40,998 bases of DNA from an uncultured Clostridia bacterium (GTDB lineage Bacteria; Bacillota; Clostridia; TANB77; CAG-508): NCBI GenBank assembly GCA_944391855.1, contig CALXVB010000013.1:1-40998 (forward strand), given 5' to 3'. Both the position numbers and the translations under genes were made by a program. The notes under the pieces are model-generated. The model did not search any database. It saw nothing but the letters and a program-made list of their open reading frames with translations, and had not been told where the DNA came from. Shown here one piece after another: positions 1-40,998 of this stretch (positions are counted from its first letter, which is position 1; every line of letters begins with the position of its first letter).

Positions 1-1
1 T

Positions 2-151
2 GAAAAAGTTACAAGTGAAGAAAGGCTACATACAGCAATAAAGAATTGCGAATATATGGAAGAATTAAATAAAGATGGACAAGCATCACGAAAAAATCCA
101 ATGACCAAAGTGTATAAAATAATTGATGGATTAAAAGAATATTTAGAATAA
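2..151 (+). CDS. C-terminal fragment of an unknown protein (5' end outside window)
   Basis: The frame is open from the window edge and ends at a TAA at 149-151, giving 49 residues. The tail is charged and looks helical, with no membrane segment and no motif I can name; it ends in IDGLKEYLE. The start and most of the gene lie upstream of the window, so no function is offered. It points the same way as the AAA-type ATPase gene that starts about 150 bp downstream. A weak hairpin with a T-run separates the two. Confidence 0.55.
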   Translation, partial: EKVTSEERLHTAIKNCEYMEELNKDGQASRKNPMTKVYKIIDGLKEYLE

Positions 152-162
152 AGTTTACAGAA

Positions 163-216
163 GAAAAGCAAAGTATGAGAGTAATTAATAGTTACAGGAT
201 TATTTTGCTTTTTTTG
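163..216 (+). terminator. weak candidate terminator
   Basis: AAAAGCAAA (164-172) can pair with TTTGCTTTT (205-213), which runs into a T-tract. The loop is long (about 30 nt), so the signal is weak. Its place right after the first stop codon is appropriate. Confidence 0.35.
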
Positions 217-232
217 ATAATAAAAGACAAGT

Positions 233-266
233 TTCGACAAATTTTTAATAATAAATATATTATAAT
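233..266 (+). promoter_or_regulatory. putative promoter of the AAA ATPase gene, overlapping a Spo0A-box-like site
   Basis: A perfect -10 hexamer TATAAT lies at 261-266. No good -35 stands at normal spacing. Instead the -35 zone carries TTCGACAA (233-240), the exact reverse complement of TTGTCGAA, which matches the Spo0A box core TGTCGAA. Spo0A-activated sigma-A promoters typically have boxes in this zone. A seven-base match arises by chance a few times per 40 kb of such DNA, so this is only suggestive. Confidence 0.4.
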
Positions 267-298
267 ACAATATAAATAGTTAAAATGGGAGAAATGAT

Positions 299-2911
299 AT
301 GGAGTATAAGTTTTACAATAAAGAATCTAGAAATGAAATAACATTTGAAACCAATAGTTTATATACATTTATTTATGGACCAAATGGAACAGGAAAAACA
401 ACTTTTAGTAGAGTATATTATGATAAGAAAATTGATAATGTAGTATATAAAGTTTTTAATGAAGATTTTATCAATAATAATGTATACGTAACTGATATGG
501 ATGGAAGTAGGCAAAGTTCAGAAAATAAAAAAGGGTTAAATAGATTATTTATAGGAAAAAATGTTAAGAAATATTCAGATTTTTTAACCAGAATAAGACA
601 AAGAAAAAATAAGTTTAATTCAATTCCAATAAACAACGATTATAAAGAAACAAATGATCTTTTTATAAATAAGATAGATGAAATTTTTGATGGAAATGAT
701 GAATATAAGAAAAACAAAGACCCATTTATAGAACATATCTTAAAGCCAGAAGACATAAAAAATATTATAGAAGAAGTAAAGAAATTAATAGATATAGAAA
801 ATATAACAATTTCTACTAAAAATATTTTAAATGATAAATATACTAAAAATTATGAGTATGATTATCAAGTAAATATTAATAATAATTTGTTAAAACAAGA
901 GATTATGAATTATTTAAAAGAAAAAAATAAAAATCAGATGGAAGAATATAATAAGAGTATAAATGAATTTGAAATAAATATTAAAAATTTATTAAATGTT
1001 TTAAGTACAAATCTATTGGTAGAAGTAGAAGAAATTAAAAAAGAATTAGATATAGAAGTTAAAAAATATGAGATTATAAAGAATATAGACGAGGAGAATA
1101 AAAAGTTTATACAAAATGTAATAGGGGAAAAAGATGTAAGTTGCGATGAAATAGAAAACTGGCAAAAAGAAGGTTATAAATTTCACAAAGAAATTGAATT
1201 TAAAACGTGTCTATATTGTCATAATGAAGATATACAGAGTGATGTAAGAGAAAGTTATATAACTCTGTATGAAAATAAATATATAAAATTATTAAATTCT
1301 TTAAAAACAGTTGTTGGAAAATATATTAATAATATTATTATGGATAAAATAAAGTACGACTCAATAAAAAGTTTTTATGAAAAAACTGGTAGAACCAAAG
1401 AGTTATTAATAATTCAAGATATTTATAAAAATATAGATGAAATCCAAGAAACAATAAGTGAAATATACACTAAGAAAAAGTTTGATGACAAAATAATTGA
1501 AAGAATAAAAGTTTTATTAGATTACTATGACAGTGTAAAAGATATATTTGAAAAAATTGAAGAAGATGCAGAAAAGAAAGAAGTAGTAAAATTTGAATTT
1601 AAGGAATCGTTAAAATTACTATATACAAATATAGATATTATAAGACAAGTAAAAAAAGAAATATTTTTAAATAATCTAACCAGGATAGAAAATGAATTAA
1701 AAGAGAGAATAAATACTATTCAACAACAAGAAATAGAAAAAGTTCAAACATATTTGCAATTTTATCAAAAAATATTCAATACGAAATATTCTATTGAAAA
1801 AGTAAGATCGGCGATGTCTTCTGCTCAAGAAGCAAATGCAATGTTAGAAATAAAATTTAATAATAGAAGAAAAATAAATGAAATAAGTACAGGAGAAAAG
1901 AATATACTTGCTTTGATTGTATTTTTCTCAAATCTAGAGAATGAACTAAAAAAATTGAATGATAATGAAAAAATTACAATTATTCTAGATGATCCTGTTA
2001 ATAGTAATGATTGGAATATTTTTTTTAGTTTGCAAGCTATAATTGAAGATTATTTGCAGCACTTCTATAAAGATAAAATTGAAGATATAATAATTTTATC
2101 TCATAATGTGGATTATGCAGTAATTCAATTACAAAATTTAAAACAAAAAAATGAAAAAGTAAAATTATTAAGATTATTTCCAGATACCTGCATTAATATT
2201 GATATTGACCTTATTTATACAAATGATATAAAGTTAATAAGCAATTTTATTTTTGAATGGCTAAAAAGTTTTGAAAAAAAAGATAACTATTACTATATGA
2301 GCTTAAATGAATCATATAGAGTATTCTTATCATATAGAAAGTTTTTTGAAGATTTAATATATGAACGTAGCTATATTTCTCAGGTAAAAGTTGATGGAGA
2401 AGATAAAGGCGACATAGAGAAAATAAAAGAAATTAGTAATAATTCTGATTTTATAGATTTATTAGATTATTCAAGTAAAATATTGTATAATCTAGATGAT
2501 AGTAAAGTAAATATAACTTTATTTACAAAAAAATTTATTAATGTGATTAAAATAATAATCGGAGATGGAAATATATTAAAAATGGAAAACTCTGATTTAA
2601 CAAAAATATTAGATGAAATAAAGATAGATGATACAACACAATTTGCAATTAAAGGAAAAGAGGAATTAACTAATATAAAAGCCAATGATTTTATAATTGA
2701 TGGTAAAAACTTAGATCAAGAAAAAATGAAAAATATATTAGTGAAAGCATTTACAATGAAAAAAGATTCAAGAGATTCAGATGAAATAAAGTATATGAAT
2801 AATCAATCAAAAATATATTATATGAATTATATAAAACATTGTAATGAACTTGTAGGAAAACCATTATTAGCTCTTGATGTAGAACCTATGATTAAATATT
2901 TGAATTCATAA
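299..2911 (+). CDS. RloC/AAA_13-like SMC-type ATPase with CxxC zinc-hook-like motif
   Basis: 870-residue ABC/SMC-type ATPase. Visible motifs: Walker A GPNGTGKT (residues 27-34); a long charged, probably coiled-coil middle (about 60-520) interrupted by CLYC (304-307), which resembles the zinc hook of RloC and Rad50; the signature STGEKN (about 530); Walker B ending ILDDP (about 560-566); and the H-loop LSHN (about 601-604). This order fits the AAA_13 family, which includes the anticodon nucleases PrrC and RloC. About 270 residues follow the ATPase head, where an effector would sit, but I cannot identify nuclease residues with certainty. The start is set by GGGAG eight bases before the ATG. It stands alone, closed by a strong terminator. 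A phage-defence or DNA-damage-sensing role is inferred. Confidence 0.8.
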   Translation: MEYKFYNKESRNEITFETNSLYTFIYGPNGTGKTTFSRVYYDKKIDNVVYKVFNEDFINNNVYVTDMDGSRQSSENKKGLNRLFIGKNVKKYSDFLTRIRQRKNKFNSIPINNDYKETNDLFINKIDEIFDGNDEYKKNKDPFIEHILKPEDIKNIIEEVKKLIDIENITISTKNILNDKYTKNYEYDYQVNINNNLLKQEIMNYLKEKNKNQMEEYNKSINEFEINIKNLLNVLSTNLLVEVEEIKKELDIEVKKYEIIKNIDEENKKFIQNVIGEKDVSCDEIENWQKEGYKFHKEIEFKTCLYCHNEDIQSDVRESYITLYENKYIKLLNSLKTVVGKYINNIIMDKIKYDSIKSFYEKTGRTKELLIIQDIYKNIDEIQETISEIYTKKKFDDKIIERIKVLLDYYDSVKDIFEKIEEDAEKKEVVKFEFKESLKLLYTNIDIIRQVKKEIFLNNLTRIENELKERINTIQQQEIEKVQTYLQFYQKIFNTKYSIEKVRSAMSSAQEANAMLEIKFNNRRKINEISTGEKNILALIVFFSNLENELKKLNDNEKITIILDDPVNSNDWNIFFSLQAIIEDYLQHFYKDKIEDIIILSHNVDYAVIQLQNLKQKNEKVKLLRLFPDTCINIDIDLIYTNDIKLISNFIFEWLKSFEKKDNYYYMSLNESYRVFLSYRKFFEDLIYERSYISQVKVDGEDKGDIEKIKEISNNSDFIDLLDYSSKILYNLDDSKVNITLFTKKFINVIKIIIGDGNILKMENSDLTKILDEIKIDDTTQFAIKGKEELTNIKANDFIIDGKNLDQEKMKNILVKAFTMKKDSRDSDEIKYMNNQSKIYYMNYIKHCNELVGKPLLALDVEPMIKYLNS

Positions 2912-2917
2912 AAAACA

Positions 2918-2945
2918 TCCTCCAATATTTTTGGAGGATATTTTT
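2918..2945. terminator. bidirectional intrinsic terminator
   Basis: Perfect stem ATCCTCCAA / TTGGAGGAT (2918-2926 / 2931-2939) with a 4-nt loop. It has T5 on the right and an A-run on the left, so it can terminate both the ATPase gene and the convergent small gene. Confidence 0.85.
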
Positions 2946-3237
2946 ATAAATTCAAACAGCCACTTATAAGTTCAACACCATCACAAAATCCATTCCTATA
3001 ATACTTCTCATTCCAATAGCAAAGATAATCTATAAAATTCTTATCTAGTCTATCTAATTGATTCCTTACATATTTTTTATTCTGTTTAGGAACATTTCTT
3101 AAAATATTTGCAGCAATCTCATCAAAATAAATATAATGTTTTTTATCTTCTTTGGTGAGTCTACCAGAAATTGTTTCCTCTCTAAAACTTAACCATTCTT
3201 TTAAAATATCATCATTAACTTCTCTAAAATTATTCAT
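2944..3237 (-). CDS. small hypothetical protein (97 aa)
   Basis: The frame extends further upstream, but the start at 3237 is preferred: GGAGG sits eight bases before this ATG and the 18 extra upstream codons overlap that site. The 97-residue product begins MNNFREVNDD. It is soluble, mostly helical, and rich in charged and aromatic residues (YFDEIAANILRNVPKQNKKY in the middle, CDGVELISG near the end). It has no signal peptide, membrane segment or catalytic motif that I recognise. It is transcribed convergently with the AAA ATPase gene and shares its terminator. A small regulatory or mobile-element-associated protein is possible, but I assign no function. Confidence 0.65.
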   Translation of the reverse strand: MNNFREVNDDILKEWLSFREETISGRLTKEDKKHYIYFDEIAANILRNVPKQNKKYVRNQLDRLDKNFIDYLCYWNEKYYRNGFCDGVELISGCLNL

Positions 3238-3276
3238 AATCAAAACCTCCATAAATTTATTAAAATAATTGGGCTC

Positions 3277-3348
3277 AAAATGGGCACACAACCCACCAAA
3301 AATAACCCAAAATCACATAAATTTACAAAGCTAAAAAAATGGGCACAC
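3277..3348. repeat. 13-bp direct repeat pair
   Basis: AAAATGGGCACAC occurs exactly at 3277-3289 and again at 3336-3348, 59 bp apart, within the 390-bp gene-free stretch 3238-3629. Confidence 0.6.
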
Positions 3349-3455
3349 CAAATATACCAACGAATACACCTCAAAGCTAGATTTACCAATACTTTGTGAG
3401 CTTTACTCATAACCCGAAGGTTATACTCTTTATCCGTTATTTCACTAACATTCAT
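3341..3455 (-). other. unexplained intergenic element with UUCG hairpin; possible dispersed repeat or gene remnant
   Basis: This part of the 390-bp gap is less AT-rich than its surroundings. On the minus strand it holds a compact hairpin ATAACC-TTCG-GGTTAT (3409-3424), a C(UUCG)G-type stable tetraloop. It can also be read as a short open frame beginning MNVSEITDKEYNLRVMSKAH, but no ribosome binding site precedes that ATG. The frame only continues by running through the direct repeat and the upstream region of the 97-residue gene. I read it as a structured or repeated element or a decayed gene, not as a confident coding sequence. The remainder of 3238-3629 holds the leader of the minus-strand gene and the promoter of the next plus-strand gene. 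Confidence 0.3.
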
Positions 3456-3591
3456 CTAAAGTAAGAAAAAATATCAAAAACATACTTTTACTCCATAGCA
3501 TACTTTAACATCCTTTTATTATTGTATAATCAATACTCTTGTGCATAGATAAAGTTGTTAAAAATATGTTTTAATAATACACAACATATGA

Positions 3592-3597
3592 TATAAT
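3592..3597 (+). promoter_or_regulatory. -10 box upstream of the CYTH gene
   Basis: TATAAT at 3592-3597, 33 bp before the ATG. The base run 17 bp upstream (TTTTAA, 3569-3574) is a poor -35, so only the -10 is convincing. Confidence 0.4.
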
Positions 3598-3629
3598 TGT
3601 GGAAAATTGTATAAAAGAGAGGCAATAAT

Positions 3630-4220
3630 ATGGGATTAAAAGAGAGTAATGAAATAACAGTAAAAATTAAATGTGATTTAAATGAGTTCTATGACATATT
3701 AAAGGACAAAGGTTTTAAAGTAATAGATAAATTTTCAATGGATGATACATATTTTATACCTAAAGAAATAGATTTAGATAAAATGAGTACAAGAGATATC
3801 TTATTTAAAGCAGTATTAGTAAGAGATATTGTGGGAAAAATGTCAAATAGAAGAACCAAGAAGATAACATATAAAATTAAAAAATTTGATGAACATGGAA
3901 ATATATTAAGCCAAAGGGCAGTTAACTGTGATATTTTGAATGTGGAAGATGCAAAAAAACTATTAAAAGCAATTGGATATAAAGAAGTTATGAACATAAA
4001 AGAAGATGATATAGTATATGAAAAAGATAAACTCCAACTAGCAATAAAAGATATACATAACGGGGACAATCTAATAGAAATAGAAACAACTGAAGACAAA
4101 GATTTAGATACTATAGAAAAATTAATTAAGAGAGTTAATGAAATTGAGATACCAATATACACAGACAATTATTTTGTGAAAAAAGCAGAAGTGGAGTTAG
4201 ATAAAATCTTAAAAAGATGA
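3630..4220 (+). CDS. CYTH domain protein (triphosphate tunnel metalloenzyme family)
   Basis: 196 residues. It opens with NEITVKIK (residues 7-14), a form of the CYTH ExExK signature in which the middle Glu is Thr. It continues with alternating charged strands typical of the eight-stranded triphosphate tunnel: KKITYKIKKF, KDKLQLAIKDI, NLIEIETT. The family includes tripolyphosphatase, thiamine triphosphatase and class IV adenylate cyclase; it binds triphosphate chains with a divalent metal. The substrate cannot be read from the sequence. Start: AGAGAGG seven bases before the ATG. Stop is TGA, showing the standard code. The NTP pyrophosphatase-like gene follows 50 bp downstream, probably in the same transcript, so both may act on triphosphate-containing metabolites (inference). 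Confidence 0.75.
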   Translation: MGLKESNEITVKIKCDLNEFYDILKDKGFKVIDKFSMDDTYFIPKEIDLDKMSTRDILFKAVLVRDIVGKMSNRRTKKITYKIKKFDEHGNILSQRAVNCDILNVEDAKKLLKAIGYKEVMNIKEDDIVYEKDKLQLAIKDIHNGDNLIEIETTEDKDLDTIEKLIKRVNEIEIPIYTDNYFVKKAEVELDKILKR

Positions 4221-4270
4221 AAATATGTTTTACAAAAAAATTAAGTTGAAATAAAGAAAGGAAACAAAAA

Positions 4271-4870
4271 ATGGACGTATTATTTGCAACAACTAACCCA
4301 GCTAAAGTTAGAAGATTTAAGTTACCACTTGCAGAAGCGGGAATAAATTTACTAAGTATAAGTGATATAGGTAAGAAAATAGAAGTAAAAGAAGATGGAA
4401 AAAATGCATTAGAAAATGCTATCATAAAAGCAAGAACTTATTATAATTCTACTAAATTAATTACTATAGGTATGGATGATAACCTATTCATAGAAGGTAT
4501 TCCAGAAGAAAAACAACCTGGAACATTTGTAAGAAGAGTAAATGGAAAAGAACTAACTGATGATGAAATGATAGAACATTACTCTAATCTTGTAAAAGAA
4601 TATGGTGGAAAACTAAAGGCAAAATGGTTATATGGAATTGCAATTTGTAATGGAAAAGAGGAAAAAACTCTAACTTGGAGTAAATCTCATTTTTATTTAA
4701 CAGACAAGCCAAATCTAAAAAGAAATCCAGGATATCCTCTAGATTCAATAAGCATATCACCAAAATTTAATAAATATTTTGTGGAACTTACAGCCGAGGA
4801 AAAACTAGAGATTAACAAAGAAAGTTCTGAAACCGAAGTAATAAAATTCTTAATTGACAACATAAAATAA
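4271..4870 (+). CDS. RdgB/HAM1-like non-canonical purine NTP pyrophosphatase
   Basis: 199 residues, the usual length for the Ham1/RdgB fold. The family N-terminus is clear: FATTNPAKVRRF (5-16), then EDGKNALENAIIKA, then the acidic catalytic segment GMDDNLFIEG (67-76; ADDSGLxVDAL in typical members), then PGTFVRRV (about 83-90) where typical members have PGVYSARY. The enzyme class hydrolyses ITP, XTP or dITP to monophosphate and pyrophosphate, cleaning the nucleotide pool. The segments around the catalytic Asp and in the C-terminal half are divergent, so this may be a relative with a different substrate rather than housekeeping RdgB. It follows the CYTH gene, probably as an operon. Confidence 0.72.
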   Translation: MDVLFATTNPAKVRRFKLPLAEAGINLLSISDIGKKIEVKEDGKNALENAIIKARTYYNSTKLITIGMDDNLFIEGIPEEKQPGTFVRRVNGKELTDDEMIEHYSNLVKEYGGKLKAKWLYGIAICNGKEEKTLTWSKSHFYLTDKPNLKRNPGYPLDSISISPKFNKYFVELTAEEKLEINKESSETEVIKFLIDNIK

Positions 4871-4949
4871 TATAAAAATATTGAAGCAGATTTTAAACAA
4901 TGATATTATATATTAAAATATTTTGGAAAGGGGAAATAATACAAATTAA

Positions 4950-6866
4950 ATGTGTTATACAAAAAACATGGTTAATAAATTAAAGAAAATTATATCAGTT
5001 ATATTTATATTTCTTTTTATACTTTTATCATTTACACCTAGTGCTAGAGCAGATGATAATAGTAGACTTTATTTAAATAAGCTTAAGTTTGATATAAATG
5101 TAAATGAAGATGGAAGTATGGATGTAGTAGAGACTTGGAATATTGATATATCACATGTAAATACGCTGTATAAAACATTTGAGACAGATAAGGACAAATT
5201 TACTTCAATTGAAAATGTAATGGTAAAAGATATTACAGCAAATAGAGAATTTTCACAGATAAATGAAGAAATGTACCATGTAACTAAAGATTGTTACTAT
5301 GCCTTAACAAATTCAAAAGGAGATTTTGAAATAGCATGGGGAGTAGGACTAGATAATTCGTATGCTACAAGAACATATGAGATTTCATATACTGTAAAAG
5401 ATGCTATTGGTAAATATAATGATTATGCAGAGCTTTATTGGCAATTTATTGGAGAAGATTTTGAGATTGATGCAGATAAAATAACGGGAACAATAACTCT
5501 TCCTAGTAAAGCGGAAACGGAAGACAATATAAAAGTTTGGGGACATACTGAAAACCTAAATGGGGAGATTTATGTAACAGACACAGATGAAGTCAAATTC
5601 CAGTTAGAAGATTTTGATGCAGGAAGATATGTAGAAGTAAGAGTGCTATTTCCAACTGAAATTGTAACAAGTTCTGGAAGAACATATGATCAAGATAGAT
5701 ATGATGACGTAGTAAAAGAAGAAAGAAAATGGACAAATCAAGCAAACTTAAGAAGAAAATGGGAGGAAATACAAGATGATGTTGTAGCAACCTTTGTTAT
5801 CTTCGTTGTAATATCTTTATGTATAATATTTATAGAAAAAGCAGCTAAATATGGCAAAAAGTTAAGCCAGTTAACTAAATATGTACCAGAGCAAAAATTA
5901 GACTATTTTAGAGATTTACCAGAAAAAGACACAACTCCAGGAGAGGCTGCATATATATTAAATGAACCATATAATAGGTTTAATAGTAGCTTTGGAAAGA
6001 TATTTTCTGCAACACTACTAGACTTAAAACTAAAAGACTATTTAGATTTAAGAGTAGAAAAAGTTGAAAAAAAGAAAGATAAAATTTATATAAAAAGATT
6101 AAAAATGTCAGATAATAACTTAAAGCCAGATGAAAAAAGAATTTTAGATTATATATATAAGATAAAGAAAGATAAGTCAGAAATAGAAATAAAAGAGCTA
6201 GAAGACTATATTCAAAAGCATTCTGCAGGAGTAGAGGTATTAATAAGAGGATGCGAAAAGGATATAGAAAAGCAATTAATAAAAGAGAAAATATTAGATA
6301 AAAAACAAAAAGAGGAGTTTCTAAACTATTCTGGATTAGCAGGAGTATATTATGTATTTGCTATAATGACGCTATTTTGGGCTATACCACTTTCGATAGT
6401 ATTATTAGTAAATGGACTTATCTGTTCAAGTATAAAGAAAAAAGCAAATGTATTAACTCAAAAAGGAGTTAATAGCAAAGAAAAATGGAAGGGCTTAAAG
6501 AAATATATGGAGGCTTTTTCATTACTAAATGAAAAAGAGGTTCCAGCAATAGAGGTTTGGGAAAAATATTTAGTATATGCTACAGCATTTGGAATAGCTG
6601 ATAAAGTATTAAAACAATTAAAAACTATATATCCAAATATAGATGAATTAGATGCTGTAAACACCTCAACATATATGTACTTTATGTATCATAGTAATTT
6701 CCAAACAAGCTTTAGTAATTCAATAAGTTCGTCTATCTCTAGTTCATATTCTTCTGCAACTGGAGGAGGTGGCGGATTCTCTGGCGGCGGCGGAGGTGGC
6801 CGGAGGCCGGAGGAGGCGGCGGAGGAAGATAATCCTCTAGAAACACAAATCAGTAAAGAAAATTAG
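4950..6866 (+). CDS. DUF2207 family membrane protein with atypical C-terminal tail
   Basis: 638 residues. A signal peptide (to about ARA|DD, residues 33-35) precedes an extracellular DUF2207 domain (about 36-235, with NEDGSMDVVETWNI). A membrane helix (about 275-292) follows, then a cytoplasmic domain (about 300-455), a hydrophobic hairpin (about 465-490), a further domain and a Gly-rich tail containing GGGGGFSGGGGGG. The family normally ends in a glycine run; here the frame leaves it after GGGGGG and continues RRPEEAAEEDNPLETQ. Dropping two single C bases (6801 and 6808) would restore about ten glycines, an Arg and a stop at 6830-6832. The start is uncertain: GGGG lies 16 bases before the ATG at 4950, and a second Met is at 4968. 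Function is unknown; an envelope role is likely. Confidence 0.8.
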   Translation: MCYTKNMVNKLKKIISVIFIFLFILLSFTPSARADDNSRLYLNKLKFDINVNEDGSMDVVETWNIDISHVNTLYKTFETDKDKFTSIENVMVKDITANREFSQINEEMYHVTKDCYYALTNSKGDFEIAWGVGLDNSYATRTYEISYTVKDAIGKYNDYAELYWQFIGEDFEIDADKITGTITLPSKAETEDNIKVWGHTENLNGEIYVTDTDEVKFQLEDFDAGRYVEVRVLFPTEIVTSSGRTYDQDRYDDVVKEERKWTNQANLRRKWEEIQDDVVATFVIFVVISLCIIFIEKAAKYGKKLSQLTKYVPEQKLDYFRDLPEKDTTPGEAAYILNEPYNRFNSSFGKIFSATLLDLKLKDYLDLRVEKVEKKKDKIYIKRLKMSDNNLKPDEKRILDYIYKIKKDKSEIEIKELEDYIQKHSAGVEVLIRGCEKDIEKQLIKEKILDKKQKEEFLNYSGLAGVYYVFAIMTLFWAIPLSIVLLVNGLICSSIKKKANVLTQKGVNSKEKWKGLKKYMEAFSLLNEKEVPAIEVWEKYLVYATAFGIADKVLKQLKTIYPNIDELDAVNTSTYMYFMYHSNFQTSFSNSISSSISSSYSSATGGGGGFSGGGGGGRRPEEAAEEDNPLETQISKEN

Positions 6867-6919
6867 AATATAATATAAACCTAAATATAAGAAATCTTTA
6901 CAAAATAACCTTTTGGTAT

Positions 6920-6953
6920 ATTTTCTAAATTATATTCATATAATTTAGAAAAT
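6920..6953. repeat. perfect 16-bp inverted repeat before tspO
   Basis: Arms 6920-6935 and 6938-6953 are exact reverse complements around a 2-bp centre (TC). They contain TTCTAAATTATAT and its complement, and ATATAAT in the right arm could serve as a -10. The centre is too tight for a simple hairpin loop, so an operator dyad is as likely as an RNA stem. It lies between DUF2207 and tspO, ending 19 bases before the TTG start. Confidence 0.7.
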
Positions 6954-6972
6954 GTATCAGGAGGTTTTTTGT

Positions 6973-7440
6973 TTGGAAATTTTAAAAAATAAAAAGTTAT
7001 GGATTAAAAATATTTTAATTCCTGTACTTCTGGGAGGAATAGTAGCATTAATAATATCTAATTTTATGGATTATAACAAACTAAATAAACCACCACTTTC
7101 TCCACCTGGATTTATATTTGGAATAGTATGGACAGTTCTATATATACTAATGGGAATTTCTTATGGCATACTAGATTACAAAAATTTAATAGATAACAAT
7201 ACAAAAAACATATATTACTTTCAACTACTTGTAAATTTATTGTGGCCGATTGCATTTTTTGTTTTTAAATGGAGACTGTTTGCATTTATATGGCTTGTAC
7301 TTCTAATTATTTTAATTATAAAAATGATAATCGAATTTTACAAAAAAGACAAAGTGGCAGCATATTTACAAATACCATATTTATTATGGAGTATTTTTGC
7401 ATCTTACTTAAATATTGGAGTGTATCTATTAAATAAATAA
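6973..7440 (+). CDS. tspO: TspO/MBR family membrane protein
   Basis: 155 residues from a TTG start. The TTG at 6973 is chosen because AGGAGG (6959-6964) lies eight bases before it. An in-frame ATG at 6952 would place that site inside the coding sequence and has none of its own. Five hydrophobic helices and the family patterns NKPPLSPPGFIFGIVWT (about residues 37-53), LVNLLWPIAFF and the terminal region YLLWSIFASYLNIGVYLLN are visible. TspO proteins bind porphyrins and other tetrapyrroles or lipophilic ligands; their bacterial role is in stress and tetrapyrrole handling. A perfect dyad upstream may regulate it, and a bidirectional terminator closes the unit. Confidence 0.88.
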   Translation: MEILKNKKLWIKNILIPVLLGGIVALIISNFMDYNKLNKPPLSPPGFIFGIVWTVLYILMGISYGILDYKNLIDNNTKNIYYFQLLVNLLWPIAFFVFKWRLFAFIWLVLLIILIIKMIIEFYKKDKVAAYLQIPYLLWSIFASYLNIGVYLLNK

Positions 7441-7471
7441 TTATTAAAAAAATATAATTTAGAACTAAAAA

Positions 7472-7504
7472 AAAAGGTATATTTCATGGTTAAATATACC
7501 TTTT
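7472..7504. terminator. bidirectional intrinsic terminator
   Basis: AAAAGGTATATTT (7472-7484) pairs perfectly with AAATATACCTTTT (7492-7504) over a 7-nt loop. It has an A-run before and a T-run after, and serves tspO and the convergent Crp/Fnr gene. Confidence 0.85.
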
Positions 7505-8137
7505 CTATTCATATAATAATATAATTCTATTTCCAATTTTATCTACCATTTTATCTTCTTTTAAGAGTTTTAACTCTCTCATCATAGCACTTCTGTCAAC
7601 ACTTAAATAATCTGCTAAATCGGTTAAAGATAATGGAAGTTCAAATGTTTTAGATAGTTTTCTTGTGGATATGAGAGAAAAGTACATAAGTAATTTATCA
7701 CGAGTAGTTCTTTGAGTTAAAAGTTCTATTCTAGTATTTAACTCTGTAATTTTATCAAGAATTAGTTCAGGTAGATGCTCAGCTAAAGTGTTATGAAATT
7801 CGCATCCATGAGTACATGGTTCTTTCAATTGATCATAAATGTAGAAAAGAACTGTACATTTAGATTTTGCTTCTACTAGTAATTCGTTATTTGTAGTTAC
7901 TTTATAAAATACCTCACCAAATAATGCATTTTTAGAAAAATGTTCAACTATAGTTCTATTACCATTTAAATCATATCTAACTAAATCGGCATTTCCTTTT
8001 AATAAAATACATAGCTGATTACGTTTTTGTATATATGTAGTAATTATCTGACCCTTGGAGAAGGTCTTTTTTTGTGCTTTATTACAATTACAAGAAAAAT
8101 TATAATAAAAGTTTTCAATATTAAAATTGCTATTCAT
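7505..8137 (-). CDS. Crp/Fnr family transcriptional regulator
   Basis: 210 residues with an N-terminal cyclic-nucleotide-binding-like beta-barrel (about 20-115: FSKGQIITTYIQ, LCILLKGNADLVRYDLNG, NALFGEVF), a dimerisation helix (about 118-145) and a C-terminal winged helix-turn-helix (about 165-200: LTDLADYLSVDRSAMMREL). Six Cys fall in the sensor half (16, 18, 43, 94, 108, 112), enough to imagine an Fe-S or redox sensor, though their spacing is not that of E. coli FNR. GAGGAG lies upstream of the ATG. It is divergent from the first NrdD-like gene, and its promoter overlaps the conserved block upstream of that gene. Control of the anaerobic RNR genes is therefore a reasonable inference. Confidence 0.85.
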   Translation of the reverse strand: MNSNFNIENFYYNFSCNCNKAQKKTFSKGQIITTYIQKRNQLCILLKGNADLVRYDLNGNRTIVEHFSKNALFGEVFYKVTTNNELLVEAKSKCTVLFYIYDQLKEPCTHGCEFHNTLAEHLPELILDKITELNTRIELLTQRTTRDKLLMYFSLISTRKLSKTFELPLSLTDLADYLSVDRSAMMRELKLLKEDKMVDKIGNRIILLYE

Positions 8138-8171
8138 AATCTAAAGTCACTCCTCATATCTACATAAAATT

Positions 8172-8200
8172 ATTATAAAGGAAACAAGCTTCAAAATCAA
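8172..8200 (-). promoter_or_regulatory. promoter of the Crp/Fnr gene
   Basis: On the minus strand TTGATT (8195-8200) and TATAAT (8172-8177) are separated by exactly 17 bp, upstream of the regulator. The -35 side overlaps the conserved GGAAACAAG block that faces the nrdD-like gene. Confidence 0.65.
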
Positions 8201-8338
8201 TAAAATAAAGGAAAATTTGTAAATAAAAATAAATCATTTAAAAATATTCATAGAAAACATACAGTCTCTAGCCTTTAAAAAATAGGTTGCATAATATGTA
8301 GCTTATGCAACAGAAAAAAATCAGAAAAAATATATAAT
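8180..8338 (+). promoter_or_regulatory. conserved three-block upstream region, copy A, with -10 box
   Basis: Three blocks recur upstream of the second nrdD: GGAAACAAG (8180-8188), ACAGTCTCTAG (8261-8271) and a 27-nt block (8290-8316) that starts CATAATATGT and ends TGCAACAGAAA. A TATAAT follows 16 bases later (8333-8338). The third block includes the right half of an exact dyad GTTGCATAA-N8-TTATGCAAC (8286-8311). No good -35 is present, which suits activator control. It could bind NrdR (the CATAATATGT core is loosely like an NrdR box) or the adjacent Crp/Fnr protein, or be part of a leader RNA. Confidence 0.6.
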
Positions 8339-8379
8339 AAAATACATTAGATAAAAAATCTAGTAAAGAAGGTAGATAT

Positions 8380-10299
8380 ATGAAAGTAATTAAAAGAGAT
8401 GGTAGAGCAGTAGATTACGACAGAACAAAGATTCAAACAGCAATAGAAAAAGCAAACCAAGAAGTAGCGCTAGCAAATAGAGCTTCGGCAGAAGACATAA
8501 AGGGAATAATTACATACATAGAAGAACTTAACAAAAAAAGGATTTTAGTAGAAGACATTCAAGACATAATAGAAGAAAAACTAATGGAACTAAAAAAGTA
8601 CGAACTGGCAAAGAAATATATTGTATATAGATATACAAGGGCTTTAGTTAGAAAACAAAACACTACAGATGAAACAATTTTAGGCATAATTAGAAATGAT
8701 AGTAATAATGAATATTTTGAAAAAAATAATATGACAGCTGCTATGCAAAGAAATTACATATCAGCAGAGGTATCAAGAGATTTAACAAAAAGACTTTTAC
8801 TACCAGAAAAAATTGCAAAAGCAGATGAAGATGGCATTCTTTACTTCCATAATGCAGATTATTTTGTGCATCCAATGATAGGGAATAGCTACATAAATAT
8901 AGGAGACATGTTAGATAATGGAACAGTTATAAATGGTAAAATGATAGAATCGCCAAAAAGCTTTTTAGTAGCATGTATAGTAGCAACACAAATTATTGCA
9001 GGATTGTCTGGAAATCAATATGGTGGTCAAACTATCGATATGTCTCATTTTGGCAAATATTTAAGAAAAAGCTATAAAAAATTTAGACTTCAAATAGAAA
9101 AAGAATATAAAGGAAAAATGTCAGAAGAATATATTGAAGATTTAATCAGCAAAAGGGTAAAGTCAGAATTAGAATCTGGAATACAAATGATACAGTATCA
9201 AATAAATGTATTAGAAACCATAAATGGTAAAAAACCAGTTGTTACACTATTTTTACATATAAAAGAAAATGATGAATATATAAAAGAAAATATAATGGTT
9301 ATAGAAGAAGTACTAAAGCAAAGATATCAGGGAATAAAAGATGAAGAAGGAAGAGAAATTACTCCAGAATTTCCAAGACTCGTGTATGTATTAGATGAAA
9401 ATAATTCTTTGCAAGGCGGAAAATATGACTATTTAACCAAACTTGCAATTAAATGCTCACTAAAAAGAGGATATCCTAGATACATATCTGCTAAAAAAAT
9501 GAGAGAGAACTACAAAGGAAATGTATTTGGCCCTATAGGAGAGACAGATTTTCTAACACCATTAAAAAATGAAAATGGCGAATATATTTTTGAAGGGAGA
9601 TTTAGTCAAGGAATTGTAAGCATTAATTTACCTCAAATAGCTATTATAGCAGATGGAGATGAAAATAAATTTTGGAAAATGCTAGACGAAAGGTTAGAAT
9701 TATGCTTTGAAGCTCTGATGTGTAGGCATTATGCATTAGTGGGAATACGCTCTAATATAAGCCCTTTGCACTGGGAACATGGGGCATTATCTAGAATGAA
9801 AAAAGAAGAAAGAATAGATAAAATGCTATTAAACAATTATTCGATAATAACATTAGGATATATGGGAATATACGAGACTACAAAACTTATAAAAGGTATG
9901 TCACAAGCAGAAAAAGAAGGAAGAGAATTTGCATTAAAAACAATAAAACACTTAAAAAATACTGTAGAAAAGTGGAAAAAAGAAACAAACATAGCATTTG
10001 TACTAAGTGCGGTAAATTCTAAAGAAGTATTAACTAGATTTTTAAGTATAGACAGAGAAAAATATGGAATTATAAAAGACGTAACAGATAAAACATGTTA
10101 TACAGGTGCATATTATCTATCACAAAATGAAGAATTAGAAACTTATGAAAGATTATCAATGGAAAGTGAGTTTCAAAATAATTCTTTAGGAGGTGCAATT
10201 TCATATATAAAGGTAGACGAAAATATAGAAGAGGAAGAACTAAAAAAGCTTATGGAATACATATATGAAAATGTTCAATATGTTAAATTAATAAAATAG
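8380..10299 (+). CDS. NrdD-like protein lacking catalytic cysteines and glycyl-radical domain (probable pseudoenzyme)
   Basis: 639 residues. An N-terminal ATP-cone (1-95, starting MKVIKRDGRAVDYDR) is followed by a class III ribonucleotide reductase barrel that aligns well with Firmicutes NrdD: DMLDNGTVI, SQYGGQT-like NQYGGQTI, ISAKKMRE, FSQGIVSINLP, GGAISYI. The active-site residues are gone. GNSYINIGDML (168-178) stands where family members have a Cys before the DMLQNGT stretch, and GPIGETDF (384-391) replaces PCMGCRSF, so Glu388 sits in the thiyl-radical Cys position. The protein stops at YVKLIK, just before the usual zinc CxxC pairs and RxxGY glycyl loop. The DNA beyond the stop does not encode them in any frame. 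The frame is long and intact, so this is not ordinary decay; an allosteric or regulatory role is inferred. Confidence 0.85.
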   Translation: MKVIKRDGRAVDYDRTKIQTAIEKANQEVALANRASAEDIKGIITYIEELNKKRILVEDIQDIIEEKLMELKKYELAKKYIVYRYTRALVRKQNTTDETILGIIRNDSNNEYFEKNNMTAAMQRNYISAEVSRDLTKRLLLPEKIAKADEDGILYFHNADYFVHPMIGNSYINIGDMLDNGTVINGKMIESPKSFLVACIVATQIIAGLSGNQYGGQTIDMSHFGKYLRKSYKKFRLQIEKEYKGKMSEEYIEDLISKRVKSELESGIQMIQYQINVLETINGKKPVVTLFLHIKENDEYIKENIMVIEEVLKQRYQGIKDEEGREITPEFPRLVYVLDENNSLQGGKYDYLTKLAIKCSLKRGYPRYISAKKMRENYKGNVFGPIGETDFLTPLKNENGEYIFEGRFSQGIVSINLPQIAIIADGDENKFWKMLDERLELCFEALMCRHYALVGIRSNISPLHWEHGALSRMKKEERIDKMLLNNYSIITLGYMGIYETTKLIKGMSQAEKEGREFALKTIKHLKNTVEKWKKETNIAFVLSAVNSKEVLTRFLSIDREKYGIIKDVTDKTCYTGAYYLSQNEELETYERLSMESEFQNNSLGGAISYIKVDENIEEEELKKLMEYIYENVQYVKLIK

Positions 10300-10335
10300 T
10301 TACCAAATAAATAAATTACATAAAATAAAAATATG

Positions 10336-10506
10336 GGAAACAAGACTCAAAAGCCCTATAAAATAAGAAAAAAATTGTAACATAAATGTAATATTTAAAA
10401 TCGTTTTAATATAAGATAACAGTCTCTAGTGCAAAATAAGTCGAAAAAATAAAAAAACATAATATGTGGCATTTGCAACAGAAATTGAACAAAAAAGAGA
10501 TATAAT
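10336..10506 (+). promoter_or_regulatory. conserved three-block upstream region, copy B, with -10 box
   Basis: Second copy of the region before the NrdD-like gene: GGAAACAAG (10336-10344), ACAGTCTCTAG (10419-10429) and a 27-nt block (10458-10484) matching copy A at 24 of 27 positions. TATAAT again follows after 16 bases (10501-10506). The distance from block 1 to block 2 is 83 bp (81 in copy A). Block 2 to block 3 is 39 bp (29 in copy A), a difference of ten bases, one helical turn. Shared control of both genes, or common descent of gene plus promoter, follows. Confidence 0.6.
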
Positions 10507-10572
10507 ATAGTCAAATTTAAATAAAGGGGACAGGGAAAACCTAATATACACCTTTAGGAAAGGAAGAAGAAT

Positions 10573-12873
10573 ATGCAAGTAATAAAAAGAGATGGAAGAG
10601 TAGTAGAATTTAATCCAGAGAGAATAGTAAAAGCAGTAACGCTAGCTATGTCACAAACACCAGGAGGTGTAGATATTGATTTAGCAAATAAAATAGCTGC
10701 AAGTGTTCAAAAACAATTTGAGGATAAAAATCAAGCATCTGTATATGAAATTCAAGATGCAGTAGAAAAGAAATTAATGGCATCTTCAAGAAAGGAAGTT
10801 GCTCAAAGCTATATTACATATAGATATAATAGAGACGTAGCAAGAAAATCAAAAACAAAAGAAGTATTTTTAGACATAATTGGTGCAAAAGCAAATGATA
10901 TAACAAGAGAAAATGCTAACATGAATGCAGATACACCTGCAGGAATGATGATGAAATTTGCATCAGAAACAACAAAACCATTTGTTGATGATTTCTTATT
11001 ATCAACAGAAGCAAGAGAAGCTTTTAAAGGTGGATATATACATATACATGATAAAGATTATTACCCAACAAAATCATTAACATGTCTACAACACCCATTA
11101 GACAAAATACTAAGAGAAGGATTTAAAGCAGGACATGGTGCTTCAAGACCAGCAAAAAGAATAGAAACAGCAAGTATATTAGGTTGTATATCAATGGAAA
11201 CTGTACAAAATGAAATGCATGGTGGACAAGCAATACCAGCATTTGACTACTACTTAGCACCTTATGTAAGAATGACATATAAAGAAGAGATAAATAAAAT
11301 TGCGGAATTTGTAGAAAAAGACTTATCACACCTTTTAGATATAGAAATAGAAGATTATCTAAAAAAACCAGTAAAAGGTTTAGAAGGAGATAAAAAATAC
11401 GTACAAGAAGCTATAAACAATACTGTTGGCAGAGTACACCAATCAATGGAAGCATTTATCCATAATATGAATACAATTCATTCAAGAGGAGGAAACCAAG
11501 TTGTATTTAGTTCAATAAATTATGGAACAGATACTTCAGCAGAGGGAAGATGCATAATAAGAGAAGTGCTACTTTCAACAGAAAGAGGAGTAGGTAATAA
11601 TGAAACACCAATATTCCCAATTCAAATCTGGAAAAAGAAGAGAGGCGTAAATTATCTACCAGAAGATAAAAATTACGATTTATATAAATTAGCTTGCAGA
11701 GTTACAGCAAAAAGATTCTTCCCAAATTTCATAAACCTAGATGCTACATTCAATCAACATGAAAAATGGAATGCAAATGACCCAGAAAGATATAAATACG
11801 AATGTGCAACAATGGGATGCAGAACAAGAGTATTTGAAAATAGACATGGAGAAAAAACTTCAGTAGGAAGAGGAAACCTTTCATTTACAACAATAAATTT
11901 ACCAAGACTTGCAATAGAATCTGCTTTAGAAGCACAAGAACAATTAGGACTAAAATTCGACTTAGGTAGAGGATCTGAAGAACACATGACAGCAGCTTTT
12001 AAAAAAGCAGTAAAGAAAATATTTATGCAAAAACTAGATAAGTATGCAGGAGTTGCAGCAAGACAATTATATGACAGATATAGATTCCAATGTACAGCGA
12101 TAGCTAAACAATTCCCACTTCTAATGTCTGGACTATGGGAAGATAGTGAAAACTTAAAACCATTTGATAGCGTAGAACCAGTATTAAAACATGGAACATT
12201 AGGAATAGGATTTATAGGCTTAGCAGAATGTTTAACAGTACTTACAGGAAAGCATCATGGAGAATCAGAAGAATCACAAAAATTAGGCCTAGAAATAATT
12301 GGAGAATTAAAAGAATTAGTATCAGGATTTTCTGATAGATATGATTTAAACTACTCTGTATTAGCAACACCAGCAGAAGGACTATCAGGAAGATTTACAA
12401 AAATAGATAGAAGAGAATATGGAATAATACTAGGTGTAACAGATAGAGAATATTATACAAATAGTAACCATGTACCAGTTTGGTATAAGTGCACAGCAGA
12501 TCAAAAGGCAAAAATAGAAGCACCATATCATGACTTAACAAGAGGAGGTCATATTTTCTATATAGAATTAGATGGGGATGCTACACATAATCCAGAAACA
12601 ATAGAAGCTGTTGTAGATTTAATGGATAAATATAACATGGGATATGGAAGTGTAAACCATACAAGATCAAGATGCATGCACTGTGGATTTGAAAATGCAG
12701 ATCCAAACTTAAAAGTTTGTCCACAATGTGGAAGCGAAGAAATAGACACAATTCAAAGAATTACAGGATATTTAGTAGGAACAACTTCACGTTGGAATAA
12801 TGCAAAGCTTGCAGAATTAAAAGATAGAGTAACACATACAGGACTTGGCTCTGATGAAATAAAGGGGGCATAA
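10573..12873 (+). CDS. nrdD: anaerobic (class III) ribonucleoside-triphosphate reductase
   Basis: 766 residues: ATP-cone (1-95), catalytic barrel, zinc site and glycyl-radical loop. Catalytic residues are present: Cys171 in TCLQHPL, Cys416 in CATMGCRT (thiyl radical position), zinc ligands CMHC (701-704) and CPQC (716-719), and the radical glycine G732 in RITGYLVG. The enzyme reduces ribonucleoside triphosphates to dNTPs without oxygen, using a glycyl radical made by NrdG. Start: AGGAAAGGAAG before the ATG. nrdG follows after 4 bp, so the two are co-transcribed. It is only distantly similar to the preceding NrdD-like protein outside the ATP-cone and belongs to a different NrdD subtype, so the pair is not a recent tandem duplication of the whole coding region. 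Confidence 0.95.
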   Translation: MQVIKRDGRVVEFNPERIVKAVTLAMSQTPGGVDIDLANKIAASVQKQFEDKNQASVYEIQDAVEKKLMASSRKEVAQSYITYRYNRDVARKSKTKEVFLDIIGAKANDITRENANMNADTPAGMMMKFASETTKPFVDDFLLSTEAREAFKGGYIHIHDKDYYPTKSLTCLQHPLDKILREGFKAGHGASRPAKRIETASILGCISMETVQNEMHGGQAIPAFDYYLAPYVRMTYKEEINKIAEFVEKDLSHLLDIEIEDYLKKPVKGLEGDKKYVQEAINNTVGRVHQSMEAFIHNMNTIHSRGGNQVVFSSINYGTDTSAEGRCIIREVLLSTERGVGNNETPIFPIQIWKKKRGVNYLPEDKNYDLYKLACRVTAKRFFPNFINLDATFNQHEKWNANDPERYKYECATMGCRTRVFENRHGEKTSVGRGNLSFTTINLPRLAIESALEAQEQLGLKFDLGRGSEEHMTAAFKKAVKKIFMQKLDKYAGVAARQLYDRYRFQCTAIAKQFPLLMSGLWEDSENLKPFDSVEPVLKHGTLGIGFIGLAECLTVLTGKHHGESEESQKLGLEIIGELKELVSGFSDRYDLNYSVLATPAEGLSGRFTKIDRREYGIILGVTDREYYTNSNHVPVWYKCTADQKAKIEAPYHDLTRGGHIFYIELDGDATHNPETIEAVVDLMDKYNMGYGSVNHTRSRCMHCGFENADPNLKVCPQCGSEEIDTIQRITGYLVGTTSRWNNAKLAELKDRVTHTGLGSDEIKGA

Positions 12874-12877
12874 AACT

Positions 12878-13381
12878 ATGAATATGGCAGGATTTTATGA
12901 TGAAAGTATATCAAATGGAGTTGGTTGGAGAGCAGTATTATTTGTAAGTGGTTGTCCACACCATTGTCCAGGATGCCATAATGCTGTAGCACAGGACTAT
13001 AATTATGGACAAAAATTTGACAAACAGGCTATAATAGATAGAATATGTGATAATTCAATATTAAAAGGAATTACAATTAGTGGTGGAGAACCATTATGCA
13101 AAGAGAATATTCCAGAAGTATTAGACTTTATAAAAGAAGTAAAAAAAGTAAGACCAAACTTTAATGTATGGTGTTATACAGGATATACATTAGAACAATT
13201 AGAAGAAAGAAAAGATGAAATAACAGATGAAACTTTGAAGAACATAGATGTTTTAGTAGATGGAAGATTTGTAGAAGAAAAGAAAAATCCAACATTAAAA
13301 TTCAAAGGCTCAGAAAACCAAAGAATATTAGACGTACAAGAATGTTTAAAAGAGCATAAAATAGTACAAATGGCTTTATAG
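12878..13381 (+). CDS. nrdG: anaerobic ribonucleotide reductase activating enzyme (radical SAM)
   Basis: 167 residues, the normal length. The radical SAM cluster motif is CPHHCPGC (Cys26, Cys30, Cys33), followed by the SAM-binding ISGGEPL (about 67-73). NrdG uses a [4Fe-4S] cluster and S-adenosylmethionine to abstract hydrogen from the glycine of NrdD. It begins 4 bp after the nrdD stop, with AAAGGGGG inside the end of nrdD as its ribosome binding site. A second Met at 12884 is an alternative start. A strong terminator follows. Confidence 0.95.
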   Translation: MNMAGFYDESISNGVGWRAVLFVSGCPHHCPGCHNAVAQDYNYGQKFDKQAIIDRICDNSILKGITISGGEPLCKENIPEVLDFIKEVKKVRPNFNVWCYTGYTLEQLEERKDEITDETLKNIDVLVDGRFVEEKKNPTLKFKGSENQRILDVQECLKEHKIVQMAL

Positions 13382-13398
13382 AATTTAGTAGAGTAAAG

Positions 13399-13430
13399 AA
13401 GCAATTAGGGTTAGCCCTAATTGCTTTTAA
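13399..13430. terminator. bidirectional intrinsic terminator
   Basis: AAGCAATTAGGG (13399-13410) pairs perfectly with CCCTAATTGCTT (13415-13426) over a TTAG loop, with T-run after and A-run before. It ends nrdDG and the convergent dGTPase gene. Confidence 0.88.
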
Positions 13431-14623
13431 AATCCAATTATTTCATTATATGTATCTATAGCAAACTTATCAGTCATGCCTGAAATATATGTAATAATAG
13501 ATAAAAAGAAATCTTCCGGTTTTTCTATATCAAATAAAACTTTATTCTTTAAGTTTTCTCTACTTCCATCCTTAGAAAAATTGTTAAACCAATCTATGAA
13601 CCCATTAATTAAAATAGGGTAAAATCTTTTTAGCTTAGTAAGATTTTCAAAAGTATTTTTAAAATCATAGGCCTGTTTTAAGGTTCTATAAATTGTAGTA
13701 ATAACAATATCAAAATATTCATTAGAAGCTCTTAAAATATCAGAAGTATATATATATTTATAATTAAACTCTTTAATTTTATTCATAAGCTCTAGCGAAT
13801 TATTAGAAAAACATAAACCTTTATCTGGACTTGAATTTTGACATAAATCATAAATCAAATTATTAATAATGACTGTATTATTAATTGTTTCACTTGTATA
13901 GCCTAATAGATCATATAATTTATCCAAATGTTCATCTAAAATTCCAAGTGTTACTGCATCTTCAATGTCTCTACCAATGTATGATATTTTATCAGAAATT
14001 TTAACTATGCAACCTTCCCAAGTATATGGGGCAAATTGATTAGGATATTTATACTCATTTAAATCTATAAACTCATCTCTTGGTAGTATTATATTTTCAT
14101 CAATTTCACCACAGTGAGAAATAATACCATCTCTAACAGCATAGGTTAAATTTAAATTTTGTTTATATCCTTCATTATCTTCCAATAATTCAATACTATC
14201 TACGAAATATAATCCGTTTTTTTCATGCCAAAAAGAAGAATTTAAATCTTTTTTACAAATCTCATTTAAGATTTTTTCACCTTTATGACCAAATGGACTA
14301 TGACCTAAATCATGTGCTACAGCAATAGCTTTAGTAAGTTCTATGTTTAGACCTAAATAATTTGCAATAGTATAGCTAATAGATTCAACATGGTTTACAT
14401 GTTCTATACGAGTACAAATGTGGTCATTTTGAGGAGAATAAAATACTTGTGTTTTATGTTTTAATCTTCTATATGCATTACTATGAATTATTCTAGTAAA
14501 ATCCCTTTCAAATTCAGAACGAATATCATTATTTCTTGAATATAGAGGAGACTCTCTAGAAATTGCATTATTCCATTTTATATTATTTTTGTTTGTAGCC
14601 TCATTAAAAAAAGAATTACGCAT
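13427..14623 (-). CDS. dgt: dGTPase / deoxynucleotide triphosphohydrolase (HD domain)
   Basis: 398 residues. The HD metal site is visible: HVNHVESISYTIANYLG followed by AVAHDLGHSPFGHKGE (about 107-122). The family opening is present too: ISRESPLYSRNNDIRSEFERD and HSNAYRRLKHKTQVF. The family hydrolyses dGTP, or dNTPs generally, to deoxynucleoside and triphosphate, lowering dNTP pools. Start: AGGAGG seven bases before the ATG, with a good promoter upstream. It is convergent with nrdDG across a shared terminator, so synthesis and degradation of dNTPs are encoded side by side. Confidence 0.88.
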   Translation of the reverse strand: MRNSFFNEATNKNNIKWNNAISRESPLYSRNNDIRSEFERDFTRIIHSNAYRRLKHKTQVFYSPQNDHICTRIEHVNHVESISYTIANYLGLNIELTKAIAVAHDLGHSPFGHKGEKILNEICKKDLNSSFWHEKNGLYFVDSIELLEDNEGYKQNLNLTYAVRDGIISHCGEIDENIILPRDEFIDLNEYKYPNQFAPYTWEGCIVKISDKISYIGRDIEDAVTLGILDEHLDKLYDLLGYTSETINNTVIINNLIYDLCQNSSPDKGLCFSNNSLELMNKIKEFNYKYIYTSDILRASNEYFDIVITTIYRTLKQAYDFKNTFENLTKLKRFYPILINGFIDWFNNFSKDGSRENLKNKVLFDIEKPEDFFLSIITYISGMTDKFAIDTYNEIIGF

Positions 14624-14648
14624 GTAAATACCTCCTATTCTAAAAATA

Positions 14649-14677
14649 ATAATAACAATTTAAATAAAAATAGTCAA
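14649..14677 (-). promoter_or_regulatory. promoter of the dGTPase gene
   Basis: Minus-strand TTGACT (14672-14677), 17-bp spacer, TATTAT (14649-14654), upstream of the AGGAGG and ATG of dgt. Confidence 0.65.
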
Positions 14678-14775
14678 CAAAAAAATAAAATAATATGAAA
14701 AAACGGCTGAAAATTAACGGTTTCAACTAATAGGAAAAAAGAATAAAAAATACGAACATTTTTTTGCAAAAACTA

Positions 14776-14804
14776 TTGACAATTAAAAAAATAAAGTATA
14801 AAAT
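14776..14804 (+). promoter_or_regulatory. promoter of the DUF45-like gene
   Basis: Consensus TTGACA (14776-14781), 17-bp spacer, TAAAAT (14799-14804), 49 bp before the start codon. Confidence 0.7.
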
Positions 14805-14852
14805 AATACAAACAAAAGTTCAAGAACAAATAAAAACAGGAGGCTGATTTTT

Positions 14853-15350
14853 ATGAAAGAAATAAAGGAAAATACAAGCAGATTAGTAAAAATATTTGGT
14901 ATTAATTACGAATTAAAACTTATATATAAACGTATAAAAAATCCAAAATTAAACGTGAGGGAAAAAGAAATAGAAATAAGCCTTCCAAGTAAATATAAAA
15001 AGGTGAATAATGATTCAATAATAGATATACTATTAGAAAAAATGTATGAAGCAATAGCAAATAAAGAATTAGATACTATAATGGAAAAAGTAAGAACAAC
15101 ACTTAAGTTTGCGCCAGAAGATTATAAAATATTAAAACTAGATAAGAGATTAGGAAAATGTGTTGCAAATAAATTAGTTATAAATCCAGAAATAGTAAAA
15201 TATAGAAAAGAAATTATAGAATATGTAATCTTTTATGAATTTTGTCGTTTAAAAATAAACAAAGGTGGCAAAAAAATTTATGATATGCTAAAGCAATACA
15301 TGCCTAATTATGAAAATTACGAATACGAATTAATAGGAATACTATATTAA
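14853..15350 (+). CDS. YgjP/DUF45-like protein with degenerate metallopeptidase site
   Basis: 165 residues. The fold pattern of the YgjP-like (DUF45/WLM) metallopeptidases is recognisable: an N-terminal strand region (INYELKLIYKRIKNPKLNVR), then LGKCVANKLVINPEIVKYRKEIIEYVIFYEFCRLK. The zinc motif is lost. Where members have HELCH, this protein reads Y128-E-F-C-R132, and the third ligand region (usually NHSKxFW) reads KGGKKIYDML. It therefore cannot bind zinc in the usual way. The frame is intact, with a consensus promoter and AGGAGG before the ATG, so the protein is probably expressed, perhaps as a binding or structural paralogue. The protease origin is inferred from sequence pattern alone. 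Confidence 0.68.
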   Translation: MKEIKENTSRLVKIFGINYELKLIYKRIKNPKLNVREKEIEISLPSKYKKVNNDSIIDILLEKMYEAIANKELDTIMEKVRTTLKFAPEDYKILKLDKRLGKCVANKLVINPEIVKYRKEIIEYVIFYEFCRLKINKGGKKIYDMLKQYMPNYENYEYELIGILY

Positions 15351-15352
15351 TA

Positions 15353-15553
15353 GATGTAGAATATGCATCTTCTACATCACAAGAATAAAAATTTAATATT
15401 TGTGCACAAAATCATACTACAGAACCAAAGTAAATTAAAAGTAGTATGAAGTCTAACTTAGAATACAAGTTGCAAATGAATAAAATTATAATGAAAGAAT
15501 TTAATAACTAATAGAATTGTTTTCTAAGTATGGCCATACTTTAAAAAGTTAGA
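15353..15553. other. cluster of inverted repeats in a 370-bp gene-free stretch
   Basis: No coding region is visible in 15351-15721. It contains these exact dyads: GATGTAGAA / TTCTACATC (15353-15361 / 15370-15378); TCATACTAC / GTAGTATGA (15412-15420 / 15441-15449); TCTAACTT / AAGTTAGA (15452-15459 / 15546-15553); ACTTAGAA / TTCTAAGT (15456-15463 / 15522-15529); and a 16-bp palindrome AAGTATGGCCATACTT (15526-15541). The last three overlap, so they are mutually exclusive. A structured 3' untranslated region or small RNA is possible; AT-richness makes chance pairing easy. Confidence 0.4.
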
Positions 15554-15641
15554 AACGATTATCAATCCTATAAGTATAAATAAATTATATGCCAATAGTA
15601 ACACAAAATCAACACTTTTTACAAAAATTGTAAAAAACAAT

Positions 15642-15693
15642 AAAAAAACTGTTCTTTTTTGTCGAAATGTATAAAAATATGCATTAAGAACAG
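15642..15693 (-). terminator. terminator of the UDP-sugar pyrophosphorylase operon
   Basis: On the minus strand CTGTTCTT (15693-15686) pairs with AAGAACAG (15656-15649), then a run of seven T. The 29-nt loop can form an inner helix. It also contains TTGTCGAA on the plus strand (15659-15666). Confidence 0.6.
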
Positions 15694-15721
15694 CTTTTTA
15701 TTAATACATTAGTATATCTAT

Positions 15722-16969
15722 TTAATTATTATGCAATATAATATCTTCATATTTTTTTGCTGCAATTTCAGGATTGTATTTACTATTAAAATCTTTTATT
15801 GGTGCAAATTCATTATCTGCATTTACTCGAAGAAGAGCTATATTGTCAAAATATGAAAATGCATCAAACACAAATTGCTCAAATTTATATATATTAGGAC
15901 TTTCTGGTACTTCTTTCATACCTTCGAAATTGACAAAAGCATTTTTCCTAAAAGCTCTATGATAAGGTAAACTAATGTTAGCCATTTGCTTTATAGCTTT
16001 TAAACTAAATATATGCGCTAACATGTTTTTTTCTCTATAAAGATATTTACCAGAAATATCTTTTAGTTTAGAAATTTCCTCTGTGAAATTTTCACAATCT
16101 ACAATAGAGGGTTTCCCATTTTTTCTTGCAAATATCCAAGAAATATCACTAGGAACTTCTTTAAACAATGTTTTAGAACCAATTTCAAATTTTGAATTTA
16201 TAGTATTTCCTATAAATATTGGGTCTAATGGATCTAATAACACATTGTCAATACCTCCAACAAATAGCCACTGCAATTTTTTTTGTTCCATATCTTTAAT
16301 TAAATTAGCTTTTCTTAAAGAAGAAAATAAATTTCCATTACCATTTGAAGCTAAATTTACTTTATATATTTCAGAAAGAACTAATTTACCATTAATATCA
16401 ATTATTGGCATATTTTCTTGTACGAAAAATACTATATTATTCCTTCCATAATCAAAAAAGTTATTCTGTTCAAAAAAGCTAATCGTATCAAAATAATTAT
16501 CAGTACTTGTCATTATATACCAAGGGATATTTACTTTATATTTTAAAGAATAGTATTTTAAATAATCACATAAAATTTCAAATAAAGATTTCTTTGGCTT
16601 TATGTCTAAGCAAAAAGTTCCTTTTGGACCATTAAAGCCTAATCTTGAACCTTGACCGCCTGCTAAGGTAATAACTCCAACTTTTCCGGACTTGATTGCT
16701 TTTACACCTATAGAGAAAAGTTGTTTTTTCTGACTAGCAGATAAGAGATCTTTTATAGTATAATTTAATGGTTCGATATTTTCTGTAGAATTCAAAACTT
16801 CTAATTTAGACTTTTCGTACAAATCTAAAACTTCTTCAAAATCTATTTTTAAAATTTGATTAAGTAAATTTGATTTTTGATTTTCAGTAAGTTCAGAATA
16901 AAACTGTATCAAATGTTCTTGATTATATTTACTTAATATTTCTTTTACTTTATTCAGTTTATCTTCCAT
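15722..16969 (-). CDS. UDPGP-family nucleotidyltransferase (UDP-sugar pyrophosphorylase)
   Basis: 415 residues. The nucleotide-binding signature LAGGQGSRLGFNGPKG (about 97-112) is that of the UDPGP/UAP1 family, which also has members in eukaryotes. It is preceded by the typical helical N-terminus and followed by IMTSTDNYFDTISFFEQNNFF, FVQENMPIIDINGKL and VGGIDNVLLDPLDP. The family joins UTP to a sugar 1-phosphate (GlcNAc-1-P or Glc-1-P) and releases pyrophosphate. The sugar cannot be decided here; UDP-GlcNAc supply for the wall is plausible. AAGAAGG precedes the ATG. The metallophosphoesterase gene ends 47 bp upstream on the same strand, so they probably form one operon. Confidence 0.82.
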   Translation of the reverse strand: MEDKLNKVKEILSKYNQEHLIQFYSELTENQKSNLLNQILKIDFEEVLDLYEKSKLEVLNSTENIEPLNYTIKDLLSASQKKQLFSIGVKAIKSGKVGVITLAGGQGSRLGFNGPKGTFCLDIKPKKSLFEILCDYLKYYSLKYKVNIPWYIMTSTDNYFDTISFFEQNNFFDYGRNNIVFFVQENMPIIDINGKLVLSEIYKVNLASNGNGNLFSSLRKANLIKDMEQKKLQWLFVGGIDNVLLDPLDPIFIGNTINSKFEIGSKTLFKEVPSDISWIFARKNGKPSIVDCENFTEEISKLKDISGKYLYREKNMLAHIFSLKAIKQMANISLPYHRAFRKNAFVNFEGMKEVPESPNIYKFEQFVFDAFSYFDNIALLRVNADNEFAPIKDFNSKYNPEIAAKKYEDIILHNN

Positions 16970-17016
16970 ATAAAACCTTCTTTATATAAGTTAATATAAT
17001 TTATAATTATAAAACA

Positions 17017-17832
17017 TTATAATTGTTTTGCGTTTACATAGTTTGTTGCACTACGTAATTCAGTTATTACTTTATTTTTACTAGGTAATGTAGATTTTTC
17101 TAAAAGCTTAATTTCCTCTTCTATATCATAAGGAAGTCTTACTAAATTAAAACTGATAGAAGAAAGTATTTTGCTATTTAAATTACCCTCTAGTATAATA
17201 TATGATGCTACAGTAGAAAATTTATTAGTTTTATCAAAAAAATTATCATTTAACATCTCTATAGGCATACCAACACTACCAGGATTGAAGATAGTTTTGT
17301 TACGTGTTCTTATAATATTTGGAGTGTGAATGTGGCCATAGCCTACTATATCTGGAATAGGGTCTGAATTAGTCTTACCAATAAATGCGGTATTTTCAAA
17401 AAGATCCATTCCATTATGTAATTCTGTAGCAGAGTAAATGGTATTTTCATTTGAAAACATTGGATTAAAAACATAATCTAATCCAAAAGGAGACGAATGA
17501 AAAAGCCTTATTAAATAGCCACTCATATAAAAATCATATACAACTGGTAAGTTATATATGAATGAAGCACGTTCTTCTCCAATTAAATCTCTTGTCCAGA
17601 ATTTACCTTTTGGAATATCAGGTCTAGTCACAGCCTCATCACAATTACCTTTTAAAATAATGTCGCACTTCTCTTTTAAAAGATCTATAACCTTGTCCGA
17701 ATTACAACTTTTTAAAACACTATCACCTAAACAAAAAATATGGGGGATATTTCTAGCCTCTATATCATTAATTACAGCATTAAGAGCTGTTATATTTCCA
17801 TGTACGTCAGAGATAATTGCAATTTTATCCAT
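17017..17832 (-). CDS. metallophosphoesterase, calcineurin-like (YfcE/MJ0936-type)
   Basis: 271 residues. Metal-binding blocks appear in order: ISDVHGN (7-13), LGDSV (about 35-39), KGNCDEA (about 61-67), and GYGHIHTPNI (about 165-174), followed by NPGSVGMP. This is the small calcineurin-like phosphodiesterase/phosphatase fold with a dinuclear metal centre; the substrate is unknown. AAGGAGG precedes the ATG. Its promoter is well formed and faces away from the cysteine synthase-like gene. The downstream UDPGP-family gene is likely co-transcribed. Confidence 0.82.
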   Translation of the reverse strand: MDKIAIISDVHGNITALNAVINDIEARNIPHIFCLGDSVLKSCNSDKVIDLLKEKCDIILKGNCDEAVTRPDIPKGKFWTRDLIGEERASFIYNLPVVYDFYMSGYLIRLFHSSPFGLDYVFNPMFSNENTIYSATELHNGMDLFENTAFIGKTNSDPIPDIVGYGHIHTPNIIRTRNKTIFNPGSVGMPIEMLNDNFFDKTNKFSTVASYIILEGNLNSKILSSISFNLVRLPYDIEEEIKLLEKSTLPSKNKVITELRSATNYVNAKQL

Positions 17833-17865
17833 AACTACACCTCCTTAAATTTATATAATACAAAT

Positions 17866-17894
17866 ATTATATTATAAAAATTAATTCATTTCAA
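17866..17894 (-). promoter_or_regulatory. promoter of the metallophosphoesterase operon
   Basis: Minus-strand TTGAAA (17889-17894), 17-bp spacer, TATAAT (17866-17871). Confidence 0.68.
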
Positions 17895-17910
17895 TATAAA
17901 AAAATAACAG

Positions 17911-17939
17911 TTGAAAAAAATTTGTATATTATATATAAT
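17911..17939 (+). promoter_or_regulatory. promoter of the cysteine synthase-family gene
   Basis: TTGAAA (17911-17916), 17-bp spacer, TATAAT (17934-17939). A reading frame through this region shows why an upstream TTG start for the gene is wrong. Confidence 0.72.
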
Positions 17940-17973
17940 AAATACATTTACAGTCAAAAGGAGGAGAAAGACA

Positions 17974-18939
17974 ATGTTAAAGCATATAGGAAATACCCCA
18001 ATGATAAAAATAAAATATAAAAATAATAATACAGGAAAAATAAATTATATATATACTAAATTAGAATCATATAACCCTACCGGAAGTATAAAAGACAGAG
18101 TTGCATATTATATAATAAATAAAGCAAAAGAAAGAGGAGAACTAAAGGAAAAAATGCCAATAGTGGAGGCAACTAGTGGCAATACGGGCATATCACTTGC
18201 TGCACTTGGCGCATACTATAATCATCCAGTCTATATCTATATGCCAGAATGGGCAAGTATAGAAAGAGTAAAGATTATGAAAAATTATGGTGCACATGTA
18301 ACTTTAATATCAAAAGAAGATGGGGGATTCAAAAAATGCCTAGAAGAAGCGGAAAAATTTGCAAAAGAAAATAACGGATTTTTAGCAAACCAATTTGCAA
18401 ATACAGATAATCTTTTAGCACATTATGAGACGACAGGAGAAGAAATAATAAACAAGATTCCAGAAAAAATATCAGCATTCATATCTGGAGTAGGAACTGG
18501 CGGAACTTTAATTGGTATTGGAAGAAAATTAAAAAAATATGATGCTGATATAAAATTAATAGCATTAGAGCCAGAAAAAATGCCATTAATCTCTCAAAAT
18601 AAAATTATAGAAAATCATAAAATAGAAGGAATAGGCGACGATTTTGTTCCAGACTTACTAGATAAAAATATGCTAGATGAAGTGATTTTAGTAAATGACG
18701 AAGATGCAATAAACATGGCTAGGTTATTAGCTAAAAAGCTTGGGTTAGGAGTGGGAATTTCGTCAGGCGCAAATGTGATAGCAAGTATACTTTACCAAGA
18801 AAAAGAAAACAATCCAGTTGTTACTGTATTTGCAGATGATAACAAAAAATATTTAAGCACAGATTTATCTAAAGAAATAGACGAAAATTTAGAATATATA
18901 TCAAACAAAGTGGAACTTATAGATTACGAGGTAATTTAA
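17974..18939 (+). CDS. cysK: PLP-dependent cysteine synthase family protein
   Basis: 321 residues from the ATG at 17974, which follows AGGAGG. Any start further upstream would lie in the promoter. Fold-type II PLP features: HIGNTPMIKI, the Schiff-base lysine K40 in PTGSIKDRV, the substrate loop EATSGNTGISLA (about 67-78), the phosphate-binding GVGTGGTLIGIG (about 167-178) and SSGAN near the end. The family makes cysteine from O-acetylserine and sulfide. Close relatives (cystathionine beta-synthase, O-ureidoserine-type) cannot be excluded, so the symbol is tentative. It is a monocistronic unit divergent from the metallophosphoesterase operon. Confidence 0.85.
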   Translation: MLKHIGNTPMIKIKYKNNNTGKINYIYTKLESYNPTGSIKDRVAYYIINKAKERGELKEKMPIVEATSGNTGISLAALGAYYNHPVYIYMPEWASIERVKIMKNYGAHVTLISKEDGGFKKCLEEAEKFAKENNGFLANQFANTDNLLAHYETTGEEIINKIPEKISAFISGVGTGGTLIGIGRKLKKYDADIKLIALEPEKMPLISQNKIIENHKIEGIGDDFVPDLLDKNMLDEVILVNDEDAINMARLLAKKLGLGVGISSGANVIASILYQEKENNPVVTVFADDNKKYLSTDLSKEIDENLEYISNKVELIDYEVI

Positions 18940-19058
18940 AAGAATATTATAAAGGGATAAACTATATAAAAAATAATAATCAAAATCTGTAACATTATGT
19001 CAAAACAAAAGCTTTTTTCATAATATATTATATAAATATATATGAAAGGAGTTTTTTT

Positions 19059-20096
19059 ATGCATAAAAAGGTAATTACAGCTTTATTAATATTAATAATA
19101 TTGCTAATATTTAATAGCTATTCGTTTGCACTATCTCCATCTAGTAATGTAATTTACAGTGGAATAGACGTAAGTGAGTGGCAAGGAGATATTGATTTTA
19201 GAAAAGTAAAAGAAGCAGGAATAGAAGTAGTATATATACGAGCTGGTCAAGGCTTTAGTTATAAGGACGCAAAATTTGAAAGAAACTATGAAGAAGCAAA
19301 GAAAAATGGACTAAAAATAGGAGTGTACCATTATGTAACGGCAAGAAGTGTGGAAGAAGCTAAATTACAAGCACAGTTCTTTGTTTCACTTGTATCTAAA
19401 AAACAAATAGATTGCAAATTAGCAATGGATTTTGAGTCATTTGGAGACTTAAGCAAAGCAAAAATAAATGAAATTGCATTAGAATATATTAAAGAAGTAG
19501 AAAGATTATCTAAAAAAGGAGTTGTAGTTTATAGTAACACATATGATGCAACTAATATTTTTAATAAAGAAGTAGCCGAATACCCATTATGGGTAGCACA
19601 ATATGGAGTAAGCAGTCCTCAAGACAATGGAAATTGGGAAAATTGGGCAGGATACCAATATTCCTCAACAGGAAGAGTAAGTGGAATTGAAGGAAATGTA
19701 GATTTGGATAGATATACAGAAGATATATTCTTAAGTGAGACAGAAGAAATACCAGAGGTAGAAAATCCTAAATGTAATTATGAAGACAGAATAAGATATA
19801 AAGTCAAGGCAGGAGATACATTATCAGAAATAGCATTGGAATATAATACAACAGTAAGCCATTTGGCACAAATAAATGACATTAAAAACCCTAACTTAAT
19901 ATATGCGGGAGAAATAATCACAATATCATATAATCACAATAATAGTGTAAATCAAAATATGTATACAATCAAATGGGGAGACACATTATCAGAAATTGCA
20001 AAAAGATATAACACAACTGTACTTAATTTAGTAATACTAAATAATATAACTAATCCAAATTTAATATATGCAGGAGAAAAGCTAAGAATAAACTAA
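19059..20096 (+). CDS. GH25 lysozyme with two C-terminal LysM domains
   Basis: 345 residues. A signal peptide (1 to about 25) is followed by a glycoside hydrolase family 25 barrel (about 33-225: [51 protein letters not shown]). Two LysM repeats follow (about 246-290 and 300-345: [19 protein letters not shown] and [19 protein letters not shown]). The catalytic acids are expected in DVSEW and AMDFES. GH25 cleaves the MurNAc-GlcNAc bond, and LysM holds the enzyme on peptidoglycan. Start: AAAGGAG seven bases before the ATG. It is not placed with prophage genes, so a host wall-remodelling or spore-related role is more likely than phage lysis. Confidence 0.92.
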
Positions 20097-20128
20097 AAAG
20101 GAAATTTATTAAAACCTCTATTCCAGTA

Positions 20129-20158
20129 TTGACAAAAACCAAGTTTTTAAGTTATAAT
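20129..20158 (+). promoter_or_regulatory. rpsU promoter
   Basis: TTGACA (20129-20134), 18-bp spacer, TATAAT (20153-20158). TTCCAGTATT (20121-20130) overlapping the -35 is exactly complementary to AATACTGGAA (20220-20229) just before the ribosome binding site. Confidence 0.72.
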
Positions 20159-20242
20159 AATACTTGTTCATATAGTAGAAGAACAAATTATGAATCCCAA
20201 ACCAAACACTTAAAGGTGTAATACTGGAAGGAGGGGAATAAA

Positions 20243-20413
20243 ATGTCAGAGGTTAAAGTTAATAATGGAAATATAGAAGATGCCTTAAAAAGGTTTAAAA
20301 GACAATGTGCAAGAAACGGAGTTTTACAAGAGGTTAGAAAGAGAGAACATTATGAAAAACCAAGTGTAAAAAGAAAGAAAAAATCAGAGGCAGCTAGAAA
20401 AAGAAAATTTTAA
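20243..20413 (+). CDS. rpsU: 30S ribosomal protein S21
   Basis: 56 residues starting [20 protein letters not shown] and ending in a basic tail [13 protein letters not shown], the full S21 pattern. GGAGGGG lies nine bases before the ATG. S21 sits near the 3' end of 16S rRNA on the small subunit and helps initiation. It is a monocistronic unit with its own promoter, a leader of about 80 nt and a strong terminator. Confidence 0.95.
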
Positions 20414-20429
20414 TTAAATAAAAATATAG

Positions 20430-20467
20430 GAGTAAATATGAAAATATATCATATTTACTCTTTTTTC
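20430..20467 (+). terminator. rpsU terminator
   Basis: GAGTAAATATG (20430-20440) and CATATTTACTC (20450-20460) form a perfect 11-bp stem followed by six T. Confidence 0.88.
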
Positions 20468-20497
20468 TTGTATAGTTTAAGAAAAATATTATATAAT
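20468..20497 (+). promoter_or_regulatory. promoter of the yfmF-yfmH operon
   Basis: TTGTAT (20468-20473), 18-bp spacer, TATAAT (20492-20497), 40 bp before the yfmF ATG. Confidence 0.55.
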
Positions 20498-20536
20498 AAA
20501 ACAGAAAATAAAACAAAAGGATAGAGGAGGAAAATA

Positions 20537-21811
20537 ATGAATTACGTAAAAACAGAAATAAAAAAGGGAATTAATCTTCATAATATAAATACAAGTAAAT
20601 TTAAAACAAATTTATTTGCAGCTTTTTTAGCAACGCCACTAACAAGAGAAAACGTAACAAAAAACGCGTTACTTGCAGCAGTTTTAAGAAGAGGAACTAA
20701 AAACATAAAATCGCAAGACCTAATTAGTAAAAAATTAGAAGAAATGTATGGTGCAAGCTTTGATTGTGGTATAGAAAAAACTGGAGACAACCATGTAATA
20801 AAATTTTATCTAGAAACAATTAACGAAAACTTTTTACCAGAAAAGGAAGAATTAGATAAAAAAAGTGTAGAAATATTATTTGATATAATTTTTAATCCGT
20901 TAGTTCAAAACGAAGAATTTAATGAGGATTATGTAGAAAGCGAAAAGAAAAAATTAAAACAAATAATAGAGAGCAAAATAGACAATAAAAGAGCATATTC
21001 ATTTGAAAGATGCATAGAAGAAATGTTTAAGGATGAACCCTATGGTTTGTATAAATTTGGATATATAGAAGACTTAGAGAAAATAACTCCTAAAAATTTA
21101 TATGAGTATTATCAAGAGTTATTACAAAAATGCAAGATAGATATATTTGCCTCAGGAGACTTTGAAAATAAGAATATAAATGAAATAATTAAAAATAATT
21201 CTGCAATAAAAAAACTTAAAGAAAGAAATCCTGAATATATTATAAATAAAGAAAAATCAGAAACAAAAGAAATAAAAGAGCCAAAAACTATAGAAGAAAA
21301 AATGCAAGTAGGACAAGGAAATCTAGTAATAGGCTTATCATGTAATAGCAAAATAGAAAATTTAAAATTTGTTATGTCTGTATATAATGCAATTTTAGGA
21401 GGAGGGGCAAATTCAAAACTATTCCAGAATGTAAGAGAAAAGAATAGTTTGGCATACACAGCAGGCTCAACATTTAGAAGACAAAAAAACACGATATTTA
21501 TAAGATGCGGAATTGAAATAAATAATTATAACAAAGCATTAGAGACAATTAAAGAACAAATCGAAGATATGAGAAGCGGAAAATTTACAGAAGAAGATAT
21601 AGAAAATGCAAAAAAATTAATAGTATCGTCTGTAAGAGGAATAAATTCTGAGCAAGATACAGAAATAACGTATTATTATGGTCAGGAATTATCAGATAAT
21701 TTTACGAGTATTAATGAATATATAGAAAAAATAGAAAGAGTAACTAAAGATAAGTTGGTAGAAGTATCAAAAGATATATGGATAAATACAATATATTTTT
21801 TACGTGATTAA
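20537..21811 (+). CDS. yfmF: M16 family protein, YfmF-type (non-catalytic partner)
   Basis: 424 residues with the M16 (insulinase/pitrilysin) fold but no HxxEH zinc motif. The corresponding N-terminal segment reads LFAAFLATPLTRENVTKNALLAAVLRRGT. Downstream features such as EEMYGASFDCG and the GGGANSKLFQNVREKNSLAYT segment are typical of the non-catalytic M16B partner. In Bacillus, YfmF and YfmH are needed for 5-aminopentanol modification of elongation factor P. The immediate neighbour is the catalytic YfmH-type gene, 28 bp downstream, as expected for a heterodimer. GGAGG precedes the ATG. Confidence 0.85.
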   Translation: MNYVKTEIKKGINLHNINTSKFKTNLFAAFLATPLTRENVTKNALLAAVLRRGTKNIKSQDLISKKLEEMYGASFDCGIEKTGDNHVIKFYLETINENFLPEKEELDKKSVEILFDIIFNPLVQNEEFNEDYVESEKKKLKQIIESKIDNKRAYSFERCIEEMFKDEPYGLYKFGYIEDLEKITPKNLYEYYQELLQKCKIDIFASGDFENKNINEIIKNNSAIKKLKERNPEYIINKEKSETKEIKEPKTIEEKMQVGQGNLVIGLSCNSKIENLKFVMSVYNAILGGGANSKLFQNVREKNSLAYTAGSTFRRQKNTIFIRCGIEINNYNKALETIKEQIEDMRSGKFTEEDIENAKKLIVSSVRGINSEQDTEITYYYGQELSDNFTSINEYIEKIERVTKDKLVEVSKDIWINTIYFLRD

Positions 21812-21839
21812 AATTAAAAGAAGGAGTTAAATTGCAAAG

Positions 21840-23123
21840 ATGAAAGTAATAGAAAGTTTAAAAATAAAAGAAAAGGAATATATTGAAAAACTAGACAATG
21901 GTATGACAGTAATAATTATACCTAAACCAGGCTTAGAAAAAAAGTATGTTATATGGGGAACACATTTTGGTTCAATAGATAATAGATTTATTATGCCGGA
22001 AACAAAAGAAGAAGTATTTATTCCAGATGGAGTGGCACATTTTCTAGAACATAAAATGTTTGAACAACCAGATGGAACTAATAGCTTAGATACATTAATG
22101 GGGCTAGGCTTAGATGCAAATGCATATACGACAAATGACCATACAGCATATCTATTTGAATGTACAGATAACTTTTATAAAGGTTTAGATGAACTAATGG
22201 ATTATGTACAACATCCATATTTTACAGAAGAAAATGTTGAAAAAGAAAAAGGAATAATTGCACAAGAAATAAAAATGTATGATGACGAACCAAGCTGGAG
22301 ACTTTATATGAATGCTATGGATTGCATGTACAAGGAAAATCCAATAAAAATAGATATAGCAGGTAGTGTAGAGTCAATTAGTAAAATTACACCAGATGTT
22401 TTATATAAATGTTATAACACATTTTATAACCCATCTAATATGGCAATGGTAGTATGTGGAGACTTTAATCCAGAAGAATTACTTGTGGAGATAAAAAAGA
22501 GATTATTACCAAATCAAAAACAAGACAAAATAGAAAGAATTTATCCAGCAAAAGAAGGAACAATTAATAAAAAGTATGAAGAACTAGAAATGGAAGTAAG
22601 CCTCCCTTTATTTGCATTTGGAATTAAAGACGTGGAAGAAAATAACGATAAAGAAGAACTTGTAAAAAAACATATTGCTATAGAAATACTCTTAAATATG
22701 ATAATAGGTAAGAGTTCAGAAGCATATAAAGAATTATATGAAGAAGGAAACTTACTTTCAGAACCAGATTTAGATTATGAATTTAGTGATGAATATGCAC
22801 ATGTTTTAATATCAGGACAATCTAAGGACCCTAATAAAGTAAAAGAAAAGATAGAAAGTGAAATAGAAAAATATAAAACAAAAGGCATTGATGAAGAAAG
22901 CTTTAATAGGATTCGTAAAAAAGTATATGGAGACTATGTTGCCGAGTATAATAATGTTGGAAGTATAGCAAGAATGTTTTTAGCTGATAAAATTAAAGAC
23001 ATAAACAGTTTTGATTATATAGAAAAGTATAATAATGTAACAAAAGAGTATACAGAAAAGGTTTTAAAAAATGTCTTTAAAAGTGAAAATATGATAATGT
23101 CTGTTATAAAAAGTAGAGATTAA
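21840..23123 (+). CDS. yfmH: M16 family zinc metallopeptidase, YfmH-type
   Basis: 427 residues. The inverted zinc motif HFLEH is at 67-71 (DGVAHFLEHKMFE), and the distal Glu is expected in KGIIAQEIKMYDDEP (about 139-153). It is the catalytic partner of the YfmF-type protein. The family annotation links the pair to EF-P 5-aminopentanol modification, though their exact proteolytic role is unclear. AGGAG lies 13 bases before the ATG, a rather long spacing. No EF-P gene is in this window. Confidence 0.87.
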   Translation: MKVIESLKIKEKEYIEKLDNGMTVIIIPKPGLEKKYVIWGTHFGSIDNRFIMPETKEEVFIPDGVAHFLEHKMFEQPDGTNSLDTLMGLGLDANAYTTNDHTAYLFECTDNFYKGLDELMDYVQHPYFTEENVEKEKGIIAQEIKMYDDEPSWRLYMNAMDCMYKENPIKIDIAGSVESISKITPDVLYKCYNTFYNPSNMAMVVCGDFNPEELLVEIKKRLLPNQKQDKIERIYPAKEGTINKKYEELEMEVSLPLFAFGIKDVEENNDKEELVKKHIAIEILLNMIIGKSSEAYKELYEEGNLLSEPDLDYEFSDEYAHVLISGQSKDPNKVKEKIESEIEKYKTKGIDEESFNRIRKKVYGDYVAEYNNVGSIARMFLADKIKDINSFDYIEKYNNVTKEYTEKVLKNVFKSENMIMSVIKSRD

Positions 23124-23141
23124 AAAATATATGTAGAACTG

Positions 23142-23227
23142 TGTCGAAAAAACACGTACGAAAACTGGCATAAACCGCTTAAAATCAACAAAAACATATT
23201 GACGATTTTGTAAAAATATGGTATTTT
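23142..23227 (+). promoter_or_regulatory. Spo0A-box-like site and promoter of the Spo0E-like gene
   Basis: TTGACG (23199-23204) and TATTTT (23222-23227) are 17 bp apart, 44 bp before the start codon. TGTCGAA, the Spo0A box core, lies at 23142-23148, about 50 bp further upstream. The promoter is fair; the box is suggestive because of the gene it precedes. Confidence 0.45.
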
Positions 23228-23270
23228 AAAAATGTACAAAAGAAAAAATGTGAAAAAGGAGAGTGGTCTT

Positions 23271-23459
23271 ATGTTAAATGATGAAATTTGTAAATTAAGA
23301 GAAAAATTAAATAGTAGCATAATTAATGGGGAAGATTATGAAAAAACCTATAAAATAAGTGTAGAATTAGACGAGCTTATTGCAGAATACTATAAAATAG
23401 AACTAGAATTGGAAAATGGAAGAATAAAGAAAGCAAAAAAAGTAATACGCAAGTTCTAA
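23271..23459 (+). CDS. Spo0E-like aspartyl-phosphate phosphatase
   Basis: 62 residues from the ATG at 23271, preceded by AAGGAG. An upstream in-frame ATG at 23232 lacks a site and lies next to the promoter. The sequence is a two-helix protein: LREKLNSSI, then SVELDELIAEYYK, matching the Spo0E family signature (SxELDxLIxxYY). Spo0E phosphatases remove phosphate from Spo0A-P and so hold back sporulation. Its presence suggests a spore-forming lineage, or one with a retained Spo0A circuit. Confidence 0.75.
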   Translation: MLNDEICKLREKLNSSIINGEDYEKTYKISVELDELIAEYYKIELELENGRIKKAKKVIRKF

Positions 23460-23497
23460 AAAATATAAAGGTATGATAGGTATAAAAGGCAGTTAAT

Positions 23498-23526
23498 TTG
23501 AAAATTAACATAAATAATGGTATAAT
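23498..23526 (+). promoter_or_regulatory. promoter of the GC-rich membrane-protein gene
   Basis: TTGAAA (23498-23503), 17-bp spacer, TATAAT (23521-23526). Confidence 0.7.
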
Positions 23527-23578
23527 ATATTTTATAAACCATTAACAAACTTTTTCTTTAATTAAGGAGGAAGAAAAA

Positions 23579-23932
23579 ATGAGAATCCGGAGAACATTGA
23601 TTTGGATCGCAATCCCAAGCATCAGCTGCCTTATTGCTGGCATACTTTTTGCTAGCTCTGGCATCACAAACTTTGGCGTTACGGTTCTGGCAATCATCAT
23701 GGTATCGTGCATGGTTGAGGCAGGCATTGAAAAAGGCACTTCTCAAGCATTATCGGTTGCCGCATGGCTACTCGAAATTGTTACAGGAGTCCTGCTGAAG
23801 GTAATCTTCAGCGAAATCTTTGGAGACATGGCAACATGGCTGTATATCATTTGTTTAGTAGCATTTGGAGGCATGGTACTACTGAATATCACCTATGTAA
23901 AAGAAATGTGGAAGGATGTGAAAAAAAGGTAA
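23579..23932 (+). CDS. small four-helix membrane protein, GC-rich and unlike its neighbours
   Basis: 117 residues with four hydrophobic segments (about 7-25, 30-47, 58-78, 85-106) and a basic C-terminus, KEMWKDVKKR. I recognise no family. GC content is about 48 % in the first 60 coding bases, against roughly 30 % around it. Codons such as ATC, CTG, GGC and GCC are common here and rare elsewhere in the window. The flanking promoter, GGAGG site and terminator look native and AT-rich. It is a complete single-gene transcription unit, probably acquired from a higher-GC donor. Overlapping antisense frames also arise from its composition and are not counted as genes. Confidence 0.75.
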   Translation: MRIRRTLIWIAIPSISCLIAGILFASSGITNFGVTVLAIIMVSCMVEAGIEKGTSQALSVAAWLLEIVTGVLLKVIFSEIFGDMATWLYIICLVAFGGMVLLNITYVKEMWKDVKKR

Positions 23933-23950
23933 TTTGAGTCAAGTTACTTG

Positions 23951-23983
23951 AAAGGGCAACCATAAAAGGTTGTCCTTTTAATT
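23951..23983 (+). terminator. terminator of the GC-rich cassette
   Basis: AAAGGGCAACC (23951-23961) pairs with GGTTGTCCTTT (23968-23978) with one G-U pair and a 6-nt loop, followed by T-rich sequence. Confidence 0.75.
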
Positions 23984-24080
23984 GCAAAATTATTACAAAA
24001 ATATTATTTTTTTGTTACAACTATACAAATATAAATAAAATATGTTATCATAAAAAAGTAATATAATATTAAAAAAAATG

Positions 24081-24109
24081 TTGAAAAAAAGAAAATGATA
24101 TATTATAAT
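24081..24109 (+). promoter_or_regulatory. promoter of the type IV secretion locus
   Basis: TTGAAA (24081-24086), 17-bp spacer, TATAAT (24104-24109), 20 bp before the first pilin start. Confidence 0.72.
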
Positions 24110-24128
24110 AAATTAAAGAGGTGGAATA

Positions 24129-24500
24129 GTGAAAAGAAATATAGTGTTTAAAATATTTACAATAATAGCCATAATCTTGATTCTATTTATACCTATAGCA
24201 TATGCGGGAACACCATCAACTATAAATCCGGGAGAATGGAAGCCATCTAATTTTAACCCAAATGATATGGATGAAGTAGTGGATGCTGCAGGAATCATAG
24301 TTAGTGTGATAAGAACATTTGGTATAATTGTATCTGTAATAGTATTACTAATTATTGGTATTAAATATATGGTAGGAAGCGTCGAAGAAAGAGCAGACTA
24401 TAAGACTAGCATGAGACCGTATTTAATAGGAGTACTTATATTCTTTGGATTAAGCCAATTTTTAGCAGTAATTATAGACATAGTACCAGGACTTTTTTAG
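24129..24500 (+). CDS. VirB2/TrbC-like pilin, copy 1
   Basis: 123 residues from a GTG start (AGAGGTGG just before it). Signal peptide to about AYA|G (residue 25), then a short exported segment and two hydrophobic helices (about 60-80 and 96-118) joined by the loop GIKYMVGSVEERADYKT. This is the layout of VirB2/TrbC pilins: cleaved leader, two membrane helices, short cytoplasmic loop. It is the first gene of the T4SS locus and shares the GIKYM-GS and PYL-G motifs with the next two genes. The pilus or channel role is inferred from the neighbours. Confidence 0.75.
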   Translation: MKRNIVFKIFTIIAIILILFIPIAYAGTPSTINPGEWKPSNFNPNDMDEVVDAAGIIVSVIRTFGIIVSVIVLLIIGIKYMVGSVEERADYKTSMRPYLIGVLIFFGLSQFLAVIIDIVPGLF

Positions 24501-24513
24501 TAGGTGATAGTGT

Positions 24514-24981
24514 ATGAAAGCAAAAGTAATTATAAAAATCATTTTAATACTAATGATAATTATGTTACCAACAGTATTAAATCTTAACATAGTAAAAGCC
24601 GGAGATAAATTTGAGATGGATCAATTTGAAGATGGCAGTGGTGGAGGAACTGGCGGAGGAACGGTAGATACTACAATAGAGAATATTAAAGATGGGGTTG
24701 GGAACTTTATGAGCGCAGGTAAAAACCAGAATAACCCTCTAAACCAAGAAGGCTTGAAAAGTGTATCAAATACGGTGTATAATATATTATTAGCAGTAGG
24801 AATAATAGCAGCAGTTATAGTAGGACTAATTATAGGAATAAAGTACATGGTAGGAAGCGTTGCGCAAAAGGCAGAAACCAAAGAACTACTTGCCCCATAC
24901 ATAGTAGGCTGTGTAATAATATTTGGTGCGTTCGCTATCTGGAAAATAGTAGTAGAACTATTAAACCAAACACAGGTATAA
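24514..24981 (+). CDS. VirB2/TrbC-like pilin, copy 2 with Gly-rich insert
   Basis: 155 residues. Leader to about VKA|G (residue 30), then a flexible Gly-rich segment (GSGGGTGGGT, about 42-51) absent from the other two copies. Two helices follow (about 90-112 and 128-150) around GIKYMVGSVAQKAETKE. It starts 13 bp after the first pilin with AGGTGA as the site, so it is translated from the same message. It could be a minor or adaptor pilin, given the longer exported part (inference). Confidence 0.73.
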   Translation: MKAKVIIKIILILMIIMLPTVLNLNIVKAGDKFEMDQFEDGSGGGTGGGTVDTTIENIKDGVGNFMSAGKNQNNPLNQEGLKSVSNTVYNILLAVGIIAAVIVGLIIGIKYMVGSVAQKAETKELLAPYIVGCVIIFGAFAIWKIVVELLNQTQV

Positions 24982-25049
24982 CAAAGATTTTAAAATTATC
25001 TCAAAAAGAGATATTATATATAATTATATAAACAAGAAGGAGGAAGAAT

Positions 25050-25415
25050 ATGAGAAAACTTACTAAAATATTAACAGTTATTTTATTAGTTGCAGTTATG
25101 ATGACAATGTTTACTACAATGGCAAGTGCAGCAGAGGGTACAGTTGGAGACTTATTCAACAAACAAGCTTCAAATACAGAAGGTTTAGTAAATGTTGGTG
25201 GAAATATTGTTAGCATTATAACAACAATAGGTATTATAGTTGCAGTAATTGTACTATTAGTTTTAGGTATAAAATATATGATGGGTAGTGCTGCAGAAAA
25301 AGCAGAATACAAGAAAACAATGATCCCATATTTAGTTGGTGCTGTATTAATATTTGGTGCTTCAGCAATAGCTAAAGCAGTAATTGCTATGACAGGCGCA
25401 TTAACAGCAGGTTAA
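25050..25415 (+). CDS. VirB2/TrbC-like pilin, copy 3 (probable major subunit)
   Basis: 121 residues. Leader to about ASA|AEG (residue 27-28), then two helices around GIKYMMGSAAEKAEYKK. It has the best ribosome binding site of the three (AAGGAGG) and is followed at once by a strong terminator. This supports high expression and a major pilin role (inference). Its helix-loop-helix motif is echoed in the VirB6-like protein of the same locus. Confidence 0.76.
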   Translation: MRKLTKILTVILLVAVMMTMFTTMASAAEGTVGDLFNKQASNTEGLVNVGGNIVSIITTIGIIVAVIVLLVLGIKYMMGSAAEKAEYKKTMIPYLVGAVLIFGASAIAKAVIAMTGALTAG

Positions 25416-25456
25416 TAAATATTACAAAAATATTACAATTATATTACAATTATATT

Positions 25457-25486
25457 AAAAGTGCATTTAAAATGCACTTTTTTTGT
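25457..25486 (+). terminator. terminator between pilins and the transfer apparatus genes
   Basis: AAAAGTGCATT pairs with AATGCACTTTT (25457-25467 / 25471-25481), followed by a long T-tract. It would make a short, abundant pilin message with partial read-through. Confidence 0.8.
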
Positions 25487-25517
25487 TTTTTTTGTATCTT
25501 TTTGAAAAATTATCTGA

Positions 25518-25523
25518 TATAAT
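25518..25523 (+). promoter_or_regulatory. -10 box before the PrgI gene
   Basis: TATAAT at 25518-25523, 36 bp before the ATG. No good -35 stands at 16-18 bp spacing, so it is a weak promoter call. Confidence 0.35.
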
Positions 25524-25558
25524 AAAGTGTAGATAATTCTGAACAAAGGAGGAACAAA

Positions 25559-25903
25559 ATGGGAACATACAATTTACCAAGAAGTGTAAAAGGTGAAGGT
25601 CGAATTTTGTTTATATTTACAGGGAAAAGTATGATATATACAGTAGTCGCAGGCGCTATTGGCTTAATATTTTACTTTATATTTTCTCTATTTGATTTAA
25701 GAATGGTAGGACTAATTATAACGGCGATGTTTGCCTTAATAGGTTTTGTTATAGGTACTATAAAAATGCCTAATATAGCAAAATTTAAATTCACACAAAA
25801 AACTGGTGGGGAAAACATAGATGACGTTATAAAAAGAGCAATAAAATTTAGAACAAGAGGAAGAAAGATATATATATACAAGGAGGAGAAGAAAGATGCT
25901 TGA
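25559..25903 (+). CDS. PrgI family protein (VirB3-like)
   Basis: 114 residues: a short N-terminus starting MGTYNLPRSVKGEGRILF, two close membrane helices (about 25-45 and 48-68), then a basic cytoplasmic tail. This is the PrgI layout found immediately upstream of VirB4 in Gram-positive T4SSs, where it stands in for VirB3. The next gene overlaps its end by 8 bp, with that gene's GGAGG inside this coding sequence, showing translational coupling. Confidence 0.82.
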   Translation: MGTYNLPRSVKGEGRILFIFTGKSMIYTVVAGAIGLIFYFIFSLFDLRMVGLIITAMFALIGFVIGTIKMPNIAKFKFTQKTGGENIDDVIKRAIKFRTRGRKIYIYKEEKKDA

Positions 25904-27128
25904 TAATGTAGAGAGTTTAAGAACAATATTAACAGTAATAATTGTAATAATTGTTATGTTATTATTTGCACTAGTAGTAGTATATTTCTTATCAAAAACA
26001 AAAAAAGAGAAGAAAGATAAAACAATAAATGTTCAAGGAGATACTAAAGAAAAGGAAATAAAAACTAAAACCTTTACTGTAGAACCAGTATCAAACTTCA
26101 TGGAGTTTGATAAGATTGAAGATAATATGATTGTAGAAAAGAATGGTTTAAAATATGTAATGGTTATAGAATGTCAAGGAATCAACTATGACTTAATGTC
26201 TGAAGTGGAAAAGAATTCTGTAGAAGAGGGATTTATACAATTTCTAAACACAATTAGATATCCAATACAAATTTATGTACAAACCAGAACAATAAATCTA
26301 GAAAGTAGTATACAAACATATAGAGACAGAGTAAAACAAATAGAAGCGGATTTTGAAAAACAAGAAATGAGATATAAAGAAATGAGAAATTCTGGAAACT
26401 ACACAAAAGAACAACTAGATAAAGCTTACTATGAACTTACAAAACAAAAAAATCTTACAGAGTATGGAAAAGATATTATATATACTACAGAAAAGATGAG
26501 CTTAAATAAAAATGTATTAAACCAAAAATATTATATAATTGTGCCATATTATCCAGACGAATTAGGACAAAATGATTTTGATAAAGAAGAAATACAAAAT
26601 CTAGCTTTTTCAGAATTATACACAAGATGCCAATCTCTTGTAAGAACACTTGCTGGTTGTGAAGTTGGAGGAAAAATATTAACTTCAAATGAACTTATAG
26701 AATTATTATATGTTGCATACAACAGAGACGAGCAAGAAACATATGGACTAGAAAAAGCACTAAGAGCAGGATATGATGAACTATATTCAACAGCACCAGA
26801 TGTACTTGATAAGAAAATGAGAGCACTAGACAAGAAAATTGAAGAGGAAGCATTTAATAAAGCAGGTGAAAAAGTAAGAGAAGCACAATCTGCAAAAGAA
26901 AAAGCATTAAGAAAAAAAGAAAATAATATGGATGACTTAATAGATAACTTGGCAAAATTAATCATTGAACAAAACACAGCAGGAATAGGATATGATGTAG
27001 CCCAAGATGCAATAAAGAGCATAGATGAAGATAAAAACAAAAGAAATAATAAAGAAAGTAATAAAGGAGGTACAGTAGAAAATGTCAAAGAAAAAACAAA
27101 GAGAAGAAGAACAACGAAGACAGCTTAA
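25896..27128 (+). CDS. membrane-anchored TraC-like / VirB4 N-domain-like protein
   Basis: 410 residues. One membrane helix (about 8-32), then a soluble domain (about 65-260: FMEFDKIEDNMIVEKNGLKY, EEGFIQFLNTIRYPIQIYVQ, YYIIVPYYPDE). This domain resembles the N-terminal TraC-like domain of VirB4-class ATPases but has no Walker motifs. A long charged coiled coil (about 305-350) and a basic tail, KTKRRRTTKTA, follow. It sits between PrgI and the full VirB4, overlapping VirB4 by 47 bp. A scaffold for VirB4 at the membrane is the simplest reading. The family name is from memory and should be treated as provisional. Confidence 0.65.
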   Translation: MLDNVESLRTILTVIIVIIVMLLFALVVVYFLSKTKKEKKDKTINVQGDTKEKEIKTKTFTVEPVSNFMEFDKIEDNMIVEKNGLKYVMVIECQGINYDLMSEVEKNSVEEGFIQFLNTIRYPIQIYVQTRTINLESSIQTYRDRVKQIEADFEKQEMRYKEMRNSGNYTKEQLDKAYYELTKQKNLTEYGKDIIYTTEKMSLNKNVLNQKYYIIVPYYPDELGQNDFDKEEIQNLAFSELYTRCQSLVRTLAGCEVGGKILTSNELIELLYVAYNRDEQETYGLEKALRAGYDELYSTAPDVLDKKMRALDKKIEEEAFNKAGEKVREAQSAKEKALRKKENNMDDLIDNLAKLIIEQNTAGIGYDVAQDAIKSIDEDKNKRNNKESNKGGTVENVKEKTKRRRTTKTA

Positions 27129-29058
27129 TGATTATACAAGACCAGATGAATATGAAATTTTAAAGAAAAAGACAATTAAAGATTTAATAGCACCTTCTGG
27201 AATTGATGCAAGTAATATAGATCATTTAGAAATTATTTCTAGTGTAACAAGATATGCAAGAAGTTTCTTTGTATCAACATTACCTAGAATGTGTACTTTC
27301 CCAGAATTATTTAGAGATATGTATTTATTTGGAGATATTAATACTTCAATATACATAAATCCAATACCAGAATCAAGATCGCAAAACGAACTAAACAGAG
27401 TAATAAATGAGATTGAAACAGAAAGAATTGTTGCAGCAGATAGAGGAAATATAAACAGAGAAAGTGATTTGGGACAAAAAAGATTAGAAGCAGAAGAATT
27501 AAGAGATGAGATAGCGGCAGGATTTAACAAATTGTATGAAGCATCTATTGTATCAACATTATTCGCATATAGTTTAGCAGATTTGGAAAGATATACTAAG
27601 CTTTTAGCAACAGAAATGTCAAAATCACTTGTTGGAATAAAGAGTGCATGGGGTATGCAAGAAGAAGCATTTAAATCCAACTTACCACTAATGGAAGATA
27701 AAATAAAAAAGACACATACATTTGATAGAAGATCAATGGGAACAGTATTTCCATTTACAACGTCAGAAGTTGGACATCCTACTGGTGTACCTCTTGGAAT
27801 AAACAAACAAACTGGAGTCCCAATACTTTTTGATAATTTTCATAGTTCACTTACAAACTACAATATGGTTATATTTGCTAAATCTGGTGCTGGTAAATCA
27901 GTAACTATGAAAACATTAATATCAAGATCAGCGGTCCTAATGGGGGTTCAAAGTTTAGCACTAGATGCTGAAGGCGAGTATAGCATAGTTGCAGAAAGCC
28001 TTGGTGGAATAAATGTAGTTATAAGCCCTACTTCTAAAACAGTTATAAATATATTTGATATAGAAACAGAAATAGCAAAAGACGAGATAACAGGTAGAGA
28101 GAAAGTTGTACTAAATGTAGAGAATAAAGTGGAGGACGTTACACAAGCGCTGCTTACAATGGCAAAAGGTAGTACAAGAAGTGAGGAAGTAAATGAGCTT
28201 ACAAAACAAATTATAGCAGAATCTGTTGCAGAAGAATATGCAGCACATGGAATAAACAGTGATCCTAACAGTTTATTCGAAGCAGCAAATGGAGAATTTG
28301 GTTCGAATATGTTGGGAAGAAAGAAAAAAGATATGCCAACTATTGGTTCTTGGTATAGAAGAATACAAAAAAAGGCTGACGATAACAAAAACCCAGATTA
28401 TAATTTCCATTATAGTTATTTACTAAAAGTTATGAAACAATATATAAGAGAATATGATGGACAGATGGCATATTTTGATGGACAATCAACATTTGACTTA
28501 TTAGAAGGTACACTATTCATAAACTTGGATATATCTCAATTGGAAGAAAAATTCGCAAGACCACTTGCACAACAAATTTTACTTGAGTGGATATGGGAAA
28601 AATATGTTAAGAAAAATAGTGAAGATAGAGCAAAAGCTGCTAAAAAGAGAGTACTAGTTGACGAGGCGTGGATGCTACTTCCATTCCCAGAAGCGGTAGA
28701 CTTTTTAAACACAATGGCAAGACGTGCAAGAAAAAGAAATGTTTCACTTGCAATAATTTCACAAAGATTCCAAGATTTTTATGAAAAACCAGAAGCGCAA
28801 GCGGTTCTTACCTCATCAGATACAAAATTATTTTTAGCACAAGACAAATCAGAAATACAATATCTAAAAGAAGTATTTAAGTTAAGCGAAGGAGAAGCAG
28901 GTTTCCTAGTAACCTGTCTAAAAGGTGAAGGACTACTAAAAGTAGGTGGAGACAGCGCAATAATACAAATAAGACCAACAGCAAAAGAGTTTGAATTTGT
29001 TGAAACAAACTTAAATAAATTAATGCAAAAAGGTAGAAAAACAAACAATAGATATTAG
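27082..29058 (+). CDS. VirB4-like conjugal transfer ATPase, CD1110 type
   Basis: 658 residues. N-terminal domain (about 30-210: IAPSGIDASNIDHLEI, RSFFVSTLPRMCTFPELFRDMY, GDINTSIYINPIPE), then the motor domain with Walker A SGAGKS (Lys272) and Walker B VLVDEAW (524-530), followed by SLAIISQRFQDF. It closely resembles the VirB4 ATPase family named after C. difficile CD1110. VirB4 powers pilus assembly and substrate transfer at the inner face of the membrane. AGGAGG lies inside the preceding gene, and the two frames overlap by 47 bp. Confidence 0.9.
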   Translation: MSKKKQREEEQRRQLNDYTRPDEYEILKKKTIKDLIAPSGIDASNIDHLEIISSVTRYARSFFVSTLPRMCTFPELFRDMYLFGDINTSIYINPIPESRSQNELNRVINEIETERIVAADRGNINRESDLGQKRLEAEELRDEIAAGFNKLYEASIVSTLFAYSLADLERYTKLLATEMSKSLVGIKSAWGMQEEAFKSNLPLMEDKIKKTHTFDRRSMGTVFPFTTSEVGHPTGVPLGINKQTGVPILFDNFHSSLTNYNMVIFAKSGAGKSVTMKTLISRSAVLMGVQSLALDAEGEYSIVAESLGGINVVISPTSKTVINIFDIETEIAKDEITGREKVVLNVENKVEDVTQALLTMAKGSTRSEEVNELTKQIIAESVAEEYAAHGINSDPNSLFEAANGEFGSNMLGRKKKDMPTIGSWYRRIQKKADDNKNPDYNFHYSYLLKVMKQYIREYDGQMAYFDGQSTFDLLEGTLFINLDISQLEEKFARPLAQQILLEWIWEKYVKKNSEDRAKAAKKRVLVDEAWMLLPFPEAVDFLNTMARRARKRNVSLAIISQRFQDFYEKPEAQAVLTSSDTKLFLAQDKSEIQYLKEVFKLSEGEAGFLVTCLKGEGLLKVGGDSAIIQIRPTAKEFEFVETNLNKLMQKGRKTNNRY

Positions 29059-29067
29059 GGGGAAGAT

Positions 29068-31821
29068 ATGGAAATATTTAAAAGTAAAAGTATAGTACTA
29101 AAGATAGTAATAGCCCTTGTAATAGTAATTCTATTTAACTTTTGTGCACCTACATTAAGCCATGCAGGACTAGCAGAAGTTATAGGAGGAACTTTACTTT
29201 CACCAATAGTAGATTTGCTATTAGCTATAGGTGATGGTGCCATAAATTTGATACAAAACATACTGTTTGGGATAGATAACTCACTCTTAAAAGTTGCAGT
29301 ACATGAAGCAAGCTTTTGGGAAACAGTAGGTATGGTATTAGGTGCAGTTGTTGGAATTGCCGCAGTTGTGGCTATAACAGTTATATCTGGTGGAACAGCA
29401 TTAGCAGCTATTATACCAGGAATTGTTGCTGGTGCGGCAGGTGCGTATGTAGGACATAAGATAGCAGTGGCCGCTCTGCCGGATACATTCTATTTACCAG
29501 TATATGCAATTAGTCCTGAGGAAATATTTCAAAATAAAATAGGGTTATTAGATGTGAACTTTTTTAATCCAAACGACTATGGAAAAATAGAAATAATAAC
29601 TGATGATGCGGGAGAAAATGATTCAACAGCAGCAAATTTACAAGCAACAATTTCTAGTTGGTACTTAACATTAAGAAATTTTGCATTGGTAGTATTATTG
29701 GTAGTATTATTATATATAGGTATTAGAATAGTAACAAGTAGCGCAGCACAAGATAGAGCAAAATATAAAGAAAAATTATTTAGTTGGATAGTAGCAATGT
29801 GTTTATTGTTCTTTATGCACTATATAATGGCGTTTGCTACTACAATAGTAGAATCAATATCAGAAGGAATAAATACTGCAGAGCAAAAAGTAATAGTAAC
29901 ATTTCCAGATTTAGAGTCTAAAAATTATGAAGTGGAGGTTACAACTAAAGATCCAGAAACCGGTGAAAAAACAACAGGAGGAACTCCTGTGAAAGATTTT
30001 TTCCAAAATGAAAGCATTGATTTTGTGGCTGAAAAAGGAGAAACGGATGAAAATGGAAACAAAGTAATTGAAACAACATATGCATGGCCAACTAACTTAA
30101 TGGGAACGTTAAGAATAGATATGCAGATGGATGAGGATTTGACACAAGATAACCAGTTATTAAGACAATTAGGATATGTAGTACTATTTTTAGTATTGGT
30201 ATTCTACACAATAGCTTTTTTAGTAGTATATATTAGAAGGTTAATAATGCTTGCTTTCCTAACAATGATAGCACCATTAGTTGCGATGACCTATCCATTA
30301 GATAAAATGAACGATGGTAATGCACAAGCATTTAATATGTGGATAAAGGAATATGTATTTAATTTATTAATACAACCTTTCCATTTAATACTATATACAA
30401 TGCTTGTAGGTTCGGCTATAGATTTTGCACACAAGAATATGATATATGCTATAGTAGCAATAGGATTTATATTCCAGGCAGAAAAAATACTACGTAAGTT
30501 CTTTGGATTTGATAAAGCAAGTACATTAGACACAAATGGTTCTACAGTAGGCGGAATGTTAGCTATGGCAGGTATAAATCAGCTAAAGAAATTAGGCAAC
30601 ATGGGTAAGAAGAAGGATGAAAAGAATGGTGGAGGTTCTGGAGATGGCAGTGGAAATGCTAATCAAAGTGGAAGAATAGCACAAAGAGGAAAGGGTGTTA
30701 GTGATCGTTTAAATCAAGCGCAACAAGATTCTGAAAATGCTAGAATGGTAGCACCACCAGAAGATTCTGATTCACCAAATGCTAGAATGGTAGCACCACC
30801 AACAGATGACTACGAAGACAAAACAGCAAGCCAAAGAATGCTTGACGCATATGACGAAGGATATGAACCAGAGTCAATGAATTATAATTATTCAGCTGAA
30901 GAATATGAACAAATATTGGAAGCATGGGGATATGACGAAGCTGAAATAGACGAAATGATGAGAAATGACCCAAGATATGCAAACAATTTTGATGATATAC
31001 CAGCACCAGAAGCAGTAGGACAAGATGATGATAATATACCGGAAATACCAGAACCAGAGCCAGTAGATAATTCTACAGCACATCAAAGATTAAGAGATAA
31101 ATTATCAGGGCAAGCTGCTAGAGCAAGAAACTTCTATGATCAAAAGGTTCCAAAACCTATAAAAGGTGCAGTTGGATTGGCTGGGGCAGGATTAAAATAT
31201 GCAGTACCAAGAGCAGGTAAGCTATATGCAAAAGCAGCTTTAGGAATAGCGGCAGGAACTTTAGGAGTTGCAGCAGGACTTGCATCAGATAATGATATGA
31301 ATATACTTAAATATGGTGGCGCAGGTGCAGTGGCAGGTTGGGCTGTTGGAGGCGCAGCAGGCGGAATAGCAAGTAATGCTAGTCATAAGGTAGAAGAAGT
31401 AGGCGAAAATATAGCTAGTACATATACATTAGCTGCAGGAGGACAAGAGGCAGAAAAAGCAAGACTACAAGCAAAAGAAGATAAAGCTGCTATGAAAGAT
31501 AAAGAAAGAAGAAGAAAGTATTTAGAAAATGTAGATAATGCTTCTGAGGCTAATATCAAAGAAATATTACAAGACTCGCAAGAATTTAGAGAGAGTGGAG
31601 TTACGGACGATGAACTTATAATAAAAGCGATGAATGCAAAAGGCTTTGGAGAAGGAAGAGCAAATAACGAAAGAGTAATACTTGCTCAACTTGCTAACGA
31701 AACAGGAAAGGATAATAAGAAAATAGAAGATTTAAGAAAGAGATTAGCCGATAGAGGATTAAGTGAAACAGACGTAAATAAATACATTGATGGAATCAGA
31801 GAAATTACTGGTGCAGTATAA
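29068..31821 (+). CDS. VirB6/TrbL-like polytopic channel protein with long soluble tail
   Basis: 917 residues. A leader-like helix (8-28), further helices (about 40-70, 90-135), a pair around 205-260, an exported loop (about 270-350) and four to five helices (about 365-480). A hydrophilic tail of roughly 400 residues follows. The tail has NARMVAPP twice within 20 residues, an acidic stretch and a Gly/Ala-rich hydrophobic stretch (about 690-780). Helix 5 carries GIRIVTSSAAQDRAKYKEK, which resembles the pilin loop GIKYMMGSAAEKAEYKK of the same locus. The layout fits VirB6/TrbL. GGGGGAAG precedes the ATG, 9 bp after VirB4. Confidence 0.78.
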   Translation: MEIFKSKSIVLKIVIALVIVILFNFCAPTLSHAGLAEVIGGTLLSPIVDLLLAIGDGAINLIQNILFGIDNSLLKVAVHEASFWETVGMVLGAVVGIAAVVAITVISGGTALAAIIPGIVAGAAGAYVGHKIAVAALPDTFYLPVYAISPEEIFQNKIGLLDVNFFNPNDYGKIEIITDDAGENDSTAANLQATISSWYLTLRNFALVVLLVVLLYIGIRIVTSSAAQDRAKYKEKLFSWIVAMCLLFFMHYIMAFATTIVESISEGINTAEQKVIVTFPDLESKNYEVEVTTKDPETGEKTTGGTPVKDFFQNESIDFVAEKGETDENGNKVIETTYAWPTNLMGTLRIDMQMDEDLTQDNQLLRQLGYVVLFLVLVFYTIAFLVVYIRRLIMLAFLTMIAPLVAMTYPLDKMNDGNAQAFNMWIKEYVFNLLIQPFHLILYTMLVGSAIDFAHKNMIYAIVAIGFIFQAEKILRKFFGFDKASTLDTNGSTVGGMLAMAGINQLKKLGNMGKKKDEKNGGGSGDGSGNANQSGRIAQRGKGVSDRLNQAQQDSENARMVAPPEDSDSPNARMVAPPTDDYEDKTASQRMLDAYDEGYEPESMNYNYSAEEYEQILEAWGYDEAEIDEMMRNDPRYANNFDDIPAPEAVGQDDDNIPEIPEPEPVDNSTAHQRLRDKLSGQAARARNFYDQKVPKPIKGAVGLAGAGLKYAVPRAGKLYAKAALGIAAGTLGVAAGLASDNDMNILKYGGAGAVAGWAVGGAAGGIASNASHKVEEVGENIASTYTLAAGGQEAEKARLQAKEDKAAMKDKERRRKYLENVDNASEANIKEILQDSQEFRESGVTDDELIIKAMNAKGFGEGRANNERVILAQLANETGKDNKKIEDLRKRLADRGLSETDVNKYIDGIREITGAV

Positions 31822-31836
31822 AAACATATTTAACAT

Positions 31837-31872
31837 TAAAATGGAACAGAAGATTATCTCTGTTCCATTTTA
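31837..31872 (+). terminator. 14-bp hairpin between the VirB6-like and VirB8-like genes
   Basis: TAAAATGGAACAGA (31837-31850) is exactly complementary to TCTGTTCCATTTTA (31859-31872), over an 8-nt loop. Only four T end the stem and no further T-run follows, so partial termination or mRNA processing is more likely than a full stop. Confidence 0.55.
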
Positions 31873-31894
31873 TAAAATAACAAGGAGGCTTTAA

Positions 31895-32851
31895 ATGAAT
31901 ATAAAATTAGCAGAATGGTATGTTAAAAATAAAAGTAAAATAATGCTTGCAATATTTTTCTTTGTAGTAATAGCCGTTATTAGCTTAATAGTTGGAATTC
32001 TTGGGAGAATAAATAGGGATGAAGCAAGCAATACTACTACAGGAAATACACAAGTAGAGCCTAGCCCTGTAGCAAACTTCACAGACATATATGTTGAAGG
32101 AGGAGAATCTGTTGTAACAGGAGAAGAGATTACAAGCTCACAAGTAACAATGCTAGAATATATAAACCAGTTTGTAGATTTATGCAATACACAACAAGTC
32201 GAAGAAGCATATAATCTTTTATCAGACGAATGTAAAGAAGAAGTATATCCATCATTAGATAGTTTTATAACTAATTATTATAATACTATCTTTAATGGAC
32301 AAAAAAGAAATATTTCACTTGAATCATGGGCAAATAATATATATAAAGTAAAATATGAACTTGATGCATTATCTACTGGTGTATATACAGAAGAAAATGC
32401 TGTACAAGATTATATAAGCGTAATAAAAGATGAAAATGATGAAGCAAAGTTAAATGTAAATGGATATATAGAAAGAAGTGAAATAAATAAAACGCAAGAT
32501 AGTAATAATATTACAATAACAGTATTAAGAAGAGACCGCTATATGGACTATGAAACATATACATACAGCATGACAAATAATACAAACAATACCATTTTAC
32601 TAGACGATAAAGAAAGTACAAATAATATGTATTTAGAAGATGAAAACGGAAACCAATATACAGCATATATTCACGAATTAAGTGATGCAGAATTAATACT
32701 AACTCCAGGAGAAACAAAAGAAATTACTATTAAATATTATAATAGATATAGTACAACAAAGAATATAACCAATATAGTATTCAACAAAATAATTTTAAAT
32801 TATAATGAAAATGCAGTAAGACAAGTGGCAAGAGTTCAAATAGGATTATAG
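31895..32851 (+). CDS. membrane-anchored VirB8/NTF2-like protein 1
   Basis: 318 residues. One N-terminal membrane helix (about 17-38), then an exterior region. The segment YINQFVDLCNTQQVEEAYNLLSDECKEEVY (about 88-117) is the typical opening of an NTF2-like domain as in VirB8 or TcpC. A second beta-rich domain (about 205-318) contains LTPGETKEITIKYY. It is likely a periplasm-side (wall-side) scaffold. AAGGAGG precedes the ATG, and the large wall hydrolase begins 13 bp after its stop. The VirB8 link rests on topology and position more than on clear identity. Confidence 0.62.
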   Translation: MNIKLAEWYVKNKSKIMLAIFFFVVIAVISLIVGILGRINRDEASNTTTGNTQVEPSPVANFTDIYVEGGESVVTGEEITSSQVTMLEYINQFVDLCNTQQVEEAYNLLSDECKEEVYPSLDSFITNYYNTIFNGQKRNISLESWANNIYKVKYELDALSTGVYTEENAVQDYISVIKDENDEAKLNVNGYIERSEINKTQDSNNITITVLRRDRYMDYETYTYSMTNNTNNTILLDDKESTNNMYLEDENGNQYTAYIHELSDAELILTPGETKEITIKYYNRYSTTKNITNIVFNKIILNYNENAVRQVARVQIGL

Positions 32852-32864
32852 TAGGAGTAAAATT

Positions 32865-35800
32865 ATGGGAGAATTTTTCGAAAATGTAAAAAATACCATG
32901 ACCAAAGCTTTAAAAAAAGCAGGAAAAGCAATAGCTAGAACGGTGATGCCGATAGTTTTTATAATTTTAATAACAGTTATTGTAGCATCTGGATTAGTAT
33001 ATGAGATAACAAGACAGGATGCTTCGCCTAAACAAGGAGATATGTCAAATGTCCCATATGCATCAACCAAATATACTGCAGATGTTACAATAGACGAACA
33101 GGGCAAAATAATCACATCAATGACAGCTCAAGAATTATGGGATGAAATGATGAAATATAACAGTAGGGTGGATGAATATTTAAGAGGTCCAGAAGAATTA
33201 CTAAAACTTATGAGTGCTGAAATTGTAACTAGTTATCCAGACACTAGACCTAATCCAGACGAGGCAATAGACTGGGATACTTTGAATAAAAATATAAATT
33301 CAAATGAAACACAAGGAATTATTAAATTTATAAGAGCAAGAGATGATGGTACTAACGTTACCATGACCTATGTAGATAGTCAAAAATTTTATGAGTGGAT
33401 AGAGTACTATAACATGACTGGAGATGAGGCAACAAGAGAGCAAATAATAACTCACTTCACTATAGAAAAAAATGTAAGTGCGGCTACTAGCACAATACAA
33501 TTAAATTATGATGTAACTGATATAATTACAGATATATCAGAAGCCATAGTTAGAGCAGCACAATCAACACCTTCAGCTGGTGCGGGTTTATGTCAAGCAT
33601 GGGTAAGAAGAGTATATGTAAATGCGGGACTTCCAGACGTTGGATATATTGGTGCATATCAGGCTTTCCAACAAACTTGTGTATCTACTGATATGAATAA
33701 TATTCCAATAGGTGCAGCAGTATATGGAACAGGTAGTGCAAGCTATAATGGGGGACCAAACATATATGGACACGTTGGAATATATGTAGGAGATATAGAT
33801 GGAGACGGAAAAGGCGATGTAATGGACAACATAAGCGATGGAAACGGAAATGGAATAGTCTCAACACAATCTTTAGAAAGTTGGATACAATGGCAAGTAG
33901 ATGCAGGGAATACTGCATGTGGAGGAACACCTGGATGGCTTGGATGGGGATGGCAATCAGGTTCTCCTACTCAAATATTATCTGGTGGAAGTGGAAATAC
34001 TGATACAGATAATAGCGCAGGAGAAAGTACTAATACTACAAGTAATATTACTTCTTTAGATAATGTATTATTTATAGGAGATTCAATTACAGTAGGATTA
34101 GACAATTCAGGCTTAATTCCAAATGCAACCTTCCATGCAGAAGTTGGAACAAAACCATCAGACTGGTTATCAAGAATTGATACATTACCACAAAATGCAG
34201 ATGATATAAGCTGTGTATGTGTTATGCTAGGAGTAAATGGAACCAGCGAAATAGAAGAAATGAAACAACTAATTGATGCATTGTCAGCAAAATATACGGG
34301 AAAAACCATATTCGTACAAAAGGTTTTACCAGTAGCAAGTACATATACATACATAAATTACCAAACAATGAATGAAAATATACAAGCATATAATGATGCA
34401 ATATCAAGTTACTGTAGCGGAAAAGTAAATGTTAAATTTATAGATACGTCAGAAGGATATGTTGACTCATCTGGTGCAGCAAAAGCAGAGCTATTTGATG
34501 GAGAAGGACTACACCCAACAAACTATCAAATGTTAAAGGAAAACATAGAAAAAGCAATAACAGGAACAACAGGAACAACAGGAACGACAAGCCAAACTCA
34601 AAACACAAATACTAGTTCGAAATATAATGTTATTGTAGGTGCATGGAGAGAAAGATTTGAGGAAAGAAAAGCAATTGACGACGTTGATCCAGAGGGCGAA
34701 TATATATCACCTGGAACTACATATACTATGACTACACAAAAAATAGATTATCAAAGCATGGTGAGCGGATATAAAATGCCATTCGATTATTTATGGGCTC
34801 TTTTAGTAACAGGAAGAGATAAAGACTTTGTAATGGATTTAGCAGATTTAGTATATGATAGTGAAATAGAAATAACAATACATGATAACTATACAGAAGT
34901 TACAGATGTTGATACATATGAATATACAAGAAAGACAAAGGTAAATACGCATGATATAACTGTAACAGGTAGTTGGAGTGATACTACATATAACGGAAGT
35001 ACACCACCAGAAAAAATTTATGAAGAAAATAAAGAAGGTTCTACAGGTGAAATAAAAAAAGACTATAAAATAGAACATACTATAGTAACTACAACAAATA
35101 CATTAGATATTAGTTTAACTAAAGCGAATGTATGGATAGTAAATTATGCAAAAAAATATACACATGAAGCAGAAAATACAATAGCAAATGAACCTATACC
35201 TAGTGATATGCCAACTGTTGAATACCCAGATTCACCAGAGAAATCTGATAATGCAGATCCATGTGGAATTGGTGCGGCATTTGAAAAAGAAGTACAAGCA
35301 AAATACGAAGACAAAGATTCCGTGACAACTAACATGACTTGTACTTCAGATTACTTCTACGGATTTGAAGGAACTATTACAAACAATAATACTGTGGTAA
35401 CAAGAAAATATACTTCTTCACCAGCAGAAATAATAGAAAAAACAGATAAATATTCAGACGAAGATAACTTTGTAACATTATTTATAGATAATTATGATTC
35501 AAGAAATAATATACTAAGTGCACCAGATTGGTTATTTGAAATATTAGAATCAAATCAAAAAACTGTTGATATGGTAGATTTAACTAAATATCTTATATAT
35601 AAATCAACAGGAATAAGTAATTATATTGTAAAAGAATATGACTTCTCAGCATTTGATCCAGACAACTTTACAAATGTATCAAATGGAATATATGGTGGAA
35701 CAGTTGAAGAAAAAGTTTGGTTCGCATTAAGAGATGCAGGATTCAGCGAATATGCTGTAGCGGGTGCAATGGGAAATGTATATGGAGAATCTGGATTTGA

Positions 35801-36626
35801 TCCAGCAATTATAGAAGGTGGAAGTGGAATAGGATTTGGACTATGTCAATGGTCTTACGGAAGAAGAACACAGCTTGAAAATTATGCAGCATCAAAAGGG
35901 GTAGACCTAAGTGACGTAGATACTCAAATAGAATTCTTAATAACAGAAGTAACACCAGGTGCAGTTGGACCAGCGCAAGGATATGCAACGTATCAATTAG
36001 TAAGTTACAAAGGATATAATGGAGATATGTGGATTAATGCAACAAGTCCAGAAGAAGCGGCAGTAGCGTTCTGTTGGTCATTCGAAAGACCAGGTGCACC
36101 AAGACTTTCAGTAAGAGAAGAAAAAGCAAGAGAGTATTATGAACAATTTAAAGGAAGAACTAAACCATCAGGCGCATCGTCAAGTGGCATTATAGCGGCA
36201 TGTAATGAAGTAACACAAGAATTCTTAAATAGAAATGGAAGATATAGCCTTTCAAATCTAATATGGGAAGACATAGAAAGATGCTGGACAGATAGTGAAT
36301 GTATATGTTGTGCTTCTTATGTATCACTTGTACTATACAGATCAGGTGCATTAACACCAGCACAGATAAATGCATATAATTACCATTGGACAGGTTCTGG
36401 AGGAGTGTCAGATATGTTACAAGCAGCAGGATGGTCGCAAGTTTCACCATCACAAGCACAGCCGGGAGATGTAGTAGTAGATTATGAGGTACACGCAATG
36501 ATTTATGCAGGAGATGGAAAGGTTTGGGATCAAGCAAGCTGTGTTATAAGTTCAAAAGGAAATCCACCAACAAGATCTACAACGACATACAACATTTCAG
36601 GATGTCAAGTTTGGAGAGCACCATAA
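32865..36626 (+). CDS. four-module cell-wall enzyme of the T4SS (VirB1-like)
   Basis: 1253 residues. One membrane helix (about 27-48). Module 1 (about 235-350) is a CHAP/NlpC-like amidase or endopeptidase with CQAWV (Cys243) and YGHVGIYVG (His303). Module 2 (about 400-567) is an SGNH/GDSL hydrolase: FIGDSIT (Ser407), GVNG, and DGEGLHPT with His550. The middle (about 590-930) is unassigned. Module 3 (about 940-1095) resembles the phage tail lysozyme domain: VAGAMGNVYGESGFDP and GFGLCQWSYGRR. Module 4 (about 1105 to the end) is NlpC/P60-like: CCASYVSLVLYRSG (Cys near 1147) and GDVVVDYEVHAMIYAG (His near 1208). It would open glycan strands, peptide stems and ester groups for the secretion channel. 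GTAGGAG precedes the ATG. Residue numbers are approximate. Confidence 0.82.
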   Translation: MGEFFENVKNTMTKALKKAGKAIARTVMPIVFIILITVIVASGLVYEITRQDASPKQGDMSNVPYASTKYTADVTIDEQGKIITSMTAQELWDEMMKYNSRVDEYLRGPEELLKLMSAEIVTSYPDTRPNPDEAIDWDTLNKNINSNETQGIIKFIRARDDGTNVTMTYVDSQKFYEWIEYYNMTGDEATREQIITHFTIEKNVSAATSTIQLNYDVTDIITDISEAIVRAAQSTPSAGAGLCQAWVRRVYVNAGLPDVGYIGAYQAFQQTCVSTDMNNIPIGAAVYGTGSASYNGGPNIYGHVGIYVGDIDGDGKGDVMDNISDGNGNGIVSTQSLESWIQWQVDAGNTACGGTPGWLGWGWQSGSPTQILSGGSGNTDTDNSAGESTNTTSNITSLDNVLFIGDSITVGLDNSGLIPNATFHAEVGTKPSDWLSRIDTLPQNADDISCVCVMLGVNGTSEIEEMKQLIDALSAKYTGKTIFVQKVLPVASTYTYINYQTMNENIQAYNDAISSYCSGKVNVKFIDTSEGYVDSSGAAKAELFDGEGLHPTNYQMLKENIEKAITGTTGTTGTTSQTQNTNTSSKYNVIVGAWRERFEERKAIDDVDPEGEYISPGTTYTMTTQKIDYQSMVSGYKMPFDYLWALLVTGRDKDFVMDLADLVYDSEIEITIHDNYTEVTDVDTYEYTRKTKVNTHDITVTGSWSDTTYNGSTPPEKIYEENKEGSTGEIKKDYKIEHTIVTTTNTLDISLTKANVWIVNYAKKYTHEAENTIANEPIPSDMPTVEYPDSPEKSDNADPCGIGAAFEKEVQAKYEDKDSVTTNMTCTSDYFYGFEGTITNNNTVVTRKYTSSPAEIIEKTDKYSDEDNFVTLFIDNYDSRNNILSAPDWLFEILESNQKTVDMVDLTKYLIYKSTGISNYIVKEYDFSAFDPDNFTNVSNGIYGGTVEEKVWFALRDAGFSEYAVAGAMGNVYGESGFDPAIIEGGSGIGFGLCQWSYGRRTQLENYAASKGVDLSDVDTQIEFLITEVTPGAVGPAQGYATYQLVSYKGYNGDMWINATSPEEAAVAFCWSFERPGAPRLSVREEKAREYYEQFKGRTKPSGASSSGIIAACNEVTQEFLNRNGRYSLSNLIWEDIERCWTDSECICCASYVSLVLYRSGALTPAQINAYNYHWTGSGGVSDMLQAAGWSQVSPSQAQPGDVVVDYEVHAMIYAGDGKVWDQASCVISSKGNPPTRSTTTYNISGCQVWRAP

Positions 36627-36660
36627 AATATTAGTATAATCTAAATAGAAGGAGAAAAAT

Positions 36661-38010
36661 ATGACTAAAATAAAGAAAATTATTATTGCTTTACTTATAG
36701 TACTTATAATTGTAGCTAGTATATTAATTACTATACTGTTAATTAACTTAAATAAAGGTGAAAAATATATGCCTATTAGTGAAGATGAAGGCATAGATGC
36801 GTACGAAAAAGAGTTAGATACCACAGTTAATCAAGTAACTAATAGAATAGACTATTATACAGTAAAGGACTGCTTAGGAAAATATTATTCATATTATTCA
36901 ATTTTACTTAATCCAGAGATGTATTATACAGGAGTTAGTGAAGAAGATTTGAGCCAAGCTGAGCAAGATAATGCACAAACACTATATAATATATTAGATA
37001 ACGAATATATTACAGAAAGAGGAATAACTGTAGACAATCTTGAGACTAATTTAAAAGACATAGGAATAATAACGCCATATATTTCTAACATGTATGTAAA
37101 CCATAGAACAGACAATATGGATATATATGTGGTAGAAGGAAAAATAAGAACTGGAATACAAGATGCCGGAGAAGATTTTAGAATAATTTTAAAATTAGAC
37201 TTATTAAACAAAACATTTAGTATATTGCCAAGTGAATATGTAGAAGAAAAGTATGGAAACATTAAAGAAGAACAAGATTTAAATATTACTGTAGAAGATA
37301 GTATTACAAAAAATAATAATAATCAATATAGTTATAGAACAATTTCAGAAGAAAATTATATAAAAGAATTATTTACTCAATTAAAAAATGAATTGTTATA
37401 TGATAAAGAATCTGCATATGAGCATTTAAATGAAGAATACAGAACAAAAAGATTTGCTACACTGGATGAATTTAACAGTTTTGTGACTAGTAAGGAAGAA
37501 GAATATAAAGCTATGGCACTAGCACAATATGAAGTAATACAGGAAGATGGATATACACAATATGTATTAGTAGATCAAAATGGAAAATATTATATAATAA
37601 ATGAAACAAGTGTGATGAAATATACCACAATGCTAGATTCATATACAGTTGATTTACCACAATTTATAGAAAAATATAATGAGTCAACTGATGCAGAAAA
37701 AGCAGGTTTAAATATGCAAAAAATTGTAGATGCTCTAAATAATGGAGATTATAATTATATATATAGTAAACTAGATGATACATTTAAAGCAAATAATTTT
37801 GGAAGTGTTGAAAGTTTTGAAGAGTACATACAAAATAATTTATATAGTTCTGTAAATGTAGAATATTCAAACTATAAATCAAGTGGAGAATTACACATGT
37901 ATGATGTAACATTTACTAACAAAGATAATCAAAATAATGAACCAGTAACTAAAACATTTATAATAAAACTATTAGAGGGAACAGATTTTGTAATGTCATT
38001 TAATGTATAG
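36661..38010 (+). CDS. membrane-anchored VirB8/NTF2-like protein 2
   Basis: 449 residues. N-terminal membrane helix (about 6-29), then an exterior part with two NTF2-like repeats: FTQLKNELLYDKESAYEHLNEEYRTKRF (about 239-266) and MQKIVDALNNGDYNYIYSKLDDTFKANNF (about 352-380). Each resembles the helix opening of the first VirB8-like protein. It starts 34 bp after the wall hydrolase with AAGGAG, and a terminator follows. A wall-side scaffold paired with the first protein is inferred; no enzyme motif is visible. Confidence 0.6.
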   Translation: MTKIKKIIIALLIVLIIVASILITILLINLNKGEKYMPISEDEGIDAYEKELDTTVNQVTNRIDYYTVKDCLGKYYSYYSILLNPEMYYTGVSEEDLSQAEQDNAQTLYNILDNEYITERGITVDNLETNLKDIGIITPYISNMYVNHRTDNMDIYVVEGKIRTGIQDAGEDFRIILKLDLLNKTFSILPSEYVEEKYGNIKEEQDLNITVEDSITKNNNNQYSYRTISEENYIKELFTQLKNELLYDKESAYEHLNEEYRTKRFATLDEFNSFVTSKEEEYKAMALAQYEVIQEDGYTQYVLVDQNGKYYIINETSVMKYTTMLDSYTVDLPQFIEKYNESTDAEKAGLNMQKIVDALNNGDYNYIYSKLDDTFKANNFGSVESFEEYIQNNLYSSVNVEYSNYKSSGELHMYDVTFTNKDNQNNEPVTKTFIIKLLEGTDFVMSFNV

Positions 38011-38025
38011 AATATAGAACCGAAA

Positions 38026-38073
38026 AAGAAGCAGGGATAAATGGGGAACACTTCAAATACCTACTTCTTTTTT
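38026..38073 (+). terminator. terminator of the main T4SS operon
   Basis: AAGAAGCAGG (38026-38035) pairs with CCTACTTCTT (38060-38069) with one mismatch and a 24-nt loop, then a T-tract. Confidence 0.6.
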
Positions 38074-38074
38074 C

Positions 38075-38103
38075 TTGAAAAAAATAAATATATACAGTAT
38101 AAT
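38075..38103 (+). promoter_or_regulatory. separate promoter of the acidic orphan gene
   Basis: TTGAAA (38075-38080), 17-bp spacer, TATAAT (38098-38103), directly after the operon terminator. Confidence 0.72.
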
Positions 38104-38138
38104 ATAACATAATACCCAAGTGTTATAGGAGGTAAAAT

Positions 38139-39470
38139 ATGAAGGGAAAAAATAGAGAATCTGTAACAGAAAATATATTACAAATGTATAAAAGCATTGC
38201 AGAAGAACTTGGAGAAAGAGGGCAAGAAGTAGAAAATATAGGCTATTATAAAGACTTTGAAATAAAAAATTCAGGTCTTGCAATAAGTGATGCATATATT
38301 GTAAAACTAAAAGATAGTGAGGATAATAAAACAAGAAATGAAAATGAGCAAAAAGAAAAAATAATATATGAAATAAGAGATCAAGATAATAACTTAATAG
38401 CGAGTGTAAATGAGCTTGGAGAAATACAATTTGAAGAATCATATTTGGAGTCATTAAGAGAAATAAATGAGGGATATTTTGACAGTCTAACACTTGATGA
38501 AGCAGAGTTCGAATTGCCAGAAGAATTGGAAAGAGATGATATAGTTTTAACAAAAGAAGAAATAGAAGAAAAACAAAGTGAAAGAAGAATATCTGATATT
38601 TCAAAAGCTATAGGAAGTAAAGAAATAAATTCATATTCAGAAATGAAAACAGACCAAACACCAGTATTTGATAAGGTGGTTAATAAACAAGAGATTGATC
38701 CAAATGCTAGAGTAACACAAGGAGAAACTTTGGCAGATATGATACCAGAAATAAAAGAAAAAGGAATCGTAAAAGTAGGAGTTGTATATTCAGATTATAG
38801 TAAAGGTCAAAATGGTAGATTTTCATTTGTGGGAATTGATAAAGATGGTCAAATTCAAACAGTAGATAGCTTAGAAAATACACAAGGGACAACAACAGGA
38901 CAAACAATAACCTCGATAAATAGTAGAGACGGAAGTTTAGTAGAACAAGAGCAAGTATCTGGCTTAGTAAAAATAAATGGAAGAAGTACCACAAATGGCC
39001 AAGAAGAAATGTTATCTGTAAGAGTTGGGCAATATGGAATTTTAGAAGTAGATTATGTAAGGGCAGACTTAAGTAGAGATAAAGATGAAAGATATCTATC
39101 GGCACCAATAGAAACAAAAAATCAAAGACCAACTTCCAGAGAAGTAAGAGATGTAATGGATAAAAACAGAAATACTGAAATAGAAGAGGAATTAGAAAGA
39201 GCAGAAGGAGAAATCGAAAGAGATGATAATGCTGAGTTAAGAAATATAGACGATACAGCCTCAAATGACGAATTAACACCTGATGAAGTAATAGTATTAG
39301 AAAATGGAAAAGAAACAACAATAAGAAAAGAAGCAGCTAAAGCTAAAGTATCTCCAGAAGAATTTGCAAGAAAATATAACGAAAGAGGAGGCAAGACTCC
39401 TGATGAAAAAATAGAAGCTATTCATGAAGAAATAGAAGAGGAATTTGGAACACCTTCAAGAAATAGATAA
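38139..39470 (+). CDS. acidic orphan protein at the end of the T4SS locus
   Basis: 443 residues, hydrophilic, with no signal peptide and no membrane helix. The N-terminal part (1-110) looks like a compact alpha/beta domain (SGLAISDAYIVKLKDS, IIYEIRDQDNNLIASV). The centre (about 190-310) has beta-type segments (GIVKVGVVYSDYSKGQNGRF, LVKINGRST). The C-terminal third is charged, mostly helical and Glu-rich, ending EEFGTPSRNR. I recognise no family. It has its own promoter and AGGAGG site and is followed by the carboxypeptidase gene. Because it is cytosolic by sequence and adjacent to a secretion system without visible substrates, it is a candidate substrate, chaperone or regulator (inference only). 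Confidence 0.75.
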   Translation: MKGKNRESVTENILQMYKSIAEELGERGQEVENIGYYKDFEIKNSGLAISDAYIVKLKDSEDNKTRNENEQKEKIIYEIRDQDNNLIASVNELGEIQFEESYLESLREINEGYFDSLTLDEAEFELPEELERDDIVLTKEEIEEKQSERRISDISKAIGSKEINSYSEMKTDQTPVFDKVVNKQEIDPNARVTQGETLADMIPEIKEKGIVKVGVVYSDYSKGQNGRFSFVGIDKDGQIQTVDSLENTQGTTTGQTITSINSRDGSLVEQEQVSGLVKINGRSTTNGQEEMLSVRVGQYGILEVDYVRADLSRDKDERYLSAPIETKNQRPTSREVRDVMDKNRNTEIEEELERAEGEIERDDNAELRNIDDTASNDELTPDEVIVLENGKETTIRKEAAKAKVSPEEFARKYNERGGKTPDEKIEAIHEEIEEEFGTPSRNR

Positions 39471-39483
39471 TGTTTAATCATAT

Positions 39484-39521
39484 AAGATCACCTTTTAAAA
39501 TATAATTTAAGAGGTGATCTT
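39484..39521 (+). promoter_or_regulatory. hairpin enclosing the carboxypeptidase ribosome binding site
   Basis: AAGATCACCT (39484-39493) is exactly complementary to AGGTGATCTT (39512-39521), over an 18-nt loop. The right arm includes the GAGGTG site, and the ATG starts two bases later. It could block initiation, or act as a weak terminator for the upstream gene. Confidence 0.55.
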
Positions 39522-39522
39522 T

Positions 39523-40722
39523 ATGTTGAAACAAATAAGACATATATTTTTAACAAAGTTAATTGTATTACTATTGATATTAGTAACTATATTTATAAAT
39601 ATACCAGTATTAAGCCTTGCAAAAGATGAGGATGAAGAAGAGATAGATATAACTTCAAGGATAGCTTTAATATATGATAGAGCTTCTGGTAAAATATTGT
39701 ACGAAAAAAATGGAAATAAACAAACACCTATGGCCTCCACAACAAAAGTAATGACAGCAATAGTAGTATTAGAGAATGCAAAATTAACAGATACAGTAAC
39801 AATTACCTCAAAAGCAGCAAGCATGGGAGGTTCAAGGTTAGGATTAAAAAAGAATGATAAAATAACAGTGAATGACTTATTATATGGATTAATGCTTCGT
39901 TCGGGAAATGATGCTGCCGTGGCATTAGCTATCCATGTAGGTGGTAGTATAGAAGGATTTGCAGACATGATGAATGAAAAGGCTTTAGAAATGGGATTAA
40001 CTAATTCTCACTTTGTAGTACCTCATGGATTAGATAATGAAGGACATTATACAACAGCCTATGAATTAGCTAAAATGGCAGATTATGCACTAAAAATGGA
40101 TAAATTTAAAGAAATAGTTGGAACCAAAGTTGCTACTATTTATATAAATGGATATGCGAAGCAAATTAACAACACAAACAATTTACTGGGAAGTGTATCC
40201 GGAGTATATGGAGTAAAAACAGGATTTACCAATGGTGCAGGAAGGTGTTTAGTAACAGCATGTAAAAGAGATGATTTAGATATAATAACAGTAATAATAG
40301 GTGCAGATACTAATAATATAAGGAGTAAAGACACAATAAAATTAATTCAATATGCATATACAGAATTTGAAGTTATAAACATAAAAGAAATTATAGAAGA
40401 AAAATTTATGGAGTGGAAAAACATAAACGAAGGTAGAATATATGTGAATAAAGGTATAGAAAATAAAGCAAAATTGTATTTAGATGAATTACAGTATACA
40501 AAAATGGCAGTAAAAAAGGAAAAAAAAGATAAAATTGATATTTTGCCTACTACAATATACTATCTTGAAGCACCAGTAAAAGAAAATGAGATACTAGGAA
40601 ATGTTAAAATAGTAATAGATAATGAAGTAGTAGAAGTATTAGATATTTACTTAGAAGAAGAAATACAAAAAAAGGATGTTTTAGAATATTTAAAAGAATT
40701 TCTACTTTGTCTTGACTTTTAA
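39523..40722 (+). CDS. D-alanyl-D-alanine carboxypeptidase (peptidase S11)
   Basis: 399 residues from the ATG at 39523. The frame also opens at a GTG (39514), but that codon lies inside the GAGGTG ribosome binding site, so the ATG is preferred. Signal peptide or anchor (about 7-32). Penicillin-binding motifs: STTK (S72 to K75), SGN in RSGNDAAVALA, and KTG in GVKTGFTNGAGRC. A PBP5-type C-terminal beta domain (about 310-385) follows. The enzyme trims the terminal D-Ala of stem peptides on the outer membrane face and so limits cross-linking. It is the first housekeeping gene after the T4SS locus. Confidence 0.92.
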   Translation: MLKQIRHIFLTKLIVLLLILVTIFINIPVLSLAKDEDEEEIDITSRIALIYDRASGKILYEKNGNKQTPMASTTKVMTAIVVLENAKLTDTVTITSKAASMGGSRLGLKKNDKITVNDLLYGLMLRSGNDAAVALAIHVGGSIEGFADMMNEKALEMGLTNSHFVVPHGLDNEGHYTTAYELAKMADYALKMDKFKEIVGTKVATIYINGYAKQINNTNNLLGSVSGVYGVKTGFTNGAGRCLVTACKRDDLDIITVIIGADTNNIRSKDTIKLIQYAYTEFEVINIKEIIEEKFMEWKNINEGRIYVNKGIENKAKLYLDELQYTKMAVKKEKKDKIDILPTTIYYLEAPVKENEILGNVKIVIDNEVVEVLDIYLEEEIQKKDVLEYLKEFLLCLDF

Positions 40723-40740
40723 ATCTTTTTTTGCTATTAT
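40712..40740 (+). promoter_or_regulatory. tRNA promoter
   Basis: TTGACT (40712-40717), 17-bp spacer, TATTAT (40735-40740). The -35 overlaps the last codons of the carboxypeptidase gene. Confidence 0.65.
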
Positions 40741-40778
40741 ATTAATTGTTCTGCTTAATATTAATATATGTAGTCAAT

Positions 40779-40854
<76 letters not shown>

Positions 40855-40923
40855 TTTTATTTTTATATTATTTAATTGTACTAAAAAACGATATTAAAGC
40901 ATATATTATATTAAGTTATACAC

Positions 40924-40997
40924 GGCGATATAGCCAAGTGGTAAGGCACGAGTCTGCAAAACTCTGATCCCCGGTTCGAATCCGGGTGTCGCCTCCA
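40924..40997 (+). tRNA. tRNA-Cys (GCA anticodon)
   Basis: Acceptor stem GGCGATA / TGTCGCC with one G-U pair, anticodon loop CTGCAAA (GCA), and T-arm CCGGTTCGAATCCGG. Encoded CCA at 40995-40997. It probably shares the transcript of the tRNA-Gly gene 70 bp upstream. Confidence 0.95.
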
Positions 40998-40998
40998 A

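Follow-up and report, generated by a model that had tools for sequence, protein, structure and literature searches.

The window analysed here, a stretch of 40,998 nucleotides from an uncultured Clostridia bacterium, encodes a homologue of the class III ribonucleotide reductase (RNR) NrdD that is truncated at its C terminus, has lost its catalytic residues and is well supported as a pseudoenzyme under selection. We posit that this dead protein is kept for sensing (d)ATP and would tune class III RNR, a reading to which we give a probability of about 0.46 and whose partner and direction of control we infer from sequence. A regulatory mechanism of this kind is plausible, and the repeated, independent appearance of dead copies under selection points to an unrecognised regulator. 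The features of the locus are collected in Table 1.

Table 1. Positions of the dead nrdD gene, its neighbours and their upstream elements in the window
Feature	Position	Strand	Basis or detail
Crp/Fnr-family regulator, divergent	7505..8137	-	Pfam; relatives beside many examined nrdD loci
Promoter/leader of the dead gene	8161..8339	+	69% identical over 198 alignment columns to 10317-10507, E 6e-17
Operator-like imperfect dyad GTAGC-N4-GCAAC upstream of the dead gene	8298..8311	+	-10 box TATAAT at 8333-8338
Ribosome binding site AAGAAGG	8366..8372	+	7 nt upstream of the ATG of dead nrdD
Dead, C-terminally truncated NrdD, Streptococcus/T4/E. coli type	8380..10299	+	639 aa; ORF calls, Pfam, NCBIfam, alignment, fold search
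ATP-cone of dead NrdD, residues 1-87	8380..8640	+	Pfam; most conserved domain across the dead clade
Codon 169, Asn at the catalytic Cys1 position	8884..8886	+	Alignment with 708-aa sister NrdDs (Cys1 is the first Cys of NCCLINI)
Codon 388, Glu at the thiyl-radical Cys position	9541..9543	+	Alignment; PMGCRSF of sisters is PIGETDF in dead NrdD
Stop codon of dead nrdD	10297..10299	+	Sisters continue into the zinc CxxC and glycyl-radical domain
Second promoter/leader copy, before active nrdD	10317..10507	+	Same alignment as 8161-8339
Operator-like GTGGC-N4-GCAAC upstream of active nrdD	10466..10479	+	TATAAT at 10501-10506
Active-type NrdD, P. copri type	10573..12873	+	766 aa; cone, both Cys, zinc site, RITGYLVG loop; NF005497 987 bits
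NrdG activase	12878..13381	+	167 aa; TIGR02491 172 bits, above cut-off

The dead gene starts with ATG and runs uninterrupted to its stop codon, and its product is a member of the NrdD superfamily by sequence (Pfam), by fold search and by its place in the tree. The Pfam NRDD domain (PF13597) spans residues 117–636 (E 1.7e-108, 364 bits against a cut-off of 26.2), covering profile positions 6–503 of 562, and the ATP-cone (PF03477; E 1.1e-19, 71 bits against a cut-off of 25.8) retains its a-site residues. By domain and a-site residues the protein belongs with the ATP-cone proteins, and it is predicted to bind ATP or dATP. The NCBIfam equivalog cut-offs for NrdD are missed (NF006732, 571.6 bits against 657; TIGR02487, 282.5 against 326.35). 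Among solved structures the dead protein is closest to Streptococcus thermophilus NrdD (9d3x, E 8.2e-88) and phage T4 NrdD. The same proteins ranked first, with a TM-score of 0.77 to 9d3x, in a fold search that used its AlphaFold2 model (pLDDT 78 on average and under 50 at residues 85–87, 89–125 and 159–168).

An earlier note made from the sequence had described a protein that keeps the ATP-cone and nearly all of the RNR barrel, lacks the first catalytic Cys, carries Glu388 at the thiyl-radical position and ends just before the zinc CxxC pairs and glycyl-radical loop, in an unbroken frame of 639 codons behind a good ribosome binding site. All of this is borne out by the domain matches, the ribosome binding site and the alignment to sister NrdDs, which places Asn169 at the Cys1 position and the substitution of Cys by Glu within PIGETDF, in the finger loop where the enzyme carries its thiyl-radical Cys (MGCR or MCCR). 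We take these two positions, from the alignment, to be those of Cys79 and Cys290 of T4 NrdD. The protein terminates four residues into the stretch that in the 708-residue sisters leads to the zinc CxxC pairs and glycyl-radical loop, and both elements, present in the full-length sisters, are absent. Also missing is the substrate flap, an Asn-X-Asn element that the accessible text of PMC11226230 and PMC12662201 describes in the NrdDs of P. copri and S. thermophilus; Tyr and Glu occupy its two Asn positions in the window protein. By its lack of the glycyl loop and zinc CxxC, the thiyl Cys, Cys1 and the flap, dead NrdD is not a class III RNR enzyme. Loss of the C terminus through assembly error, an alternative raised in the earlier note, is unlikely because separately assembled relatives end in the same way.

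Purifying selection acted on the gene after the catalytic residues had been lost. The window gene and those of genomes G017 and G016 share all lesions and differ with a dN/dS of 0.10; the window–G017 pair has 71 nonsynonymous and 131 synonymous changes (0.102), and in the dead clade the four closest pairs, each of which diverged after the lesions, give 0.10, 0.10, 0.10 and 0.084 (the last for G034–G039). Values across all 45 pairs range from 0.084 to 0.325, and those of the active neighbours from 0.03 to 0.12 in eight of the same ten genomes (in G034 and G039 the active gene is split over contig ends); all are simple Nei–Gojobori estimates, in which dS above about 1 is saturated. In a neutral simulation at dS 0.46, a simple model with AT-rich replacement bases set by hand, a mean of 35 stops accumulated with a minimum of 20 in 500 runs, against none observed in the window lineage. 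The earlier view of a gene under selection thus stands. Ten pairs from other dead lineages fall between 0.07 and 0.20. Among the species that share the lesions, dead genes diverge at as many as 37% of residues, and most of the frames are open with low dN/dS.

These values bear directly on whether the gene is a slowly decaying relic, an old nrdD left without function by the takeover of a P. copri-type enzyme and not yet broken. Such a history would accord with the full-length, presumably active orthologue found at the same locus in sisters, with the faster evolution of the dead protein (73% identity to its counterpart in G010, against 94% for the active protein) and with gene loss in a few lineages: the gene of G011 is frame-broken and lacks the promoter pattern described below, G008 retains a remnant of about 120 residues, and the dead genes of G003 and G038 are shorter. 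Sister homologues with the Cys and glycyl domain, which the earlier note would have read as a sign of recent decay, do therefore exist, but recent decay is contradicted by shared lesions, open frames and low dN/dS. Simple decay in the window lineage is ruled out by a dN/dS of about 0.10 after the lesions together with the absence of stops, and a further clade of dead genes (the L020 type, 16 rows from six genera) has open frames of 657–744 codons and dN/dS of 0.12–0.16 in the six pairs tested. For the window lineage the relic reading is largely refuted, and we regard it as a very improbable account of the gene.

Conservation within the dead proteins is centred on the cone. Positions invariant in full-length NrdDs (at least 95% of 54 proteins of four subtypes; 14 columns in the cone) were scored in 41 dead proteins, a set from which frame-broken or shorter genes (G011, G038, G201, G063 with 523 aa, and G008), the very diverged G042 and contig-edge pieces were excluded. 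The invariant residues are kept in 571 of 574 cells of the cone, 56 of 164 of the connector and flap and 1842 of 2706 of the barrel, with the glycyl domain absent. The a-site Lys, Arg, Asp and Gln persist in all 41 save for one Lys to Arg change; the thiyl Cys is retained in four (G069, G075, G099 and G105) and the first catalytic Cys in 12. Within the window clade conservation is highest in the cone, with a mean identity of 0.868 against 0.668 for the barrel (eight rows), the reverse of the full-length sisters, where it is the least conserved (0.834 against 0.893; 40 of the 79 full-length rows). Median dN/dS across window-clade pairs is correspondingly 0.055 for the cone (33 pairs) and 0.224 for the barrel (45 pairs). 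This contrast rests on the deeper comparisons, since in the three closest pairs cone dN (0.064, 0.027 and 0.054) is not lower than barrel dN (0.042, 0.056 and 0.051), and the cone dN/dS of 0.038–0.057 in these pairs is owing to higher cone dS. The specificity-site Gln (Gln204 in the window protein) is kept in all 23 dead rows of the Streptococcus/T4 subtype; the accompanying Glu is replaced by Gln in 22 of these rows, as it is in the full-length proteins of that subtype.

The suggestion in the earlier note of an allosteric regulator or dNTP sensor fits a cone that is best conserved over the clade; the rest of that suggestion we infer. A role for the dead protein as the source of a cone lacking in the active enzyme was rejected, since the active NrdD retains its own intact cone and none is missing. 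The constraint on the barrel (dN/dS 0.094–0.117 in the closest pairs, and the share of invariant barrel cells kept) is also what a neofunctionalised enzyme running a non-radical reaction on nucleotides might display; however, the flap, HD motif, NGQxP and finger-loop Arg are lost or variable both within and between dead lineages, and we consider such an enzyme improbable.

The earlier note had treated the dead gene as a paralogue of the adjacent nrdD. The two proteins are about 25% identical and belong to different subtypes, the closest solved relative of the neighbour being Prevotella copri NrdD (1179 bits), so the pair does not stem from a recent duplication, which the tree also rules out. 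In the four sister loci laid out, a divergent fnr-like gene accompanies a full-length NrdD of the dead gene's subtype and an NrdG 44–49% identical to that of the window, whereas the order in the window clade is fnr-like, dead NrdD, P. copri-type NrdD and its NrdG. By this comparison the dead gene is no copy of its neighbour; it is the resident Streptococcus/T4-type NrdD, most likely displaced at the fnr–nrdD locus. Among 30 genomes of the genus, the dead form occupies the fnr locus in 12 (G011, and 11 whose frame stays open over at least 600 codons) and the full-length form of the resident NrdD is present in nine. One sister NrdD (L099) has both Cys intact and a frame of 653 codons ending within the zinc domain, which may represent a recent truncation or a sequencing error.

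The dead and active genes of the window share a promoter and leader and, within it, an operator-like site. A pattern of TGCAAC with a TATAAT-like box 17–25 nt further on, written after inspection of the promoter sequences and missing both dead2 promoters and five of seven other promoters, lies upstream of 11 of 12 dead genes, all 12 adjacent active genes and all seven full-length sister genes, with at most 0.025 expected per set in shuffled sequences. The sole miss among the dead genes is the frame-broken G011. This half-site pattern was adopted because a strict dyad matched 15 of 40 promoters (0.095 in shuffles). The full GTTGC-N4-GCAAC dyad occurs in both dead2 promoters and in five of the seven full-length sister promoters, and in these sisters its spacing to the -10 box would suit activation by a Crp/Fnr-type protein; the divergent Crp/Fnr-family protein presumably reads the operator. 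In G040 and G041 the P. copri-type gene is located elsewhere and lacks the operator/-10 pattern, so the newcomer of the window clade probably acquired the promoter of the resident. The dead and active genes of G015 and G024 seem to form one operon behind a full dyad. Both leaders of the window share further blocks such as GGAAACAAG and ACAGTCTCTAG; an Rfam search of the shared leader returned no match at E 1, and a riboswitch or other known RNA was accordingly set aside.

At least 26 of 191 genomes in the order carry a truncated NrdD of at least 600 codons whose end falls at profile positions 493–512 of 562; this is a hand count and a lower bound because the genomes opened were those with more than one NRDD match and some of those with a single match. 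The T4 and L020 subtypes account for all 26; dead genes of the P. copri type (G015, G024, G063 and G186) were recognised by sequence, outside this census, and the dead NrdDs among the rows examined come from three subtypes (S. thermophilus/T4, P. copri and L020). Homologues in related genomes without the same residues, proposed earlier as a check, were found: the ten dead rows of the genus carry Asn (3/10) or Ser (7/10) at the Cys1 position, and keep the first flap Asn in one case and the second in two. The dead rows of the L020 type form one clade (support 98, with the very long G042 row included). A tree of the quick kind, computed without the trait columns and without bootstraps and with 18 rows left out (fragments, other subtypes and near copies), requires seven changes for the truncated state, at least four of them forced by well supported branches, which suggests that dead NrdD arose independently several times, with at least four origins over the rows examined.

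The arrangement can be reciprocal, in that the window clade pairs a T4-type dead gene with a P. copri-type active one, while G015, G024 and G063 have a dead gene of the P. copri type and an active relative of the T4 type, both beside an fnr-like gene. The f5 genomes G093, G108 and G118 have the order fnr-like, active, nrdG, dead, and in seven others (G044, G072, G075, G099, G105, G140 and G146) the truncated T4-type gene stands beside the fnr-like gene alone, with no nrdG in the fetched stretch. Fetched stretches of the L020-type dead clade contain no fnr, nrdG or active nrdD of the tested kinds except in G042, and a conserved neighbourhood for this clade was discounted as the neighbours vary by genus. 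In a class-wide sample of 393 genomes, all frames are at least 707 codons long among the matches listed outside the order that span query residues 3–633, and dead T4-type genes were therefore seen only in this order among these matches.

A different division of NrdD was observed in family f5, genus g8 (L212, L213, L225 and L226, in G082, G093, G096 and G110), where a split class III RNR keeps both Cys and the zinc site and ends just before the glycyl-radical loop, the loop being carried by a second protein of about 100 aa whose gene lies close by. Profile ends at 533–549 of 562 indicate a split NrdD in 17 genomes, each of which has a small glycyl-loop frame on that contig as well; sequence checks covered the NrdD end in four and the small protein in two. 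A split NrdD, the only NrdD found in G082, G058, G094 and G106, would be a two-chain glycyl-radical RNR. In L020 (G029) and L021 (G025) a small glycyl-loop protein adjoins an NrdD with its own loop, resembling a spare part in the manner of GrcA/YfiD for pyruvate formate-lyase, and this arrangement is perhaps a stage preceding the split. Another glycyl-loop protein of 110 aa (L142, G014:C125) lies on a stretch of 45% G+C, against 27% on another contig of the genome, and is probably contamination. Given that stand-alone glycyl-loop proteins occur in the order, activity in trans with such a subunit, as the split NrdD of f5 seems to have, was considered for the window protein; it is excluded by the missing cysteines, and the window genome (85% complete) has only two NRDD matches and no separate glycyl piece, leaving this reading barely conceivable.

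RNR is the only de novo route to DNA precursors. A class I or II RNR scored above cut-off in one of 57 genomes (G005), so class III is nearly always the sole RNR detected; three of the 57 (G001, G002 and G013) had no NRDD match. NrdR was above cut-off in none of the 57, with or without the dead gene, and in 9 of 14 controls, so the usual transcriptional dNTP sensor is missing. In G103 and G201 only a truncated NrdD was found, with no RNR of any class and no NrdG above cut-off; in G099 an NrdG at the contig edge suggests that the active gene is simply absent from the assembly. Neither class III nor class I/II RNR was detected in G199, G153, G130, G062, G138, G089 and G178 (96–100% complete), which reflects either assembly gaps or RNR-less bacteria, and no RNR was above cut-off in G001, G002, G012 and G013 of the window's genus (63–91% complete).

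The absence of NrdR could be taken to mean that the dead protein replaces it, as a dNTP-sensing regulator that makes no contact with the active NrdD and acts on transcription or on another partner. An L020-type clade that keeps the cone mostly without nrd genes in the fetched stretches, and a dead gene in G103 without a detected RNR, are in keeping with this possibility. However, Pfam shows no DNA-binding domain above cut-off, NrdR is absent from sister genomes without the dead gene as well, and the dead genes of the other two subtypes are often within nrd loci. We consider a regulator of this kind unlikely.

In the reading that we prefer, a pseudoenzyme kept for (d)ATP sensing, a P. copri-type nrdD–nrdG cassette would have taken over catalysis at the fnr–nrdD locus. 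The resident nrdD would have lost its nrdG and its chemistry and retained a promoter whose operator-like site matches that of the new enzyme; the ATP-cone and folded core would have been kept, and the flap, both catalytic Cys and the glycyl-radical domain lost. A protein with cone, core and specificity site and without flap or radical site would be a pure sensor, its cone presumably binding ATP or dATP, and as a dimer or in a mixed oligomer it may tune the output of class III RNR by the (d)ATP level. Dead cones might pair with those of the active enzyme or, alternatively, build a competing (d)ATP-dependent oligomer. Against this explanation, a cone that chemistry can do without should survive longer than the active site whatever the non-catalytic role, the active NrdD has an intact cone of its own, sister genomes without the dead gene lack NrdR too, and a few lineages are losing the gene. 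In addition, a heterodimer is not assured for proteins only about 25% identical, the L020-type clade is mostly unlinked, and in G103 and G201 only the truncated gene was found.

A broader proposal, which we put forward tentatively and hold to be somewhat doubtful, is that gut Clostridia of this order repeatedly made displaced class III RNRs into stand-alone (d)ATP-sensing regulatory subunits that would join or control an active NrdD of another subtype and supply NrdR-like dNTP feedback. A recurrent dead NrdD whose catalytic parts erode around a kept cone offers a natural experiment in which allosteric sensing can be told apart from chemistry, and it is a candidate, open to testing, for how RNR is controlled where NrdR is missing.

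Pseudo-subunits of RNR, which lack catalytic residues but serve another role, retained or acquired, include yeast Rnr4 and the herpesvirus R1 homologues; these differ from the present case in being eukaryotic or viral and of class I. To our knowledge no class III or bacterial RNR pseudo-subunit is known. The accessible parts of the open-licence literature, including three family-wide RNR studies, contain no description of dead class III NrdDs that we could find. Among solved structures, S. thermophilus NrdD (9d3x, 9dau and 9dca) is the best sequence and fold match, and the ATP-cone residues Lys19, Arg20 and Gln79 and specificity-site Gln225 given for it in the accessible text of PMC12662201 align with Lys5, Arg6, Gln61 and Gln204 of dead NrdD; unlike dead NrdD, it has the Asn-X-Asn flap, the two catalytic Cys and a zinc/glycyl domain. 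P. copri NrdD (8p23 and relatives) has the same fold and only 17–21% identity to the dead protein in fold alignments. According to the accessible text on the NrdB of Leeuwenhoekiella blandensis (eLife 2018, PMC5794259), that protein carries an ATP-cone and so resembles the window protein in placing cone-based (d)ATP control on a non-catalytic subunit, although the cone there sits on the radical-generating subunit of a class I enzyme and here on a dead homologue of the class III catalytic subunit. NrdR, a repressor composed of a zinc ribbon and an ATP-cone, is likewise a non-catalytic cone protein tied to RNR control, from which dead NrdD differs in having neither a zinc ribbon nor a DNA-binding domain above the Pfam cut-off and in scoring 14 bits against the TIGR00244 (NrdR) cut-off of 124.65.
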